Assembly: GCA_938003835.1 (NCBI GenBank)
Contig: CALKXJ010000008.1
Span: forward strand, 62,001-126,000
From: an uncultured Bryobacteraceae bacterium
GTDB lineage: Bacteria; Acidobacteriota; Terriglobia; Bryobacterales; Bryobacteraceae
Length of the DNA: 64,000 nucleotides
Reading direction: 5' to 3'
The notes under the pieces are model-generated. The model saw nothing but the letters and a program-made list of their open reading frames with translations. It was not told the origin of the DNA and made no database searches. A program made the position numbers and the translations under genes. Below are positions 1-64,000 of this stretch, one piece after another. Every line of letters starts with the position of its first letter. Position 1 is the stretch's first letter.

Positions 1-1
1 G

Positions 2-307
2 GTCACCGAGCGGACGCGCGAAATCGGCGTCCGGAAGGCGGTCGGCGCCCGGCGCGTCGACATCGTGACGCAGTTTCTCACCGAGGCGGTGGTGCTCACC
101 GGTCTGGGAGGCCTTCTGGGGATGGCCTTCGGCTGGCTGATCTCCGTCTCGGCGCGGGTGGCCTTTCCCACTTTGCCGACCACCGTGCCGCTGTGGGCGG
201 CCGCCCTGGGTGTCATCGTATCGGTCGGCGTCGGTCTGTTTTTTGGCATCTGGCCGGCGGGCAAGGCGGCGCGGCTCGACCCGGTCGAGGCCTTGCGCTA
301 CGAATAA
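2..307 (+). CDS. MacB/FtsX-type ABC transporter permease, C-terminal end (partial)
   Basis: The reading frame is open from the window edge to TAA at 305-307, giving about 101 residues of the end of a membrane protein. The first residues (TERTREIGVRKAVGARR) are the conserved cytoplasmic loop that precedes the last two membrane helices of FtsX/MacB-type permeases. Two hydrophobic helices follow, then the family-typical ending KAARLDPVEALRYE. These permeases work with a LolD/MacB ATPase in lipoprotein, peptide or efflux transport; the substrate cannot be told from this fragment. The 5' part and any partner ATPase lie outside the window. Confidence 0.88.
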   Translation, partial: VTERTREIGVRKAVGARRVDIVTQFLTEAVVLTGLGGLLGMAFGWLISVSARVAFPTLPTTVPLWAAALGVIVSVGVGLFFGIWPAGKAARLDPVEALRYE

Positions 308-336
308 ATAATGGTGCGAATCGGGGCGGGGTTGCG

Positions 337-1551
337 GTGATTGTGCTTCTGGCGCTTCTGACGATCGCCGTCTACACTGATTTCGAAGGCGCCAGTCTCG
401 GCCGCATCCGCCGGCTCGCCGGGGACTGGCTCGAGTGTGCCGTAGCGGGCGAGACGGACCACGAAGGGCGCAATCGCCAGGCCACTTGGTATTACTTTCG
501 TCTCGAGGGTGCCGCCGGGCGCCTCGTGACCATCGACCTGGTGGAGCTGGCGGGCGAGTACAACTATAAGCCGAATCGCGGCGTCATCGACGATCGCACG
601 CCTCCGGTCTATAGCTACGACCGCCGCACTTGGCGGCACCTGACCGGCGTCGAATACGACCCTTCCGTGCCGCTACTCCGGCTCCGCATCCAGCCCGAAC
701 GCAGCCCGGTCTGGATCGCCCATGTGCCGCCGTATACCACCGGGGACTTGGCGCGCCTGCTCGGCGAGCTGCGCGGCCATCCGCACTTTGCCGAGCGCGT
801 GATCGGCACGAGCGCCGAAGGCCGCGAGCTCCTGCTCGTGACGGTGACCGATCCGGACGCCCGAGGCGACAAGCCCGTCGTTTGGCTGATGGCGCGGCAA
901 CACGCCTGGGAGAGCCCCACCTCCTGGGTGGCCGAAGGAGCACTTCGCTTTCTGCTGTCCGATTCCAGCGAGGCAGCCTCCATCCGGCGGCGCACCGTTT
1001 TCCACGTGTTCCCAATGGTGGACCCGGACGGGGTTGTGCGCGGCGGCGTCCGCTTCAATGTGCACGGCTACGACCTCAACCGGAATTGGGACGCCATCGA
1101 TCCGGAGAAGATGCCGGAGATCGCTGCACATCGCCGGGCGGTGCTCGACTGGGTGGATGGCGGCGGCCGGCTCGACCTGTTTCTTACGCTCCACAACACC
1201 GAGACGGCGGAATATCTCGAGGGTCCTCCGGACGGGGCGTTTCGCGGGCTGCTTGAGCGGTTCCACAAGCTGCTCGTCGGGAGGAGCTCGTTTGAGCCGA
1301 CGCGCCCGGCGAGCCTGGCGCCCCCTTCGACCGACCCGGCGCGCAAAGGCCGAATGACGGTGGTTCAAGGGCTCTATCGGGACCGGAAGATTCCCGCCTT
1401 CCTGCTGGAGCAGCGCATCTCGTTCCACCCGAAGCTGGGCCGCTTCCCGACAGTCGAAGACCGTCTGAAGTTCGGCGAAGATCTTGTGCGCGTGCTGGCG
1501 GAGGTGGTCGGAGCCGGCCCCGTGCCGCCGCGCCCTCAGGCCACGCGGTAG
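337..1551 (+). CDS. Zinc carboxypeptidase, M14 family, exported
   Basis: About 404 residues. GTG at 337 is chosen because it directly precedes a hydrophobic signal-like stretch (IVLLALLTIAVY); GTG 343 is an alternative, and the frame is open further upstream into the permease gene. M14 hallmarks are visible: zinc ligands H189 and E192 in RQHAWESPTSW, the PMVDPDGVVRGG and YDLNRNWD segments typical of the cytosolic-carboxypeptidase-like branch, third zinc ligand H286 in LHNTE, and a likely catalytic glutamate E358 in LLEQR. It should be a periplasmic or secreted exo-/endopeptidase removing residues from peptide C-termini; substrate specificity is not predictable. Its 3' end overlaps the convergent enolase-superfamily gene by 16 bases. 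Confidence 0.82.
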   Translation: MIVLLALLTIAVYTDFEGASLGRIRRLAGDWLECAVAGETDHEGRNRQATWYYFRLEGAAGRLVTIDLVELAGEYNYKPNRGVIDDRTPPVYSYDRRTWRHLTGVEYDPSVPLLRLRIQPERSPVWIAHVPPYTTGDLARLLGELRGHPHFAERVIGTSAEGRELLLVTVTDPDARGDKPVVWLMARQHAWESPTSWVAEGALRFLLSDSSEAASIRRRTVFHVFPMVDPDGVVRGGVRFNVHGYDLNRNWDAIDPEKMPEIAAHRRAVLDWVDGGGRLDLFLTLHNTETAEYLEGPPDGAFRGLLERFHKLLVGRSSFEPTRPASLAPPSTDPARKGRMTVVQGLYRDRKIPAFLLEQRISFHPKLGRFPTVEDRLKFGEDLVRVLAEVVGAGPVPPRPQATR

Positions 1552-2774
1552 CGCGCGAGCGCCTCTTCGTCGACCTCGAGACCGAGGCCGGGGGCCTCAG
1601 GCGCGAGGATGTGGCCGTCTTCGATGGCGAACAGTTGCTTGCTCCGCAGCAGCTTGAGGCTCGGCGCCCATTGTTCTTCCGGCAGCAGCGGCGGCCAGAC
1701 CAGCGCCACCTCCTGCCATTCAGCGCCGATGGCGAAGGTGGCCTGGAGCCAGCCGGCCAGCATCAGGCCCATGGTGCCGTGGAGAATCGTCGGCACGTGA
1801 AACGCCTCGGCCAAGACCGCGGCCTTGCGCGCCAGCAGGATCCCGCCCACAGTCCGGCCGTCCGGCTGGAGAATGTCGTAGGTGTTGTGGAGCAGGCACT
1901 GGCGGAAGGGCTCCAGGCCCTGATAGCCTTCGCCGCCGGTGATCGGAATGTCGACGGCGGCGGCCAGGCGCGCCGGCGTCAGATAATCGTCGCGCGCGAA
2001 CGGCTCTTCCAGCCAGTAGGCGCCGTATTTCTCCAGTCCGCGCGCCACCGCCAAGCCCGTCTCGTAGTCCCAGATCTTCTGGCCAACGGACTCCGGCGCG
2101 TGCGCCGTTCGGTCGAACATCACTTCGAGACCGCTGCCGACCCTCTCGCGGATGACGCGCAGCGCCTCCACATCGTCCATCGGCCGGGGCCGCCAGGCGC
2201 GTATCTTCATGCCCTTGAAGCCGGCCTTTCGTAAGCGCTCGGCTTGCGCCGCCTGGTCTTCGAACGGGACGTGGGACTGGTCCGGATTGCCGCGCCAGAC
2301 GCAAGTGATATAAGCCTTGACGCGCGTCGTGGAGCCGCCGAGCAGCCGGTAGACCGGCTGGCGCGCGATCTGGCCGATGGCGTCCCAAACGGCGTGTTCG
2401 ACGCCGCCCCAGCGCGCAAGACCCTTCTTGAGATGTTGCTCGACGTTGAACAGATCCTCACCGGCCAGGATGCGCCGCACCTCGGGAAGCTCCTTGGGCG
2501 AGGGGCCGGCGAAGGAAATCCCGTTGACGCCCGCGTCCGTGGTGATTTTCACGACAGGATAGCGGTGATTGACGCCGGCTTCGGACTCGGCCTTCGACAC
2601 GGGCACGTCGACAGTGAAGATCTCGACGTCGCGGATGCGCACCGGCTTGACGGCCGCTTGGAGCCGCCGGACGGGCGCCAGCACTGCCGCCCAGGCCGCC
2701 GCAGCTTTGATGAGCAGGTCCCGGCGCGAGAAGCGCTCAGGCGCGGACGCGGTACTCTTGGAGTGCATCTTCAT
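1536..2774 (-). CDS. Exported enolase-superfamily protein (mandelate racemase/acid-sugar dehydratase type), copy 2
   Basis: 412 residues. An N-terminal Tat-like signal (FSRRDLL followed by an alanine-rich hydrophobic stretch to about residue 40) precedes a full mandelate-racemase-type fold. Seen residues: K190-x-R192, metal ligands D221, E257 and E282, and the D305/H332 dyad of the mandelate racemase subgroup (LQPD and ILHGT). Family members dehydrate or racemise sugar acids, so a sugar-acid dehydratase is the best guess; the substrate is unknown. It follows its paralogue (2737-3960) with a 38-base overlap and is probably the last gene of the receptor-dehydratase unit. ATG 2768 is an alternative start. 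The export signal is unusual for this normally cytosolic family. Confidence 0.82.
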   Translation of the reverse strand: MKMHSKSTASAPERFSRRDLLIKAAAAWAAVLAPVRRLQAAVKPVRIRDVEIFTVDVPVSKAESEAGVNHRYPVVKITTDAGVNGISFAGPSPKELPEVRRILAGEDLFNVEQHLKKGLARWGGVEHAVWDAIGQIARQPVYRLLGGSTTRVKAYITCVWRGNPDQSHVPFEDQAAQAERLRKAGFKGMKIRAWRPRPMDDVEALRVIRERVGSGLEVMFDRTAHAPESVGQKIWDYETGLAVARGLEKYGAYWLEEPFARDDYLTPARLAAAVDIPITGGEGYQGLEPFRQCLLHNTYDILQPDGRTVGGILLARKAAVLAEAFHVPTILHGTMGLMLAGWLQATFAIGAEWQEVALVWPPLLPEEQWAPSLKLLRSKQLFAIEDGHILAPEAPGLGLEVDEEALARYRVA

Positions 2775-3960
2775 TGATGTCCAGTCCCAGGCCCGGCACG
2801 TCCGGCAGCCGGACGTATCCTTTCTCGATCTGGAACACCTGAGGGGTCCGGAGGAGCTTGAGGCCGGGCGCCCATTGCTCCTCGGGCAGATTCGGCCCGC
2901 CGATCATCTCCTGCCAGTCGCAATTCGGCATGGCGCAGCCGGCCTGGATCCATCCGGCGAGAGTCAGCCCCGCGGTGCCGTGCTGGATGCAGGGCACGCC
3001 GAAGGACTCCGCCAGAATCGAGATCTTCCGGGCGATCCAGATGCCGCCGCAGATGCGTGTGTCCGGCTGCACGATGTCGTAGGTCTTGTGGCGCAGGTAT
3101 TGGAGAAAGACGTAGATCGAGTTACCGAGCTCGCCGCCGGTGATCGGAATGTCGACCTCGGCGGCCAGGCGCGCCGGCCCGAGCAGATCGTAGCCGTCGA
3201 ATGGCTCTTCGAGCCAATAGGCGCGATGCCTTTCCAGTCCCCGGGCGACCCGGAGCGCCGTCTGGTAATCCCACACCCAGCCAGGCCTGACCGCCGTGCG
3301 GTCGAGCATGATCTCGAAGTCGTCGCCCACGGCACTGCGAACCACGCCCACCATATCGACGTCATCCATCGGCCGGGGCCGCCAGGCGCGCACCTTCATG
3401 GCAGTGTAGCCGGCCTGTTTCAAGCGCACGGCGTAGGCGGCCTGCGTCTCATAGGCCACATCGGACTGATCCGGTTTGCCCGGGAAGACCGAGGTGCGGT
3501 AGACGCGCAGCCGGTCCCGATATCCGCCGAGCAGGCGCGCCACGGGCTGGCCGGCCAGCCGGCCGATGGCGTCCCAGATGGCGTGCTCGGCGGCCGTCCA
3601 GGCCTGGTAGCCCGATTCGCCGCGCTCGGTCTGCAACCGTTTGAGAAGCCGGTCGACCGCAAACAGATCCTCTCCCACCAGCACCGGTTTCACCCAGCGT
3701 TCCAGCAGCTCCTGCGGCATTCCAAAGAAGGCCGTGCCCGTGACACCCGCGTCGGTGGCCACGCGGGTCACCGCGTAGGAGTAGATCTTCTGAGGATCGG
3801 GCGGGTTCTCCTCGGGCGGTAGCCGGACCGTGAAGCATTCGACGTTGGTGATCCGCACCCGGGGCGGCCGGCCCGGCCGCGCCTGCTCGGCACGGAGCCG
3901 CAGTGGAAGAGCGGTCGCCAGCGCCAGCAGGTCGCGGCGCCGGAGCGCGTCTGGTCTCAT
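2737..3960 (-). CDS. Exported enolase-superfamily protein (mandelate racemase/acid-sugar dehydratase type), copy 1
   Basis: 407 residues, a close paralogue of the next gene (shared blocks such as KVRAWRPRPMDD, LPEEQWAPGLKLLR, PGLGLDINEDAL). The N-terminus carries RRRDLLALATALPLRLRA, a Tat-like signal. Metal ligands and catalytic residues of the mandelate racemase subgroup are present: K-x-R in MKVRAW, D in MLDRTA, E in WLEEPF, E in TGGELG, D in VQPD and H in IQHGTAG. It probably dehydrates or epimerises a sugar acid in the periplasm. The gene lies 14 bases downstream of the TonB-dependent receptor and overlaps copy 2, so the three are probably co-transcribed. Substrate is not predictable from the sequence. 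Confidence 0.83.
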   Translation of the reverse strand: MRPDALRRRDLLALATALPLRLRAEQARPGRPPRVRITNVECFTVRLPPEENPPDPQKIYSYAVTRVATDAGVTGTAFFGMPQELLERWVKPVLVGEDLFAVDRLLKRLQTERGESGYQAWTAAEHAIWDAIGRLAGQPVARLLGGYRDRLRVYRTSVFPGKPDQSDVAYETQAAYAVRLKQAGYTAMKVRAWRPRPMDDVDMVGVVRSAVGDDFEIMLDRTAVRPGWVWDYQTALRVARGLERHRAYWLEEPFDGYDLLGPARLAAEVDIPITGGELGNSIYVFLQYLRHKTYDIVQPDTRICGGIWIARKISILAESFGVPCIQHGTAGLTLAGWIQAGCAMPNCDWQEMIGGPNLPEEQWAPGLKLLRTPQVFQIEKGYVRLPDVPGLGLDINEDALQEYRVRA

Positions 3961-3974
3961 TGCTTCCCGACAGC

Positions 3975-6900
3975 TTACCAGTAAAGCTTCGCCGCGAGCT
4001 GCATGATGCGCGGGTCGTAGGTCGAGTTGACGATGCCGAACGTCGCCGGAACGTTCACCGTCGTGCCCATGTCACGGAACTGGGTGTGGTTGAAGAAATT
4101 GAAGAACTCGACCCGGATTTGCAGGCGCGAGGCCTCCCCAAGCGGCGGAATCCAGAAGTTCTTGTTGAAGGAGACGTCCCAGTTGTTGATCCCGAAGCCG
4201 CGCTGCGTGTTGCGCGCCAGGTTGCCGAATGTGCCCCGGGGAGGCGTAGCGTAGGCCGCCGGGTCGAATCCGCGCAGGTTGTTCGTGCGCGGGTCCAGCC
4301 GCTGGGGCTTGATGCCCGTGGCGTTGCCGCGCTGATTGCCCGTGCCCACGTTGGCGATGTCGCCGGAGGTGAAGATCGTCAGCGGCATGGCCGAGCGGAA
4401 GTTCGTGATGCCGGAAAGCTGCCAGCCGCCGAGGATTGCATCGAGGGCCCGGTTGCGCAGGTGGAAGGTCTTGCCGCGGCCGAACGGCAGTTCATAGACG
4501 TAACTAAAGATCAGGTTGTGGGGCACGTCATTACCCGCCAGGGCCCGCTCGGGCCGCCAGTCGTACATGTTCTGTGGGGTCGCGGCGTTATCGAGCAGCT
4601 TGGACCAGGTGTAGGCCACCGTGTAAGAGAGCCCGTTCCATACGCGCTGCTCGAGCTTGACGAAGCCCGCGTTGTAATTCGACCACTGGTAGTTGACCAC
4701 CTGGCTGAAGCCCGGAACCAGCGACGGATAAGGCATCCGCGCGGCGAACGGCTCGGGATTGTTCGGATCCGACGGCAGCCGCGGCTGGTTCATCAGGCGA
4801 GTCCCGATCTGCTTGTGTCCGGTATTGCCCATGTAGCCGAGCTCGAGCAGCAGGCCAGGCCGGAGCTGCCGCTGGATGTTGAAGTTGTAGTTATAGATGT
4901 AACCCGTCCGCTTGCGCAGGTCGATGTTCTGGGTTACCCCGGTCGTTGTCTCATGGGGCGGCGGGAACAGTTGCGAAAGGAAAAGCTCGGGCCGGCTCGG
5001 GCTCGACACCAGGTTGGCGCGCATGAAAAAGGGCGGCGTGCTGGTGAGCGGGACCAGCGTCAGCCCGCCTTGATTGAGCGCATGGAAGATGCCGGCGCCC
5101 ACGCGGACCGTGGTGTGTTCGCTCACGCGGTAGGCCATGCCGAACCGCGGGGCGTAGTCGTTCTTGTCGTCCTGGATCGGGCGTTCCGGCAGCAGGGGCG
5201 AGCCGGTGCCGCGGAAATAGCCCCGCCCCGGAATGTAGTAATCCGGGCTGTTTGCAATGAGCTGCCTACCCGTCGCCAGATCGAACCACGCATGGCGCCC
5301 GCGCCACTGCTGGAAATACTCCCAGCGCAGGCCCAGGTTCAGAGTCAGTCGGGGCGTGATCTTCCAGTCGTCCTGGATGAACCACTGAATCTGCGTCCCG
5401 ATGGAGTACTTCGCCACCCCGCCGAGCTCCGGAATGATGCTGCCCAGACCGCCTGCGGCGGTTTGCGGGATGCCCAGAAGGAAGTCCGCGAACGAGTCAT
5501 TGGCGTAAACGCCGGTGAAGCTGAACACGCCGTTCTGGTTGCTTCCCTGGTCGTAGCCGACCATCAGCCGGCTGATGTCGCCCCCGATTTTCAGGTTGTG
5601 GCGTCCGCGGATCCAGGTGAGCGTCTCCGCGGCCCGGTAATAGATGTTATTCTGAACGATCCGGCCCCCGTAGCCGACAAAGCCCGGCGTTCCGGTCGGA
5701 TTTCCGGGAGCGTAACCGGTGAGGTTGATCGAGGGGAGCGTGTAATCGCCCGGCTGCGGCGCCAGATGCTTCAAGCCGAGCTCGGCGACGTAGTTCTTCG
5801 AGTAGCGGTCGCCGTCGCTCTCCCGCGCCAGAAACGCTTTGGTGAATCCCAGGCGGGTTTCGCTGATCAGCGTGGGACTGGCGACATAGGTGTAGCCCAG
5901 GGCGACGTTCTGGGTGCGGTCCGGCCGGATCATCCCCTTGCCGACGATGTAGGCCACGTTGACCAGGTCGTTGTCGGCGAAGCTGTAGCGGCCGAACAGC
6001 GTGCCCTTTTCGCTGGTGCGGTAGTCGATCCGCGCGGTGAACTGATCGCGCCGTTCGCGGTCGGAGGGAGTCACCAGAAAGTTCACGCCGGGTCGCTGGT
6101 TGACGAAGTTCGGGACCGGAAAATACTGAATGAGCTTTCTGGCAATCGGGTCCCAGCGGCTGTCCGGGATGCGGTTGCCGGGGAAGGGCTGGTTGCTGTT
6201 GAAGGGGTCGCGAATCGCCTTGCTCAACCCGGAGAAATCGCCCCGGTGCATTTCCGCCGTGGGGACAAGTCCCTGAAGAATGACGCCGGTGCGCCGCCGC
6301 CGGCCTTCGTAATTGCCGTAGTAGAAAAGCTTGTCCTTGACGATCGGGCCGCCTGCCGCGGCGCCGAACTGGTTGTAGCTGAAGCGCGGGGCTCCGGCAG
6401 GAGGCCGGAAGAACTGGCCGGCCTGAAAAGCCCGGTTGCGCACGAAGTCATAGACTACGCCGTGAAAGTCGTTGCTGCCCCGCTTGGTCACCATGTCGAT
6501 GCCCGCCGCCCCGTGGCCGTAGGAGGCGTCCATGAAGTTGACCTGCACCTTGAACTCCTCGATCACGTCCAGCGAGAGCGCGATCGCCGGATTGTTGATG
6601 TTGGCCACGGAGAAGTCCACGCCGTCCAGCATGGCGTTCGTCGAGGTGTTGCGGATGCCGCCGATTTCGATCGAGCGCTCGTCCATGACGCTCGAGGCGC
6701 CCCAGGTCTTGATCGCTCCGGGCGTCAGCGCCGCCAGATCGAAAAAGTTCCGCGCGTTCAAGGGCAGCTCGAGAATGGTGCGGCTGTCGATGACGGTGCC
6801 CAGGGCGGCTGTGTCGGTCTGCAACTGCGGCGTGGTGGCCGCCACCTGGACCGTCTCGGCCGCCGTGCCGAGCTCCATGCGGATGTCGGCTCGCACCTGC

Positions 6901-7205
6901 GTGTTGACGCGAAGGACCACTCCGGCCACGGTCGCGGTGCGGAAGCCCCCGGCAGTGGCGGTGATGGTGTAGGTTCCGCTCGGCAACGCGGTGAAACGGT
7001 AGTTGCCCATCTCGTCGGTGACATAGGTCCGCGTTTCGTTGGTGGCGTTGTTCTTGACCTCGACGGTCGCGCCCGGGATCACCGCGCCGGAAGGATCCGT
7101 GATGGTACCGAGGATGATTCCGGTTCCGTACTGGGCCGCTAACGGGCTACCGTAGAGCAGTGCCAACACCAAAAGGATCGCCTGCCTGGGGAAGGTTTGA
7201 AGCAT
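3975..7205 (-). CDS. TonB-dependent receptor, Oar-like, with carboxypeptidase regulatory-like domain
   Basis: 1076 residues. An N-terminal signal peptide (hydrophobic residues about 8-24, cleavage near SPLAAQ) is followed by a carboxypeptidase regulatory-like domain at about 28-115 (GTITDPSGAVIPGATVEVK), a plug-like region to about 230 and a long beta-barrel ending in the aromatic residue expected of an outer-membrane protein (KLYW). Such proteins import oligosaccharides or other ligands using TonB energy. The start is supported by a strong ribosome site (GGAGGCGGGAG) 3 bases upstream. The two dehydratase-like genes follow after 14 bases, suggesting uptake of a uronic or aldonic acid-containing glycan. 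The ligand is inference. Confidence 0.9.
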   Translation of the reverse strand: MLQTFPRQAILLVLALLYGSPLAAQYGTGIILGTITDPSGAVIPGATVEVKNNATNETRTYVTDEMGNYRFTALPSGTYTITATAGGFRTATVAGVVLRVNTQVRADIRMELGTAAETVQVAATTPQLQTDTAALGTVIDSRTILELPLNARNFFDLAALTPGAIKTWGASSVMDERSIEIGGIRNTSTNAMLDGVDFSVANINNPAIALSLDVIEEFKVQVNFMDASYGHGAAGIDMVTKRGSNDFHGVVYDFVRNRAFQAGQFFRPPAGAPRFSYNQFGAAAGGPIVKDKLFYYGNYEGRRRRTGVILQGLVPTAEMHRGDFSGLSKAIRDPFNSNQPFPGNRIPDSRWDPIARKLIQYFPVPNFVNQRPGVNFLVTPSDRERRDQFTARIDYRTSEKGTLFGRYSFADNDLVNVAYIVGKGMIRPDRTQNVALGYTYVASPTLISETRLGFTKAFLARESDGDRYSKNYVAELGLKHLAPQPGDYTLPSINLTGYAPGNPTGTPGFVGYGGRIVQNNIYYRAAETLTWIRGRHNLKIGGDISRLMVGYDQGSNQNGVFSFTGVYANDSFADFLLGIPQTAAGGLGSIIPELGGVAKYSIGTQIQWFIQDDWKITPRLTLNLGLRWEYFQQWRGRHAWFDLATGRQLIANSPDYYIPGRGYFRGTGSPLLPERPIQDDKNDYAPRFGMAYRVSEHTTVRVGAGIFHALNQGGLTLVPLTSTPPFFMRANLVSSPSRPELFLSQLFPPPHETTTGVTQNIDLRKRTGYIYNYNFNIQRQLRPGLLLELGYMGNTGHKQIGTRLMNQPRLPSDPNNPEPFAARMPYPSLVPGFSQVVNYQWSNYNAGFVKLEQRVWNGLSYTVAYTWSKLLDNAATPQNMYDWRPERALAGNDVPHNLIFSYVYELPFGRGKTFHLRNRALDAILGGWQLSGITNFRSAMPLTIFTSGDIANVGTGNQRGNATGIKPQRLDPRTNNLRGFDPAAYATPPRGTFGNLARNTQRGFGINNWDVSFNKNFWIPPLGEASRLQIRVEFFNFFNHTQFRDMGTTVNVPATFGIVNSTYDPRIMQLAAKLYW

Positions 7206-7226
7206 CTCCCGCCTCCTTCAGGCGGT

Positions 7227-7255
7227 AGTAGATCGCCGGTTTCTCTAACGGTCAA
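7227..7255 (-). promoter_or_regulatory. Promoter-like element for the TonB receptor/dehydratase unit
   Basis: On the minus strand TTGACC (7250-7255) and TCTACT (7227-7232) are separated by exactly 17 bases, a good match to a housekeeping sigma-factor promoter. The predicted start of transcription falls about 15 bases before the receptor's ATG, leaving room for its strong ribosome site. Confidence 0.5.
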
Positions 7256-7289
7256 GAGATTTTGCTCGGGAATTTTGGGAGAAAGCCCC

Positions 7290-8549
7290 TCAGGTGATAC
7301 CGCCCAGGCCGAGCGCGACGGCGCCGGTGGCGAACATCGCCGCGAAGGTGAGGGCCGCACGCCAGGCGAACCCCATCCCGCCCGCCCAGGCGGCCAGGCC
7401 GGTTTTGACCACGGCGTTCATGAGCAGGGCGACGAACAGCACCTGGCGCGCGGTGGCGAGCGAGATGGCTCCAGTCAGCTCCAGGTTGGCGAGCGAGACG
7501 GAGACGGCGTCAGCGTCCACGGCGCCGCCCGCCGTCGAGGCCCAGTAGACGCCCCGGTCACCCAGCTCGGCCACCGCCGCCTTGCTGAGAAACATGACGC
7601 CAGCAAAGAGGGCGCCGAACTTCAGAGCGGGCATCAGGCGGAACGGATTGCCCGTCGGCAGGCGGTGGGAGGCGCCGGCGGGCCGGCCGCGCCGGTAGAG
7701 CAGGGCGCCGACCAGCAGGTTGGCGCCGGTCATTGCCGCGAGCGTCGAAAGGGCGGCGTATCCGAGGCCGCTGTTGACCACGTAAAGGATGGCGAGCACA
7801 CGCGGAAACTGGATCGCATTGGCAATCGTCATCGCCGACCAGTACAGCCGCCGGTCCTCGGCCTGCTCCTTGGCCTCGCGGGCGAAGGCCAGCGTGGCCG
7901 CCGTTGTCGAAGCCAGTCCCCCGAGAAGACTCGTCCAGGCCAGTCCCTTGTCGGCCCCCAGGAATTTCTCCAGAAAGTAGCCGGCGAAGGAGATCGACGA
8001 GACCAGAATCACGAACAGCCAGATCTGCCGCGGCGAAAAGGCCGCATACGGCCCGTAGCTGCCCGTCGGGAGGATCGGGTAGACGATGAAGATCAGCGCC
8101 AGGAACCAGATCGTGTCGTTGAACTCGCGTTCGGTGATTGTCTGGCGCAGAAACGTATGCAGGGTGCGCTTGGCCTCGAGGAATACGACGATGAGGAGAG
8201 CCGCGCCGATGGCGAGTCCGGCGCCGAGCGGCCGCGCGGGATGGGTGGCCAGCACCGCCAGGCAGAAAGTGGCCACGGCGGCCATCTCCGTGGTGATTCC
8301 GGTGCGCGTCCGCGCCTCCCAGTGAAAGAGAACCAGCACCGCTCCGATCACGACAAGCGCGGTGGCGGTGAGCAGAGCGCTGTTGATGAGGCCGCAGATG
8401 CCGCCGGCCAGCGCAATGAGAAAGAAGTCCCGCACGCCCGCCTGGCGCTCGTCCTGGGCGGCCTCGCGTTGCGCGCCGATGACCAGGCCGATCAGGAGGG
8501 CTTCGGCCAGGCCGACGAGCGACGCGGGCATCTGGGCGGGGTCGTCCAC
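7290..8549 (-). CDS. MgtC/DUF4010-type integral membrane protein
   Basis: 419 residues, almost entirely hydrophobic with about 11-12 membrane helices. The N-terminal part (GLAEALLIGLVIGAQRE) resembles the MgtC/SapB family, and the C-terminal half resembles DUF4010 (GGLASTTAATLAFAREAKE, with ANAIQFPRV further on). Function is unknown for this architecture; transport or ion homeostasis roles have been suggested for relatives. It starts 4 bases after the NIPSNAP gene ends, so the two are probably co-transcribed. An internal ATG at 8531 is a possible alternative start. Confidence 0.78.
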   Translation of the reverse strand: MDDPAQMPASLVGLAEALLIGLVIGAQREAAQDERQAGVRDFFLIALAGGICGLINSALLTATALVVIGAVLVLFHWEARTRTGITTEMAAVATFCLAVLATHPARPLGAGLAIGAALLIVVFLEAKRTLHTFLRQTITEREFNDTIWFLALIFIVYPILPTGSYGPYAAFSPRQIWLFVILVSSISFAGYFLEKFLGADKGLAWTSLLGGLASTTAATLAFAREAKEQAEDRRLYWSAMTIANAIQFPRVLAILYVVNSGLGYAALSTLAAMTGANLLVGALLYRRGRPAGASHRLPTGNPFRLMPALKFGALFAGVMFLSKAAVAELGDRGVYWASTAGGAVDADAVSVSLANLELTGAISLATARQVLFVALLMNAVVKTGLAAWAGGMGFAWRAALTFAAMFATGAVALGLGGIT

Positions 8550-8553
8550 GATT

Positions 8554-9327
8554 TCAGCGGATGTCGGAGCCCTGGAGCGGTCTCAGGAGCGAGGTGGAGA
8601 TGTTGGAGACGATCTCCGCGTCGGCCCAGCCGGGCTTGACGCGCATCTTCTGCCATTCCGGGTCCTGAGCGAACCTCTGCCAGGCGTTCTCGCGGGCCGC
8701 CAGGCTCTCGAAGGCCAGCATGTAGGTGAGATTCGGCATCCGCGGGCCGACCAGCGTCTCGCCGAAAAAGACCGGCAACATCCCCAGCCGGCGGAACAGC
8801 GCGATCTCGCCCTGCTCGAACATATCGATCTTGCGGCGCAAGGTGAGCGGGTTGTCGGATTCGTAGGTTCGAAGTTCGAAGATTCGCGGTAGCTCGCGGC
8901 CGGCGGTAGGAGGCGGCTCGACCTTCGGCATCCCCTCGAAGGCGCGCAACAGGCTGCTCTCCAGGCGCTGGTAGGCGAGGCCGCGCCGGCCGTAGAACTC
9001 CTCGGCGGCCTTGCGGTACTCTCGATCCGCCTCCAGCGCCTTTTCAGTCCGCTCGAAGTCGGCCAGGCTGGCGTAGGTGACCAGCGTGAGGATGGCCGGG
9101 CTCTGCTCGCCGATCGTTTGCGTGAACAGGCCCACCGGGCCGGCGCCGGCGCGCTTCGAGGCAGGCAGCCAGGTCTGGGTGAGAAATTCGCTGGTCCGCC
9201 GGAGCTGCTCGTCCGGACTGTTCCGCATACGGATCCAGGTGAGAACCATTACCGCTCGCGTGGGAGGAGCCTGGACGGCGGCCAGCGGCAGAGAGCCGCC
9301 CCCGGCGAGGAAGCTGCGTCGTTGCAT
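8554..9327 (-). CDS. NIPSNAP family protein, exported
   Basis: 257 residues from ATG 9327. A short Tat-like leader (MQRRSFLAGGGSLPLAAVQA) is followed by two ferredoxin-like NIPSNAP repeats; the second contains the recognisable block FELRTYESDNP with SLAARENAWQRFAQDPEWQKMR near the end. NIPSNAP proteins are small dimeric alpha-beta-barrel proteins without an established bacterial activity. The frame is open upstream of 9327, but that extension is arginine-rich and lies antisense to the UppS-side sequence, so the Tat leader start is preferred. It sits between uppS and a DUF4010 protein on the same strand. Confidence 0.78.
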   Translation of the reverse strand: MQRRSFLAGGGSLPLAAVQAPPTRAVMVLTWIRMRNSPDEQLRRTSEFLTQTWLPASKRAGAGPVGLFTQTIGEQSPAILTLVTYASLADFERTEKALEADREYRKAAEEFYGRRGLAYQRLESSLLRAFEGMPKVEPPPTAGRELPRIFELRTYESDNPLTLRRKIDMFEQGEIALFRRLGMLPVFFGETLVGPRMPNLTYMLAFESLAARENAWQRFAQDPEWQKMRVKPGWADAEIVSNISTSLLRPLQGSDIR

Positions 9328-9368
9328 ACAGAATGACTCTACACCAGCCGGATCCGCGGCGGCAGTCC

Positions 9369-10097
9369 TCAGCTCGCCACGCACTGGGCAGGAAGGCCGC
9401 CGAAACGGCGCTCCCGCCGGTAGTATTCGGCAACCGCCTCTTCGAGGTCGGCGGCGGTGAAATCCGGCCACATCACCGGAGTGAAATAGAGCTCGGCGTA
9501 GGCACACTCCCAGAGAAGGAAATCGCTCAGCCGCTGCTCGCCGCCGGTGCGAATCAGCAGGTCCACTTCGGCGATCTGGGGCGAGTTCTTCACGTCGCCC
9601 ACCAGGAGCTGGGTGAAGTCTTCGCGCGTCAGCACCGGTAGCGACCTTGCGCGGCGCACCGCGTCGAGAATGGCCTCCCGCGCGGAATAATCGACCGCGA
9701 CGCGGACATGGAGATTTTGCCCTCCGGCGGTGGCGTTCTCGGCGGCCTCGATGGCGGCGCACAGCGCCAGCGGCAGCCGGTCGCGCCTGCCGATGACGCT
9801 GACGCGGATGCCGTGCTCGACGCAGCGCGGCGTCTCCTTCTGAAGGTAGGTCTGGAACATGTTCATCAACGTGGCGATCTCCGAGGCGGGCCGCTTCCAG
9901 TTGTCCGAGGAGAAAGCGTACAGCGTCAGCGTTCGTATGCCGAGGCGCGGGGCGGCCTCGACGACCCGCCGGACCGAATCGGCTCCGGCGCGGTGCCCTG
10001 CGGTGCGCGGCCAGCCGCGGGCCGCCGCCCAGCGGCCGTTGCCGTCCATGATGATGGCGACATGCAACGGCTTCTGATTGGGAGAGGAACTCTTCAT
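9369..10097 (-). CDS. uppS: Isoprenyl transferase (undecaprenyl diphosphate synthase)
   Basis: 242 residues from ATG 10097; GTG 10115 would add six residues. The cis-prenyltransferase signature [17 protein letters not shown] is at the N-terminus, with SSDNWKRP in the middle and the [15 protein letters not shown] and [10 protein letters not shown] substrate-binding blocks near the C-terminus. The enzyme condenses farnesyl and isopentenyl diphosphates to the C55 lipid carrier for peptidoglycan and polysaccharide assembly at the inner face of the membrane. The recycling phosphatase gene uppP is also in this window (57053-57880) but is not linked. The gene follows a winged-helix regulator by 34 bases. 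Confidence 0.93.
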
Positions 10098-10131
10098 CGC
10101 CACGTCATGCTCCACAACATCGATCGGCCGC

Positions 10132-10515
10132 TTAACGCTCGCGCTCCCGCATGGCCTGAATCAGCGCCTCCATGTGGTCGAGATACCGCTCGAGCGACCG
10201 CCGGCCGAGCGCCGTCAAACGGTACTCGGTCTTGGGCACCCTGCCCTCGAAGTATTTCCGGCAGGTGATGTATTGAGCCTCCTCGAGCTTGCGCGCGTGC
10301 ATACTGATGTTGCCGTCTGTGGTGCCGAGCAGCCGTTTCAAATCGTTGAAGGTGAGCGACTCGTTGGCCGCCAGCGCGCTGACGATCGCCAGCCGGACGC
10401 GCTCGTGAATGAGCCGGTCGAGCTTCGGGAGCTCCTTGCCGGGCCAGACCGCCCGCGGCGCAGCCTCCCGCGCCCGGGTGCGGTTTTCTTCGATACATGC
10501 CGGTTGTTTAGCCAC
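10132..10515 (-). CDS. Winged-helix DNA-binding regulator
   Basis: 127 residues. A helix-turn-helix core ([19 protein letters not shown], then [15 protein letters not shown]) and a wing with a basic beta-hairpin ([19 protein letters not shown]) match the ArsR/MarR-like group often called transcriptional regulators with an HTH_34-type domain. It overlaps the 3' end of the upstream membrane-protein gene by 8 bases, so the pair is translationally linked; such regulator/membrane-protein pairs often regulate themselves. Target genes are unknown. Confidence 0.8.
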
Positions 10516-11122
10516 CGTACCTCCTCGCGATGATGAGGCCGAAGATGATGTGCAAGCCGCCGAAGCCCCCCATGAGCAGCCAGTTGCCCCAGGCGGGCGG
10601 CGCCACCAAAGCCAGTGCTCCAGCCAGCATGAAGCAGGCGCCCATCACTGGAACGGGCCTCACCGAAAAAGCGCCTCCGGCGGTCACCGCCGCCCCGTAG
10701 AGCAAGAGCCAGACACCCGGGATGGGATGGAGAACCCCTTCCTGCCAGAGCGCCAGGCTGAGGATGGCGCCGGCAATGAGCGTTGGCGAGAAGCCGAGCG
10801 CGAACTTGCGGGCCGGCGCGGCGAGCTGGGGCGCCTCGGCGCGCCGCGCTTTCCGGAGCATGGCGGCCAGGCCGATCGCCAGCGCGACCACGCAAAAACC
10901 CGCCCAGACCAGCAGCGCCCGCTGCGGATCCGGCTGGCGGCCGGCTAGCAAGCCCGCCGCGATGGCGACGAGCCCCATCGCCACGCCGCCCCGGCCGGGC
11001 ACGGCGGTGAAGGAGCCGGCCCGCTCCATCGTCTCGCGGATATAGCGCAGATGGTCCAGCGCGCGGGTGTGGATGCCGACCGGGGGGGCCGGGCGGGGCT
11101 TGAACTGCCGGATGACCGCCAT
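10508..11122 (-). CDS. Multi-pass membrane protein of unknown function
   Basis: 204 residues from ATG 11122. After a basic, proline-rich N-terminus (QFKPRPAPPVGIHTRALDHL) there are about six hydrophobic helices, ending close to a RRYGG tail. I do not recognise a family. The end overlaps the winged-helix regulator gene by 8 bases, suggesting a functional pair. A near-consensus promoter sits 7 bases before the chosen ATG, which favours ATG 11122 over the upstream in-frame start at 11158. Confidence 0.65.
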   Translation of the reverse strand: MAVIRQFKPRPAPPVGIHTRALDHLRYIRETMERAGSFTAVPGRGGVAMGLVAIAAGLLAGRQPDPQRALLVWAGFCVVALAIGLAAMLRKARRAEAPQLAAPARKFALGFSPTLIAGAILSLALWQEGVLHPIPGVWLLLYGAAVTAGGAFSVRPVPVMGACFMLAGALALVAPPAWGNWLLMGGFGGLHIIFGLIIARRYGG

Positions 11123-11129
11123 GGCGGAG

Positions 11130-11158
11130 ATTATAGCGCCGGCCGGATAATTTAGCAA
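11130..11158 (-). promoter_or_regulatory. Promoter-like element, probable leaderless start for the membrane protein
   Basis: Minus strand: TTGCTA (11153-11158), 17 bases, then a perfect TATAAT (11130-11135). Only 7 bases separate the -10 hexamer from ATG 11122, so transcription would begin at or next to the start codon. Confidence 0.55.
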
Positions 11159-12183
11159 GTACTTTTCATTACAAAGTCCACGGCGGCCGCACGGGGGCCG
11201 AACGCCAGCTCGAGCTGCGGCTCCGGCTCCCAGCCCTCGGGCAAATCGTCCGAAAAAGTCGCCGCGAGCCCGTGCCGCCGCCGCACCGCCTCGAGCCGCC
11301 GGGCGATGAGCCGCGGATAGGCGCCGCGCAGAAAGGCACTGGATGCGAACTGCCGCCGGTAGCCCTCAACAAGGTGCGGGAACTTCTCTTCGAGAAACGG
11401 GAAAAAGACCGCGTGGGTGCACGGCTTGAGAAACACGACGCTGCCGGTGAACGAGGCGGCGCCCGCCGCGGCGGCCTGCCCGGCCAGCTCGTCGAGCATC
11501 GCCTCGGCGTCATTGATGCCGGGAAGGATCGGCGAGGCCAGCACTCCCGCCGCGACCCCGCGCTCGGCCAGCTCGGCCACCGCCCCCATGCGCAGCGCCG
11601 GGCGCGGTGCGTAGGGCTCGAGCAGGCGCGCCAGCTTCTCGTCCATGGTGGTGATGGTCACGGCGACGTGGAGAAGATTCGAGCGGGCAATGACCTCGAG
11701 CAGGTCCGCGTCGCGCCGGACGAGGTCGCTCTTGGTGGTGAGCGACAGGCGGCGGCCGCGCTCCCTGGCCAGAATCTCCAGCATCGCGCGCGTGAGGCGG
11801 AATCGGCGCTCGGCCGGCTGGTAGGGGTCCGTGGCGGTGCCGATGGCGATCCAGTCCGCCCGGGGAATTCGTTCGAGCTCCTGGCAGAAGGCCCGCGGGT
11901 TCCACTGCTTGGCGAAGATCCGGGTCTCGAAGGAGAGGCCGTCGCGGAGTTCCATGAACTCATGGGTGTAGCGGGCGTAGCAGTACTTGCAGCCGAATTC
12001 GCAGCCGCGGTAAGGATTCAGCGTCCAGTCGAAGGGCACCCGGGGACTCTGGCAGCGCGTGAAGTAGCGGCGTGTGGGGAGCTCGAAGTACTCGACATGC
12101 TGTTTGGCTACCCGGCAGGGTGAGGCCGCGGCGAGGCGGGCGATGCCGTGCAGGCGCGGGGCGCCGGAGAGGGGGAAGAGCAC
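11152..12183 (-). CDS. Radical SAM protein (SPL/Rv2578c-like)
   Basis: 343 residues starting at GTG 12183. The radical-SAM cluster motif C61-x3-C65-x2-C68 (GCEFGCKYCYAR) binds a 4Fe-4S cluster and S-adenosylmethionine. The following IGTATDPYQPAE block and LPGINDAEA segment match the spore-photoproduct-lyase-like group commonly annotated as Rv2578c/PA0069 family; its substrate is not established. The protein stands alone rather than beside a photolyase. A -35/-10 pair lies directly before the start codon. The end is 29 bases before the downstream membrane-protein gene. Confidence 0.82.
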   Translation of the reverse strand: MLFPLSGAPRLHGIARLAAASPCRVAKQHVEYFELPTRRYFTRCQSPRVPFDWTLNPYRGCEFGCKYCYARYTHEFMELRDGLSFETRIFAKQWNPRAFCQELERIPRADWIAIGTATDPYQPAERRFRLTRAMLEILARERGRRLSLTTKSDLVRRDADLLEVIARSNLLHVAVTITTMDEKLARLLEPYAPRPALRMGAVAELAERGVAAGVLASPILPGINDAEAMLDELAGQAAAAGAASFTGSVVFLKPCTHAVFFPFLEEKFPHLVEGYRRQFASSAFLRGAYPRLIARRLEAVRRRHGLAATFSDDLPEGWEPEPQLELAFGPRAAAVDFVMKSTC

Positions 12184-12189
12184 GCCCCT

Positions 12190-12218
12190 ATTTTCGCTTT
12201 TTATTCGCCTAGTGTCAA
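12190..12218 (-). promoter_or_regulatory. Promoter-like element, probable leaderless start for the radical SAM gene
   Basis: Minus strand: perfect TTGACA (12213-12218), a 17-base AT-rich spacer, GAAAAT (12190-12195), then 6 bases to GTG 12183. The element overlaps the stop codon of the upstream gene (12215). This is the best -35 match I found before a leaderless-type start. Confidence 0.6.
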
Positions 12219-14041
12219 CTCCCTGGGAACAGCCGTTCCTCGCTCAGCCGCACCGCCGGCACCGGCCGGCCCCGGCGCGCCTCGGCAAAGGCCGCATTCT
12301 GCTGCTCGATCGGACCCGGCGTGATGGCGCCGGCCAGCTCCAGCTCGCCCCAGCGCGCCTGGATTCTTCCCTCCTCCAGCCGGCTCTCGTACTCCGGCAG
12401 CCGGTCCGCCGGGTTGATGGCCAGGGTGAAGACCAGATAGGCCGGCCCGACCTCCGCCCAGCGGACCTCCACCGGCGCCCCGGTCTTGAGCAGATCGACG
12501 ACCAGGGCGTCTCGACCCTCCTCGCGGTCCACGCGAAGCACGGGTGAACGGTCCCCGAAGGCCCCTTCCCGCAACTCGAAGACGAGCCGGATGCCGGGCC
12601 GTTCCACCAGAACCCGGCCCTTGCCGGTGATTCGGATGCGCGCCTCCGGGTCGGCGACGTCCAGGCGCAGCCGCAGCGAGGAGGCCTGAAAAACGCCGTC
12701 GCGGATCATGTCGAGGCTGGGGTGCTTGTCGCCCCCTGGGGTGCGGAAGTTGACCAGGCCCAGCACGAGGTTGCGTTCCTGCGTCGCGTACAGGAGCGCT
12801 GAGGCGAAATCGTACTCATCGTGCATGAAACGCAGGTGGGCCCAGCAAGCCGGTCGCGCCGCGCCGCCCCAATAGGCCAGCAGCGCCCGCTGCTGGATCC
12901 AGAAGGTTCCCCGGTTGGCGCTGCCGAGCGCGTAATCCTTGTCGAGCCAGGTAGTGCCCTGCACCAGCGGCGTGAACAGCTCGCGCACCTGGCGGGGCGG
13001 GCGGTCCTCTAGGAAATGCCGCGCCACCTCTTCCGGACACCGGTAGTCCAGCACGCCGACTTCGCCCGCAACCGGGACGCGCCGGGCGCGAATCTCCTCC
13101 AGGCCGGCGAAGACCAATCGGCCGCCAAGCGCCTTCTGAAGCCACAGCGGCGCGCCGATGTCGGTGGAGTAGCAGCGGCTCATCGGGCCCGCCAATTGCC
13201 GGGTCGGCACATGCCAGCGCGCCGCCAGATGCCGCCAGAGCCGCTCGTGAATCCTATCGTTCAGAGCGAGCACCTCCGCGTCGCGCACGCACATGCGCGT
13301 GCGCGTGAGGTTGGCGAGGGTGACGTTCGCGTAGGTGGGGGAGTTGTATTCGGCAAAGCTGCCCGTCTCATCCACCGTCCGGGCGAAGCGGCGCTGGCGG
13401 TCCCGGGCATATTCCCAAAGTTGGCGATCCTCAAGAAGCTGGCCAGCGGCGAGCGTCACGAAAGTCCCCTTCACGGCGATGTTCGTGTAGGTCATGGTGA
13501 CATTACGGCGCTTGACCGAGTAAGCCGCGTGCCGGATCGCCTCACGGACCCCCTCGCGGAGCCGCGCGGGTAGCCGCGCCCCGTGGCGGTACTCGATGAG
13601 GAGCAGAAGCGAGCCGTTGAAGTCCGCCCAGTTGAAGTCAGCGGGGGTCATCTTCGGCGCCGGCTCTTCAAGGTAGTAACCCCAGAGACCGTAGAACTTG
13701 CCGGCCGGGTCGGTTTCCTGAAGGGAAACGACGCGCTCGATGATGGCGATCGCCCGCTCGGCCCGCGCGGCCTCACCCGCTTCGAGAAGCAGGAGTGCGT
13801 ATTCCAGTGATTCGCGCGTCGGATGCACGCGCATATTCCGAAGCGCCGAGTGGTAGTTGTAGGCGGATCCGACCCACCGGGCGATCATCGATTCGGAAGG
13901 ATCGAACTGCGCATCCAGTCCTGCCAGGGCGGCCTCGATGACGGCGCGGTCCCACTCCGGCGTCCAAGCCGCCTGGAGGGCGGCGCGCGCGGCCGCAAGA
14001 GCCGGCGCCGTCCATAATGCTTGCCTGCGTGTGAGTGACAC
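12215..14041 (-). CDS. Exported alpha/alpha-toroid protein, polysaccharide-lyase-like
   Basis: About 608 residues from GTG 14041, which gives a Tat-like leader (SLTRRQALWTAPALAAARA); ATG 14083 is an alternative that would overlap the divergent GH28-like start. The N-terminal 350 residues are helix-rich with repeating aromatic motifs (NYHSALRNMRVHP, WADFNGSLLLLIEYRHG, FAEYNSPTYANVTLANLTR), like the toroid of heparinase II/III or other glycan lyases; the C-terminal part looks beta-rich. I cannot assign a family with certainty. Position opposite a GH28-like gene and near a TonB receptor suggests a role in breakdown of a uronic-acid-containing glycan. Confidence 0.6.
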   Translation of the reverse strand: MSLTRRQALWTAPALAAARAALQAAWTPEWDRAVIEAALAGLDAQFDPSESMIARWVGSAYNYHSALRNMRVHPTRESLEYALLLLEAGEAARAERAIAIIERVVSLQETDPAGKFYGLWGYYLEEPAPKMTPADFNWADFNGSLLLLIEYRHGARLPARLREGVREAIRHAAYSVKRRNVTMTYTNIAVKGTFVTLAAGQLLEDRQLWEYARDRQRRFARTVDETGSFAEYNSPTYANVTLANLTRTRMCVRDAEVLALNDRIHERLWRHLAARWHVPTRQLAGPMSRCYSTDIGAPLWLQKALGGRLVFAGLEEIRARRVPVAGEVGVLDYRCPEEVARHFLEDRPPRQVRELFTPLVQGTTWLDKDYALGSANRGTFWIQQRALLAYWGGAARPACWAHLRFMHDEYDFASALLYATQERNLVLGLVNFRTPGGDKHPSLDMIRDGVFQASSLRLRLDVADPEARIRITGKGRVLVERPGIRLVFELREGAFGDRSPVLRVDREEGRDALVVDLLKTGAPVEVRWAEVGPAYLVFTLAINPADRLPEYESRLEEGRIQARWGELELAGAITPGPIEQQNAAFAEARRGRPVPAVRLSEERLFPGS

Positions 14042-14064
14042 GCGCCATCCTATCACGCCTGGCG

Positions 14065-14076
14065 GATAATCGGGAC
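14065..14076 (+). promoter_or_regulatory. -10-like element for leaderless expression of the GH28-like gene
   Basis: GATAAT (14065-14070) lies 6 bases before ATG 14077. No good -35 is visible, so support is moderate and rests on the repeated pattern elsewhere in the window. Confidence 0.35.
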
Positions 14077-16317
14077 ATGACAATCTGGATGGCCTTGTTC
14101 ACGATTGCGGTGGCGCCCGCCATGGCTCAGGCTCCGGCGCGCTGGAACGTTCGCCACTTCGGCGCCGCCGGCGACGGCCTCACCCTGGACACGGATGCGA
14201 TTCGTCGCGCCATCGACGCCTGTGCCGCCTCCGGCGGCGGCACGGTTTACTTTCCAGCCGGCACCTATCTTACCGGCACGGTTCAGCTCAAGAGCAACAT
14301 CGCGCTCTGGTTGGACCCGGGCGCGAGAATCCTCGGCAGCCGGCGCCTGGAGGATTACCGGTGGCCGGAAGGAGAGCGCGACTGGTACGCGGCTCTCATC
14401 CTGGGGCAAGATGTCGAAAATGTCGCGCTGCTCGGCGGCGGCACGATCGACGGCAACCGCGTCTTCAACCCGAAGGGAGAGGAACGGATGCGCGGGCCGC
14501 ACGCCTTCGTCTGTTACGGCTGCCGCGACGTCACCATTCGCGACGTCCATTTTGTCGATGCGGCCAACTACGCGGTGCGGCTCAACGCCTGCGAGCGGGT
14601 GAATATCGACGGCATCACCGCCCGGGGCGGCTGGGACGGCATCAACCTCTGGGACTCGCGGAACGTGACCATCTCCAACTGCCGGCTCTTCACCGGCGAC
14701 GACTGCCTGGCCGGGGCCTGGTGGGAAAACGTCACGGTGAGCAACTGCGTGCTGAACACCTCCTGCAATGCCTTCCGGATCGGCGGGCGCAACGTCCTGA
14801 TCACGAACTGCCTCGTCTGGGGCCCGGGCGAGTACGAGCACCGCACCTCGGCGCGGAAAAACCTCGAGGCGGGCTTTCAGATCCTGCCGCACCGGCGCGC
14901 TTACGCCGAACGGAACCGCCTGGTGGCGGCCGGACCGGTGGACAACCTGGTGCTGTCGAACATCGTGATGCACCGGGTGCGTGCACCCGTGTGGATCGCC
15001 TTCGCTCCCGACGCTCCCTACAGCGAAGACAACCTTGGCGTGGGCAGAATCATCATCGAAAATCTCACCGTGACCGGCGCCGGCAGGACTCCGTTCTACG
15101 TGGCCGGCCCGCGCGAGGCGCCGGCCCGTTCCATCCTGTTACGCAACGTCCGGATGAGCTTCGCGGGTGGCGCGAATGAAGCCATGGCTGACGGCCAGGG
15201 CTTCAGCCCGTACTCGATCTTGCAGTCCTACGGCTTCTATTTCCGCAACGTCGAGCACGTTGAGCTTCACGATGTTCGGGTCGACTACGAGCAGGCCGAT
15301 CTGCGGCCCGCGCTGTTTGGAGAAAACATCGGAACGCTCGAGCTCCACCGATTCGCCGCGGCGTCCGAGCCTGTGGGAGCACCCGCGCTTCTATTCGCCG
15401 GTATTCGGAGGCTGTTGCGAGAAGGGCAACCGGTCAATACACTCCGCGTGAGACCGCGCGCGGTGGAAGCGGCGGCGCCCGTCGTCCGCGCCGGCGAGCG
15501 TTTCTCGCTGGCGGTGGAGTTGCCGGCGGCGGGCCAGGCTGGTCTCGCCGAGGTCCCGCTGACGCTCGGTCGCGAAACCATCGCCCGCTCCGCGTATGTC
15601 GAACCCGGCCGGCCGGCGCGCATCCGCTTCGTCAACCTGGTGGCGCCCGAGGCCGGCGAGTTGCCGCTCCGCGCCGGCGACTACGCGGGCCGCCTGGTTG
15701 TCCATCCCCGCCCGTCACCGCGTCCTGTGGAGCCACCGTTTAAGGCCTTCGCAAACACCCAGGCTACGCTCGAGCAGCTCGACGGCGGCTTTTATCTCCG
15801 CGCCGGCGGCGACGCCGCCATCCTCGACCGCGCCGATCAGTACGGGGCCGTCTATCTGGAAGACGCTCTACCGCCGGAGGGCGAGGTTGTTGTCAAGGTC
15901 GAGAACCCCGACTTCGCCACGCACTGGTCGGGGCGCATGGGCATCATCGTGCGAAACGACATCGCCCGGCCCGGGGAGTCGACCGGCTATCTGGTTTTCG
16001 CCTCCTCGCCGGCCAACGGCTCGGCCCTGGAATGGGACTCCGACGGCGACGGGCGCATCGACAGCCGGACCGAGCTCGACGGCGACACCGTGTGGCCGCA
16101 CTGGTTGCGCCTGGAGCGCCGAGGCGGGCTGTTCCGCGGTTACACAAGCACGGACGGGCGCCACTGGATTCAGCTCGGCGAGGCGCCCGTCGTCAGGGCC
16201 GACGAGCGCCTCGATGCGGGCGTCTTTGTCCACCTGCGCAGTGCCCGCTTCACCGAATTGAAGATCCGCGGGGCCGGTTCGGGCGGAGACGGGCGCGCCT
16301 CCGCCCTCAGAAACTGA
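14077..16317 (+). CDS. GH28-like (polygalacturonase superfamily) protein with C-terminal lectin-like domain, exported
   Basis: 746 residues from ATG 14077, which opens a signal peptide (MTIWMALFTIAVAPAMAQA). The N-terminal 400 residues form a parallel beta-helix: WNVRHFGAAGDG, LLGGGTIDGNRVFNP, GWDGINLWDSRNVTISNC and TGDDC correspond to the GH28 NTD and DD catalytic motifs. The GHG motif that carries the conserved histidine is replaced by SCNAFRIGG, so catalysis may differ from classical polygalacturonases. The last 170 residues (from about AFANTQATLEQLDGG) look like a DUF1349/concanavalin-type domain. It is divergent from the toroid protein and converges with the second TonB receptor with an 11-base overlap. 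Confidence 0.78.
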   Translation: MTIWMALFTIAVAPAMAQAPARWNVRHFGAAGDGLTLDTDAIRRAIDACAASGGGTVYFPAGTYLTGTVQLKSNIALWLDPGARILGSRRLEDYRWPEGERDWYAALILGQDVENVALLGGGTIDGNRVFNPKGEERMRGPHAFVCYGCRDVTIRDVHFVDAANYAVRLNACERVNIDGITARGGWDGINLWDSRNVTISNCRLFTGDDCLAGAWWENVTVSNCVLNTSCNAFRIGGRNVLITNCLVWGPGEYEHRTSARKNLEAGFQILPHRRAYAERNRLVAAGPVDNLVLSNIVMHRVRAPVWIAFAPDAPYSEDNLGVGRIIIENLTVTGAGRTPFYVAGPREAPARSILLRNVRMSFAGGANEAMADGQGFSPYSILQSYGFYFRNVEHVELHDVRVDYEQADLRPALFGENIGTLELHRFAAASEPVGAPALLFAGIRRLLREGQPVNTLRVRPRAVEAAAPVVRAGERFSLAVELPAAGQAGLAEVPLTLGRETIARSAYVEPGRPARIRFVNLVAPEAGELPLRAGDYAGRLVVHPRPSPRPVEPPFKAFANTQATLEQLDGGFYLRAGGDAAILDRADQYGAVYLEDALPPEGEVVVKVENPDFATHWSGRMGIIVRNDIARPGESTGYLVFASSPANGSALEWDSDGDGRIDSRTELDGDTVWPHWLRLERRGGLFRGYTSTDGRHWIQLGEAPVVRADERLDAGVFVHLRSARFTELKIRGAGSGGDGRASALRN

Positions 16318-19300
16318 TCTTCAGGCCGAGCTGGACCTCGCGCGGGCCGACGTTGGTCGTCCCGGTGACGGTGCCGAAGGCCGCGCTGCCGAAGGTTGCG
16401 TTCGGGCGCGCAAACTGCGGCGTGTTGGTCAGGTTGAAGAACTCGCCGCGGAGCTGCGCATTCACTCGCTCGGCAAAGCGGAAGTTCTTCATGATGGCGA
16501 AGTCGGCATGGGCGACCCCGTCGGCGCGCATCTGGGTCCAGCGCCGCGGCAGGCTGCCGTAGGTGTACGGAGCGGGTGCGAAGAAGACCGCCGTATTGAA
16601 CCATCGCTCCGGCGTGGGGGTATCGAGCCTCACCGCCTTGAGGTCGGTGATATGCGGCATCTGGACGCCGAAGCCGTACTGGCTGATCGTGCTGGGCATG
16701 GTGACGCGGATGGGGAAGCCGCTCTGGAAGCGCATCACGGTGGAGACCTGCCAGCCGCCCACAACCGCATCGAGGGCAGGATGCATGCCGGAGCCAAATT
16801 GGCGACCGCGGCCCACCGGGAGTTCGTAGACCGAGGCGACGATGAAGCTCTGCGGGATGTCGTGCTGGCTGATCGAGCGTTCAATCCGGCCATTGGTGTA
16901 GTCGCGCCAGCCGTCACCGTCGTAGGTCCAGGTCTGCCGCTCCGAGGAGTTGTCGATCGCTTTCGACCACTGGTAGGTCACCAGCAGGAGCAGACCCCGG
17001 GAGAACTGCCGGGTGAACTTGGCAACCAGGGCGTTGTAGTGCGAGCTGGCGCCGGCCGTGGTGCCGCCGCGGGTGACTGCATCGAACTGCGGAAACGGTT
17101 TAAGGAGCCGGAACTGGGGGATCTCCCGGGCGGCCAGCGCTCCCGTGGTGATCTGTCCGAAGAAGGGGTTCGGGACGCGCCGGTCGAGCTCGTTCCCCAA
17201 CTGAAGCAGGCGTGTCGGCAACTGGTTGTCGTTCAAACCAAAGCCGTAGGACATCTTCCGGCCGACGTTGCCGGCGTAGCCGACCTCGAGCACCGTGTTG
17301 CGCCCGACTTCGAACTGGAAGTCGACGGAATAGTTCTGGATGTAACCGCTCGGGATGTCGCGCACGAAATCGCCTGCGCTCAATCCCAGGTTGGTCTCCA
17401 GGCCGCGGCTGGAACCCACGGCAGGCACGGGGCCCTCCGGGAAGGGGTTGCGCAGGAGGTTGAATGGGGTGATACCGTCGCCGCCGCGGCTGCTCACCCA
17501 GGGCGTGTCCGAGGAGTAGCCCATCGAGTAGATGCCGCCCAGCACCGGCGGGTAGAAGACCCCATAGCCGGCTCGCATCACCCAGCGGTCCGTGATCTTG
17601 TACGACAGGCCAATGCGCGGCGCCAGGTCCACCCAGTCCGGATCCCACTGATAACGATTCTCCGGCGTCAGGTAGACCAATCCGCCTCGCAGGTTCATGC
17701 CGACCCGCGCCCCGAGCGGATTGACGACATCGTAGTAAAAGTTGCTCCCGCGATTAAAGCGCTCCGTGGTCGGTTTCTGCACCTCCCAGCGCAGACCGTA
17801 ATTGAGCGTCAGGCGCCGGTTGACGCGCCAGGAGTCCTGGAAATAGAGCGCGTAGTACATCTTGTTGGTCGCCAGCAGCGGCCGTTTTGGCAGGTTGCCG
17901 CCCGAGCCGGTACCGAGCAACAGGGAGGCGATCGAGTTGCCGGAGACCGTGCTGTTGACCGCCGCCACCGGACCGCTCGTCATGCCGCGGTTGAAATTCA
18001 AATCGGCCGAGAAGATGCCGCCGCCGGTCTGCCGGGCCGATTCCATCGCGAAGCCGAATTTCAGCGAGTGCGTTCCCATCTCCTTGGTGGCATTCACCTG
18101 GAGGTTGTCGATCCGCGACCGCAAATTCAGAAAGCGCGAATGGCTGATGTTGGAGTAGTCGGCCGGATAGATCTGCGGCAGCGTGGGCGTATCGAACTGA
18201 CTGATGAGCGAGGCGGGAAAGCCCACCAGACCGGCCTTGCCCTCCCAGGGCGAGGTCTGCCCTTCGGTCCAGATCCCGTGCCCGGCGAGGACATTGATCA
18301 CCCAGGTCGGATTCGGGACGACGGTGTCACCGACGGTGATATGGTAGCGGCGGTTGCGGTGAATCGAACCGGTGCCCCCGAGCGACAGCCAGACGCCGGC
18401 GGGCGGGTCATCATCCAGGCGGAAGGCCCGCGAGTAACGCGCGTAGAGCGTGTGCTTTTCGCTCTGTACCCAGTCGAAGCGAAAGTCGCCACGATCGACA
18501 ACCGAAGTGCCCTTTCCGCTGCCAAAGTAGTTGTTGGCCTGGGTAATCGGGTGGCCGGCTGTGTTGGGCTCCGGATAGAGGGCGACGTAGTTCTTGCCCA
18601 CCGGGTCGAAGCGCGCCGCCGGAATCCGGTTTCCCGGGAAAGGGTCCCGAATCGAGCTGCGCCCGTCCGGGCCCAGCCGGGTGGAAAACGGATCGAAAAT
18701 CAACGCAAGGCTGCCGTCGGCGTTCCGGGTCTCGGAAAAGTCACCCTGGCGCTGGAGCAGCGTCGGAACGCTGGTGGTCGAGGTGCTGGGCCGGCCCAGC
18801 CGCAGGCCTTCGTAGTTTCCGAAGAAGAACAGGCGTTTGTCCCGCCAGATGGGGCCTGAGAAGTTGCCGCCGAACTGATTGCGCTGAAAAACGGTTTTCC
18901 GTCGCCCGGCCCGGTTGTTGGCCCAGGAGTTGGCGTCCAGGGCCGAGTTGCGGAGGAACTCAAAGACGGTGCCATGAAATTCATTTGAGCCGCTCTTGGT
19001 GACCACGCTCACCACGCCGCCGCCGCTCTTGCCGAACTGCGCATCGTAGGAGTTGCGCACGAGCTGGACCTCCTGCACCGCGTCCACCGAGGGCGCGTAG
19101 ATCAAGCCGTTCCAGCCCGAGCCCGAGGAGGCTGAGATGCCATCCAGCAGCATGAGCGCGCTTTCGGTGCGCCCGCCGTTCATGCCGAACCGGTTGTGGT
19201 TCTGGTCCGAGGTGGCCTGTGAAATGCCGGTATGCGCGGCCGTGACGCCCGCCGTGGCGTGAACCAGCACGAACGGGTTGCGCATGTTGATCGGCAGGTT

Positions 19301-19747
19301 GAGCACCATCTCCTGGTTGAGCGTGACGGTCTGGTTGGCCGTCTGGGTGTCCAGTTGAATGACCGCTGCGGCAATCTCGATACTTTCGGTGACTTCGCCG
19401 ACCTGCATGGCGAAGCTGATCTCGGCTGACTGATTGGCGCGCAGAACGATGTCACGCTGGACGAAGGTCTTAAAACCCGGCGCCTCCGCGGTCAACTCGT
19501 AGGTCGAGGGCAGCAGTTGCGAGAAGCTATAGCGGCCCTCGGGCCCGGTCTGCGTCTGGCGCGTCTCACCGGTCGTCGCGCTGGTGATCTTCACCGTGGC
19601 GCCGGGGATGGCCGCACCCGAGGGGTCAGTGACCAGTCCGGTCAAATTGGCCGTGAACGCCTGGCCGAAGCAGGCAGCAGCTCCCGCGAGCAGGAGAGCT
19701 GCAACGCCTAGGGCCGAGGAACCATACCGACGGAGCCGTAAACTCAT
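16307..19747 (-). CDS. TonB-dependent receptor, Oar-like, with carboxypeptidase regulatory-like domain
   Basis: 1146 residues from ATG 19747, supported by a G-rich ribosome site (AGGGGGG) and by a clear signal peptide right after it (ALGVAALLLAGAAACFGQA). A carboxypeptidase regulatory-like domain (LTGLVTDPSGAAIPGATVKI) leads into a plug (GKSGGGVVSVVTKSGSNEFHG) and a large beta-barrel that ends in GLKISF with a terminal phenylalanine. It is an outer-membrane importer of unknown ligand, a distant paralogue of the receptor at 3975-7205. Adjacency to the GH28-like and toroid proteins suggests pectin-type oligosaccharides. The frame is open for 41 further codons upstream but lacks signal features there. 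Confidence 0.9.
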   Translation of the reverse strand: MSLRLRRYGSSALGVAALLLAGAAACFGQAFTANLTGLVTDPSGAAIPGATVKITSATTGETRQTQTGPEGRYSFSQLLPSTYELTAEAPGFKTFVQRDIVLRANQSAEISFAMQVGEVTESIEIAAAVIQLDTQTANQTVTLNQEMVLNLPINMRNPFVLVHATAGVTAAHTGISQATSDQNHNRFGMNGGRTESALMLLDGISASSGSGWNGLIYAPSVDAVQEVQLVRNSYDAQFGKSGGGVVSVVTKSGSNEFHGTVFEFLRNSALDANSWANNRAGRRKTVFQRNQFGGNFSGPIWRDKRLFFFGNYEGLRLGRPSTSTTSVPTLLQRQGDFSETRNADGSLALIFDPFSTRLGPDGRSSIRDPFPGNRIPAARFDPVGKNYVALYPEPNTAGHPITQANNYFGSGKGTSVVDRGDFRFDWVQSEKHTLYARYSRAFRLDDDPPAGVWLSLGGTGSIHRNRRYHITVGDTVVPNPTWVINVLAGHGIWTEGQTSPWEGKAGLVGFPASLISQFDTPTLPQIYPADYSNISHSRFLNLRSRIDNLQVNATKEMGTHSLKFGFAMESARQTGGGIFSADLNFNRGMTSGPVAAVNSTVSGNSIASLLLGTGSGGNLPKRPLLATNKMYYALYFQDSWRVNRRLTLNYGLRWEVQKPTTERFNRGSNFYYDVVNPLGARVGMNLRGGLVYLTPENRYQWDPDWVDLAPRIGLSYKITDRWVMRAGYGVFYPPVLGGIYSMGYSSDTPWVSSRGGDGITPFNLLRNPFPEGPVPAVGSSRGLETNLGLSAGDFVRDIPSGYIQNYSVDFQFEVGRNTVLEVGYAGNVGRKMSYGFGLNDNQLPTRLLQLGNELDRRVPNPFFGQITTGALAAREIPQFRLLKPFPQFDAVTRGGTTAGASSHYNALVAKFTRQFSRGLLLLVTYQWSKAIDNSSERQTWTYDGDGWRDYTNGRIERSISQHDIPQSFIVASVYELPVGRGRQFGSGMHPALDAVVGGWQVSTVMRFQSGFPIRVTMPSTISQYGFGVQMPHITDLKAVRLDTPTPERWFNTAVFFAPAPYTYGSLPRRWTQMRADGVAHADFAIMKNFRFAERVNAQLRGEFFNLTNTPQFARPNATFGSAAFGTVTGTTNVGPREVQLGLKISF

Positions 19748-19784
19748 ACTTGAACCCCCCTTTCTTAAGGGTCGCGTTGGGGCG

Positions 19785-19790
19785 ATTATA
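19785..19790 (-). promoter_or_regulatory. -10 element of the second TonB receptor
   Basis: A perfect TATAAT on the minus strand, 37 bases before ATG 19747 and upstream of its G-rich ribosome site. No convincing -35 hexamer is visible at 16-18 bases. Confidence 0.45.
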
Positions 19791-19868
19791 CTACAGGCAA
19801 CGATCCGGGGAAGGGGAGATCTTCCAGGCTGTGCTAGCATGGAGTCTTCGCTCAGCGACTGACGATTC

Positions 19869-20423
19869 ATGAAGCGAGCTCATCGCGGCAAGGTGCCGCG
19901 GGTTGCCCCGTCTGCTTACATCGATCCCAGCGCGCAACTCATCGGCGACGTCGAGATCGGCGAACGCTCGAGCGTCTGGTGCAACGCGACGCTGCGCGGT
20001 GACGTGCACCAGATCCGTGTCGGCGAGGAGACCAACATTCAGGACAACTGTGTCCTGCATGGGGAGCGCGGCCTCTGGCCGGTGCTGGTGGGTAACCGCG
20101 TCACCGTGGGCCATGCGGCCGTCCTGCACGGCTGCGTGATCGAGGACGATTGCCTGATCGGCATCGGTGCGCGGATCCTCAATGGGGCGCGGATCGGCCG
20201 GGGCTCGGTCGTCGCCGCCGGAGCGCTGGTTCCGGAAGGCATGGAGGTTCCTCCGGAGAGTGTCGTCATGGGAGTGCCGGCCGAGGTCCGGCGCCGGGTC
20301 CGTCCAGAGGAGCGCGAGCGGTTCCTCGCGAGCAACCGCAACTATGTCGCCTACCGCCAGCAGTACCTCGACGAGCAGTCGGGAGTCCTTGAGATTGATC
20401 CGAGCGGTCAAGGGAACACGTGA
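19869..20423 (+). CDS. Gamma-class carbonic anhydrase-like hexapeptide-repeat protein
   Basis: 184 residues of left-handed beta-helix with hexapeptide repeats (IGDVEIGERSSVWCNATLRGD). The three zinc histidines of the gamma class are present: H64 in CVLHG, H82 and H87 in VGHAAVLHGC. Family members hydrate CO2 or bind metal without clear activity (YrdA/PaaY type). The protein is probably trimeric and cytoplasmic. Its last 29 bases overlap the proposed start of hisS, so the two are likely co-expressed. Confidence 0.87.
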   Translation: MKRAHRGKVPRVAPSAYIDPSAQLIGDVEIGERSSVWCNATLRGDVHQIRVGEETNIQDNCVLHGERGLWPVLVGNRVTVGHAAVLHGCVIEDDCLIGIGARILNGARIGRGSVVAAGALVPEGMEVPPESVVMGVPAEVRRRVRPEERERFLASNRNYVAYRQQYLDEQSGVLEIDPSGQGNT

Positions 20424-21645
20424 TCTGCTGCCGCCGGCCACGGCGCTCTGGAACTGGGTCGAGGCGGCGGCGCGCGAGCTCTTCCGCACCTATAATTACC
20501 AGGAGATCCGCACACCGATTCTCGAAGAGACCCAACTGTTCGCCCGCAGCGTGGGCGAGGAGACCGACATCGTCATGAAGGAGATGTATACCTTCACCGA
20601 TCGGGACGGCTCTTCGCTCACCTTGCGTCCAGAGTGCACCGCCTCGGTGATCCGCGCCTACATTGAGCACCGGATGGACCAGTGGCCGGGCTTGAAGAAG
20701 CTCTACTATATCGGTCCGATGTTCCGCCGCGAACGCCCGCAGAAAGGGCGCTACCGCCAGTTTTCGCAGATCGGCGCCGAATGTATCGGCTCGGAATCTG
20801 CCCAAGTCGACGTCGAAGTCATCGAGATGGTGGTCGAGCTGCTATCCCGCGTAGGGCTCGACCGGTTCGAGCTGCTTTTGAATTCGGTGGGCTGTCCGGC
20901 CTGTCGGCCGGCCTATCTGGCGCGGTTGCGGGACCGATTGAGCGAGGTGGCGGGTGGGCTTTGCGCCGACTGCCGCCGCCGGGCCGTGACCAACCCCTTG
21001 CGGGTGCTCGACTGCAAGGTTCCGGAGGATCAGCCCATTATCGACGCTCTGCCGTCGATCCTTGACCATCTGTGCGCCGCCTGCCAGGCGCATTTCGATA
21101 CGGTGCGGCGCGGGCTGGCGGCGCGGGGAATCGAATATCGCCTGGTGCCGCGGCTGGTGCGAGGTCTCGACTACTACACCCGCACGACGTTCGAAATCGT
21201 CCACGGCGCCCTCGGCGCCCAAAACTCCGTGCTCGGCGGCGGTCGCTACGACGGCCTGGCCCAGGATCTCGGCTCCAAGATCTCGGCGCCCGGAATCGGC
21301 TTTTCGATCGGCGAGGACCGTCTGGTGATGATCTTGGAAGAGTTGCGGCCCGAGCGGGCGCGGCACGTCCTGGATCTGTTCGTGGCGGCGATGGGACAGG
21401 CGGCGGAGCTCGAGGCGGCCCGGATCGCGCGCGAGCTGCGGCGCCGCGGCTACGCTGTCGAGGTGGCCTCCGAAGGTCGTCTCAAACGCCTGATGGATCT
21501 GGCCAACCGCCTCGGGGCGCGCCATGCGCTCATCCTTGGCGAGGAGGAGATCGCTTCGGGCCAGTACTCGCTCAAGGATATGGCCTCGGGCGAGCAGCAA
21601 CGGCTGACGCGCCAGGAGCTCCTCCAGCGATTTGCCGGCAGTTGA
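20395..21645 (+). CDS. hisS: Histidyl-tRNA synthetase
   Basis: 416 residues with TTG 20395 as start, giving the typical N-terminus IRAVKGTRDLLPP preceded by a GGGAG ribosome site; TTG 20389 is an alternative. Class II motifs are clear: motif 2 (MFRRERPQKGRYRQFSQIGAE), the histidine-binding RGLDYYTRTTFE loop, LGGGRYDGL and GIGFSIGEDRL (motif 3), then a C-terminal anticodon-binding domain. It charges tRNA-His in the cytoplasm. Length fits the family. The start lies inside the carbonic anhydrase gene, and aspS follows after 9 bases, so hisS-aspS form an operon. Confidence 0.93.
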   Translation: MIRAVKGTRDLLPPATALWNWVEAAARELFRTYNYQEIRTPILEETQLFARSVGEETDIVMKEMYTFTDRDGSSLTLRPECTASVIRAYIEHRMDQWPGLKKLYYIGPMFRRERPQKGRYRQFSQIGAECIGSESAQVDVEVIEMVVELLSRVGLDRFELLLNSVGCPACRPAYLARLRDRLSEVAGGLCADCRRRAVTNPLRVLDCKVPEDQPIIDALPSILDHLCAACQAHFDTVRRGLAARGIEYRLVPRLVRGLDYYTRTTFEIVHGALGAQNSVLGGGRYDGLAQDLGSKISAPGIGFSIGEDRLVMILEELRPERARHVLDLFVAAMGQAAELEAARIARELRRRGYAVEVASEGRLKRLMDLANRLGARHALILGEEEIASGQYSLKDMASGEQQRLTRQELLQRFAGS

Positions 21646-21654
21646 GTCTTTTTT

Positions 21655-23436
21655 ATGGAAGCACGAGTACCTCTGGATTTTCTCGGCGAACTCCGCCGTA
21701 CTCACACCTGTGGAGAGCTACGCGCCGCCGATGCCGGCGCGCGCGTCCTGCTCATGGGCTGGGTGCACAAGCGCCGCGACCTAGGCGGCGTCATCTTCAT
21801 CGACCTGCGGGACCGCGAAGGCATCACGCAGGTGGTCTTCCGGGCCGATGTCGAACCCGCCGTCCATGAGAAGGCGGAGCTGTTGCGGCCCGAGTACGTG
21901 GTGGCTGTCGAGGGCCTGCTCGAGCGGCGGTCGCCCGACACCGTCAATCCCAACATCGCCACCGGCGAGGTCGAGGTGAAGGCCGAACGGCTGTGGATCC
22001 TCAACGACGCCCGCACGCCGCCGTTTCCCATGGAGGACCGCGTCGACGTCAGCGAGGAGGTTCGCCTGAAGTACCGCTTCGTCGACCTGCGCCGCCCGCG
22101 GATGCAGCGCAACATGATTTTACGGTCGCGCATCGCGCTGGCCATCCGCGAGCAGCTCTACCAGATGGGTTTTCTCGAGATCGAGACCCCCTTCATGACC
22201 CGGTCGACCCCTGAGGGCGCGCGCGACTTCCTGGTGCCCTGCCGGCTCCAGCCGGGCACCTTTTACGCGCTGCCGCAATCGCCGCAGCTTTTCAAGCAGC
22301 TCCTCATGGTGAGCGGCTACGACAAGTATTTCCAGATCGTGCGCTGCTTCCGCGACGAAGACCTCAGAGCCGACCGCCAGCCGGAGTTCACCCAGCTCGA
22401 TCTGGAGATGTCCTTCCCCCAGCAGGAGCGGATTTTCGAAGTCATCGAGCCGGTGGTGCAACGCGCCTGCGAGGTGGCGGGCATGCGCGTGGAAATCCCG
22501 TTTCCGCGGATGACCTACGCCCAGGCGATGCGCAGCTACGGCTCCGACAAGCCGGATCTCCGCCTGCCGCCTTTCCAGATCGTGAACGATCTGTTCGAGG
22601 GCACCTCGCTTGCCGCCGACGGCCTGCCGCTCGTCGCCATCCGAACGCCGAACACCGGACCGCTAAGCCGGAAAGAGCGCGGCGAGGTGGCCGATTTCGG
22701 CCGCAGTCTCGGCCTGAAGGTCTACGACGACATCAAGAGCCTCGCCAAGTCCCACCCGGCGGCGGTCGAGGAGGTGCGCCGGCGGACCGGGGCGGGCGAG
22801 GAGGATCTGCTGATGCTCGCCACCTGGGACGGTGCGGCGCCCGTGCGGCGGCCCGAGGACACGGTCCTGCTGGCCTGCGGGCAGCTCCGAATGCACGCCG
22901 GCATCAAGTACAACGAGCGGCACAAGCTGCTCGAGCCTACCGTGATGAAGCTGCTCTGGGTCACAGACTTCCCCATGTTCGAGTGGAGCGACGAAGAGCA
23001 GCGCTGGGTGGCCGCTCACCATCCGTTCACCTCGGTCCACGACGAAGACATCGACAAGCTGATGACCGACCCCGCCTCCTGCCGCGCCAAGTCCTACGAC
23101 CTGGTGCTCAACGGCGTAGAGCTCGGCTCCGGCTCGATCCGTATCCACCGCCGCGACGTGCAGTCGAAGGTCTTCGAGGCGCTGGGCTTCAGCCAGGAAG
23201 AGGCGCTACGACGCTTCGGCTTTCTTCTGACCGCTTTGGAGTATGGCGCCCCGCCGCATGGCGGCATCGCTCTGGGGCTCGACCGGCTGGTGATGATCCT
23301 GGCGGGAGAAAGCTCGATCCGCGAGGTGATCCCGTTCCCGAAGACCTCCAAGGGAACCGACCTGATGTGCGATGCTCCGTCGCCCGTGCCCGAGCGCCAG
23401 TTGCGCGAGCTGGGCCTGCAATTGCGGCGCGACTAG
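21655..23436 (+). CDS. aspS: Aspartyl-tRNA synthetase
   Basis: 593 residues, the usual length of bacterial AspRS. An OB-fold anticodon-binding domain (LLMGWVHKRRDLGGVIFIDLRDREGITQ is its core, about 30-60) is followed by class II motif 1 (SRIALAIREQLYQMGFLEIETP), motif 2 (FRDEDLRADRQPEFTQLD), the bacterial GAD insertion, and motif 3 (GIALGLDRLVMIL). It charges tRNA-Asp, possibly also tRNA-Asn if the genome lacks asnS, which cannot be judged here. It directly follows hisS by 9 bases and ends 7 bases before a convergent HDOD gene. Confidence 0.94.
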   Translation: MEARVPLDFLGELRRTHTCGELRAADAGARVLLMGWVHKRRDLGGVIFIDLRDREGITQVVFRADVEPAVHEKAELLRPEYVVAVEGLLERRSPDTVNPNIATGEVEVKAERLWILNDARTPPFPMEDRVDVSEEVRLKYRFVDLRRPRMQRNMILRSRIALAIREQLYQMGFLEIETPFMTRSTPEGARDFLVPCRLQPGTFYALPQSPQLFKQLLMVSGYDKYFQIVRCFRDEDLRADRQPEFTQLDLEMSFPQQERIFEVIEPVVQRACEVAGMRVEIPFPRMTYAQAMRSYGSDKPDLRLPPFQIVNDLFEGTSLAADGLPLVAIRTPNTGPLSRKERGEVADFGRSLGLKVYDDIKSLAKSHPAAVEEVRRRTGAGEEDLLMLATWDGAAPVRRPEDTVLLACGQLRMHAGIKYNERHKLLEPTVMKLLWVTDFPMFEWSDEEQRWVAAHHPFTSVHDEDIDKLMTDPASCRAKSYDLVLNGVELGSGSIRIHRRDVQSKVFEALGFSQEEALRRFGFLLTALEYGAPPHGGIALGLDRLVMILAGESSIREVIPFPKTSKGTDLMCDAPSPVPERQLRELGLQLRRD

Positions 23437-23443
23437 GCCGGCT

Positions 23444-24277
23444 TTAGATCTGGCTGTAGGCGTTGATGCGCTCCTCCAGCGTCTTGCGGAGCGGCTCCGG
23501 CTCGAGGCGCTGGGCCCACTCCAGACCCTCGGGCAAGGCCGCGCGCCAGTCCTCGAAGTTGGGCGAGGGATTCGACTTCTCGGTGGCGAAGCCCAGCGCG
23601 GCGGCTAGCGAGCAGGCCAGCCGGATCAGGCTCGCCAGAGTGCGCTCGCCGCGGAAGCTGTCGTGGTGCTGCGCGGAGGCCTCCGCCAGTTCGCGGGGGA
23701 GCTCCCATTTCTCCAGCAGGAGCTTGCCCACCTGGCAATGGTCGATTCCGAACTGCTCCTGCTCCCGCTCGAGTACCGAGGCCGGCGCGCGGCGCGCGGC
23801 CACCGCCCGGTACTGGTCGGCCCCAACCGCCATCATGAGCGCAAGGCGTCCGATGTCGTGTAGCAGCCCGGCGGTGTAGGCCTCGCCCCGGCTCTTCCGG
23901 CAGGCGGCCGCCAGCCCATCGGCCAGAAGCGCACCGGCTAGGCTGTGCCGCCACCAGTCTTGGAAGACCCGGCTCCGGCCGGGCGCCTTGAGATAGGCCC
24001 GCAGCGCCGCGGTGAAGAGCAAGGGCCGCAGGTAGTTGCGACCCACCAGGACAATGGCGTGCTGCAAGGCCTTGACCCGGCGCGGCAGGCCGAAGAGCGC
24101 CGAGTTGGCGGCGTGAAGAATCTCTGAGGCAAGCACGGGGTCGGCGGAGGCCAACTGAACCAGTTCCTGGGTCTCGACCTCCTCGCGGGTGAGCGCGTCG
24201 AGCATCCGCAGGGCAACCGGCGGAAAAGGGGGAAGCTGATCGAGCGCGGCGAGAGTTTCCGAGGCAGCCGTCGGCAT
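23444..24277 (-). CDS. HDOD domain signalling protein
   Basis: 277 residues consisting of one HDOD domain: LDQLPPFPPVALRMLDAL at the N-terminus, LVQLASADPVLASEILHAANSALFG, and a helical HD-like region with YTAGLLHDIGRLALM. HDOD proteins are regulatory cousins of HD phosphohydrolases in bacterial signal transduction; catalysis is often lost. No fused receiver or GGDEF domain is present. The gene is alone, convergent with aspS, and 93 bases downstream of the RraA-like gene. Confidence 0.85.
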   Translation of the reverse strand: MPTAASETLAALDQLPPFPPVALRMLDALTREEVETQELVQLASADPVLASEILHAANSALFGLPRRVKALQHAIVLVGRNYLRPLLFTAALRAYLKAPGRSRVFQDWWRHSLAGALLADGLAAACRKSRGEAYTAGLLHDIGRLALMMAVGADQYRAVAARRAPASVLEREQEQFGIDHCQVGKLLLEKWELPRELAEASAQHHDSFRGERTLASLIRLACSLAAALGFATEKSNPSPNFEDWRAALPEGLEWAQRLEPEPLRKTLEERINAYSQI

Positions 24278-24301
24278 ATCTTTCTCATCGGCTGTTTCGG
24301 C

Positions 24302-24324
24302 GGATTCCGCAGTCCGCGGAACCC
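24302..24324. repeat. Inverted repeat (hairpin) between the RraA-like and HDOD genes
   Basis: TTCCGC (24305-24310) and GCGGAA (24316-24321) flank a 5-base loop; GG and CC extend the stem across one mismatch. There is no clear T-run, so it is at best a weak terminator of the minus-strand RraA transcript. Confidence 0.3.
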
Positions 24325-24370
24325 TTCAGTTGCCGCCCCCGGAAACGCTCAACCGGCCCGGGCGAGACGG

Positions 24371-25177
24371 CTACTTCACCGTCTCATCGAGCGGCATGCC
24401 GAGCTTCTCGTAAAGTCGGCGCCGGCCCGCTTTGTCGCCTTCCAGGATGGTCCGGGCGTGACGAGCCACCTCCTCGGCATGCTCGCGGGGCACCACGATG
24501 ACCCCGTCGCCGTCGGCCACCACGACATCGCCCGGACGGACCATGACGCCGCCGCAGGTAATCGGGCGGTTGACCGATTCCACCTCGTTGCGCCCCGGGC
24601 GGATGCCCCGGCCCAAGCGCCGGGCGTAGAGGGGCACCTTTTGCTTGATGATCTCGTCGGTATCGCGCACGCCCCCGCTCGTGACCACCCCGACGGCGCC
24701 CCGCAGCTTCCAGCCCAGGATGTTGTTGGAGCCGATGGTGCCGGTGTCGCCGTCGTCGGTGCCGTCGATCACCACCACTGACCCCTTCCTGAGGAACTGG
24801 ACGAAGGGCTCCGGCGACAGCTCCTTGTACCAGGCGGCTTCCCATTTGCGGAACTCGTCCGCGCTCATCTTCGAGGCGCGCCGGTTGGTGGGCAGGTAGC
24901 GCACGGTTACCGCGATGCCCACAAAGCGATGGCTGAAATCATTGGTATCCCGCCAGAGCGCGTGGATGGAGGGATCCATCAGTCCGACATCCTGAAGGCC
25001 CGCCATGTCCATGCCGTCGGAGACGTCGGCCACGCGAAGCCCTTCGAAGAGCTTGAGGATCCGCGCGTCCTCTTCGGCAGTGTAGGTCTTGAACCGGATG
25101 AAGTCCGACTGGGCGCTCGCCGCCGCCAGGCCGAGCGCCAGCATCACCGAGACAATTCGGGCTGCCATGAGCGTCAT
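24371..25177 (-). CDS. Exported RraA-like protein (demethylmenaquinone methyltransferase-like fold)
   Basis: 268 residues from ATG 25177. A signal peptide (VSVMLALGLAAASAQS) precedes an RraA-like domain with the conserved GTIGSNNILGWKLRGAVGVVTSGGVRD block and the terminal PGDVVVADGDGVIVVP segment. Relatives include RNase E regulators and metal-dependent 4-hydroxy-4-methyl-2-oxoglutarate or oxaloacetate lyases; the G-x-x-R-D type signature favours a lyase. The start overlaps the stop of the aminotransferase gene as ATGA, which indicates translational coupling. Export of this fold is unusual. Confidence 0.8.
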   Translation of the reverse strand: MTLMAARIVSVMLALGLAAASAQSDFIRFKTYTAEEDARILKLFEGLRVADVSDGMDMAGLQDVGLMDPSIHALWRDTNDFSHRFVGIAVTVRYLPTNRRASKMSADEFRKWEAAWYKELSPEPFVQFLRKGSVVVIDGTDDGDTGTIGSNNILGWKLRGAVGVVTSGGVRDTDEIIKQKVPLYARRLGRGIRPGRNEVESVNRPITCGGVMVRPGDVVVADGDGVIVVPREHAEEVARHARTILEGDKAGRRRLYEKLGMPLDETVK

Positions 25178-26529
25178 GATACGACGAGGCGGCCCAGGCA
25201 ATCCTCCAGGGTGTCGAGGGCGAAATCGGCCTGCTCGCGCGTGAGCACGAGCGGGGGCGATAGCCGCATGACGCTCGTTCCGGCGCCGAGCACCAGGAGG
25301 CCGCGCTCGAAGGCCATCCGCACCAGCCGGTCGCGCAACTCCGGCGCCCGCTCGCGCCTGGCCTGGTCGCGCACGATCTCGACGCCGATCATCAGGCCGA
25401 GGCCGCGCACCTCGCCGACCACGGGGAACCGGCGGGGCCAGTCTCGCATCCGGTCCAGCATGTGCGCGCCGACGCGGGCGGCGTTGTCGATCAGCTCTTT
25501 TTCGAGCAATTCGATCGTCACCAGCGCCGCCTGGACGGCCACGGGATTGCCGCCGAAGGTCGAGGCGTGAGCGCCGCGCTCCCACTGCATCAGATCGGCG
25601 CGGGCCACGGTGGCCGAAAGCGGCAGCCCGCTGGCGATTCCCTTGGCGACGGCGACGATGTCCGGCTCGAGCCCAAAGTGCTCCGAGGCCCACATCCTTC
25701 CGGTGCGGCCCATGCCCGACTGGACCTCGTCGGCGACGATCAGCACGCCCAGTCGCCGGGCGACCGCCTGAAGCTCGTCGAAAAACTTCTTCGGCGGCAC
25801 GACATAGCCGCCCTCGCCCTGGACCGGCTCGAGCACGATCGCGGCCAGCTCCTCGGCGGGGACGATCGTCTTGACGAGCTCATCTTCGATCACCTTGACG
25901 CACTCGACGGAGCAGCTCTCCGGCTGCTTGCCATAGGCGCAGCGGTAGCAATAGGCGTAGGGGATGTGGGTGACGCCGGGCACCAGCGGGCCGAACCGCC
26001 TCCGCTGCACGGCCCGGCTCGCCGTCAGCGACAGGGATCCGAGCGTGCGCCCGTGGAACCCCCCGAGGAAGGCGATGAACTTGTCGCGACCCGTGTGGTA
26101 ACGGGCCATCTTGATGGCCGCCTCGATCGCCTCCGTGCCCGAGTTGCCGAAGTAGACACGGCGCGGCCCGCCGCCCGGAACCAGCGCGGCGAGCTTCTCG
26201 CCCAGGGTGACCATGTTCTCGTAATAGAAGTCCGTCCCGGACATGTGGATGAGCCGCGCCGCCTGCTCCTGGATGGCGCGCACCACCTGCGGATGGCAGT
26301 GGCCTGTGGCGACCACCGCAATGCCGGCGTTGAGGTCCAGAAAACGATTGCCGTCGACGTCTTCGACGATGGCGCCCTCGCCGCGGGCCGCCACCAGCGG
26401 GTAGCTGCGCGTGTAGGAAGGTGACAGCACGGCAGTATCCCGCTCGATGATTCGTGCCGCCTCCGGTCCGGGCAACGCGGTGCGGATCTGGGGGAAATCC
26501 GCGCGAACGTCAGCCGTCGGCTGTTTCAT
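25174..26529 (-). CDS. Class III pyridoxal-phosphate aminotransferase (GABA/acetylornithine type)
   Basis: 451 residues. Fold type I class III features: FGNSGTEAIEAAIKMAR, FHGRTLGSLSLTAS, the cofactor aspartate D267 in VADEVQSGMGRTG and Schiff-base lysine K296 in AVAKGIASGLP. A cysteine-rich insertion (YCYRCAYGKQPESCSVEC, about 194-210) is shared with the archaeal-type branch that includes broad-specificity amino-acid racemases, so 4-aminobutyrate aminotransferase, another omega-transaminase or a racemase are all possible. It is preceded by a good ribosome site and followed in an ATGA overlap by the exported RraA-like protein. Confidence 0.87.
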   Translation of the reverse strand: MKQPTADVRADFPQIRTALPGPEAARIIERDTAVLSPSYTRSYPLVAARGEGAIVEDVDGNRFLDLNAGIAVVATGHCHPQVVRAIQEQAARLIHMSGTDFYYENMVTLGEKLAALVPGGGPRRVYFGNSGTEAIEAAIKMARYHTGRDKFIAFLGGFHGRTLGSLSLTASRAVQRRRFGPLVPGVTHIPYAYCYRCAYGKQPESCSVECVKVIEDELVKTIVPAEELAAIVLEPVQGEGGYVVPPKKFFDELQAVARRLGVLIVADEVQSGMGRTGRMWASEHFGLEPDIVAVAKGIASGLPLSATVARADLMQWERGAHASTFGGNPVAVQAALVTIELLEKELIDNAARVGAHMLDRMRDWPRRFPVVGEVRGLGLMIGVEIVRDQARRERAPELRDRLVRMAFERGLLVLGAGTSVMRLSPPLVLTREQADFALDTLEDCLGRLVVS

Positions 26530-26660
26530 GAGAAAGCCCTCCTTCTCTCAACAACTCTTTCCGTCAGAAAAAACGCGGAGGGATGCGGCGCTCAGTCGGC
26601 GCCAAACAGAAAGGGACGTGCGCTCGCCGGCCGTCTCATCATCTAAACCCGATTATAGCT

Positions 26661-27293
26661 TTACCGCGGCCGGAATACGAGAAAGTACTGATAGGGCAGT
26701 AGCTCGTAGGCGGCTTCGCGGGCAAAACCGGCCGCCTCCAGCTCGGCGATGACTTCTTCCTCGGCGAGCTTCATGCTCGGGGGCGGACCCACCGGCAGCT
26801 CATGCTTGTGAAAATCGATCACCACGATGCGGCCGCCGGGCTTGAGCGCCCGGCGGAGCTTCCCGTAATAGGCCGGTCGGTTGTCGATGTGGTGAAGGAC
26901 GTTGCAGAAGAAGATCGTGTCCACCGAGGCCGGCGCCAGCTTCGGATCGTCCGGCTCGGCCACGATCGTCTCGACATTCCCGAAGCCCCTCGCCCGGATC
27001 TGCTCGAGCGATTCCTTGTCGAGGTCGACGGCGTAAACCTTGGCTGCGTGGCGCGCGAACCGTCGGGTGAAATAGCCGGCGCCGGCCCCGATATCGGCGA
27101 TGACCTCGTCGGGGCGGATCTTGAGCAGGCCGATGACCTCCTCGGGCTTCTGCCACTGCTCGCGCCCCGGGCTTTCCCAGGCGCGGCCGCGTCCCCGCCC
27201 GCCGCCGGGCGGGTGATGTTGCGGCTGAGCGGCCAGCTCGGCCCCGGCGATCAGCGACAACAGAAGGGCAACGAACCGGACCATCCACCTCAT
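26661..27293 (-). CDS. Exported class I SAM-dependent methyltransferase
   Basis: 210 residues. An N-terminal signal peptide (MVRFVALLLSLIAGAELAAQ) and a proline/glycine-rich linker (HHPPGGGRGRGR) precede a Rossmann methyltransferase domain with motif I ADIGAGAGYFTRRFA (about residues 66-80), the acidic VYAVDLDKE strand and the post-motif FFCNVLHHIDNRP. The substrate is unknown. A signal peptide is odd, because S-adenosylmethionine is cytosolic; the protein may stay membrane-anchored or act as a lipid or quinone methyltransferase. A TACAAT element lies 12 bases before the start. Confidence 0.8.
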   Translation of the reverse strand: MRWMVRFVALLLSLIAGAELAAQPQHHPPGGGRGRGRAWESPGREQWQKPEEVIGLLKIRPDEVIADIGAGAGYFTRRFARHAAKVYAVDLDKESLEQIRARGFGNVETIVAEPDDPKLAPASVDTIFFCNVLHHIDNRPAYYGKLRRALKPGGRIVVIDFHKHELPVGPPPSMKLAEEEVIAELEAAGFAREAAYELLPYQYFLVFRPR

Positions 27294-27389
27294 GAGTATG
27301 CGTTCATTGTATCCGGCGGCCGGCGGGCGCCGCTCTGCTACATTGGTGCCTGACTCACCCAGTCACCAGACACCCCAGAGGGATGACGG

Positions 27390-27935
27390 ATGAAGAAGAT
27401 TTTACTGGTTCTCACACTCCTGGCAGGAGGGCCGGCCTGGCCCCAGCAGATGCGCGTGGAGGTCACCAAGCCGACCACGCCGGAACTCGACGCCAAGGCG
27501 AACGACCCGGCGGTCCCCGACGGCATCGCCGTCTCGGCTCAGTTCGAGCGCATCGTCATCCTCCGCTTCAAGCACCAGACCGATCTGCTGGCCGGCATGG
27601 AAAGGCTGATCCGCGAGCAGCGCATCCGCAACGCGGTGATACTTTCCGGTGTCGGCAGCGTGCGGAACTACCACGTGCATACAGTGAGCAATCGCGAGTT
27701 CCCGTCGAAGAACGTTTATACGCGCGATCCCTCCCGGCCCGCCGACATTGTCTCTATCAACGGCTATGTCCTCGGCGGCAAACTGCACGCGCACGTGACG
27801 CTGGCCGATCCCGAAAAGGCCTTCGGCGGGCACCTGGAGCCGGAAACGCAGGTCTTCACCTTCGCCATCGTGACGCTCGGGGTGCTCCCGGACTCGCTCG
27901 ATTTGAGCCGCTTCGACGACAAGACCTGGCGCTAG
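27390..27935 (+). CDS. Exported PPC/DUF296 domain protein
   Basis: 181 residues. A signal peptide (KKILLVLTLLAGGPAWPQQ) precedes one plants-and-prokaryotes-conserved (PPC, DUF296) domain: LLAGMERLIREQRIRNAVILSG, GSVRNYHVHTV, and GKLHAHVTLADPEKAFGGHL with clustered histidines typical of a metal site. Bacterial PPC proteins are trimers of unknown function; plant relatives are DNA-binding AT-hook proteins. Export argues against DNA binding. It is divergent from the methyltransferase gene and precedes the PspA unit by 63 bases. Confidence 0.8.
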   Translation: MKKILLVLTLLAGGPAWPQQMRVEVTKPTTPELDAKANDPAVPDGIAVSAQFERIVILRFKHQTDLLAGMERLIREQRIRNAVILSGVGSVRNYHVHTVSNREFPSKNVYTRDPSRPADIVSINGYVLGGKLHAHVTLADPEKAFGGHLEPETQVFTFAIVTLGVLPDSLDLSRFDDKTWR

Positions 27936-27951
27936 GGGCCGGCGTCGAGCC

Positions 27952-27980
27952 TTGACTTGGCGGACGCCGGTAGCTTACCT
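27952..27980 (+). promoter_or_regulatory. Candidate promoter of the PspA/ABC/AAA unit
   Basis: TTGACT (27952-27957), a 17-base spacer, then TTACCT (27975-27980). The -35 is good and the -10 poor; an overlapping TAGCTT lies at 27971. I see no sigma-54 -24/-12 motif of the kind that drives pspA in Enterobacteria. Confidence 0.3.
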
Positions 27981-27998
27981 TTCCCAATGGGGTTCCAC

Positions 27999-28643
27999 AT
28001 GGCGAAGAAGTGGTACAACCTTTTCATTTCGGTTGAAGGACAGCCGGAGCCCTCCGGTGAGGAGCCCTCCCCGGATGCCGCCCGCACCGTCGCCGAAATC
28101 GCCGCCGGCGTCCCGCCGCCCCCGGTTCAGATGAAGCCCGTGGCCGATCCGGCCTCGTTCGCCGAGATCTACGAGGCCGCCGAGATCCGGCCTCCTGCTC
28201 ACGGCTACACCATCTTGAAAGTCGCCGAGATGCTGCGGAGCGCGCACATCCGCAACATGCCGCGCGAGGTCAAGCGCAGCTCGCTTCTCGTGGCGCTGGA
28301 GGCGGCGGGCGCGCGGGTGGAGGACGTCATCCAGGACGCTGTCCGCCGCGACCAGGCTCTCGATGCCTTCGAACGCGTCCAGCAACGCGCCGCCGAGCAG
28401 TTCGAAGCCGACAAGACCCGAGAGAACGAGCGCCTTCAGGCGGAGCTCGACCGGCTGGTGGCCGAATACCGGGCGCGCATTCAGGCCAACCTGGACGCCA
28501 TCGCCAGAGAACGGGAGCGTTTCTTCGGCTGGCGACTTCAGAAGCAGGAAGAAGAAAGAAAGATCGCCGACGCAGTCTCGTATTTCGTGAGTGAGAATCC
28601 GATTACGACATCGGCGCCGCCGCCCGCCGCAGGAGGGCAATAG
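27999..28643 (+). CDS. Uncharacterised coiled-coil protein, first gene of the PspA unit
   Basis: 214 residues from ATG 27999 (ATG 27987 adds four residues). It starts with KKWYNLFISVE, has an acidic proline-rich linker, a small helical domain (GYTILKVAEMLRSAHIRNMP, about 65-85) and a long charged coiled coil (FERVQQRAAEQFEADKTREN onward, about 120-195). The family is not recognised. It is upstream of the PspA homologue by 55 bases and in the same direction as the ABC and AAA+ genes, so it may be a cytoplasmic adaptor or polymerisation partner of PspA; this is inference. Confidence 0.6.
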   Translation: MAKKWYNLFISVEGQPEPSGEEPSPDAARTVAEIAAGVPPPPVQMKPVADPASFAEIYEAAEIRPPAHGYTILKVAEMLRSAHIRNMPREVKRSSLLVALEAAGARVEDVIQDAVRRDQALDAFERVQQRAAEQFEADKTRENERLQAELDRLVAEYRARIQANLDAIARERERFFGWRLQKQEEERKIADAVSYFVSENPITTSAPPPAAGGQ

Positions 28644-28698
28644 GTAGGATTGAGAGGGGAGGGTCCAAGCGCCGGTCCCCGGCGACGAGGAGGAAGGC

Positions 28699-29427
28699 AT
28701 GTTTCAACGCTTCAAGCGGCTGATCCGCTCAATCATCGGGTTTTTTATCTCGGTGGGTGAGAATCCGGAAATCATTCTCGAGCAGAACATTCGCGATATG
28801 AACGACCAGGTGCCGCGGATGAACGAGAGCATCGCCATGGTCAAGGCGAACGTGACGCTGCTCGAAAAGGAGGAAGCCAAGTACAAGATGGAGCTGGCGG
28901 AGCTGACGGCCAAGGTGAAGGCCGCCATCCAGGCCAACCGGGACGACCTGGCCGGCAGTTTCGCCGTCCAGCTCGAACAGCTCCGCAGCGCGCTGGCGCG
29001 CACGCAGGGCCAGTTGGCTTCGGCGCGCGCTGCCTATGAGAAGGCCCTGTTGGTGAAGCAGGCCTTCCTGCGTGAAAAGGAGCGCAAGACCCGCGAGGCG
29101 CTCAACGCCATCCGCGACTACCGCCGCGCCCAGTGGCAGAAGAAGGTGGCCGACGCCATGGAGCAGTTCGAGGTTGCCGGCATCAGCCAAACCCACGACG
29201 AGATGGTGCGCAAGATCGAGGAGATGACCGCGATCAACGAGGCGCGGATGGAGATGGCTCTGGGCAACGTGGACCAGCAGCGCATCAAAATCGAGGAGGA
29301 GGCCGAGAAGATTCGCGCCAGCGAGCTGGTCAAGCAGTTCAAGGTGGAAATGGGCCTGCTCGCGCCGGAGCCGTCGGCCGTTCCGGAGAAGACGATCGGG
29401 GGAAGGGAACCGGAGCGGCTCACTTAG
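28699..29427 (+). CDS. PspA/IM30 family envelope-stress protein
   Basis: 242 residues, preceded by a strong ribosome site (GAGGAGGAAGG). An amphipathic N-terminal helix (FQRFKRLIRSIIGFFISVG) is followed by a nearly continuous alpha-helical coiled coil (about 30-215) with PspA-typical ENPEIILEQNIRDMN and the KEEAKYKMELAEL register. PspA proteins form ESCRT-III-like assemblies that bind stressed inner membrane and help maintain the proton gradient. There is no pspF, pspB or pspC nearby; instead the partners are an ABC transporter and AAA+ ATPase, so regulation probably differs from the E. coli system. Confidence 0.87.
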   Translation: MFQRFKRLIRSIIGFFISVGENPEIILEQNIRDMNDQVPRMNESIAMVKANVTLLEKEEAKYKMELAELTAKVKAAIQANRDDLAGSFAVQLEQLRSALARTQGQLASARAAYEKALLVKQAFLREKERKTREALNAIRDYRRAQWQKKVADAMEQFEVAGISQTHDEMVRKIEEMTAINEARMEMALGNVDQQRIKIEEEAEKIRASELVKQFKVEMGLLAPEPSAVPEKTIGGREPERLT

Positions 29428-29457
29428 CGGAGGAGCACGCCGGGAGGAGGTGACGCC

Positions 29458-31029
29458 GTGGGCGTACGCATCGAAAAAGGCGGCTGGATTCTGATTTTCC
29501 TGCTCGGGGTGGCGCTGGTGGGCTACAGCCTGCACCGCTATGGGGTTCTGGATCTTCGCAGGTGGCTTGGACCGCCGGAGACGCGCCGGGCGGGCGAACC
29601 GGTCGACACATCGAAACCTCTGCCGCCGCCGGGCGCGGGCCCCGTGGAGGCCAAGAATGTCCGCGTGCGGGTCAACATCTGGGTGGGCTGCGTCGGCGGG
29701 CTGGTGGCCAACGGGGGCCTGGACACCGTCCCGGGCTCCATCTACGCCAACAAAGGGCTGAACGTCTCCTTCAAGATCATCGACGACTGGACGGAGGGCG
29801 CGGCGGCGCTGGCCACCGACAACGTGGACATCATGCTCACCACCGTCGATGTCTGGGCCAAGGATCAGGCGCAGTTCCTCGAGCGGAACTTTCCGGCGCG
29901 CGCCTTCTTCATGGTGGACTGGTCGCGGGGCGCCGACGGCGTCATCGGCCGTCAGGGGATCCAGAGCATCGAGGATCTGGCTGGCAAGACGGTGGCTTTC
30001 GCCCCGTACACACCCTCCCACTTCCTTCTCTGGAACGGGCTCAAGAGCTCCGGCCTGACCACCGAACAGCGCTACGAGATCTTCTCCAAGGCGGTCCACA
30101 CCAAGGACGGCATCGAGCCGGCCACGCTGTTCGCGCAGCAGAAGGTGGACGCGGCCGTCGCCTGGGACCCCGACATGAGCGACGCGGTGGCCCGCCGGCC
30201 CGGCGCGCGCAAGATTTACGACACGCGCGTCGCCAACCGGCTGATCGCCGACATCCTGGTGGTGAGCGATCGCTTCGCCTCCCGGGCGCCTCAGACGCTC
30301 GTCCGCTTCATCGAAGGCTGGCTCGAAGGGGTGGAGTTCATCAAGGCCCAGCCGGCGCGAGCCTACACGCTGCTTGGCACCATCAAGGATTTCAACATTC
30401 CCGAGGATCTCGCCAAGACGATGCTCGAAGGGGTGCGCCTGGCCGACTATGCCGACAACGTGGCGTTTTTCGGCACGCCGGAGGCGCCCTCCGATTACGC
30501 CAACATCTTCAAGATGGCCCAGGAAATGTATCGCGAGCTGCGCGTCATCCGGCGGGCCTCGGATCCGGAGACGACCCTGGACCGGCGGTATCTCGAGGCG
30601 CTGCGGGGCAGGTTCTCCACCGCCTCGACCGAAGCCCCGATCGAGTACCGGGCTCCGGCCCCGGGCGCCGCCCCGATCGCCACCCAGCGCCGCTCGATCT
30701 ACTTCGAGACCAACTCCGCCCGGATGAGTCTCGATGCGCGTGCCGTGGTGGATCAGATCGGCGACTTCATGCGCGCCTACGAAAACACCGTGGTCGACAT
30801 CGAGGGCAACACCGATTCGACCGGATCGCGCGAGCTGAACCTGGCTTTGTCGAAAGAGCGCGCCGAAGCCGTCAAGCGGTATCTGGTGGAAAAGTACGGC
30901 TTCCCGCCGGAGCGCATGCGGACTCGCGGGAACGGGCCGGACAACCCCATCGCCAGCAACGCCACGCCGGAGGGCCGGGAGCGGAACCGGCGCACGGACA
31001 TCAAGGTGTACGCCAATCCGGCCAGGTGA
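29458..31029 (+). CDS. Membrane-anchored ABC substrate-binding protein fused to an OmpA-type peptidoglycan-binding domain
   Basis: 523 residues from GTG 29458 behind GGGAGGAGG. One membrane helix (about 10-26) and a linker lead into a periplasmic substrate-binding domain of the nitrate/taurine/thiamine-precursor type (about 66-385: RVNIWVGCVGG, NVDIMLTTVDVWAK, LAGKTVAFAPYTPSHFLLWN). The C-terminal OmpA domain (411-518) begins RRSIYFETNSARMS and has the peptidoglycan-binding pair D453 and R468, spaced 15 apart as in OmpA. One protein thus anchors to inner membrane and cell wall while offering a solute-binding domain. Permease and ATPase genes follow directly. Ligand is unknown. Confidence 0.85.
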   Translation: MGVRIEKGGWILIFLLGVALVGYSLHRYGVLDLRRWLGPPETRRAGEPVDTSKPLPPPGAGPVEAKNVRVRVNIWVGCVGGLVANGGLDTVPGSIYANKGLNVSFKIIDDWTEGAAALATDNVDIMLTTVDVWAKDQAQFLERNFPARAFFMVDWSRGADGVIGRQGIQSIEDLAGKTVAFAPYTPSHFLLWNGLKSSGLTTEQRYEIFSKAVHTKDGIEPATLFAQQKVDAAVAWDPDMSDAVARRPGARKIYDTRVANRLIADILVVSDRFASRAPQTLVRFIEGWLEGVEFIKAQPARAYTLLGTIKDFNIPEDLAKTMLEGVRLADYADNVAFFGTPEAPSDYANIFKMAQEMYRELRVIRRASDPETTLDRRYLEALRGRFSTASTEAPIEYRAPAPGAAPIATQRRSIYFETNSARMSLDARAVVDQIGDFMRAYENTVVDIEGNTDSTGSRELNLALSKERAEAVKRYLVEKYGFPPERMRTRGNGPDNPIASNATPEGRERNRRTDIKVYANPAR

Positions 31030-31033
31030 GCCG

Positions 31034-31876
31034 ATGCCGGAACTGGGGACGATTCGCAAACCGGTCGGGCCGAGGACACGCCTCGTGCTCGGGGGTGTGA
31101 GCTGGCTGGGCCTGATCCTCCTCTGGCTGGCGCTGACCCAGTGGGAGCTGCTTCCCCCTCTGTCGCTGCCTCACCCGGCGGGCGTCGTCCAGGCTTTTAT
31201 CCGGCTGTGGACCGAATACGACCTGCCGGGTAACGTCCTGATGAGCTGGTGGCGCATCGCGCAGGCTTTCCTCTGGTCGGCGGCCATCGCCATCCCACTG
31301 GGGATCCTGATGGCGAGCTTTCCCTGGGTCCACGCCCTCGTAAACCCGGTGGCGGCGCCCATGCGGTCGATGCCCATCACCGCCTTCCTGCCGGCTTTCA
31401 TCGCTCTGTTCGGTATGGAGGAGGCCATGAAGGTGGCCTTTCTGTGGTTTGGAATGTTCTTCTACCTGCTGGCGGTGGTGGTCGAGGAGGCCGGCCGCGT
31501 CGAAAACGAGCTGCTCGAGACGGCTTACACGCTGGGTGCGCGGCGCCGGCATGTGCTCTGGCTTACGTTCGAGGCTTCGTTTCCCGCCATCTTCGGTTCC
31601 TTCCGGATTCTATACGACATCGGCTGGACCTACGTGATCCTGGCTGAGATGGTCAACGCGCGCAAAGGTGTCGGCTATATGGTGGAGGCGGCGCGCAAGG
31701 TGCTCGATTTCGAGCGCGTCTACGCCGGCATCATCGCCATCGGCCTGGCGGCGTTTCTGTTCCGGCTCCTGCTCGGCTGGCTCGAGCACCGGCTGTTTCC
31801 CTGGAGGCGCGTCCGCCGGCCGGCCTCGGAACCGGCGGCGGCCGTAGGCGCCGGAGCGACCGTCAAGGCGAGCTAG
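31034..31876 (+). CDS. ABC transporter permease, TauC/SsuC type
   Basis: 280 residues with about six membrane helices. The cytoplasmic loop that contacts the ATPase is recognisable (ELLETAYTLGARRRHVLWL, about 157-175), as is the MRSMPITAFLPAFIALFG helix region of nitrate/sulfonate/taurine permeases. It starts 4 bases after the binding-protein gene and ends 1 base before the ATPase gene, so the three form a transporter module. The C-terminus is a short alanine-rich tail. Substrate is unknown; alkanesulfonate or nitrate are only family-level analogies. Confidence 0.88.
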   Translation: MPELGTIRKPVGPRTRLVLGGVSWLGLILLWLALTQWELLPPLSLPHPAGVVQAFIRLWTEYDLPGNVLMSWWRIAQAFLWSAAIAIPLGILMASFPWVHALVNPVAAPMRSMPITAFLPAFIALFGMEEAMKVAFLWFGMFFYLLAVVVEEAGRVENELLETAYTLGARRRHVLWLTFEASFPAIFGSFRILYDIGWTYVILAEMVNARKGVGYMVEAARKVLDFERVYAGIIAIGLAAFLFRLLLGWLEHRLFPWRRVRRPASEPAAAVGAGATVKAS

Positions 31877-31877
31877 C

Positions 31878-32705
31878 ATGCGCACCGCACGGACAAGAAT
31901 CACCTTGCGGAACGTCTCCCGCACCTTCATCGGCGCGCAGGGCGAACGCATCGAGGCGATTCGAGACGTCAACCTCGACATCGAGGACGCCTTCTCGGCT
32001 GAAGGTCGCGATGTCGGTGAGTTCCATGTGCTGCTCGGGCCCTCCGGCTGCGGCAAGTCGACCGTGCTGCGCCTGATCGCCGGCCTGGACCGGCCTGACA
32101 CCGGCGAAGTACTGGTCAACGGCGAGCGGGTCCGCGGACCCGGCCGCGACCGCGGCATGGTCTTCCAGAAGTACACCTCCTTTCCCTGGCTGACGGTGGA
32201 GGAAAACATCGGCTACGGGCTGAAGATCAACGGCGTGCCGCCCGGAGAGCGGCGTCAGACGGTGGCGCATCTGGTGGAGGCGGTCGGCCTGCGCGGCTTC
32301 GAAAAAGCCTACCCGAGCACCCTCTCCGGAGGCATGCAGCAGCGCGTGGCCATCGCCCGGACGCTGGCGCTGCGGCCTCAGGTGATGTTGATGGACGAGC
32401 CCTTCGGAGCCCTGGACGCGCAGACCCGCGCCGCCATGCAGCAACTGCTGCTTGCCATCTGGGAGGAGACGGCCAACACCATCCTCTTCGTCACCCACGA
32501 CGTGGACGAGGCCGTCTATCTGGCCGACCGCATCTATGTCATGTCAGCGCGGCCGGGGACTATCATAGAGGAGATAGCGGTGCCTCTCCCCCGCCCGCGT
32601 GAGCCTTCCGTGAAGCAACGGCGGGAGTTTGTCGAGCTCCAGCAGTACGTGCTGGCGTGCCTCAGACGCGCTCCCGGTCACGGGCAGGTGCGGGTCAGCG
32701 TGTGA
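31878..32705 (+). CDS. ABC transporter ATP-binding protein, TauB/SsuB type
   Basis: 275 residues. All nucleotide-binding motifs are intact: Walker A GPSGCGKST (54-62), Q-loop near VFQKYTSFPW, signature LSGGMQQRVAIARTL, Walker B MLMDEPFGALD and the switch histidine in FVTHDVDEA. It energises the adjacent TauC-like permease. The stop TGA shares one base with the ATG of the next gene, showing tight translational coupling to the uncharacterised coiled-coil membrane protein and supporting a single functional unit. Confidence 0.9.
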   Translation: MRTARTRITLRNVSRTFIGAQGERIEAIRDVNLDIEDAFSAEGRDVGEFHVLLGPSGCGKSTVLRLIAGLDRPDTGEVLVNGERVRGPGRDRGMVFQKYTSFPWLTVEENIGYGLKINGVPPGERRQTVAHLVEAVGLRGFEKAYPSTLSGGMQQRVAIARTLALRPQVMLMDEPFGALDAQTRAAMQQLLLAIWEETANTILFVTHDVDEAVYLADRIYVMSARPGTIIEEIAVPLPRPREPSVKQRREFVELQQYVLACLRRAPGHGQVRVSV

Positions 32706-33562
32706 TGCCGGACCAGATTGACGACTCCAACATCAGTTACGTCAAGGCGGCCTTCACCTGGCAGTACAACCTGATCGCGCTCGCCGGGGCGGCCGCTTTC
32801 GCACTGGTCTCGGGCAGCGCCCTGCCGCTAATGCTGGCGGCCGGACTCGAGCTGATCTATCTGAGCATCGTGCCGCAGAACAGCCGCTTCCGCCGCCTGG
32901 TCCGCTCCTGGAGATACGAGGAGGAGAAACGCAGGAAGCAGAGGCGGCTCTGGGAGCTGTTCCGGGAATTGCCCCGCGAGATGCAGAATCGCTACGCGGA
33001 GTTGGACAAGACCTGCCGCGAGATCTTCGCCAATTACGAGCGCCTGTCGGCGGCCTCACGCATGTTCGCGCGGCAGTTGGGCGAGCGGCTGACTTCGTTG
33101 CTCGAGTCGTACCTGCGCCTGCTCCATTCGGCTTATCTTCACCGCCAGCACCTCAAGCTCACTGATCCCGGGGCCATCCGCCGGGAGATTGCCGCGCTCG
33201 AACGGTCGCTCGGAGCCGAGCCGCCCAAGGTGCAGGAGATCAACCGGAAGCGCATCGAGATTCTCACCAAGCGCCTGGAGCGGTACGAGAAGGTGAAAGA
33301 AAACCAGACCGTCATCGACGCGCAGTGCGCCGCCATCGAGGATACCCTCAGGCTGATCCGCGACCAGTCGCTCACGATCCGCGACCCGCAGGAGCTCACC
33401 GCTCACCTCGATCAGGTGCTGCACGAGGTCGAACATACCGAGGAGACGGTCCGCGAGATGGAGGCGATCTTCGAGATGGCCGCGCCTGAGCTGGGACTGG
33501 CCGTTTCCCCGGAGGCGGCTCGGCCTTCGGAATTGCAAGCGCGGCGGCGCGTGAAAAATTGA
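32705..33562 (+). CDS. Uncharacterised membrane-anchored coiled-coil protein in the PspA/ABC unit
   Basis: 285 residues from ATG 32705, the TGATG overlap with the ATPase stop. Two adjacent hydrophobic stretches (about 18-50: YNLIALAGAAAFALVSG and LMLAAGLELIYLSIV) form a hairpin, followed by a charged helical region (YEEEKRRKQRRLWELFRELP) and long coiled coils to about residue 265. No family is recognised. The layout suggests an inner-membrane protein with a large cytoplasmic helical domain, well placed to link the transporter to PspA or the AAA+ protein. That role is inference from gene order only. Confidence 0.65.
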   Translation: MPDQIDDSNISYVKAAFTWQYNLIALAGAAAFALVSGSALPLMLAAGLELIYLSIVPQNSRFRRLVRSWRYEEEKRRKQRRLWELFRELPREMQNRYAELDKTCREIFANYERLSAASRMFARQLGERLTSLLESYLRLLHSAYLHRQHLKLTDPGAIRREIAALERSLGAEPPKVQEINRKRIEILTKRLERYEKVKENQTVIDAQCAAIEDTLRLIRDQSLTIRDPQELTAHLDQVLHEVEHTEETVREMEAIFEMAAPELGLAVSPEAARPSELQARRRVKN

Positions 33563-33580
33563 AAGAAAAGAGAAGCGACG

Positions 33581-35317
33581 ATGGCTGGCTCGACGGGGAC
33601 AATCATGGAAAGCTTTCCGGCCTGGGCGCGCGAGCTCTCCGAGAAGTACTACTCGCGAACGGTCGCGATGTTCATCCTGCACGGCAACGTGCGGGACCTG
33701 GTGCCGGTGCGGCGCGGGGAGCGAACCGAGTATCTCTCGCTGCAACGGTTCCTCGAGACCCAGATCTTCGGCCGCCGCGACCTGGTGCTCACCTACGACC
33801 GCGGCGGCGGCCTGAGCTTCGCCGCGCCGGAGATGCAGGCCGATTTCCGCCATGCCCTGGCCGGCTACGACGCCTTTTACGGCACCAGGTACTCGCAGGG
33901 GCTGCCGCGCAACCCGGACGGCGTGCTCAGCCTGCTGGACAATTACCTGCGGCTGCGCATCCTCGACGGCAAGAAGGTCGCCCTGGTCATCGACTTTGCC
34001 GAAACGATCGCGCCCGCCGCCGAGGTTTCGAGCCTTTCGGGCGAGGACCGCAACTCGGTGGTGATTCTCAAGCGCTGGGCGCAGAACCCCGCCTTTCTGC
34101 AAGCCGATGTGACCGTCTGCCTGGTGACGGAAAACCTGGTGGAGCTGCATCAAGGCCTGGTGCAGTCGCCCGGGGTGGCCTCCATCACCATCCCCTTGCC
34201 CGACGAGGGCGAGCGCCTGGACTACATCCGCTCCCTGCTTGCGGCTACGCCGCTTCCGGCGGGAAGCGACGTCGCGGACACGACGCTCGCGAAGCTCACG
34301 GCCGGCCTTAAGCGCGTGCAGCTCCGGGGCCTCGTTGCCGACGCGGTCGAGAATCGGAGGCCGCTCACCGCCAGGTTCCTCACCCAGCGCAAGAAGGAAC
34401 TGATCGAGGCCGAATCGGGCGGCCTGCTCGAGTTCATCGAAAGCCGCTATGACCTTTCGATGGTGGCCGGTCATGAGGCGGCGAAGAAAAAACTCCATGA
34501 CGCGGCGGCGGCCATACGCGCCGGCCGGACCGACGTCTTGCCGATGGGCTATGTGATCTGCGGCCCGGTCGGCACCGGCAAGACCTTCCTGACCACCTGC
34601 TTTGCCGGCGAGATGGGCATCCCGGCGGTGAAGCTCAAGAACTTTCGGAGCATGTGGCAGGGCGTCACCGAGGGCAACCTCGAGCGCGTGCTCAGCCTGC
34701 TCAAGGCGATGAGTCCCATCGCGGTGATCGTCGACGAAGCCGATGCCCAGCTCGGCGACCGTTCGAACACCGGCGACAGCGGCGTCTCCAACCGCGTCTT
34801 CGCCCAGATCGCGCAGTTCATGGGTGACACCGAACTGCGCGGCAAGGTGATCTGGTTCCTGCTGACCTGCCGGCCGGATCTGATTCCGGTGGACCTGAAG
34901 CGCCAGGGCCGGGCGGAAGAGCACATCGCGCTGTTCTATCCGGATACAGAAGAGGAGCGCCTGGCGCTGCTGCGCGCCATGCAGAAAAAGACGGGCACGC
35001 GCGTGGCCTCGCCCGAGGCGGAGCGGCGGTTCCTCGAGCGCGCCGACTCGCTCTCCGGCGCCGACATCGAGGCCGTGCTCATCCGCGCGAAGATGAAGAG
35101 CGCGCTTGAGCAGGATGCCGCCGTAGACGCGGAAGATCTGCTGGCGGCGCTCGAGGATTTCATCCCGCCCTCCTATCCGACCGAGATCGAGCTTCAGGTG
35201 CTGGCCGCGGTGCTCGAATGCACCAGCAAGAGCCTGCTGCCGGCGCGTTACCGGGACATGGACCGGGCCGAGATCATCCGCCGGGCGAACGAACTGGCGC
35301 TGCTCGTGCGCGACTAG
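33581..35317 (+). CDS. AAA+ ATPase with degenerate N-terminal AAA-like half
   Basis: 578 residues from ATG 33581 (ATG 33605 is possible). The C-terminal AAA+ domain has Walker A GPVGTGKT (328-335), Walker B AVIVDEAD (381-388) and a sensor/arginine-finger region (TCRPDLIPVDLKRQGRAEE). The N-terminal 280 residues look like a second AAA-type fold with a Walker-B-like strand (KKVALVIDFAE, about 131-141) but no P-loop. The type resembles FtsH/CbbQ-like remodelling ATPases without a protease domain. As last gene of the PspA/ABC unit it is a candidate for disassembling PspA polymers, as Vps4 does for ESCRT-III; this is inference. Confidence 0.82.
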   Translation: MAGSTGTIMESFPAWARELSEKYYSRTVAMFILHGNVRDLVPVRRGERTEYLSLQRFLETQIFGRRDLVLTYDRGGGLSFAAPEMQADFRHALAGYDAFYGTRYSQGLPRNPDGVLSLLDNYLRLRILDGKKVALVIDFAETIAPAAEVSSLSGEDRNSVVILKRWAQNPAFLQADVTVCLVTENLVELHQGLVQSPGVASITIPLPDEGERLDYIRSLLAATPLPAGSDVADTTLAKLTAGLKRVQLRGLVADAVENRRPLTARFLTQRKKELIEAESGGLLEFIESRYDLSMVAGHEAAKKKLHDAAAAIRAGRTDVLPMGYVICGPVGTGKTFLTTCFAGEMGIPAVKLKNFRSMWQGVTEGNLERVLSLLKAMSPIAVIVDEADAQLGDRSNTGDSGVSNRVFAQIAQFMGDTELRGKVIWFLLTCRPDLIPVDLKRQGRAEEHIALFYPDTEEERLALLRAMQKKTGTRVASPEAERRFLERADSLSGADIEAVLIRAKMKSALEQDAAVDAEDLLAALEDFIPPSYPTEIELQVLAAVLECTSKSLLPARYRDMDRAEIIRRANELALLVRD

Positions 35318-35328
35318 CGCGGGCCGAA

Positions 35329-36615
35329 TCACGCACCGCTTCGCACTCCGACAGGGACGCCCGTTGCGGCCGGGGTCTGGCTCCACGGCCGCAGCCCGAG
35401 CAGCGGACAGGCGTCGCAGACGTGGCGGCGGCCGCAGTTGACGCGCCAGCAGTCCACCTCGCCGAGCTGGGCCAGGTAGACGCGGCTCATGTGGTCCTTC
35501 GTCTGACCTTTAAGCAGCACCAGATCCCCGGCGCGGAGCTCGGCGCGGAGGAATTCGGCGGCCTGCTTCGGCGTGACGAAGTGGTGGGCGTTCCCGAGCC
35601 GCATGCCCGCCCGGACTGCCGCGCGCGCCGCGTAGGCGCTTCCCTCGGAGACGAACACGGCCACCTCGGCCGAGGCGGCGGCCCACTGTGCGAGCATCCG
35701 TTGCCGCTGGCGGTAGTGCTGCCCGGAGTTGGCCACGTCGCTGATGACCACGATGCGCCGCGCCGCCGACGCCTCGCGCAGCACCTCGAAAGCGGCCTCG
35801 GTATCGGTGAGATTGCCGTGCGCCTCGTCGCGGAGAAGGACGGCGCCGTTAGGCAGCGCCACGGGCTCCATCCGCGCGGTGTAGGGTCGCACCTCGGCCA
35901 CGGCCCGGCTCGCCTGCTCGAGCGTCGCTCCCAGGGCTCTGCCGGCGGCGAGGGCTGCCAGGAAAGCCGGCAGCCACTGGCGCCCCACGAACTTCGTTTC
36001 CACTTCGACCGATTCCTCGCCGGCGTGGGCGACGAAGCGCAGCCTCATCGGCCAGGCCGCCGCCACCCCGTCCGCCCAGACGTCGAACTCCGGGCGGCTG
36101 CCGAACCACTTCAGGCGGCCGCGCACCTGGCGCGCCATGGCCGCCACCCGGAGATCGTCCCCGTTGAGCACGGCGATGCCGCCCCGCCGCAGAAATCGCA
36201 ACAGTTTCGCCTTCTCCTCGGCGATCTTCTCGAGGCTCCCCATCGTCGAGAGATGGGGCGAGGCGACGGCGAGTTCGACCGCCACGTCGGGCCGGATCAG
36301 CAAGGCGTGGCGCAGCATGTGTCCCGGCTGATCGATCCCGACTTCGAGCACGACGAAACGGTGCCAGGGCCGAGCGCTTAGGATGGTACGCGCGATCCAG
36401 GGACCGCCGTTGTTGCTGCGCAGGGTCTTCACGGTGGGTCCGAGCTGTTTGAGGATCGCTGCCAAGCAGTCCTTGGCCGTGGTCTTGCCGACGCTGCCGG
36501 TGATCGCGACGAAGGTGGTGCGAACGAGCGCGGTGCGCCAGAGGAAGGCGGCGGCCCAGAGGATTCGCTCCCCAAGGGCTGCGAGCCACTGTTTCAGGAT
36601 GGAAATTCCGGGCAC
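35329..36615 (-). CDS. Mur-ligase-family protein (MurF-like) with C-terminal cysteine cluster
   Basis: 428 residues from GTG 36615 behind a GGGGAG ribosome site. A short amphipathic N-terminus precedes the ATP-binding P-loop TGSVGKTT (39-46) and the central domain (NNGGPWIARTIL, VLEVGIDQPGHM, LNGDDLRVAAMA), then a C-terminal Mur ligase domain (about 255-385). The N-terminal UDP-sugar-binding domain of true MurF is missing. The tail has C389-x4-C394-x5-C400-x2-C403, a possible zinc or iron-sulfur site. It may ligate an amino acid to a non-standard substrate. It converges with the AAA+ gene 11 bases away and diverges from rimO. Confidence 0.78.
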   Translation of the reverse strand: MPGISILKQWLAALGERILWAAAFLWRTALVRTTFVAITGSVGKTTAKDCLAAILKQLGPTVKTLRSNNGGPWIARTILSARPWHRFVVLEVGIDQPGHMLRHALLIRPDVAVELAVASPHLSTMGSLEKIAEEKAKLLRFLRRGGIAVLNGDDLRVAAMARQVRGRLKWFGSRPEFDVWADGVAAAWPMRLRFVAHAGEESVEVETKFVGRQWLPAFLAALAAGRALGATLEQASRAVAEVRPYTARMEPVALPNGAVLLRDEAHGNLTDTEAAFEVLREASAARRIVVISDVANSGQHYRQRQRMLAQWAAASAEVAVFVSEGSAYAARAAVRAGMRLGNAHHFVTPKQAAEFLRAELRAGDLVLLKGQTKDHMSRVYLAQLGEVDCWRVNCGRRHVCDACPLLGLRPWSQTPAATGVPVGVRSGA

Positions 36616-36708
36616 CTGCTCCCCTTGCGTCCCCGCTCGAAGGCGCTCCTTTCATCTTACGAAAAGGCCCGGCGCCGTGCGACGGTCTCCTCCGGGAAGG
36701 TGGATGCT

Positions 36709-38154
36709 ATGCTGAAATTGCATCTCGACTTATTCCCGGGGCGTTTGACGTTGAAGGTCGGATTTGTGAGCTTGGGCTGTCCCAAGAACCTGGTGGACAC
36801 CGAAGTGATGATGGGCTATCTCACCGCGCGGGGCCATGAGTTGACCCCGCGGCCGGAGGAGGCCGACGTCATTGTCGTCAACACGTGCAGCTTCATCGAT
36901 CCGGCCAAGCAGGAGTCCGTGGACACCATCCTCGAGATGGCCGAGTTCAAGAAGAAGGGACGCGCCCGCCGGCTGATCGTCGCCGGCTGCCTGGTGGAGC
37001 GCTACCGGGAGGAGATTCGCCGCACGCTGCCCGAGGTCGACGCCGTCGTCGGGACCAACGAGATCGACCAGATCGCGGCGGCGTGCGAGGGCCGCATGCT
37101 CGAGGCCGGCCGGGCCGAGCCGTTCCTCTACCACGAAGGGACACCGCGCGTGCTGGCCACCCCGCGCCACTACGCATACGTGAAGATCGCCGAGGGCTGC
37201 GACCACCCGTGCAGCTTCTGCGTCATCCCGCAGTTCCGTGGCCGGTTCCGGAGCCGTCGCTTTGAATCGGTGGTGGTGGAGGTGGAGCGCCTGTTGCGGC
37301 AGGGCGTCAGAGAGATCAACCTGATCGGTCAGGACACCACCAGCTACGGCGAGGATCTCGGCCTGCGCGACGGCCTGGCTCGGCTGCTCGAACGGCTTGC
37401 CCGGATCGACGCTCCGCAACCGTACTGGATCCGGTTCCTTTACGCCTACCCCAACCGCATCAGCACCAGGCTGCTCGAGACGCTGGCCGCCCACGAGCCG
37501 CTGGTCCCTTATCTCGATATGCCCCTCCAGCACGCGAGCGCGTCCATCCTGCGGCGCATGAAGCGGGGCGGCTCCGGCGACGGGTTCCTGAAGCTCATCG
37601 AGCGCATACGCCGCACGGTGCCGGGCATCGCCATCCGCACCAGCATGATCGTGGGTTTCCCCGGCGAGACCGAGCGGGACTTCGAGGAGCTGTGCCAATT
37701 CGTCCAAGCGGCTGAGTTCGATCACCTGGGCGTTTTCTCTTATTCGGACGAGGAAACCAGTGCCAGCTTTCATCTGGACGGCAAAGTCGATCGGCGGACC
37801 ACCTACAATCGGAAGAGGCGGCTCATGGCCCTCCAGCGCAAGATTTCCCGCGAGCGCAACCGCAGGCTGGCAGGCCGCCAGTTGCCTGTGCTCGTCGAGG
37901 GGCCGAGCCGCGAGACGGACCTGCTCTGGGAGGGCCGCCTTCCCACCCAGGCGCCGGAGATCGACGGCGTCTGCTTCATCAACGACGACGGCGGCCATCC
38001 GCCGCGACCGGGCGAGCTCCGGCGCATCCGCATCGAGCAGGCTCACGACTACGATCTCATCGGCGCCCTAGTGGACGGGCCCGAGCCGGCGGTCGCCGCG
38101 GCGCCGGCGCTGTTGCCCATTCTCCAGCCCCAGCACGCATGCCGCGCCCATTGA
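36709..38154 (+). CDS. rimO: Ribosomal protein S12 methylthiotransferase RimO
   Basis: About 481 residues from ATG 36709; TTG 36751 gives the family-typical start [18 protein letters not shown] and avoids an AT-rich, poorly biased 5' segment, so the true start may be there. The UPF0004 domain with three cluster cysteines (SLGCPKN, NTCSFID, AGCLVER), the radical SAM C-x3-C-x2-C (CDHPCSFC) and a C-terminal TRAM domain are all present. The enzyme methylthiolates Asp88 (E. coli numbering) of S12 and contains two 4Fe-4S clusters. It overlaps yacG by 16 bases. Confidence 0.92.
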
Positions 38155-38345
38155 AATGCCCGATCTGTAAGAAGCCTGTGGCCTGGGAGGATCCTTTCAT
38201 GCCGTTTTGCAGCGAACGCTGCAAGCTCATCGATCTGGGCAACTGGGCCTCGGAACGCTACGTCATCACGACGCCGCTCAAGCAGGAGGGAGAGTCTCCT
38301 GGGGAAGGCAGCGAGGAGAATGATCCCGACGGGGGGCGGCGTTGA
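38139..38345 (+). CDS. yacG: DNA gyrase inhibitor YacG, zinc-binding
   Basis: 68 residues. The four zinc cysteines C7, C10, C24 and C28 (CPICKKPV and [17 protein letters not shown]) match YacG exactly; the tail is acidic and disordered. The E. coli protein binds GyrB and blocks DNA binding. The gene starts inside rimO (16-base overlap) and its stop overlaps the TTG start of the pgpA-like gene, indicating a translationally coupled trio. Confidence 0.88.
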
Positions 38346-38797
38346 CCCGCCTGCTGGCCACCTGGTTCGGATGCGGGCTGGCGCCCTGGGCGCCCGGCAC
38401 GGTGGCGTCGGCGGCGGCGCTGGCGCTGGCGTACCTGCTCCACCGCACAATGGGCCTCTCCGGGACGGATTTCCTCTGGCTGGCGCTTGTCTTCCTCGCT
38501 CCGGCCGTCTGGAGCGCCGGTCGCCTTGAAGCCAGCAGCGGGCGCAAGGATCCGAGTATAGTAGTGATTGACGAGGTGGTGGGTCAGTGGGTGGCCCTCG
38601 TCGGCGTCGCCGGCCACAACTGGCTCGGCTGGGTCGGAGCTTTCCTTTTGTTCCGGCTATTCGACATCTGGAAGGCGCCTCCCGCGCGCCAGCTCGAGAG
38701 ACTCCGCGGCGGGGCGGGCATTGTGGCCGACGACATCATTGCGGGAGCGTATGCCGCTCTGGCCCTTCATGGGGCGGGGCGGCTTGGTTTGTACTGA
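38342..38797 (+). CDS. pgpA: Phosphatidylglycerophosphatase A
   Basis: 151 residues from TTG 38342, which overlaps the yacG stop (TTGA). PgpA motifs are present: [14 protein letters not shown] at the N-terminus, [14 protein letters not shown] (about 76-89) with metal-binding acidic residues, [16 protein letters not shown] and [13 protein letters not shown]. It has about four membrane helices. The enzyme dephosphorylates phosphatidylglycerol phosphate at the inner membrane. Gene order yacG-pgpA with a start/stop overlap supports the reading of the TTG codon as start. Confidence 0.9.
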
Positions 38798-38800
38798 GCT

Positions 38801-39829
38801 ATGTCATCGAAACGACGTTCAGAGGCGAGGCCGGAGATCCTCGAGGTCAACCCTCCGGCGGCGATTCCCGGCGGCGAGTTCCACATCCGCGGCCGGGGCT
38901 TGGCCCGGGACCGCAGGCCGACGGTGATGTTCGGTTCCGAGGTGGCGCCGGTCATCATCGGCTCCGACAGCCTCGTGATCGCCCGCGTGCCCGAAGGCGC
39001 CATCGTCGGCGAGATGACCGTGGGCAACGGCGAGGCCACCAGCGCCCCCTGGACCTGCGATATCGGGCTGCAAATCGCTGACAATCTCCACCCGGTGGCC
39101 AACCCCGCCATCGACGCCGAGGGTAACATTTACGCCACGTTCAGCGGCTCGCGCGGACAGAAGACGCCGGTGGCGGTCTACAAGATCGACCTGAATTATC
39201 ACGTCACGCCGTTCGTCACCGACCTGATGAACGCCACCGGTCTGGCGTTCGACCGCAACGGCATCCTCTATGTCTCGAGCCGCCACGACGGCATCGTCTA
39301 CCAGGTCTCGGCCAAGGGAAACCTCTCGGTTTACGTCGAGGGCATGGGCGTGGCCACCGGACTGGCCTTCGACCGCGAGGAGAATCTCTACGTCGGCGAC
39401 CGCAGCGGAACGATCTTCAAGATCAACCGCGACCGGCAGATCTACGTCTTCACCACGCTCGAGCCCTCGATCTCGGCCTACCATCTGGCCTTCGGCCCCG
39501 ATGACTACCTTTATGTGACCGGCCCGACCACCTCGAGTTTCGATTCCGTCATGCGCGTCTCGCCCTCGGGCGAGCTCGAGATTTACTACCGCGGGCTCGG
39601 GCGGCCGCAGGGACTGGCCTTCGATGTGCAAGGCAATCTCTACGTCGCCGCCTCCATCGGCGGGCGGAAAGGCATCGTCCGGATCGACCCGAACCGCAAG
39701 GCCGAACTGTTCGTCTCGGGCCCCAACATCGTCGGGCTGGCCTTCACCCGCTCGCGGGCGATGATCGTGGCCACCAACAGCGCCCTCTATCGCATCGACG
39801 TCAACATCCAGGGCAAGCCCCTGCCCTGA
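38801..39829 (+). CDS. IPT/TIG domain plus beta-propeller (SMP-30/NHL-like) protein
   Basis: 342 residues. An N-terminal immunoglobulin-like TIG domain (about 9-85: ILEVNPPAAIPGGEFHIRGRGL) is followed by a six-bladed propeller-like region with repeated motifs such as ATGLAFDRNGILYVSSRHDG, ATGLAFDREENLYVGDRSG and PQGLAFDVQGNLYVAAS. No signal peptide is evident, so it may be cytoplasmic or exported by another route. Gluconolactonase-type activity is possible but the metal-binding residues cannot be assigned by eye. It starts 3 bases after pgpA. Confidence 0.75.
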   Translation: MSSKRRSEARPEILEVNPPAAIPGGEFHIRGRGLARDRRPTVMFGSEVAPVIIGSDSLVIARVPEGAIVGEMTVGNGEATSAPWTCDIGLQIADNLHPVANPAIDAEGNIYATFSGSRGQKTPVAVYKIDLNYHVTPFVTDLMNATGLAFDRNGILYVSSRHDGIVYQVSAKGNLSVYVEGMGVATGLAFDREENLYVGDRSGTIFKINRDRQIYVFTTLEPSISAYHLAFGPDDYLYVTGPTTSSFDSVMRVSPSGELEIYYRGLGRPQGLAFDVQGNLYVAASIGGRKGIVRIDPNRKAELFVSGPNIVGLAFTRSRAMIVATNSALYRIDVNIQGKPLP

Positions 39830-39849
39830 GCGGCTCGCCTCTGCCTGTT

Positions 39850-41088
39850 ATGAACGCCGAAATCATCGCGGTCGGCTCGGAACTGCTCACGCCCCAGCGG
39901 CTGGACACCAACTCGCTCTACCTGACCGAACGGCTCAACGCCCTCGGCGTCGAAGTGGTCGCCAAGGCCGTCATCGGCGACGACCGCGCGCGCCTCAGGG
40001 ATGCGGTCCGGGCGGCGCTCGCGCGATCGGAAATCGTGATCCTCACCGGCGGGCTCGGGCCCACCGAAGACGACGTCACGCGCGAAGCGGTGGCGGAGGC
40101 GCTCGGCCGCCCGCTCGTATGGCGCCAGGAACTCGCCGACGCCATCGAAGCCCGCTTCCGCCGCATGGGCCGGAAGATGGCCGAGATCAACAAACGCCAG
40201 GCCTACCTCATCGAGGGCGCCGAAGCGCTCTCCAACGACCAGGGCACCGCGCCCGGCCAGTGGATCGAAGCCGGCCCGGGCCACTATCTGATGCTGTTGC
40301 CCGGCCCACCAGTGGAGCTGAAATCGGTCTTCGAGCGGGAGTGTCTGGCCAGGCTCGAGCGGGTGGTGCCGCCGCTGGCTATCCGAACGCGCGTCTTCCG
40401 GGTGGCGGGGATGCCGGAGTCGGATCTGGACCAGCTCATCTCTCCCGTATACAAACGTTATAAGAACCCCGCCACCACCATCCTCGCCGCCCCCGGCGAC
40501 ATCCAGATCCATCTTCGAGCCCGCGCCGAAACCGCCGAACAGGCCGAGGCGCTGCTTGCGGAGCTCGCTCCCCAGATCGAGGCGCTGCTTGGCGACAACA
40601 TCTATTCGCGTAACGGTGAGCCCCTGGAGGGCGCCGTCGGCGCCCTGCTGGTTGCGCGCGGCGCCACGCTCGCCGTCGCGGAAAGTTGCACCGGGGGCAT
40701 GCTGGCGGAGCGGATCACGTCCGTCGCGGGCAGCTCGCGCTACTTCGTGGGCGGCTTGCTGGTCTACAACGACGAGATGAAGGAAAAGCTGCTCGGCATC
40801 TCGGCGGAGCTGCTTGCCGGGCACACGGCGGTCAGCCAGCCCGTGGCCGAGGCGATGGCCGCGCGTGTGCGGCAGCGCACCGGAGCCACCTTCGGCCTGT
40901 CGGTCACCGGATACGCCGGCCCGGAGGGAGGCGACGCGGAACACCCGGTCGGAACGGTGTACATCGGCCTGGCCGCCCCGGAAGGCACAAGCGCCCGGCC
41001 CTTTCGCTTTCTTGGAGATCGCGAGCGCGTGAGGCGGCTGGCCACCCAGAGCGCGCTCGACCTGCTCCGGCGGCACCTCGCCCGCTGA
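39850..41088 (+). CDS. cinA: CinA: molybdopterin-binding domain plus nicotinamide-nucleotide amidohydrolase
   Basis: 412 residues. The N-terminal MoCF-like domain (EIIAVGSELLTPQRLDTNS, then LTGGLGPTEDDVTREAVA) and the C-terminal PncC amidase domain (VAESCTGGMLAERITSVAGSS, SVTGYAGPEGG) are both complete. CinA hydrolyses ADP-ribose and deamidates nicotinamide mononucleotide in pyridine nucleotide recycling; the competence link known from Firmicutes is not implied here. It follows the TIG/propeller gene by 20 bases on the same strand. Confidence 0.92.
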   Translation: MNAEIIAVGSELLTPQRLDTNSLYLTERLNALGVEVVAKAVIGDDRARLRDAVRAALARSEIVILTGGLGPTEDDVTREAVAEALGRPLVWRQELADAIEARFRRMGRKMAEINKRQAYLIEGAEALSNDQGTAPGQWIEAGPGHYLMLLPGPPVELKSVFERECLARLERVVPPLAIRTRVFRVAGMPESDLDQLISPVYKRYKNPATTILAAPGDIQIHLRARAETAEQAEALLAELAPQIEALLGDNIYSRNGEPLEGAVGALLVARGATLAVAESCTGGMLAERITSVAGSSRYFVGGLLVYNDEMKEKLLGISAELLAGHTAVSQPVAEAMAARVRQRTGATFGLSVTGYAGPEGGDAEHPVGTVYIGLAAPEGTSARPFRFLGDRERVRRLATQSALDLLRRHLAR

Positions 41089-41191
41089 GACGCTGCCCGT
41101 CTGCCAGCGGCCTCGATGGCGAGCGCAATCTCTTTGCGGCTACCGGCCTGCTGAGTCCTCTGGCCGCGCTGGTTGGAGCGCCCTTCGGGGA

Positions 41192-42151
41192 TCAAGACCG
41201 GTTCGATCCCGTCACCACCCGCACGACGCGCATCAGCTCCTCGTCGGTCGACTCGTTGGGCGCCGAGCAGCCGGGCGCCAGGATGAACTTCCTGCCCGCC
41301 TGCGCCGCGGCGCTCTGCCACTGCTCGCGGATCTCCGGCTCGGAGAGCGAACGGATGCGGTTGTGATCCAGGCCCCCCATGATTGTCCCGGTGAATCGCT
41401 TCCGCACCTCGCCGATCGGCACGCCGGTGCCGTGCGCGTCGTAGTGGAAGACGGCAGCCGGCCAGCCGGTGTAGAACATGTCGAGATAGACCTGCGTGCC
41501 ATGCAGATGCAGTGTGTTGAGCGGGGCCTCACGCGCCGCCTCGAGCACCATCTTGTCGAACGGCTCGCTGAACTTCCGGTAGTCCTCGCGGCTGAGCACG
41601 CTTGCGTCGGCGTTGGCGATGGCCAGGAAGATGCCCGAGGCGCCCGCCTCGAGGGCGCGCCGCGCGTGGTTCGCCTCCGAGCGCGCGATCACCTCCAAAG
41701 CATCGAGCAGCGCCTGCGGCCGCTCCTGTTTGAGCTGCTGGACGGCTTCCTTGGAAGAAAGCTTTTCGGCGACGTTCCACGGGTTGAAGATCGTCTCGAT
41801 GAAGTGCGCCTTGCCGCCCAGGCCGTCGCGGATCCGCTCGAGCGCCCGGATCTGCTCGGGGAAGGGATTTCGCTCTTCGGCGAGCTCGTACCAGGCGCCG
41901 GCCGGCTTCGGGTACGGGTAATCGCTCATCACCTTCACCAAGTCGGTGGAAAACTTCCGGTGGAAATCGAGCGTCGCTGCGGCATGCCGCTCGCCCGGCT
42001 CTTTCTCCAGCCCGAAGTGATACCAGAAGGTGAACGGCGTGCGGTCGACGTCGCGGCCGGCCAGGGCCCGGTCCACGCGCTCGCGCGGTGTCATCGCCCT
42101 CCGGCACGCCGGCGCCGCCAAACACAGTAAGAATCCTCTTCGCGTCAGCAT
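41192..42151 (-). CDS. Exported uroporphyrinogen decarboxylase (URO-D)-family protein
   Basis: 319 residues from ATG 42151, supported by a GGGGGAG ribosome site. The start opens a Tat/lipoprotein-like leader (MLTRRGFLLCLAAPACRRA). The body is a URO-D-type barrel: MTPRERVDRALAGRDVDR, the HLHGTQVYLD strand and GGLDHNRIRSLSEPEIREQW. This branch is closer to URO-D-related methyltransferases and hydrolases than to HemE, which lacks an export signal. The lipobox around C16 is weak. Function is not predictable. It lies 14 bases downstream of glcD on the same strand. Confidence 0.78.
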   Translation of the reverse strand: MLTRRGFLLCLAAPACRRAMTPRERVDRALAGRDVDRTPFTFWYHFGLEKEPGERHAAATLDFHRKFSTDLVKVMSDYPYPKPAGAWYELAEERNPFPEQIRALERIRDGLGGKAHFIETIFNPWNVAEKLSSKEAVQQLKQERPQALLDALEVIARSEANHARRALEAGASGIFLAIANADASVLSREDYRKFSEPFDKMVLEAAREAPLNTLHLHGTQVYLDMFYTGWPAAVFHYDAHGTGVPIGEVRKRFTGTIMGGLDHNRIRSLSEPEIREQWQSAAAQAGRKFILAPGCSAPNESTDEELMRVVRVVTGSNRS

Positions 42152-42165
42152 GCTGTCTCCCCCGT

Positions 42166-43599
42166 TCAGTAAAGAATCGCGCCCGGCCTGAGCGCCGGCT
42201 GCCGGATCTCGAGACACCCCTTGTGCGTCGGGTACAGCTTGCCGGGATTCAAGCGCTCCTCCGGGTCGAAGAGGCGCTTCAGCCGCACCATGCACTCGAT
42301 CGAGTCCTCGGAAAACTGCACCCGCATCAGGGCCAGCTTCTCGATGCCCACGCCGTGCTCGCCGGTGATGGAGCCGCCCTCGGCCACGCAGTGCTCGAGG
42401 ATTTCCTCGCCGGCGCGCAGGGCCTTCTGGAGCTCTCCCGGCCGGCGCTTGTTGAACAGAATGATCGGGTGCATGTTGCCGTCGCCGGCGTGAAAGATGT
42501 TGCTGATCAGCAGGCCGTACCTCTCCGAGACCTGGCGGATGAAGCGCAACGTCGAGGGGATCTTCGCCCGGGGCACCATGCCGTCCTGCACGACAAACGA
42601 CGGGCTGACGCGGCCCACCGCGCCGAAGGCGTTCTTGCGCCCTTTCCAGAGCAGGTCGCGCTCCTCGGGCGAACGCGCCATGCGGACTTCGCGCGCCCCG
42701 CAGCCCAGGCAGGCCTCACGGATTTGCTCCACCTGTTCCTCAGTGGCCTCCTTGAGCCCCTCCACCTCGATCAGCAGCACGGCGGCCGCATCCATGGGAT
42801 AGCCGGCATGGGTGGCCTCCTCGACCATCCGGAGCAGCACGCCATCCATCATCTCGATGGCTACCGGCGTGATCGCCCGTGCGGTGATCTCGGCGACAGT
42901 TCGGCCGCAATCCTCCGGATCGTCATAAACGGCCAGAAGCGTCTGGACGGCCTCCGGCTTCCTCATCAGCCGGACGACGACCTTGGTCACCAGCGCCATC
43001 GTGCCTTCGGAACCCGTGAGCAGCCCGGTGAGATCGTAGCCGGGCAGATCCACTTCCTTGCCGCCGGTGGTGAACACGGATCCGTCCGGTAGTACGCACT
43101 CGAGACCCAGCACGTGGTTGGTGGTGACGCCGTAGGCGAGCGTGTGGGGCCCGCCGGCGTTCTCGGCGACGTTGCCGCCGATGGTGCAAGCCTTCTGGCT
43201 TGACGGATCCGGCGCATAGAAATAGCCGTCGGCGTCCACGGCCAGGCTGATGTCGAGATTCACTACCCCCGGCTGCACGACGGCGCGCTCGTTTTCGAGA
43301 TCGATCTCCAGGATCCGGTTCATCCGGGCGAACGAGATCATGACGCCGCCCTGGCAGGCGATCGCGCCCCCGCTCAGGCCGGTGCCTGCGCCGCGACCCA
43401 CCATCGGGATGCCATATTTGGCCGTGATGCGGGCGATCGCCGCCACCTGCTCGCTCGTCTGCGGGAAGACCACCATCTCCGGGCGCGCCATGTCCACGCC
43501 CCCGTCGTATTCGTAAAGCGCCAGGTCTTCGTCCCGGTCCAGATAACCCTTGGGCCCGACGATCGCCGCCAGTTCCCGTTTCGCCTCTTGGGGTATCAT
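42166..43599 (-). CDS. glcD: FAD-linked oxidase, glycolate/D-lactate dehydrogenase subunit GlcD
   Basis: 477 residues. The PCMH-type FAD domain (VGRGAGTGLSGGAIACQGG, about 90-110, and the PDPSSQKACTIGGNVAENAGG block) and the C-terminal catalytic cap with HAGDGNMHPIILF and GSITGEHGVGIEKL are intact. The enzyme oxidises glycolate, D-lactate or another 2-hydroxy acid. No glcE or glcF gene is adjacent. It overlaps the 3' end of the TlpA-like gene as ATGA and precedes the URO-D-like protein. Confidence 0.9.
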   Translation of the reverse strand: MIPQEAKRELAAIVGPKGYLDRDEDLALYEYDGGVDMARPEMVVFPQTSEQVAAIARITAKYGIPMVGRGAGTGLSGGAIACQGGVMISFARMNRILEIDLENERAVVQPGVVNLDISLAVDADGYFYAPDPSSQKACTIGGNVAENAGGPHTLAYGVTTNHVLGLECVLPDGSVFTTGGKEVDLPGYDLTGLLTGSEGTMALVTKVVVRLMRKPEAVQTLLAVYDDPEDCGRTVAEITARAITPVAIEMMDGVLLRMVEEATHAGYPMDAAAVLLIEVEGLKEATEEQVEQIREACLGCGAREVRMARSPEERDLLWKGRKNAFGAVGRVSPSFVVQDGMVPRAKIPSTLRFIRQVSERYGLLISNIFHAGDGNMHPIILFNKRRPGELQKALRAGEEILEHCVAEGGSITGEHGVGIEKLALMRVQFSEDSIECMVRLKRLFDPEERLNPGKLYPTHKGCLEIRQPALRPGAILY

Positions 43600-44123
43600 C
43601 CTTCGAGCAACGACCTCAAATAGTTCAACATCCGATCGTCGGTCCAGTCAACCGCGCCGATGATCTTCTGGACCACCCTGCCATGCCGATCGATCACGTA
43701 GGACTCCGGATAACGGTAGGTGCCGTAAAGGTTGCTGATGGCTGCCTCCGGATCGCGCGCCGTAAGAAAGGAGACCCGGGCGCGCTCGAGGAATCGGCGA
43801 TAGGCCCCCTCATCCTCGTCGACGCTGACGCCCAGAACCACCACGCCCTGGTCCTTCAGCTGTTGCTGCATGCGGTCGAGCGAAGGCATCTCCTCGATAC
43901 AGGGCGGGCACCAGGTCGCCCAGAAGTTCAGCACCAGCAGCCGTCCGCCGAAGCTCGAGGGCGAGACCGTCAGGCCGCTGTCGGTTCGGATGGAAAAGTG
44001 CGGCGCCCTGTCGCCCACGCCGACGGTCTTCTGGCGGACGGCGGCTCCGAAGACGGCAACGAGCGCCGCCGCCAGCACGGCGATGGCGCCGGCCAGGACC
44101 CGGTCGAGTTTCGTGAACGGCAT
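43596..44123 (-). CDS. TlpA/ResA-type thiol-disulfide oxidoreductase
   Basis: 175 residues. One N-terminal membrane helix (LAGAIAVLAAALVAVFGAAV) anchors a periplasmic thioredoxin fold with active site W-C72-P-P-C75 in LNFWATWCPPCIEEMP. Family members reduce apocytochrome c or other envelope thiols. The stop overlaps the glcD start by 4 bases (ATGA). It is divergent from the pterin synthase pair across a 65-base AT-rich gap. Confidence 0.9.
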   Translation of the reverse strand: MPFTKLDRVLAGAIAVLAAALVAVFGAAVRQKTVGVGDRAPHFSIRTDSGLTVSPSSFGGRLLVLNFWATWCPPCIEEMPSLDRMQQQLKDQGVVVLGVSVDEDEGAYRRFLERARVSFLTARDPEAAISNLYGTYRYPESYVIDRHGRVVQKIIGAVDWTDDRMLNYLRSLLEG

Positions 44124-44188
44124 CTTATGTTAAGCCTTAATTTTAGAGTATCCAACGGCGCCGCCGGCTCATCCGATAGAGGTGGGGC

Positions 44189-44608
44189 ATGTACATTACC
44201 CGGCGAGTTGAATTCTCGGCTTCCCATGTCTGCCGCTTGCCGTCTCTCTCCGAGGAGGAGAACCGGCGCATCTATGGCGAGGACGCCAACCCGCATGGCC
44301 ACGGCCACAATTTCGTGGCCGAGGTGACGCTCGAGGGCCGGCCCGATCCGGCCACCGGGATGGTCTTCGACCTCAAGAAGCTCAAGGAGGTCCTCAACCG
44401 AGAGATCGTCGAGCCGTTTGATCACCGGTTTCTGAACTACGAGGTGCCGCCTTTTGACCGGGTGGTTCCCACCCTCGAGAACATCGCCCGGGAGATCTGG
44501 AGGCGCCTGGAGGGCCATTTCCCCGGGCCCGAGTTGCGCCTGGCCTCGGTGAGGCTCTACGAATCCGACGACCTGTTCGTCGACTATTCCGGCGAGGAAG
44601 CCCGATGA
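44189..44608 (+). CDS. 6-pyruvoyl-tetrahydropterin synthase family protein lacking the catalytic cysteine
   Basis: 139 residues, start ATG 44189 behind GAGGTGGGG. Zinc ligands H13, H38 and H40 (SASHVC and PHGHGH) and the DH and E catalytic residues (PFDHRF, LYESDD) are present, but aligning IYGEDANPHGHGH with the PTPS pattern GKCNNPxGHGH places D32 where the catalytic cysteine should be. An acidic residue at this site recalls PTPS-III enzymes, which cleave dihydroneopterin triphosphate to the folate precursor in place of FolB. An alternative is an inactive partner of the next gene. It overlaps that gene as ATGA. Confidence 0.82.
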   Translation: MYITRRVEFSASHVCRLPSLSEEENRRIYGEDANPHGHGHNFVAEVTLEGRPDPATGMVFDLKKLKEVLNREIVEPFDHRFLNYEVPPFDRVVPTLENIAREIWRRLEGHFPGPELRLASVRLYESDDLFVDYSGEEAR

Positions 44609-45042
44609 AGTTGACGCGCCGGTACCGCTTTGCAGCCTCGCACCGGCTCCACCGGCCGGGCTGGTCCGAGGAGACAAACCGGCTGGTCTACGGCAAGTGC
44701 AACAACCCGCACGGCCACGGCCACGATTATCTGCTGGAGGTGACCGTGGCCGGGGCAGTGGATCCGGATTCGGGCCGGGTGGCGGACGTGGCGCGCCTGG
44801 ACGCTCTCGTCCAGGAGGAGGTGATCGGCCCGTTCGATCACGCCAACCTGAACGAGCAGGTCCCGGCCTTCGCCGACCTGGTTCCCACTACGGAGAACCT
44901 CGCCGTGGAGATTCGCGACCGCCTTTTGCGTTGCTGGCGGGAGTGGTTTCCCGCGGGCGGAGCCGAGCTGGAAAAAATCAAGCTCCGCGAGACCCGGCGC
45001 AACATCTTTGAACTGTTTGTCCACGATCATGAAAACCGATAA
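44605..45042 (+). CDS. queD: 6-pyruvoyl-tetrahydropterin / 6-carboxytetrahydropterin synthase
   Basis: 145 residues. The complete active site is visible: zinc ligands H13, H38 and H40, catalytic C32 in [12 protein letters not shown] in PFDHANL, and E in LRETRRN. It converts dihydroneopterin triphosphate to 6-pyruvoyl-tetrahydropterin or, in the queuosine pathway, to 6-carboxytetrahydropterin. The KCNNP form resembles eukaryotic-type PTPS as much as E. coli QueD. Its start overlaps the upstream paralogue (ATGA), and its last 14 bases overlap folE, which makes its substrate. Confidence 0.86.
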
Positions 45043-45643
45043 GGCTTTGGTAAAAGTGATGCCTGCCCGGCAGCAGGAGTCGACGCTGGCTCAACTGGTC
45101 GAGCAGATGCTCGTCGAGCTAGGCGAAGACCCGAGCCGCGACGGTCTCGTCAAGACTCCCAAGCGCGTCGCCGACGCCCTGCGGTTCCTCACCGAGGGCT
45201 ACCGCATGAATCTCGAGAAGATCGTCAACGGCGCGCTCTTCACCGTCAAGTACGACGAGATGGTGATCGTCCGCGACATCGAGTTCTTCAGCCTGTGCGA
45301 GCACCACATGCTGCCCTTCTTCGGCAAGATGCACGTCGCCTACATCCCGAAGGACAAGGTCATCGGGCTGAGCAAGATTCCGCGCATCGTGGACATGTTC
45401 GCCCGCCGTCTTCAGGTCCAGGAGCGGCTGACGCAAGAGGTGGCCGAGACCATCCAGAAGATCACGGAACCCCGCGGCGTCGGCGTCGTGTGCGAGGCGA
45501 GGCACTTCTGCATGATGATGCGCGGCGTCGAAAAGCAGCACTCGGGCGCCGTCACCAGCGCGATGCTCGGGGCCTTCCGCACGCGGCGCGAAACGCGCGA
45601 GGAGTTCCTCTCGCTGGTAGGCCGCAACGGCCTCACCTTCTAG
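45029..45643 (+). CDS. folE: GTP cyclohydrolase I
   Basis: 204 residues from ATG 45029; a TTG at 45008 is less likely. FolE signatures are clear: [31 protein letters not shown] with the zinc ligands C and H, and [20 protein letters not shown]. It converts GTP to dihydroneopterin triphosphate, the common precursor for folate, queuosine and tetrahydrobiopterin. Overlap with the pterin synthase gene puts three consecutive pterin genes in one operon. Confidence 0.93.
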
Positions 45644-45660
45644 CCGGTGTGCCCCTAGGC

Positions 45661-45690
45661 TTGAGCCGCCCAGACGGCGGCCGCTATGCT
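45661..45690 (+). promoter_or_regulatory. Promoter-like element for the 122-residue hypothetical gene
   Basis: TTGAGC (45661-45666) and TATGCT (45685-45690) are 18 bases apart, and the ATG at 45700 is 9 bases downstream of the -10, preceded by GGTGGGAG. This suggests a separate transcript after folE. Confidence 0.5.
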
Positions 45691-45699
45691 GGTGGGAGC

Positions 45700-46068
45700 A
45701 TGCTCGAGAACTTCCGCGAGTTCGAGGCCGGCCCGGACCCCTTTGGCGATACGTGGAAGGTTCGCTTCGGCTGGCTCCAGACCGCCATTGCCATCCGCCA
45801 CAGTGACTCGGTGGACGTCAAATTCTTCCTCACGAATGGCCGGGACCGGATCGAGCGGGTGGTGGCGATCATGCACCCCGATCTGCTCGAGCTGAGCCGG
45901 GAGCTCCAGCGGCCGCTCACCGACGCCTGGGTGATGAAGCTCGCCGCCCTGCACCTCAAGCACGTGGTTGAAACCGGCGAGGATTTTGAGAAGACGCTGG
46001 TGACGGTGACGCGCGACCAGCTCCGCCGGTACGCGCAAATGCTCGAAGCGACCGGCGCGCGGCGTTGA
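45700..46068 (+). CDS. Hypothetical protein
   Basis: 122 residues from ATG 45700. It begins LENFREFEAGPDPFGDTWKV and contains a beta-rich N-terminal half and a helical C-terminus (TDAWVMKLAALHLKHVVETG). No signal peptide, membrane segment or known motif is evident. It has its own promoter-like sequence. A lineage-specific cytoplasmic protein is the most that can be said. Confidence 0.65.
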   Translation: MLENFREFEAGPDPFGDTWKVRFGWLQTAIAIRHSDSVDVKFFLTNGRDRIERVVAIMHPDLLELSRELQRPLTDAWVMKLAALHLKHVVETGEDFEKTLVTVTRDQLRRYAQMLEATGARR

Positions 46069-46119
46069 GCCGGCCCGCCGATGCTAAGCTGAGGAAAGCC
46101 GCACCTGCTCGAGCCGACA

Positions 46120-47430
46120 ATGCTGAGCCGGAAGCTCAAGGAGATGGGCGTGGTGGGCGCCGGTGGCGCCGGTTTCCCCACTTATGTGAAGGCCAGCTCG
46201 CCCGTGGAGTTCGTGCTGGCCAACGGCGCCGAGTGCGAGCCCCTGCTGCACAAAGACGCCGAGATCATGCAGCACTTCCCCGCCGAGATCCTCTCCGGCA
46301 TGCAGGCGATGATCGAGGCCACCGGCGCGCGCAAGGGCTATTTCGGCATCAAGGAGAAGAACCGCGCCGCCATCCAGGCCATCGAGCCGGAAGCTCGCGC
46401 CCGGGGCGTCGAGATGGTGCTGCTCGGCGACTTCTACCCTTCCGGCGACGAGTTTGAACTCGTCTACACCGCCACGGGGCGCCTGATCCCGGCGGCAGGG
46501 ATACCGCTTCAGGTCGGCTGCGTCGTCAACAACGTCGAGACGCTCTACAACGTTCACTGGGCGGCGCGCGACGTACCGGTGACGCGAAAGTTTGTCTCCG
46601 TCAGCGGCGCTGTCCGGCGGCCGAAGAGCTTCTGGGTGCCCGTCGGCACCCGCTTTGGCGACCTCATCGAGATCTGCGGAGGAGCCACCGTGGACGACTT
46701 CGGCCTGTTCGTCAGCGGCATCATGATGGGTACGCTCACCTTCGATCCGGACGAAGTGGTGACCAAGACGACGGCCGGCCTGATCGTGCTGCCGCGCGAG
46801 CACTACCTGGTGGAGCGCAAAAGCCGGCCGGTGGCGGCGATGAACCGCATCGGCAAGTCGGCCTGCGATCAGTGCAGCTACTGCACGGAGTTTTGCCCAC
46901 GCTATCTGCTCGGCTACGACGTCCAGCCCCACAAGGTGATGCGCACACTCGGCTTCACGCTCTCGGGCAAGGCGCTCTGGAACCAGTGGGCCGACCTGTG
47001 CTGCGCTTGCGGCCTCTGCACCCTTTACGCCTGTCCGGAAGACCTGTTTCCCAAGGAGGCCTGCGACCAGGCCAAGGCGGAGATGCGGGCCGCGGGCTTC
47101 CGCTACAAGCAGCCACACCCGCCCCAGGTCCATCCCATGAAAGAGTTCCGGCGCGTTCCGCTCGCGCTGCTGCGCAAGCGCCTCAAGGTGGATGAATACG
47201 AGTGCGACACTCCTTACGAGCCGATCGACTGGAAGCCCGCACGGGTTCGCCTGCCGCTCAGCCAGCATGTGGGCAAACCCGCGTCTGCCGTGGTTCAGCC
47301 CGGCGACCGGGTCAAGAGGGGAGATTGCGTTGCCCGCGTGGCAGAGGACCAGCTCGGAACCAACATTCACGCCAGCATCGACGGCAAGGTGCGCACCGTC
47401 GCCGAAACCTATATCGAGATCGAGGCGTAG
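46120..47430 (+). CDS. PduS/RnfC-like iron-sulfur flavoprotein
   Basis: 436 residues. A Rossmann-type RnfC core opens the protein (KEMGVVGAGGAGFPTYVK, about 7-24, and NGAECEPLLHKDAEIM), followed by an SLBB-type segment, two 4Fe-4S motifs (C249-x2-C252-x2-C255-x3-C259 and C294-x2-C297-x2-C300-x4-C305) and a C-terminal barrel-like domain. This order matches PduS, the cobalamin reductase of propanediol-utilising microcompartments, and the soluble part of RnfC. It likely oxidises NADH and passes electrons to cobalamin or an Fe-S partner. The PduT-like shell gene follows after 9 bases. Confidence 0.85.
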   Translation: MLSRKLKEMGVVGAGGAGFPTYVKASSPVEFVLANGAECEPLLHKDAEIMQHFPAEILSGMQAMIEATGARKGYFGIKEKNRAAIQAIEPEARARGVEMVLLGDFYPSGDEFELVYTATGRLIPAAGIPLQVGCVVNNVETLYNVHWAARDVPVTRKFVSVSGAVRRPKSFWVPVGTRFGDLIEICGGATVDDFGLFVSGIMMGTLTFDPDEVVTKTTAGLIVLPREHYLVERKSRPVAAMNRIGKSACDQCSYCTEFCPRYLLGYDVQPHKVMRTLGFTLSGKALWNQWADLCCACGLCTLYACPEDLFPKEACDQAKAEMRAAGFRYKQPHPPQVHPMKEFRRVPLALLRKRLKVDEYECDTPYEPIDWKPARVRLPLSQHVGKPASAVVQPGDRVKRGDCVARVAEDQLGTNIHASIDGKVRTVAETYIEIEA

Positions 47431-47439
47431 AGAGGCTCC

Positions 47440-47994
47440 ATGGCCGCGAAGAACTCCATCGGGTTGATCGAGCTGGGAAGCATCGCCGCGGGTTTTGAAG
47501 TCTGCGACGCCATGCTCAAAACCGCCGACGTCGAGCTGGTCCTGGCCCGCACCATCTGTTCGGGCAAGTACATGATTCTCATCCGGGGCGATGTCGGCGC
47601 GATCCGGGCCGCCGTGGAGGCGGGCTCGCAGGCGGGTCACTTTTCCGTCATCGACACGTTCATCATTCCCAACGTCCATCCCTCGATCTTTCCGGCGATC
47701 TCCGGGACGGCGAAGGTGGAGGCGCTCGAGGCGCTCGGCGTAATCGAATCCTTCTCGGTGGCCTCCCTGATCGAGGGCGCGGACGCAATGGCCAAGTCGG
47801 CCAACGTGCGGCTCGTCGAGGTGCGGCTGGCCATGGCGCTGGGCGGGAAGGCTTTCGCCTCGGTCACCGGCAGCGTGGCCGCGGTGCGCGCCGCGGTCGA
47901 GGCGGGCGCGGCCGTCATCGCCCGCAAAGGGCTGCTCGTGAACAAAGTCGTCATCCCGCAACCCAGGCCGGAGCTGTTGAGCGAGATGATCTGA
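47440..47994 (+). CDS. Tandem-BMC shell protein, PduT-like
   Basis: 184 residues made of two bacterial-microcompartment domains (about 5-90 and 95-184: SIGLIELGSIAAGFEVCDAM, then KVEALEALGVIESFSVASLI). C40 in RTICSGKYMI lies at the pore loop where PduT of Salmonella binds a 4Fe-4S cluster through one cysteine per subunit. Such trimers sit in the facets of the protein shell and are thought to move electrons across it. The gene is flanked by a PduS-like flavoprotein and an aldolase; no hexamer (BMC-H) or pentamer gene is in the window. Confidence 0.88.
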   Translation: MAAKNSIGLIELGSIAAGFEVCDAMLKTADVELVLARTICSGKYMILIRGDVGAIRAAVEAGSQAGHFSVIDTFIIPNVHPSIFPAISGTAKVEALEALGVIESFSVASLIEGADAMAKSANVRLVEVRLAMALGGKAFASVTGSVAAVRAAVEAGAAVIARKGLLVNKVVIPQPRPELLSEMI

Positions 47995-48002
47995 GGGCCG
48001 CC

Positions 48003-48788
48003 ATGACACCTGAGGCTTCCAGTCGCCTCCGCACGAACCGTTTGTCGGAGGTTTTGAGCCGCCAGGGCTTCGTGCTTGGCACGTTTCTTGAGATTCCCGC
48101 GCCGCAAATCGTCGAGATCCTGGGCCTGGCGGGCTTTGACTTTGTCGTCATCGACCGCGAGCACGGCACGATCGACCTCGAAACCGCGGAGAATCTGATC
48201 CGCGCCGCCGCCACCACCGGCGTCTCGCCTCTGGTGCGCGTGGCCGCCTGCGACCCGGTGCTCATCCGCCAGCCGCTCGACATGGGCGCCTCAGGCATCC
48301 ATGTACCGCAGATCGAATCGGCCGAGCAGGCGCGCCAGGCCGTGCGGGCCGCCAAGTTCTTTCCCGCGGGCGAGCGCGGCCTCCAGCCCTACGTGCGCGC
48401 CGCCGGCTACCGCGCCTTCCCCACGGCGGAATTCCTGCGCCAGAGCAACGAAGAGGTCACCATTGTGTTGCATATCGAGGGGGAACGGGGAGTGGCCGCT
48501 TTCGAGGAGATCGCCCAGGTCGACGGTGTCGACGTCGCCTTTCTCGGCCCCTACGACCTGTCGCAGTCGCTCGGCATTCCCGGGCAGGTGGACAGCCCGC
48601 TCGTCAAGGAGAAGATGGCGGGCATCGTCGAGGCGGCCCGGGGCAAGCGGCTGGCCATCGGCACCTACTGCGACGATGTCGAGAAGGCTCTCGAGTGGAA
48701 AGCCCTCGGCGTCACCTATCTCGCAGTCAGCCTGGATGCCGGTCTGCTGCTCAAGGCGGCGCGGGCCGTCGTCTCGCGCCTGAAGTGA
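48003..48788 (+). CDS. HpcH/HpaI class II aldolase (2-keto-3-deoxy-sugar-acid type)
   Basis: 261 residues. The active-site blocks of the HpaI/YfaU family are present: FDFVVIDREHGTID, VPQIESAEQARQAV with the metal-binding glutamate, and FLGPYDLSQSLGIPGQ with the metal-binding aspartate. Members reversibly cleave 2-keto-3-deoxy-rhamnonate, -glucarate or related acids to pyruvate and an aldehyde (lactaldehyde, tartronate semialdehyde). It starts 8 bases after the shell-protein gene, so it is likely part of the same transcript and pathway. Confidence 0.88.
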   Translation: MTPEASSRLRTNRLSEVLSRQGFVLGTFLEIPAPQIVEILGLAGFDFVVIDREHGTIDLETAENLIRAAATTGVSPLVRVAACDPVLIRQPLDMGASGIHVPQIESAEQARQAVRAAKFFPAGERGLQPYVRAAGYRAFPTAEFLRQSNEEVTIVLHIEGERGVAAFEEIAQVDGVDVAFLGPYDLSQSLGIPGQVDSPLVKEKMAGIVEAARGKRLAIGTYCDDVEKALEWKALGVTYLAVSLDAGLLLKAARAVVSRLK

Positions 48789-48813
48789 AGCGCGGCGCTC
48801 TTCCGCGTAAGAT
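48785..48813 (+). promoter_or_regulatory. Promoter-like element, leaderless start for the ThuA gene
   Basis: GTGAAG (48785-48790), 17 bases, TAAGAT (48808-48813), then 7 bases to ATG 48821. The -35 overlaps the end of the aldolase gene. Confidence 0.4.
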
Positions 48814-48820
48814 AGCGGCT

Positions 48821-49864
48821 ATGTTCTCTGTTGCCGTCTGGTTTCTTTTCGTCGCCGTTCCGGGGGCCGCAGGCGAGCCATGGGTGGTTTATGAAGGCGC
48901 GAGCGGCCCGGGCCGGGGCAGGCACATCGTACTCGTTTCGGGCGACGAGGAGTATCGCTCCGAGGAGGCCCTTCCGCAACTCGGCCGGATCCTGGCGCGC
49001 CGGCATGGCTTCCGCGCCACCGTGCTGTTTGCGATCGACCGCACCGACGGCACGATCAACCCGGACGAGCGGGGCAACATCCCGGGTCTCGAGGCGCTGG
49101 CCACGGCCGACCTGATGATCCTGTTCACCCGCTTCCGCGAACTCGCCGACGAGCAGATGAAATACATCGACGAATACGTCCACTCCGGCCGGCCGATCAT
49201 CGGCATTCGAACGGCGACCCACGCCTTTCGCTATGGCGAGGACTCGGCGAGTCCATACCGGCACTACGACTTCCGCTCGAAGAGCTGGGAGGGAGGCTTC
49301 GGCCGGCAGGTGCTCGGTGAGACCTGGATCAGCCACCACGGCCATCACGGTGTGCAGAGCACGCGCGGCGTGATCGTGCCCGAGCAGAGAGACCATCCCA
49401 TTGTGCGCGGCGCCGAAGACATCTGGGGGCCGAGCGACGTCTACACGGTCCGGCTGCCGCTTCCGGGCGATTCAACCCCCCTCGTGCTCGGACAGGTGCT
49501 CGAGGGGATGCGCCCCACTGACAAGCCCGTCTCCGGCGTCTACGCGGTCGAGATCGGAGGAAAGCGCGTCGAGAAGACGCCCAACGATCCGATGATGCCC
49601 GTGGCCTGGGTACGCACCTTCACCGGCCGCAGCGGCAAACCCGCCCGCGTCTTTACGACGACGATGGGCGCCGCCGTGGATTTTGAGAGCGAAGGCCTCC
49701 GGCGGCTGCTCGTCAACGCCGTCTACTGGTGCCTGGGGATGGAAGATCGAATCCCTGCGCGCGCCGATGTCCGGCTGGTGGGCGCCTATCGGCCCACGTT
49801 TTTCGGCTTCGGCAGCTACCGCCGCGGGCTGAAACCCGCCGATTTTGCGCTGCCGCCCGAGTAA
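48821..49864 (+). CDS. ThuA-like domain protein, exported
   Basis: 347 residues from ATG 48821, opening a signal peptide (MFSVAVWFLFVAVPGAAG). The ThuA-like (glutamine-amidotransferase-like) fold shows VSGDEEYRSEEALPQLGRIL, GRPIIGIRTATHAFRYG and WISHHGHHGVQST near the active-site region. Members occur in trehalose utilisation and glycan degradation clusters; the activity is unknown. It is common in Planctomycetes and Acidobacteria gene sets. A possible terminator follows at 49871. Confidence 0.82.
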   Translation: MFSVAVWFLFVAVPGAAGEPWVVYEGASGPGRGRHIVLVSGDEEYRSEEALPQLGRILARRHGFRATVLFAIDRTDGTINPDERGNIPGLEALATADLMILFTRFRELADEQMKYIDEYVHSGRPIIGIRTATHAFRYGEDSASPYRHYDFRSKSWEGGFGRQVLGETWISHHGHHGVQSTRGVIVPEQRDHPIVRGAEDIWGPSDVYTVRLPLPGDSTPLVLGQVLEGMRPTDKPVSGVYAVEIGGKRVEKTPNDPMMPVAWVRTFTGRSGKPARVFTTTMGAAVDFESEGLRRLLVNAVYWCLGMEDRIPARADVRLVGAYRPTFFGFGSYRRGLKPADFALPPE

Positions 49865-49870
49865 GTGGCG

Positions 49871-49889
49871 CCCGGCCGGCGCCGGGTTT
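49871..49889 (+). terminator. Possible weak terminator after the ThuA gene
   Basis: CCCGGC and GCCGGG (49871-49876 and 49881-49886) form a 6-pair stem with a 4-base loop, followed by TTT. The short T-run makes rho-independent activity uncertain. Confidence 0.4.
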
Positions 49890-49912
49890 AGACTGGGAGG
49901 CGGACTGGAGGG

Positions 49913-49929
49913 CACGGGGATTCCCCGTG
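49913..49929. repeat. Perfect 7-base inverted repeat upstream of aqpZ
   Basis: CACGGGG (49913-49919) and CCCCGTG (49923-49929) flank an ATT loop. The palindrome could be an operator for the aquaporin gene or part of a transcription end; there is no T-run after it. Confidence 0.4.
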
Positions 49930-50008
49930 ACGGCTGCTCGCGACTGACCCCTTAGACCACTCTTCGAACGGAATCCCGGTACCCCCAGCCCGGAAAGGAC
50001 GGTTCCAG

Positions 50009-50707
<699 letters not shown>

Positions 50708-50784
50708 CGTTCAGCCCGCGGAGTGTGTACATTCTGCGGGAAGCTACGAATTGGTCGTCAGATCGGAGTCGGTCGCGCCGGTTC

Positions 50785-50796
50785 TACAATGTAAGT
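50785..50796 (+). promoter_or_regulatory. -10-like element, leaderless start for the S55-like protein
   Basis: TACAAT (50785-50790) is 6 bases before GTG 50797. No convincing -35 hexamer at 16-18 bases. Confidence 0.35.
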
Positions 50797-52572
50797 GTGG
50801 CCGCCCTCCGATTGCTGGCCTTGGCCGCCTTTGCGGCGGCGCTCGCGGGCCAGACGAGCTTTTTCCCCCTCAGGGAGGTCCGGCCGGGTTTAAGGGGAAC
50901 CGGAAAGACGGTTTTCTCCGGCGACCGCATCGAGGAGTTTTCCGTCGAGATCCTGGGCGTGCTCGAGAACGCCGGGCCGAAGCAGTCGGTCGTGCTGGCG
51001 CGCCTCGGCGGCGGCCTCCTGGAGAAGACCGGTGTGCTCCAGGGCATGAGCGGCAGCCCGGTCTATATTGACGGCAAGCTGCTGGGCGCGGTCGCCTTCA
51101 CCTTTGCCTTTTCCACCGAGCCGCTCGCCGGGATCCGGCCGATCGAAGACATGCTGCGGCCGGCGGAGCCGCGTGGCCGGCGCGCGCCGCAAGCCCGCGT
51201 CTCGCTCGAGGACCGGCAGCTGACGCACGTCTTCGCTCCGCGCCAGGAGTTTGTCTGGGGCCAGTCGCGTCTGGTCCAGATCGCGACACCGCTCAGCTTT
51301 GCCGGCTTCACGCGCGGCACCATCGAGGCGTTTGCGTCCGAGCTCCGGGCCCTGGGCCTCGAGCCGGCCCAGGGGGTCGCGGGCGGCGGCCGGCCTTCGA
51401 CCCAACTCGGCGATCCCAAAGCCCTCCGGCCCGGCTCGGCCATCAGCGTCCAGCTCCTGGCAGGCGACATGAGCGTGAGCGCGGACGGCACCGTCACGCA
51501 CATCGACGGCAACAGGATCTACGCTTTCGGTCACCGATTCCTTTCCGTCGGCGCCACCGAGCTTCCGTTTGCGCGCTCCGAGGTTCTTACCGTGGCCCCC
51601 AACCTCGCCACCTCTTTCAAGATCTCGGCCGCGCGCGAGTGGATGGGCGCCGTCACCAGCGATTCGAGCACGGGTATCAGCGGGGAACTCGGGCGGCGGG
51701 CGCGGATGATTCCCGTCTCGATCTCCGTCGTCGCCTGGGGTGAGGGCAAACAACCGGAGCGGCGCACGGACTATCGCCTGGAAATGGTCGACGACCGGTA
51801 CCTCTCCCCCTTCCTCCTCCAGATGGCGGTCTATTCGGCCATCGACGCGACTGAGCGCACGCTCGGCACCGGGAGCCTGGCCCTGCGAGGGCAGGTGGAG
51901 TTCGAGGACGGCACTCCCCCGTTGCGTCTCGACGAGATGTATGCCGGAGAGGGCAACGTTCCGCTTCAGGTCTCCCTGGCGGCGGCTCTGCCCATGGCCT
52001 ATGTGCTCCAGGGAGGCTTCGACACGCTCCGTCCGAAGAGCGTGTCCCTGGCGGTGGACGTCTTCGATGAAAAGCGCCAGTGGCAGATCGAGCAGGTCTG
52101 GCCGTCCCGCAAAGCGGTCCGGCCGGGCGAGGAGATCGAGCTGAATATCCTTTTGGCCGGCCAGAACGGCGAGGATCTGCTCAAGAAACTGCGCTACCGT
52201 ATCGCACCGGGCGCCCGCACCGGAACTTACAACATCACCGTCTCCGACGGCCTGACGGCGAACTTGAGCGAGTACCAGCGGCTGGCGGCGGCCAAGATGC
52301 GCTCTCCCTCGCAACTGGTTTCCCTGCTGAATGGCTTGCGGAGCAACACGCACGCCTACGTGCGCATCTGGAGGACGGAGCCCGGCTTCCGGCTCCAGGG
52401 CGAAGACCTGCCGGGTCCGCCGACCTCAGTGGCGCTGGTGCTCGGCCGCGGGCAAACTTCGGGAGGCGGCGCCGAGCTGGCGACGACCTCCGAGATCGCC
52501 GAGCTGCGCGTCCCGGTGGGCAACGCCGTCGTTTCCGGCGCCAAGACGATTCAGGTGGAGGTCCGAGAATGA
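50797..52572 (+). CDS. SpoIVB peptidase S55-like protein, exported, with permuted motif order
   Basis: 591 residues from GTG 50797, which starts a signal peptide (ALRLLALAAFAAALAGQ). The block VLQGMSGSPVYIDGKLLGAV (about 80-99) matches the catalytic-serine segment of SpoIVB-type S55 peptidases (S85 or S87), and RIYAFGHRFLSVG (H246) matches the catalytic-histidine segment. In SpoIVB the histidine precedes the serine; here the order is reversed. The C-terminal 300 residues look beta-rich. A non-sporulating relative may act as an envelope protease or binding protein. It overlaps the beta-propeller gene as ATGA. Confidence 0.72.
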   Translation: MAALRLLALAAFAAALAGQTSFFPLREVRPGLRGTGKTVFSGDRIEEFSVEILGVLENAGPKQSVVLARLGGGLLEKTGVLQGMSGSPVYIDGKLLGAVAFTFAFSTEPLAGIRPIEDMLRPAEPRGRRAPQARVSLEDRQLTHVFAPRQEFVWGQSRLVQIATPLSFAGFTRGTIEAFASELRALGLEPAQGVAGGGRPSTQLGDPKALRPGSAISVQLLAGDMSVSADGTVTHIDGNRIYAFGHRFLSVGATELPFARSEVLTVAPNLATSFKISAAREWMGAVTSDSSTGISGELGRRARMIPVSISVVAWGEGKQPERRTDYRLEMVDDRYLSPFLLQMAVYSAIDATERTLGTGSLALRGQVEFEDGTPPLRLDEMYAGEGNVPLQVSLAAALPMAYVLQGGFDTLRPKSVSLAVDVFDEKRQWQIEQVWPSRKAVRPGEEIELNILLAGQNGEDLLKKLRYRIAPGARTGTYNITVSDGLTANLSEYQRLAAAKMRSPSQLVSLLNGLRSNTHAYVRIWRTEPGFRLQGEDLPGPPTSVALVLGRGQTSGGGAELATTSEIAELRVPVGNAVVSGAKTIQVEVRE

Positions 52573-54785
52573 TTCGCCGCCTTCTCGCCGCGCTCCTGGT
52601 GGCGACCGGCGCTCAGGCCGCCGGGACGGCGACCTGGGAGATGAACACCTACAATGACTTTCTCAAGGGCCGCTTCTCGGGCGTCTCCCTCAGCCGCGAC
52701 GGGCGCCTGGAACTGGCGCCGAAGCTCGAGCCGGTCTTCTCCGCCGATCAGCCGGTGATCTGGGCGGTTGTCGCGGATCGCGAGGGCAACCTGTATCTGG
52801 GCACCGGTCACCGGGGTCGCGTCTGGCGCGTGGACCGGGCCGGCAAAGCCGAGGTCTTCTGGACGGCCGAAGAGCCGGAAGTCTTCGCCCTGGCCGTGGA
52901 CGCCAAGGGCGTCCTCTACGCCGCCACCTCGCCCAACGGCAAGGTCTACCGTATCGAGAAGGGCAAGGCGAGCGAATATTTCTCGCCGGGCTCTGTCTAC
53001 ATCTGGTCTCTCGCGCTCGCCGCTGACGGAACGCTTTTTGTCGGCACCGGCGACGACGGCAAGATCTGGCGCGTAACGGCCGCAGGTGGCGAGCTTTACT
53101 ATGAAACCGGCCAGTCCCACGTCACCTGCCTGGCGTTTGACGCGCAGGGCAGGCTGCTTGCCGGTACGGAACCGAACGGCATCCTGTATCGCATCTCGGC
53201 GAAGGACCAGGCCTTCGTGCTCTACGACGCCAACCATCCGGAGATTCGCTCCATCGTCCCCATGCCCGATGGATCGGTCTACGTCGCCGCTCTAGGCGGT
53301 TCGGTGGCCAAGAAGACGGCCGCAACCGCTCAGGCAACGGCACCCTCCGCTCCCTTGACGGCGCCGGCCACCTCGATTACGGTGACTGCATCGCAGGGCG
53401 GCGTCGAGCTCAAGCCCAAGGCCGAGCAGCCCAAGCCCGCGCCCGCGCCTGCGGCCGCCCCGCCGGTAGTGCCCGCCATCGAGGTCACGGGTGTCGAAAA
53501 GTCCGCGCTATACAAAATTGACCCGGACCACACGGTGGAGACCCTGTGGACTTCGACCGAGGAGAACGCCTATGACCTCATCGCCGCCGGCGACGCCTTG
53601 CTGTTTTCGACCGATGCCCAGGGCCGCGTCTATGAACTCGCGGGGCGCAAACTAACGCTTCTCGCTCAAACCAACGAATCCGAAGCGGTGCGCCTCCTCC
53701 GCCGCGGGCGCGAGCTGCTGGTGGCCACCAGCAACATGGGAAAGCTCTTCCGCCTGGGCCAAGACCTGGCCGAGCAGGGAGTGTACGAGTCGCCGGTTCA
53801 TGACGCGGGCGCCGTGGCCCGCTGGGGCCGCCTGAGCTGGCGCCTGGAGTCCGACCGGGGCGGCACAGTGGAGTTTCAAACCCGCTCCGGCAACACGGCC
53901 CGACCGGATCGCACCTGGAGCGAGTGGTCCGAACCGCTGACGGATCCCGACGGCAGCCCGGTGAAAAGTCCGAATGCGCGCTACATCCAGTGGCGTGCCA
54001 CGCTGCGGGCTTCAGCAGGTCGCGGCCCTGTTGTCGACTCGGTCTCGCTCGCCTATCTGCCGCAGAACACGCCGCCGCGCGTGACGGCGATCGAGGTTAC
54101 CAGCAAGTCCGCCGCCGCTTCCTCCTCCTCGTCTCAGAGTGCGGGCTCCTCCGGCGCCACCTATAGCATCACGGTGACCGACACCGGCGGCGCGGCGACC
54201 TCGGCGGGCACGGCCACCCAAAAGTTGACGCGCGCCGCCACCGAGCGGATCCAGATCACCTGGCAGGCCGAAGACGCCGACGGCGACCAGTTGATCTATG
54301 CGCTTTACTTCCGCGGCGACGACGAACGGGAATGGAAGCTCATTAAAGAAGACATCGAGGAGACGACGCTCGCGCTCGACGCCCACTCGCTCGCCGACGG
54401 GAAGTATTTCTTCCGCGTGGTGGCCTCCGATCGCCAGGCGAACGCGCCGGAGGCGGCGCGGGAGGCCGAGCTGGTGAGCGCGCCTGTTCTGATCGACCAG
54501 ACGCCGCCGTCGGTAAGCCTCAGCGGCTTGCGCCTGAGCGGAGGGGTGGTCGAGATGGAGGCCGTGGCGGCCGACGCCACCTCGGCCCTGCGGAATGCCG
54601 AGTATTCCCTGAACGCCGGCCGTTGGACGCCGGTGAGCTCCGAGGACGGCATCATCGATTCCCGAGAAGAACGGTTTCGGGTGCGCCTGAGCGGGCTCGC
54701 CCCAGGCGAGCATGTGCTGGTGTTGCGGGTTTACGACTCGGCCGGCAACGCCGGGTTGGCGCGCCGGGTGATTCGGGTTCCGTAG
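52569..54785 (+). CDS. Large exported beta-propeller protein with C-terminal Fn3-like region
   Basis: 738 residues from ATG 52569, with signal peptide RRLLAALLVATGAQAA. Residues about 60-230 carry repeated propeller blades (GNLYLGTGHRGRVWRVDRAG, VLYAATSPNGKVYRIEKG, TLFVGTGDDGKIWRV). A low-complexity Ala/Pro-rich insert (about 260-305) interrupts it before more blades. The C-terminal part (QITWQAEDADGDQLIYALYF, VLIDQTPPSVSLSGLRL) resembles fibronectin-type or Ig-like repeats. No enzymatic residues are evident. Coupling to the S55-like gene (ATGA overlap) suggests the two act together at the cell surface or periplasm. Confidence 0.72.
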   Translation: MIRRLLAALLVATGAQAAGTATWEMNTYNDFLKGRFSGVSLSRDGRLELAPKLEPVFSADQPVIWAVVADREGNLYLGTGHRGRVWRVDRAGKAEVFWTAEEPEVFALAVDAKGVLYAATSPNGKVYRIEKGKASEYFSPGSVYIWSLALAADGTLFVGTGDDGKIWRVTAAGGELYYETGQSHVTCLAFDAQGRLLAGTEPNGILYRISAKDQAFVLYDANHPEIRSIVPMPDGSVYVAALGGSVAKKTAATAQATAPSAPLTAPATSITVTASQGGVELKPKAEQPKPAPAPAAAPPVVPAIEVTGVEKSALYKIDPDHTVETLWTSTEENAYDLIAAGDALLFSTDAQGRVYELAGRKLTLLAQTNESEAVRLLRRGRELLVATSNMGKLFRLGQDLAEQGVYESPVHDAGAVARWGRLSWRLESDRGGTVEFQTRSGNTARPDRTWSEWSEPLTDPDGSPVKSPNARYIQWRATLRASAGRGPVVDSVSLAYLPQNTPPRVTAIEVTSKSAAASSSSSQSAGSSGATYSITVTDTGGAATSAGTATQKLTRAATERIQITWQAEDADGDQLIYALYFRGDDEREWKLIKEDIEETTLALDAHSLADGKYFFRVVASDRQANAPEAAREAELVSAPVLIDQTPPSVSLSGLRLSGGVVEMEAVAADATSALRNAEYSLNAGRWTPVSSEDGIIDSREERFRVRLSGLAPGEHVLVLRVYDSAGNAGLARRVIRVP

Positions 54786-54800
54786 TCTTCTGCGTTTGGG

Positions 54801-57056
54801 CTACCGCGGCTGCGGCTCTGTCTGGCGGAGCCATTCCGGCACGCGCAAAATCTCCCGCGGCCGGCTTCCTTCGGGCGGGCCGATGATGCCTTCGCGCTGC
54901 ATCAGGTCCAGCAGGCGCGCCGCCCGGCCATAGCCGAGCCGCAAGCGCCGCTGGAGGATCGAGGTCGAGGCCTTCCCCATTTCCACGACGATACGAACCG
55001 CATCCTGATACAGCGGATCATCGCCGCCCGGGGTGCCGTCGTCCTCAAGCGATTCCTCGTCGGCGGACGGGGCTGCTAGGAAGCTTTCGTCGTAATCCGG
55101 CTCGTCCTGTTGTTTCCAGAACTCCACCACCCGCTGGATCTCGCCTTCGGTGACCAGCGGCCCGTGGACGCGGATCAGGCGGGCCGAACCCGGCGGCAGA
55201 AAGAGCATGTCGCCGCGGCCCAGCAGATGCTCAGCGCCCATGACGTCGAGAATCGTTCGCGAATCGACGCGCGTGGCCACCCGGAAGCTGATCCGCGCGG
55301 GGAAGTTCGCCTTGATCGTTCCGGTGATGACGTCCACGCTGGGCCGCTGCGTCGCCACCACCAGGTGCATCCCCACCGCCCGGGCCATCTGGGCCAGGCG
55401 CGTAATCGCCCCCTCGACGTTGGCGCGCTCCACCATCATCAGGTCGGCGAGCTCGTCGATGAGGATGACGATGTAGGGAAGCGGCTCGAGCTCTCCGCCG
55501 TCTTCCTCGAACAGCCGCCGCGGCTTCTGGTGCCGGTGACGCACCATGCGGTTGAACTGCTCGATGTTGCGCACGCCGGCGCCCTGGGCAGCCAGCAGCT
55601 TGTAGCGCCTCTCCATTTCGAGCACGGCATTGCGCAAGGCGTTGGTCGCGCGCGAGGCATCGGTGATCACCGGGGTGAGCAGGTGCGGGATCCCCTCGTA
55701 GATGCCGAGTTCGACGCGCTTCGGGTCGATGACGATCATGCGAACCTCCTCGGGAGTCGACTTGAAGAGGATCGACATGATCACTGAGTTGAGCATCACG
55801 CTCTTGCCGGAACCGGTCGAACCGGCGATCAGCAGATGCGGCATCGCGTCGAGCGCGACGGCCTTGATCCGGCCGCTCACGTCTTTGCCGAGCGGGATCG
55901 GAAGCGGCGACGGCATCGCGCGGAACTCCTCGGATTCGAGCACCTGCCGGAGGCTGATCACCTCGCGCTTGGTGTTCGGCACCTCGATGCCCACGGTCGC
56001 CTTGCCCGGAATCCGCTCGATGAGGATCGACTCCGCTTTGAGGCCCAGGCAGAGGTCCTCGGTGAGGGTGACGATGCGGCTGTACTTGATGCCCGGTTCC
56101 GGCTTGAACTCGAACGTGGTCACCACCGGCCCGGGGTTGATCTGCACCACGGAGCCGAAGACGTTGAACTCCTCGAACTTCGACTTGATGGCCGCGGCGA
56201 TCTCTTGCAGCTCGTCTTTGTCATAGGCGTTGCGCTCCGGCGGCTCGTTCAGCAGGGAGGTCGGCGGCAGCCGGTACTCGGTTCGCTCGACGGCAGGCGG
56301 CGGAGCCGGCTGAGCGATGGGCCGGGCGTGAACCGGCGGCGCGGCCGGAGGAGGCGGTGGCGCGTCCTCGAGCGTGCGGATGGGGATCTCATGGCCTTCC
56401 CCGTCCGCCTCCTCGGCTTCAACCTTCCGGCCGCCGTGGCCCTGCGGGCGCCGGTGGTCGTCTCCCCTAGCGTTCTCTGCTGCGCGCTGGTGCGCGCCGG
56501 CACGCTGGCGGAGCTTGATGCGCGGCACGTGCGCCAGAATCCCCGCCAGCGAGAAGCTCGAGATCAGATAGAGCGAGAGCAGCCAGCAGGTGCCTACCAC
56601 GAGCGCCGCACCTGTGGTGTTGAACTCCGCGACCAGCCAGTGCGAGAGAATCAACCCCCAGACGCCGCCGGCTGTGATCGCGCCGCTGAAAAGTCGCCAG
56701 CCGGGGGCAAGAGCCAGCGCCGTGCAGCTCGAGCTGAGCAGCAGCAGGGCCCCTATAGTCTTGGCCCACGGCGCTTCGATCGGCTTCGATCGCAACCATT
56801 TCCACGCCAGCGCAACGAGCGCCAGCGGCACGAGAAACGCCCCCAGGCCGAATCCCTGTAAGAGAAAGTCGGCCAGCAGCGCGCCGGCGGGCCCGATCCA
56901 GTTCTGCGGCGAACGGCTGCCGGCAGCGGTATTCAAGGAAGGATCGTGCGGGTTGTAGGAGACCAGCGATAGGGTGACAACCGTGGCCGCGGCCAGCCAC
57001 ACTAACCCTGCGGCTTCATTCAGCCGGCGAAAGGGTGTCGGTCCGAAAAACTTCAT
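54801..57056 (-). CDS. ftsK: DNA translocase FtsK/SpoIIIE
   Basis: 751 residues from ATG 57056. About four membrane helices occupy residues 15-175, then a disordered proline/histidine-rich linker (about 180-260), the alpha/beta motor with Walker A GSTGSGKS (412-419) and Walker B VILIDELADLMM, and a C-terminal winged-helix gamma domain (SILQRRLRLGYGRAARLLDLMQ) that reads KOPS sites. It pumps DNA at the septum for chromosome segregation. The start overlaps the stop of uppP (ATGA). The membrane part and linker are short compared with the E. coli protein but usual for SpoIIIE-type enzymes. Confidence 0.93.
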   Translation of the reverse strand: MKFFGPTPFRRLNEAAGLVWLAAATVVTLSLVSYNPHDPSLNTAAGSRSPQNWIGPAGALLADFLLQGFGLGAFLVPLALVALAWKWLRSKPIEAPWAKTIGALLLLSSSCTALALAPGWRLFSGAITAGGVWGLILSHWLVAEFNTTGAALVVGTCWLLSLYLISSFSLAGILAHVPRIKLRQRAGAHQRAAENARGDDHRRPQGHGGRKVEAEEADGEGHEIPIRTLEDAPPPPPAAPPVHARPIAQPAPPPAVERTEYRLPPTSLLNEPPERNAYDKDELQEIAAAIKSKFEEFNVFGSVVQINPGPVVTTFEFKPEPGIKYSRIVTLTEDLCLGLKAESILIERIPGKATVGIEVPNTKREVISLRQVLESEEFRAMPSPLPIPLGKDVSGRIKAVALDAMPHLLIAGSTGSGKSVMLNSVIMSILFKSTPEEVRMIVIDPKRVELGIYEGIPHLLTPVITDASRATNALRNAVLEMERRYKLLAAQGAGVRNIEQFNRMVRHRHQKPRRLFEEDGGELEPLPYIVILIDELADLMMVERANVEGAITRLAQMARAVGMHLVVATQRPSVDVITGTIKANFPARISFRVATRVDSRTILDVMGAEHLLGRGDMLFLPPGSARLIRVHGPLVTEGEIQRVVEFWKQQDEPDYDESFLAAPSADEESLEDDGTPGGDDPLYQDAVRIVVEMGKASTSILQRRLRLGYGRAARLLDLMQREGIIGPPEGSRPREILRVPEWLRQTEPQPR

Positions 57057-57880
57057 CCCGCCGGCGGGCGGAACCAAGCCAGAGCAATTATGATTATGCC
57101 AAAGATCACGCGATAGTAGACAAAGAACCTGAGAGAGTGCCGGCGCAGGAAGCGCAGGAAGAAGGCGATGACCAGACACCCGGTCAGGGCGCTGGCCAGA
57201 ATGCCGGCGGCAAACGGCGCGCCCATGCCGGCAGGGATGCCGCCCTGCTCCAGCAGTTTGTGAACGGCTAACAGGGCTGCGCCGCCGATGGCAGGTGTCG
57301 ACAACAGGAAGGAAAATCGCGCCGCTGCCTCGCGGTCGAACTCGCGGAACAGAGCGGCCGTGATGGTGATCCCGCTCCGGGAAGTTCCTGGGATCACGGC
57401 AAGAGCCTGGGCCGCACCCACCACCAGACAGTCCTTTAAGCCGATTTCTCCGATGTGCTTCCGGCGCTTCCCCACGCGGTCGGCGATGCCCATCAGGATG
57501 CCGACGCTGATGAGCATGACTCCAATCGGCACGGGGTGACGGAAGACGGTCTCGACATATTCCTCAAGCAGCAGCCCGGTGAGCGCCACCGGAACCGTGC
57601 CCGCCGCCAGCAGCCACAGCAGGCGCGGGTTGCTTCTGAGCTCCTCGTTCGAACCCAGCCGGAGGCCGAATCCCTGGGCGATGATCTGCACCCAGTCGCG
57701 AAAGAAATAGACGAGAACGGCGGCCAGCGTGCCGAAATGCAGGGCGATGTCGAAGACCAGCCCCTGATCTTTCCAGCCGACGAGCCAGGGCGCCAGCGCC
57801 AGATGGGCCGAGCTGGAGATCGGCAAGAATTCCGTCAGTCCCTGAACCACCGCGAGAATCAGCGCCTGGATGAGCGACAT
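57053..57880 (-). CDS. uppP: Undecaprenyl-diphosphate phosphatase
   Basis: 275 residues from ATG 57880. UppP/BacA motifs are present: LTEFLPISSSAHL (about 14-26) and the PGTSRSG catalytic loop with the serine and arginine, plus about eight membrane helices. The enzyme recycles the lipid carrier made by UppS and affects bacitracin resistance. It overlaps ftsK by 4 bases and faces pyruvate kinase in a divergent arrangement with nearly abutting starts. Confidence 0.93.
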   Translation of the reverse strand: MSLIQALILAVVQGLTEFLPISSSAHLALAPWLVGWKDQGLVFDIALHFGTLAAVLVYFFRDWVQIIAQGFGLRLGSNEELRSNPRLLWLLAAGTVPVALTGLLLEEYVETVFRHPVPIGVMLISVGILMGIADRVGKRRKHIGEIGLKDCLVVGAAQALAVIPGTSRSGITITAALFREFDREAAARFSFLLSTPAIGGAALLAVHKLLEQGGIPAGMGAPFAAGILASALTGCLVIAFFLRFLRRHSLRFFVYYRVIFGIIIIALAWFRPPAG

Positions 57881-57881
57881 A

Positions 57882-59354
57882 ATGGCAAAGAGCCATCCTA
57901 GCGTGCCGAACCTGCGAAACACCAAAATCGTCGCCACTCTGGGCCCGGCAAGCGACTCGGAGCAGACCATTCGGGCCATGATCGAAGCCGGCGTCGACGT
58001 CTTCCGGCTGAACGCGTCCCATGGCACGCAGGCCGAGCATGGCGAGCGCGTCCGGCGCGTCCGCACCCTCGCTTCCGAATCGGGGACCGAGGTTGGTATT
58101 CTGCTCGATCTGCAAGGTCCCAAGATCCGCCTGGGCCGGTTCGAAGGCGGCTCGGCCCGGCTCGAGCAAGGCCAGATGTTCACGCTCACCTCCGAGGAGG
58201 TTTTGGGCACATCCGAGCAGGCCACGGTATCGTACCCGCACCTGCCGGAGGACGTTCGGCCGGGCGACCGGATTCTCGTTGCCGACGGCGCGGTCGCGCT
58301 CCGCGTCATCGGCGCCGACGCCGGCTCGGTACGCTGCGAGGTCACGCGCGGGGGCGTCGTGGAGGACCGCAAGGGGGTGAACCTGCCCGGAGTCCCCATC
58401 CGCACTCCCGCACTCACGCGCAAGGACATGTCCGACCTGCGATTCGGGCTCGAGGCCGGCATCGATCTGGTGGCGCTCTCCTTCGTCCGCCGGCGCGAGG
58501 ATGTCATCCGGCTGCGCCTGTTTCTTGAAGAGCTTGACGCTTCCTTGCCGATCGTGGCGAAGATTGAAAAGCCCGAAGCCTGGCAGAACTTCGATGAGAT
58601 CCTCGAGGAGTCCGACGGCGTCATGGTCGCGCGCGGCGACCTGGGTGTGGAGGTGGCGCTCGAGCGGGTTCCCTTCATCCAGAAAGCAATCATCGACCGC
58701 GCGCGCCGGCGCGGCCGCTTCGTCATCACCGCCACGCAGATGCTCGAGTCGATGGTCGATTCCGCTGTGCCCACTCGCGCGGAGGTGAGCGACGTAGCCA
58801 ACGCCATCTACGACGGCACCGATGCGGTGATGCTTTCCGCCGAGACCTCAGTCGGCCGCTACCCCGTGGAGGCCGTGCGGTGGATGGCGCGAATCGTGGC
58901 GGAAGCCGAAAGTCCGACCCGGAACCGCGGCTTTCAGGAATTGCCGCTGGCAGCGAGCCCGCCCCCGCCCGAGATCGTCGCCGACGCCGCCTACCGTGCG
59001 GCGTCGGTCGCCCGGCCCGCAGCGATCGTGGTGCTGACCACCAGCGGCAACACGGCCCGTTTGGTGGCCCGCTACCGGCCGCCGGTACCGATCTTCGCCT
59101 TTACGCTGTCGGAGCGCGTGGTGCGGCAACTGTCTCCGGTTTATGGAGTCCGGGCCATCGAGGCGCCCCTGCTTCACTCCACCGACAGCGTGCTGGCCGA
59201 CGTTGATACGCTGCTGCGCCAGCAATGGGGCCTCAAGCCCGGCGATACGGTCATCCTGCTGGCCGGCCTGCCGATCGAGCGGATGGGGCCGGCCAATATC
59301 ATGATGCTGCTGCGGATCGGTGAGATCGCCCAACTCGGGCCGGTTCGCGCCTGA
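57882..59354 (+). CDS. pyk: Pyruvate kinase
   Basis: About 490 residues. ATG 57882 is listed; GTG 57903 would give the more usual short N-terminus before NTKIVATLGPAS, and ATG 57870 would overlap uppP. The catalytic barrel (VFRLNASHGT, LLDLQGPKIRLG, LSFVRRREDV, IAKIEKPEAW-like VAKIEKPEAW, MVARGDLGVE, TATQMLESM) and the C-terminal domain are complete. It makes pyruvate and ATP in glycolysis. The divergent promoter region with uppP is under 25 bases. Confidence 0.92.
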   Translation: MAKSHPSVPNLRNTKIVATLGPASDSEQTIRAMIEAGVDVFRLNASHGTQAEHGERVRRVRTLASESGTEVGILLDLQGPKIRLGRFEGGSARLEQGQMFTLTSEEVLGTSEQATVSYPHLPEDVRPGDRILVADGAVALRVIGADAGSVRCEVTRGGVVEDRKGVNLPGVPIRTPALTRKDMSDLRFGLEAGIDLVALSFVRRREDVIRLRLFLEELDASLPIVAKIEKPEAWQNFDEILEESDGVMVARGDLGVEVALERVPFIQKAIIDRARRRGRFVITATQMLESMVDSAVPTRAEVSDVANAIYDGTDAVMLSAETSVGRYPVEAVRWMARIVAEAESPTRNRGFQELPLAASPPPPEIVADAAYRAASVARPAAIVVLTTSGNTARLVARYRPPVPIFAFTLSERVVRQLSPVYGVRAIEAPLLHSTDSVLADVDTLLRQQWGLKPGDTVILLAGLPIERMGPANIMMLLRIGEIAQLGPVRA

Positions 59355-59415
59355 AACGGCGGCTTTGCGGAAGACGTCCCTCGAGTGAAGGCATAATGAA
59401 AAGGGGGGCATCCCT

Positions 59416-60519
59416 ATGAAGCGATACGCCGCGCTGGCAGTTGTCTTGGCCCTACTCGTTCCGCTCTGGCTGGTTGCGCAGGCCGCCTCGGATTCCGACA
59501 AGAGCAGCCGCAGGAAGAAACCCAAGGAGGACGTCGAAAAGATCGGAGAGCGCGACGTCGGCAAAGGCCTGAATCTGTATTCCATCGAGAAGGAGATCGC
59601 CCTCGGCAAACAGTTCGCTGACGAGATCGAGCGGCAGGCCAAGATCGTGCGCGATCCGATTGTCGCCGAGTACGTCAACCGCCTGGGCCAGAATCTTGCC
59701 CGCCACTCGGACTCCAAGTTCCCCTTCACCTTCAAGGTGATCGAAAGTCCGGAGATCAATGCCTTCGCCTTGCCGGGCGGCTTCTGCTTTGTCAATACCG
59801 GTCTGCTGCTCGAGGCCGAGACCGAGGCCGAAGTGGCCGGCGTGCTGGCGCATGAGATCGCGCATGTGGCCGCCCGGCACGGCACGCGCCAGGCCTCGCG
59901 CGGCACGCTCGCCAATCTGGCCACCATCCCGCTGATCATCGCCACGGGCGGATGGACCGGCTACGCCATCTCCCAGGCTGCGGGAGTGGCCATCCCGGTG
60001 GCCTTCCTCCAGTTCTCGCGCGCCTTCGAGCGCGAGGCCGACCTGCTCGGCATTCAGTATCTATGGGCCGCCGGCTACGATCCCACCGGGTTCGTCGATC
60101 TGTTCGAAAAGCTGGCCTCCATGCAGAAGACGCGGCCCAGCGCCCTGGCCGGCATCTTCACCAGCCACCCGATGACCGATGACCGGATCGAAGCGGCGCA
60201 GAAAGCGATGGAGACCATCCTGCCGGCCAAGCCCGAGTATGTGGTCAACACGTCGGAATTTTTGCGCGTGAAGCAGCGCTTGGCCATGCTGCTCGATCCC
60301 AAGCGCCAGCTGGCCAAGGCCGCCGACCGGCCGCGACTGCGGCAGGCCGGTGCCGGCGGCGTCATACGCCCGGACGACAAGCCCGCCCAGTCCGAAGAGG
60401 AGAAGGAAGAGCGGCCGGTGCTCAGGCGCGGCGCCAAGGAGGGAGGCGCGCAGCAGGAAGGCCGGCAGGAGCCGCAGAACCAAGAAGAGGCCCCGCCCGT
60501 CCTCAAACGGCAGCCCTAA
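59416..60519 (+). CDS. M48-family zinc metalloprotease, exported
   Basis: 367 residues from ATG 59416 behind a GGGGGG ribosome site. A signal peptide (RYAALAVVLALLVPLWLVAQA) precedes a BepA/LoiP-type M48 domain with zinc site H146-E-x2-H150 in LAHEIAHVAARHG and the third ligand glutamate in FEREADLLGIQYLW. The charged C-terminal tail (EEKEERPVLRRGAKEGGAQQ) is disordered. These periplasmic proteases take part in outer-membrane assembly quality control. A CATAAT -10-like element lies upstream (59392). Confidence 0.88.
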   Translation: MKRYAALAVVLALLVPLWLVAQAASDSDKSSRRKKPKEDVEKIGERDVGKGLNLYSIEKEIALGKQFADEIERQAKIVRDPIVAEYVNRLGQNLARHSDSKFPFTFKVIESPEINAFALPGGFCFVNTGLLLEAETEAEVAGVLAHEIAHVAARHGTRQASRGTLANLATIPLIIATGGWTGYAISQAAGVAIPVAFLQFSRAFEREADLLGIQYLWAAGYDPTGFVDLFEKLASMQKTRPSALAGIFTSHPMTDDRIEAAQKAMETILPAKPEYVVNTSEFLRVKQRLAMLLDPKRQLAKAADRPRLRQAGAGGVIRPDDKPAQSEEEKEERPVLRRGAKEGGAQQEGRQEPQNQEEAPPVLKRQP

Positions 60520-60565
60520 AAGGATAGGCTCCCGGGCGCCTGGGTCGGTATCCCGGGCAACTCTT

Positions 60566-60592
60566 CGCCTCGCCCTCTGACAACGCGAGGCG
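60566..60592. repeat. Inverted repeat between the M48 and GH51 genes
   Basis: CGCCTCG (60566-60572) and CGAGGCG (60586-60592) enclose a 13-base loop. TTCC follows on the plus strand. It could be a weak terminator of the protease gene or an operator for the arabinofuranosidase gene. Confidence 0.35.
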
Positions 60593-60618
60593 TTCCTGGC
60601 GATGATATCGTCGATCGT

Positions 60619-62577
60619 ATGTGGGGACGTCTTCGCCGATTCTCAGTCCTGCTCGTCGGTCTCCCGGCGGCTGCGGCCGCAGCGGAGGTTCTGATCGACG
60701 CCGCCCGCACGCGCGAGCCCATCTCGCCGTATGTCTACGGTCAGTTCATCGAGCATCTGGGCCGGTGCATCTATGGGGGCCTGTGGGCGGAGATGCTCGA
60801 GGACCGCAAATTTTTCTACCCGGTGACCGGGGAAGCGCCCGCCTGGACGATGTTCGTGCCGGGGAAACGTTCCTGGGAGGGCGAAGGGCACGCCTACGAG
60901 CTGCTGACCTCCTCGCCGTGGATGATTCTCGGCGAGAAAAAGGCCGTCCGCATGGTGCGGGAGAACGCCTACGTCGGCGAACACAGCCCGCGCATCGAGA
61001 CATCGCCTGAAAAACCGGCAGGCATTGCCCACGAACGCCTGGGGCTCCTCGATGGCAAGGATTACGAGGGCCGGATCGTCCTGGCCGGCGATCCGGCTGC
61101 CGCGCCTATCGAGGTTAGCCTCGTCTGGGGCGGGGGTGCGAGCGACCGGCACACCGTGAGGATTCTCGAACTTGAGCAGAACTACCGCAAGTATCCCCTG
61201 CGCTTCCGCTCTGGCGCCTCGACCGACAATGGCCGCCTGGAGATCGTCGGCCGCGGCAAGGGCCACTTCCTCGTCGGTGCCGTCTCGCTCATGCCGGCCG
61301 ACAACCGACGCGGCTGGCGCGCCGATACGCTCGCCCTGCTTCGGGAGCTCAACTCGCCGGTCTACCGCTGGCCTGGCGGCAACTTCGTGAGCGGCTACGA
61401 CTGGAAAGACGGCATCGGCGATCCGGACCGCCGGCCACCGCGGAAGAATCCCGCCTGGAAGGGCATCGAGCACAACGACGTCGGCCTGCACGAGTTCGTC
61501 GAACTCTGCCGGTTGATCGACGCCGAGCCTTTCGTCGCGGTGAACACCGGCCTGGGAACCGTCGAGCTGGCAGCCGAGCAGATCGAATACGCCAACGGCG
61601 ACCCGTCCACGCGCATGGGACGGCTGCGCGCCCAGAATGGGCACCCGGCGCCGTTTCACATCAAGTTCTGGGCCATCGGCAATGAGATGTACGGCTCCTG
61701 GCAGCTCGGCCATATGCCGCTTGCCGAGTATGTCAAGAAACACAACCGTGTCGTCGAGGCGATGCGCGCCGTCGACCCCAAGATGATCGCCATCGGCGTG
61801 GGGGCCGTGGGCGACTGGAGCCGGCAAATGCTCACCTGGTGCGCCGGCCACATGAGCCTGATCAGCGAACACCTGTATTGGCAGCAGAAGGACGATCTGA
61901 TCGAGCATGTCCGGCAGATCCCCGCCCAGATCCGCAAGGTGGCCGAGGCGCACCGCGCCTACCGCCGCGAGCTTGCTTCGCTGGCGGGCAAGGACATACG
62001 CATCGCCATGGACGAGTGGAACTACTGGTACGGCCCGAACGAGTTCGGCGAGCTCGGCGTGCGTTACTTCCTCCAGGACGCTCTGGGCATCGCCGCGGGG
62101 CTCCACGAGTTCTTCCGCAACTCGGATCTCTACTACATGGCCAACTACGCCCAAACGGTGAACGTCATTGGCGCTATCAAGACGACGAAGACGGCCGCCG
62201 AGCTCGAAACCACGGGGCTGGTGCTCAAGCTCTACCGCCGCCATTTCGGGGTTGTGCCGGTAGAGGTGGGCGGCGTGCCGGAGCCGCTGGACATTACCGC
62301 CGCCTGGAGCGAGGACAGGAACTGGATCACGGTCGGAATTGTCAATCCAACGCCTGAGAGACAGGAGCTTGCTCTGAGGCTGAACGGGGCCGCCTGGACC
62401 GGCGCCGCGGGGCATCACTGGCTGATCACGGGTCCGCACCGCAGAGCGCACAACTCACCGGGCAAACCCCGCGTGGTCGACATCGAGGAGCGGTCGGCCT
62501 GGCCTCCGATGGTGGAGGTCCCGCCGCTGAGTGTGAATCTCGTGGCCTGGGCGGCGAGCCCGAACGAACCCAAATAG
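60619..62577 (+). CDS. GH51 alpha-L-arabinofuranosidase, exported
   Basis: 652 residues. A short signal-like N-terminus (FSVLLVGLPAAAAAAEVL) precedes a GH51 catalytic barrel with PISPYVYGQFIEHLGRCIYG-like start, YRWPGGNFVSGYDWKDGIG, the acid/base E356 in FWAIGNEMYG and the nucleophile E466 in IAMDEWNYWYG, and a C-terminal beta-sandwich. It removes arabinofuranosyl side chains from arabinan, arabinoxylan or pectin fragments, fitting the GH28-like and TonB-receptor genes elsewhere in the window. The gene starts 99 bases after the M48 protease. Confidence 0.92.
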   Translation: MWGRLRRFSVLLVGLPAAAAAAEVLIDAARTREPISPYVYGQFIEHLGRCIYGGLWAEMLEDRKFFYPVTGEAPAWTMFVPGKRSWEGEGHAYELLTSSPWMILGEKKAVRMVRENAYVGEHSPRIETSPEKPAGIAHERLGLLDGKDYEGRIVLAGDPAAAPIEVSLVWGGGASDRHTVRILELEQNYRKYPLRFRSGASTDNGRLEIVGRGKGHFLVGAVSLMPADNRRGWRADTLALLRELNSPVYRWPGGNFVSGYDWKDGIGDPDRRPPRKNPAWKGIEHNDVGLHEFVELCRLIDAEPFVAVNTGLGTVELAAEQIEYANGDPSTRMGRLRAQNGHPAPFHIKFWAIGNEMYGSWQLGHMPLAEYVKKHNRVVEAMRAVDPKMIAIGVGAVGDWSRQMLTWCAGHMSLISEHLYWQQKDDLIEHVRQIPAQIRKVAEAHRAYRRELASLAGKDIRIAMDEWNYWYGPNEFGELGVRYFLQDALGIAAGLHEFFRNSDLYYMANYAQTVNVIGAIKTTKTAAELETTGLVLKLYRRHFGVVPVEVGGVPEPLDITAAWSEDRNWITVGIVNPTPERQELALRLNGAAWTGAAGHHWLITGPHRRAHNSPGKPRVVDIEERSAWPPMVEVPPLSVNLVAWAASPNEPK

Positions 62578-62646
62578 ATCTGGATTGTGGAATAAAAAGA
62601 ACTCATAGAATCAATATTTCTGATCTGTTGAAACAAAACTATCAAT
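62578..62646. other. AT-rich tract upstream of the leuA promoter
   Basis: About 70 bases much richer in A and T than the rest of the window, ending AACAAAACTATCAAT just before the -35 hexamer. It has no coding potential that I can see. Its place and composition fit an UP element for the leuA promoter, and possibly the 3' end of the GH51 transcript. Confidence 0.45.
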
Positions 62647-62675
62647 TTGACAAATGAAGGGCCGCAGCGCACAAT
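62647..62675 (+). promoter_or_regulatory. leuA promoter (near-consensus)
   Basis: Perfect TTGACA (62647-62652), a 17-base spacer and CACAAT (62670-62675). The predicted transcript starts near 62682, exactly at the foot of the leader hairpin, giving an 85-base 5' leader before ATG 62767. Confidence 0.65.
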
Positions 62676-62682
62676 GAAAGAG

Positions 62683-62752
62683 GTGCCCCGAGGATCCGGA
62701 GCAACAGGCCGGCCCGGGGCACAAACTTCATAGGCGATGGTTTTGGGCCATC
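62683..62752 (+). promoter_or_regulatory. Structured 5' leader of leuA: candidate cis-regulatory RNA
   Basis: The first stem pairs GTGCCCCG (62683-62690) with CGGGGCAC (62715-62722); an inner CCGG/CCGG pair (62696-62699 and 62709-62712) stacks in its loop. A second hairpin GATGG/CCATC (62736-62740 and 62748-62752) encloses TTTTGGG close to the start codon. The ribosome site AGGA lies just after the second stem. There is no leucine-rich leader peptide, and I cannot match it to a known riboswitch class by eye. Confidence 0.45.
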
Positions 62753-62766
62753 TCCGCTAGGATCCC

Positions 62767-63942
<1,176 letters not shown>

Positions 63943-64000
63943 GTGCCTGCTGAGCCCGGCCTCCCGTACTGTTCCAGACGCGCGACATGCAACTGAACGT

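Follow-up and report, generated by a model that had tools for sequence, protein, structure and literature searches.

That PspA-family proteins polymerize on the cytoplasmic side of the inner membrane is established. The literature poses as an open question whether a Vps4-like motor serves the polymers of PspA and Vipp1 (PMC8281802; discussed in PMC11746142). The closest described system is that of Ravi et al. 2024 (PMC11237479), in which one operon carries PspA, TM-bearing "Snf7 homologs", a two-domain AAA+ protein, an ABC ATPase, a permease and a PBPB-OmpA protein; a link between remodeling and transport was suggested, with OGG56892.1 as an example. Section 15 of that paper also places a third coiled-coil gene near PspA and Snf7 in Bacteroidetes (CBH24266.1), to which the small gene at the Balneolaceae loci considered below may correspond. 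In our literature search this was the only description of the neighborhood that we recognized; passages of PMC9239133 and PMC12358876 gave no such description.

The window is a 64,000-nucleotide stretch of one contig from an uncultured Bryobacteraceae bacterium. Seven consecutive plus-strand genes (g1 to g7; all coordinates below are on this strand) are separated by 55, 30, 4, 1, −1 and 18 bases, as the first-pass annotation had claimed and as was found again when coordinates were rechecked. A chance arrangement is unlikely because orthologous clusters are present in many genomes. The unit contains the components listed by Ravi et al. (PspA, two-domain AAA+, ABC ATPase, permease and PBPB plus OmpA), with the N-terminal AAA copy recognized by hhalign of the g7 N- and C-domain profiles at E 2.8e-4 and a probability of only 41%. 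The unit had initially been called undescribed, which does not hold, since the operon type is already published (PMC11237479, section 18). Promoter and terminator patterns numbered 1 and 4, versus 0.7 and 4.7 in shuffles. Assignment to an anti-phage system was dropped; the IetA (AAA), ZorB/MotB (OmpA part) and ABC-ATPase models each match single domains only.

The product of g2 (28699..29427) belongs to PspA/IM30, within the ESCRT-III superfamily (PF04012 PspA_IM30, 1.6e-16; 61 bits versus a curated cut-off of 33.9), and is the sole PspA match across the host genome. A PspC-domain protein is encoded on another contig of this genome, outside the operon. The C-terminal tail of PspA carries a K231-T-I-G234 motif (29389..29400), and K231 and G234 belong to the 12 alignment columns with at least 90% conservation across 23 PspA sequences of 18% to 79% identity to g2. 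At the named loci, the motif is found in 44 of 49 PspA proteins adjoining the AAA+ gene (shuffled-tail control: mean 1.1, maximum 5 of 49). A first, looser pattern that also matches helix-end "RQMGL" was found in 22/35 AAA+ versus 12/41 AAA-less sequences. The strict, five-residue form leaves these helix-end matches out, and was present in Acidobacteriota PspA from 21 of 31 AAA+ genomes versus none of 38 AAA-less genomes. A relaxed form with the fifth residue free, used as a check, was found in 21 AAA+ genomes versus 5 of the 38 without AAA+. Ten of the 31 AAA+ genomes are missing the strict motif, and PspA in six of these terminates in KT[ILM]-COOH. For 17 PspA proteins encoded on a different contig from their AAA+ protein, the strict motif was present in 8 and the relaxed motif in 13. 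This conservation in sequence suggests contact between the AAA+ protein and PspA. We propose, by analogy with the MIM of ESCRT-III, that K-x-[ILM]-G may be the AAA+ handle on PspA. The occurrence of this tail motif with the AAA+ protein is an addition to the published operon description.

The candidate partner of this motif is the AAA+ ATPase encoded by g7 (33581..35317; Pfam AAA, 2e-20), which has two AAA-like domains. The N-terminal domain (33617..34435) is degenerate and without Walker A. The C-terminal domain (34463..35155) is a classic AAA domain with GPVGTGKT, VIVDEAD, a pore-loop-like MWQG and KRQGR, and its Walker A, Walker B and GxR residues are nearly invariant among 98 sequences.

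Two further genes have no family above the Pfam cut-off. The g6 protein (32705..33562) has two predicted transmembrane helices followed by long helices, as seen both in its AF2 model (pLDDT 85.3) and, for the membrane segments, as two overlapping hydrophobic stretches within residues 22-57 in the hydropathy profile. It probably corresponds to the TM-bearing "Snf7 homolog" that Ravi et al. list. Comparison of profiles gave no link between g6 and PspA (hhalign probability 1.4%), and sequence comparison with the PDB gave no relevant match (best E 0.15). Foldseek returned a best E of 0.21 for the g6 fold, nothing under E 0.001 and no ESCRT-III entry in the best 50 of 333 matches. In VIA, the best 50 matches had Z values of 8.5-12.6, lower than the Z of about 13 common for helical bundles, and included many BAR/F-BAR domains and designed bundles. 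No ESCRT-III entry was among those 50 listed; such an absence from the listed fold matches excludes nothing. In Bryobacterales and Balneolaceae, g6 proteins have short recurring C-terminal ends.

The g1 protein (27999..28643) comprises a helical domain, a long coiled coil and a C-terminal NPITT motif, and its AF2 model (pLDDT 77.9) has helices at 54-103 and then a single helix at 107-198. An N-terminal KKWYNLFISV stretch resembles PspA helix alpha0 as judged by eye. Kinship of g1 to PspA found no support either (hhalign probability 3.8%), and g1 versus g6 gave 1.3%. The 41 Foldseek rows, with a best E of 1.8 (Pex14) and one Vipp1 row at E 8.2, were taken as no match. With 22 matches in the fetched loci (E ≤ 1e-4, the two weakest doubtful), g1 is a recurrent uncharacterized partner of the unit.

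The remaining genes encode a transporter. The g3 product (29458..31029; NMT1 5.3e-7, OmpA 8.5e-21) is an inner-membrane-anchored solute-binding protein (SBP) fused to an OmpA domain. Its lone hydrophobic stretch by hydropathy is the N-terminal anchor (residues 3-26; 29464..29535). The binding domain (29653..30597; TauA profile 1.9e-16) is of the TauA/SsuA type as judged by its NMT1/SsuA fold and amine-side pocket residues, the alignment with TauA starting after the sulfonate-binding Gln30. Glu106, Trp176 and Asp205 of the TauA taurine pocket correspond to D160, W236 and D265, and a numbering offset of 21 fits all three. The OmpA domain (residues 412-517; 30691..31008) scores 74.6 bits versus a cut-off of 27.2, and its D453 and R468, invariant in seven sequences, are presumably the Asp/Arg peptidoglycan-site pair of such domains. 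The permease encoded by g4 (31034..31876; BPD_transp_1) is TauC/SaoP-like at scores under the TauC/SaoP cut-offs, and the ATPase encoded by g5 (31878..32705; ABC_tran) has SaoA as its top NCBIfam model, under the SaoA cut-off.

Comparison of two loci (L057 and L059) gave identities of 97% for PspA, 86% for g6 and 90% for the AAA+ protein; the values for the SBP, permease and ATPase were 23%, 25% and 33%. In the fetched pieces of L033, L045, L111, L122 and the Balneolaceae loci the core is present without a transporter, and gene order and content differ among loci. Carriers of the AAA+ gene and PspA include cultivable genera such as Gracilimonas and Fodinibius. SBP-OmpA, permease and ATPase thus form an exchangeable cassette that is swapped as a block and may be absent (L033, L045). 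This exchange is likewise an addition to the published description.

Co-occurrence was counted in 247 Acidobacteriota and 149 Planctomycetota genomes. The Acidobacteriota sample has the AAA+ protein in 38 genomes, g6 in 49, PspA in 73 and SBP-OmpA in 30. AAA+ and g6 are found together in 32 of these genomes (Fisher 6.4e-22), PspA is present in 48 of the 49 genomes with g6, and the co-occurrence also holds when counted by genus. All 17 Planctomycetota genomes with g6 have the AAA+ protein (1.3e-14); no PspA match was found in 11 of the 30 AAA+ genomes of this phylum. Where the fetched AAA+ piece is without PspA, PspA is on another contig in 17 of 17 such genomes. PspA, g6 and the AAA+ protein are therefore a core that co-occurs in both phyla, even where unlinked. 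Sixteen Acidobacteriota genomes, all of one family (f27), have PspA and g6 without AAA+, so the PspA-g6 pair can do without the AAA+ motor. Distribution among close relatives of the host is patchy: at E ≤ 1e-30, 16 of the 37 genomes from the host's own family have the AAA+ protein, and none of 24 other genomes does.

These counts and the orthologous clusters bear out two earlier expectations, that the neighborhood is conserved across phyla and that PspA is associated with the AAA+ protein. The first-pass annotation had also named two observations that would count against it, namely a neighborhood confined to this genome and separation of PspA and the AAA+ gene from the transporter in relatives. 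The former was not found; the latter was, at the loci without a transporter named above. A single seven-gene machine is accordingly too strong a claim, and after revision the unit consists of a core of PspA, g6 and the AAA+ protein plus a transporter that is optional and can be exchanged.

Our preferred reading, tentative and of a little under even probability, is a PspA-AAA+ membrane-remodeling machine whose solute input is tethered to peptidoglycan and can be exchanged. The PspA polymer would lie at the inner membrane on its cytoplasmic side, anchored or nucleated by g6 with its two TM helices. The AAA+ protein would grip K-x-[ILM]-G on the PspA tail, with the degenerate N-domain as a binding platform and the C-terminal domain pulling subunits out; a non-Vps4 ATPase would thereby take the role that Vps4 has for ESCRT-III. 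SBP-OmpA, fixed between inner membrane and peptidoglycan, would bind an amine-bearing solute and feed the importer, and solute occupancy or import might tune local remodeling or be aided by it. What we observed is the arrangement of the genes, their co-occurrence, the exchange of the cassette, the conservation of the tail motif and the intact ATPase motifs. We infer the action of the AAA+ protein on PspA, the tag, the coupling direction, the contacts, the ligand class and the roles of g6 and g1. Signaling by a periplasmic sensor to PspA via the ABC part, as first suggested, is possible.

The AAA+ protein might instead extract or unfold g6 or the transporter, with PspA a neighbor in a shared stress operon. 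The 17 of 17 g6 genomes with AAA+ in Planctomycetota, where 11 of 30 AAA+ genomes are without a PspA match, and the recurring g6 C-termini would fit this. However, the conserved motif is on PspA and is retained across divergent copies, PspA is elsewhere in all 17 genomes whose AAA+ piece has none, and f27 has g6 without AAA+; we regard this reading as improbable. The same low probability is given to physically separate, co-regulated parts of an envelope-stress regulon. Variable order and content among loci agree with that view, but short or overlapping gaps together with co-occurrence even when unlinked indicate one process, and the tail motif suggests contact. Lower still is our estimate for an ordinary TauABC-like importer whose surrounding membrane is only guarded or repaired by PspA, g6 and the AAA+ protein. 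Such an importer would be in keeping with AAA+ in 28/30 (Acidobacteriota) and 20/25 (Planctomycetota) SBP-OmpA genomes and with the ordinary importer families of g4 and g5. Against it are the loci with a core and no transporter and, to our knowledge, the working of TauABC and SsuABC elsewhere with no need for this core.

The remodeling machine may also be read more broadly. We consider it rather unlikely, although worth stating, that bacteria from several phyla possess a system functionally equivalent to ESCRT-III/Vps4, in which a dedicated AAA+ protein strips PspA polymers via the conserved C-terminal K-x-[ILM]-G handle and different plug-in, peptidoglycan-tethered solute receptors gate remodeling. 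If true, membrane remodeling would be gated by external solutes sensed by the cell. For the question of a Vps4-like motor, the operon offers a motor candidate together with a PspA motif that is precise and can be removed for testing, and natural transporter swaps and deletions separate core from input.

Canonical PspFABC shares PspA with this unit and differs in its other genes: as first stated, no PspB, PspC or PspF is among the seven (Pfam), and g7 has no Pfam match to a DNA-binding domain. The likeness to ESCRT-III/Vps4 lies in the superfamily of PspA, its pairing with a classic AAA ATPase and a short motif at the C-terminus of the polymer-forming protein. Vps4 orthology of g7 was rejected: where Vps4 has a single AAA cassette behind an N-terminal MIT domain, g7 has two AAA-like domains, its N-terminal half resembling the AAA half, with no Pfam match to MIT up to E 0.1 and with VCP/CDC48 as top solved chains (best 60 of 264). 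TauABC/SsuABC share the SBP, permease and ATPase families and, in the binding pocket, the acidic and Trp residues found in TauA, whereas the g3 SBP is anchored at its N-terminus and OmpA-fused. The operons of Ravi et al. (PMC11237479) are alike in component list, in a two-domain AAA+ protein with an inactive N-terminal copy and in the fusion of solute- and peptidoglycan-binding domains. Passages of that paper on these operons mention neither cassette exchange nor a PspA tail motif, and contain no co-occurrence test and no g1-like protein. The operon type is thus already in print, and the swappable transporter and PspA tail motif are testable additions to it.

The first-pass annotation was exact in its account of the genes, strands and gaps of the seven-gene operon at 27999-35317 (plus strand), and its domain content was recovered: gene 2 encodes a PspA_IM30 protein, gene 3 an NMT1-type solute-binding domain with OmpA (SBP-OmpA), gene 4 a permease, gene 5 an ABC ATPase and gene 7 an AAA protein (AAA+). 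Domain searches returned no family for gene 1 or gene 6, the latter having two hydrophobic segments. PspA is single-copy in the window genome, and a PspC-domain protein is encoded on a contig other than the operon's. A PCC-domain protein gene (27390-27935) adjoins gene 1 upstream; just downstream of the operon, on the opposite strand, lies a Mur ligase-like gene (35329-36615; best NCBIfam match MurF, below cut-off). The top NCBIfam score for the gene 5 ATPase (31878-32705) was for SaoA, also below cut-off. The claim that the unit is undescribed falls, because the operon class is in print in the available sections of Ravi et al. 2024 (PMC11237479): section 18 groups PspA, Snf7 homologs bearing a transmembrane segment, a two-domain AAA+, an ABC ATPase, a permease and a PBPB-OmpA protein in one operon and proposes that remodelling is coupled to transport.

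Scanning genome contigs with an AAA+ alignment yielded at least 220 relatives, of which the best 80 loci were kept. PspA/gene 6/AAA+ neighbourhoods recurred beyond this genome in several phyla, as the annotation had suspected. The loci span Acidobacteria, Balneolaceae, Rhodothermales, other Bacteroidetes, Planctomycetota, Gemmatimonadetes, Myxococcales, Deltaproteobacteria, Elusimicrobia and Riflebacteria; among the 80 pieces, many ended by contig ends, PspA was found in 49, gene 6 in 48 and an SBP-OmpA match of at least 250 bits in 21. Among 61 close relatives, AAA+ (E ≤ 1e-30) was present in 16 of 37 same-family genomes and 0 of 24 others, and is therefore patchy near home. Bryobacterales carry all seven genes; Planctomycetota (loci L113, L114, L121) have PspA-AAA+, then SBP-OmpA-permease-ATPase-gene 6; Rhodothermales pieces (e.g. 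L065, L083, L089) hold AAA+ alone, the other parts being absent from the piece. Balneolaceae have PspA, a small coiled-coil gene, gene 6, a gap and then AAA+, with two further genes occupying the gap in L068. The small gene encodes ∼150 amino acids (the L068 copy, at 6395-6856, has no Pfam match) and is perhaps the third coiled-coil gene that section 15 of Ravi et al. 2024, as available, places next to PspA and Snf7 in Bacteroidetes. Von Willebrand A-domain proteins, possibly a further partner, are encoded within or next to the operon in two distant genomes (L142:7189-8106 and L102:3-1013).

The proposal of one seven-gene machine was too strong: PspA and AAA+ occur apart from the transporter in some loci. 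Between loci L057 and L059, identity is 97% for PspA, 86% for gene 6, 90% for AAA+ and 66% for gene 1, but drops to 23% for SBP-OmpA, 25% for the permease and 33% for the ATPase. The alternative SBP and permease of L057 recur in L060 and L037 (69-90%); the L060 ATPase is of the L057 type (78%) and that of L037 of another (27-29%). L139 is the reverse case, its cassette being 62-68% identical to the window's while gene 6 and AAA+ reach 30% and 32%. In L033, gene 3 is a stub (53 residues aligned) and neither permease nor operon ATPase was found, with PspA, gene 6 and AAA+ at 80%, 59% and 77%; in L045, L111 and L122 these three are present and the cassette is absent from the piece. Because the cassette is both swapped and missing, the transporter is an exchangeable plug-in outside the core. 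Two SBP-type genes precede one permease in L140 and three in L100, where the one at 7389-8363 lacks an OmpA match; two partial SBP-OmpA matches directly upstream of a full-length one (L047:4739-5706) look like a broken duplication.

Co-occurrence was tested ignoring kinship above genus and with thresholds that differ from query to query. Among 247 Acidobacteriota genomes (AAA+ in 38, gene 6 in 49, PspA in 73, SBP-OmpA in 30), AAA+ was paired with gene 6 in 32 (p = 6.4e-22; ≤12 kb apart in 23), with SBP-OmpA in 28 (p = 2.8e-26; 18) and with PspA in 33 (p = 1e-15; 22), and gene 6 with PspA in 48 (p = 2.3e-31; 39). The associations hold after collapse to 141 genera (AAA+/gene 6, p = 1.6e-18). In 149 Planctomycetota genomes (AAA+ 30, gene 6 17, PspA 43, SBP-OmpA 25), AAA+ occurred in 17/17 gene 6 genomes (p = 1.3e-14), with SBP-OmpA in 20 (p = 3.4e-13; AAA+ absent from 5/25 SBP-OmpA genomes) and with PspA in 19 (p = 1e-5). 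The AAA+/PspA association was found in both phyla; 11/30 Planctomycetota AAA+ genomes gave no PspA match. In several genomes (G280, G126, G123, G111) the parts are present but lie far apart or on separate contigs, a pattern that favours a common function over mere hitch-hiking; against it, 16 Acidobacteriota genomes, all of one family (f27), have PspA and gene 6 without this AAA+. All 17 genomes whose AAA+ locus lacks PspA in the piece carry one PspA on another contig, several of these contigs being too short to bound the true distance.

The C-terminal tails of PspA copies adjoining AAA+ contain K-x-[ILM]-G; K231 and G234 are among 12 columns at least 90% conserved across 23 PspA (18-79% identical to the window's). 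A strict pattern, [KR]-x-[ILMV]-G-[PGNSK], was fixed before testing; the relaxed form leaves the fifth residue free (four residues). At the named loci, which are not an independent test because the pattern largely derives from them, the strict motif occurred in 44/49 PspA and the relaxed in 48/49 (shuffled tails: mean 1.1, maximum 5). Recounting without the helix end gave 43/49 and 47/49, the difference being L097, whose PspA ends KKSIGSKN and loses its whole tail to the cutting rule. In Acidobacteriota the strict motif was found in 21/31 AAA+ and 0/38 AAA-less genomes (p = 1.6e-10), a comparison confounded by ancestry because two families dominate the AAA-less set; collapsed to families by hand it stood at 14/20 against 0/9 (p = 7e-4), and the relaxed motif at 21/31 against 5/38 (p = 4e-6). 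This count leaves out the window genome, G081 (odd frame), and G255 and G090 (contig ends), scores G086 as a miss although its tail is incomplete, and includes 5/31 and 3/38 tails already known when the pattern was set. Six of the ten AAA+ genomes failing the strict motif end in KT[ILM]-COOH. In the 17 genomes with PspA on another contig, strict and relaxed motifs numbered 8 and 13. Among the f27 PspA tails (L127-L129 and others, from loci with PspA and gene 6 but without this AAA+), several have KQI with G, S, A or E as the next residue in place of K-x-I-G-P.

Gene 7 carries GPVGTGKT, VIVDEAD, KRQGR and a pore-loop-like MWQG, with core residues near invariant in 98 sequences; its best solved relatives among the matches listed are VCP/CDC48. 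No Walker A is present in its N-half, which matches the C-half at E = 2.8e-4 with a probability of 41%, as would fit an inactive AAA copy. Gene 6 is modelled as two transmembrane helices plus a helical bundle and is a candidate Snf7 homolog. Gene 1 had 22 matches in the fetched loci, the weakest two doubtful, reaching Elusimicrobia (L102) and Planctomycetota (L109); its N-terminal stretches (KKWYNYFVSV, LLGFFIKI) resemble, by eye only, helix alpha0 of PspA (FFGFFISV). The best solved profile match of gene 3 is TauA (1.9e-16), in whose pocket Glu106 and Asp205 bind the amine, with Trp176 (PMC6906117, available part). Gene 3 residues D160, D265 and W236 align with these and are invariant in 13 sequences, from which we infer that the ligand may carry an amine or similar cation; TauA's sulfonate-binding Gln30 falls outside the aligned part. 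Pfam searches of the alternative SBP (L037, L057) gave OmpA only.

We favour a reading in which an AAA+ motor would recycle PspA polymers, with gene 6 as a putative membrane partner and an exchangeable peptidoglycan-tethered importer that may be input or client of the machine. Co-occurrence, cassette exchange and the tail motif are observed; the contacts between parts, the direction of coupling and the ligand are inferred. The available sections of Ravi et al. 2024 contain no cassette exchange, tail motif or co-occurrence test. The available part of Liu et al. 2021 (PMC8281802) reports fast evolution beyond helix 5 and an unknown Vps4 counterpart for PspA. The known operon class now gives a concrete test of that question, with the PspA tail motif read as a possible handle for AAA+, as the ESCRT-III motif MIM is for Vps4.
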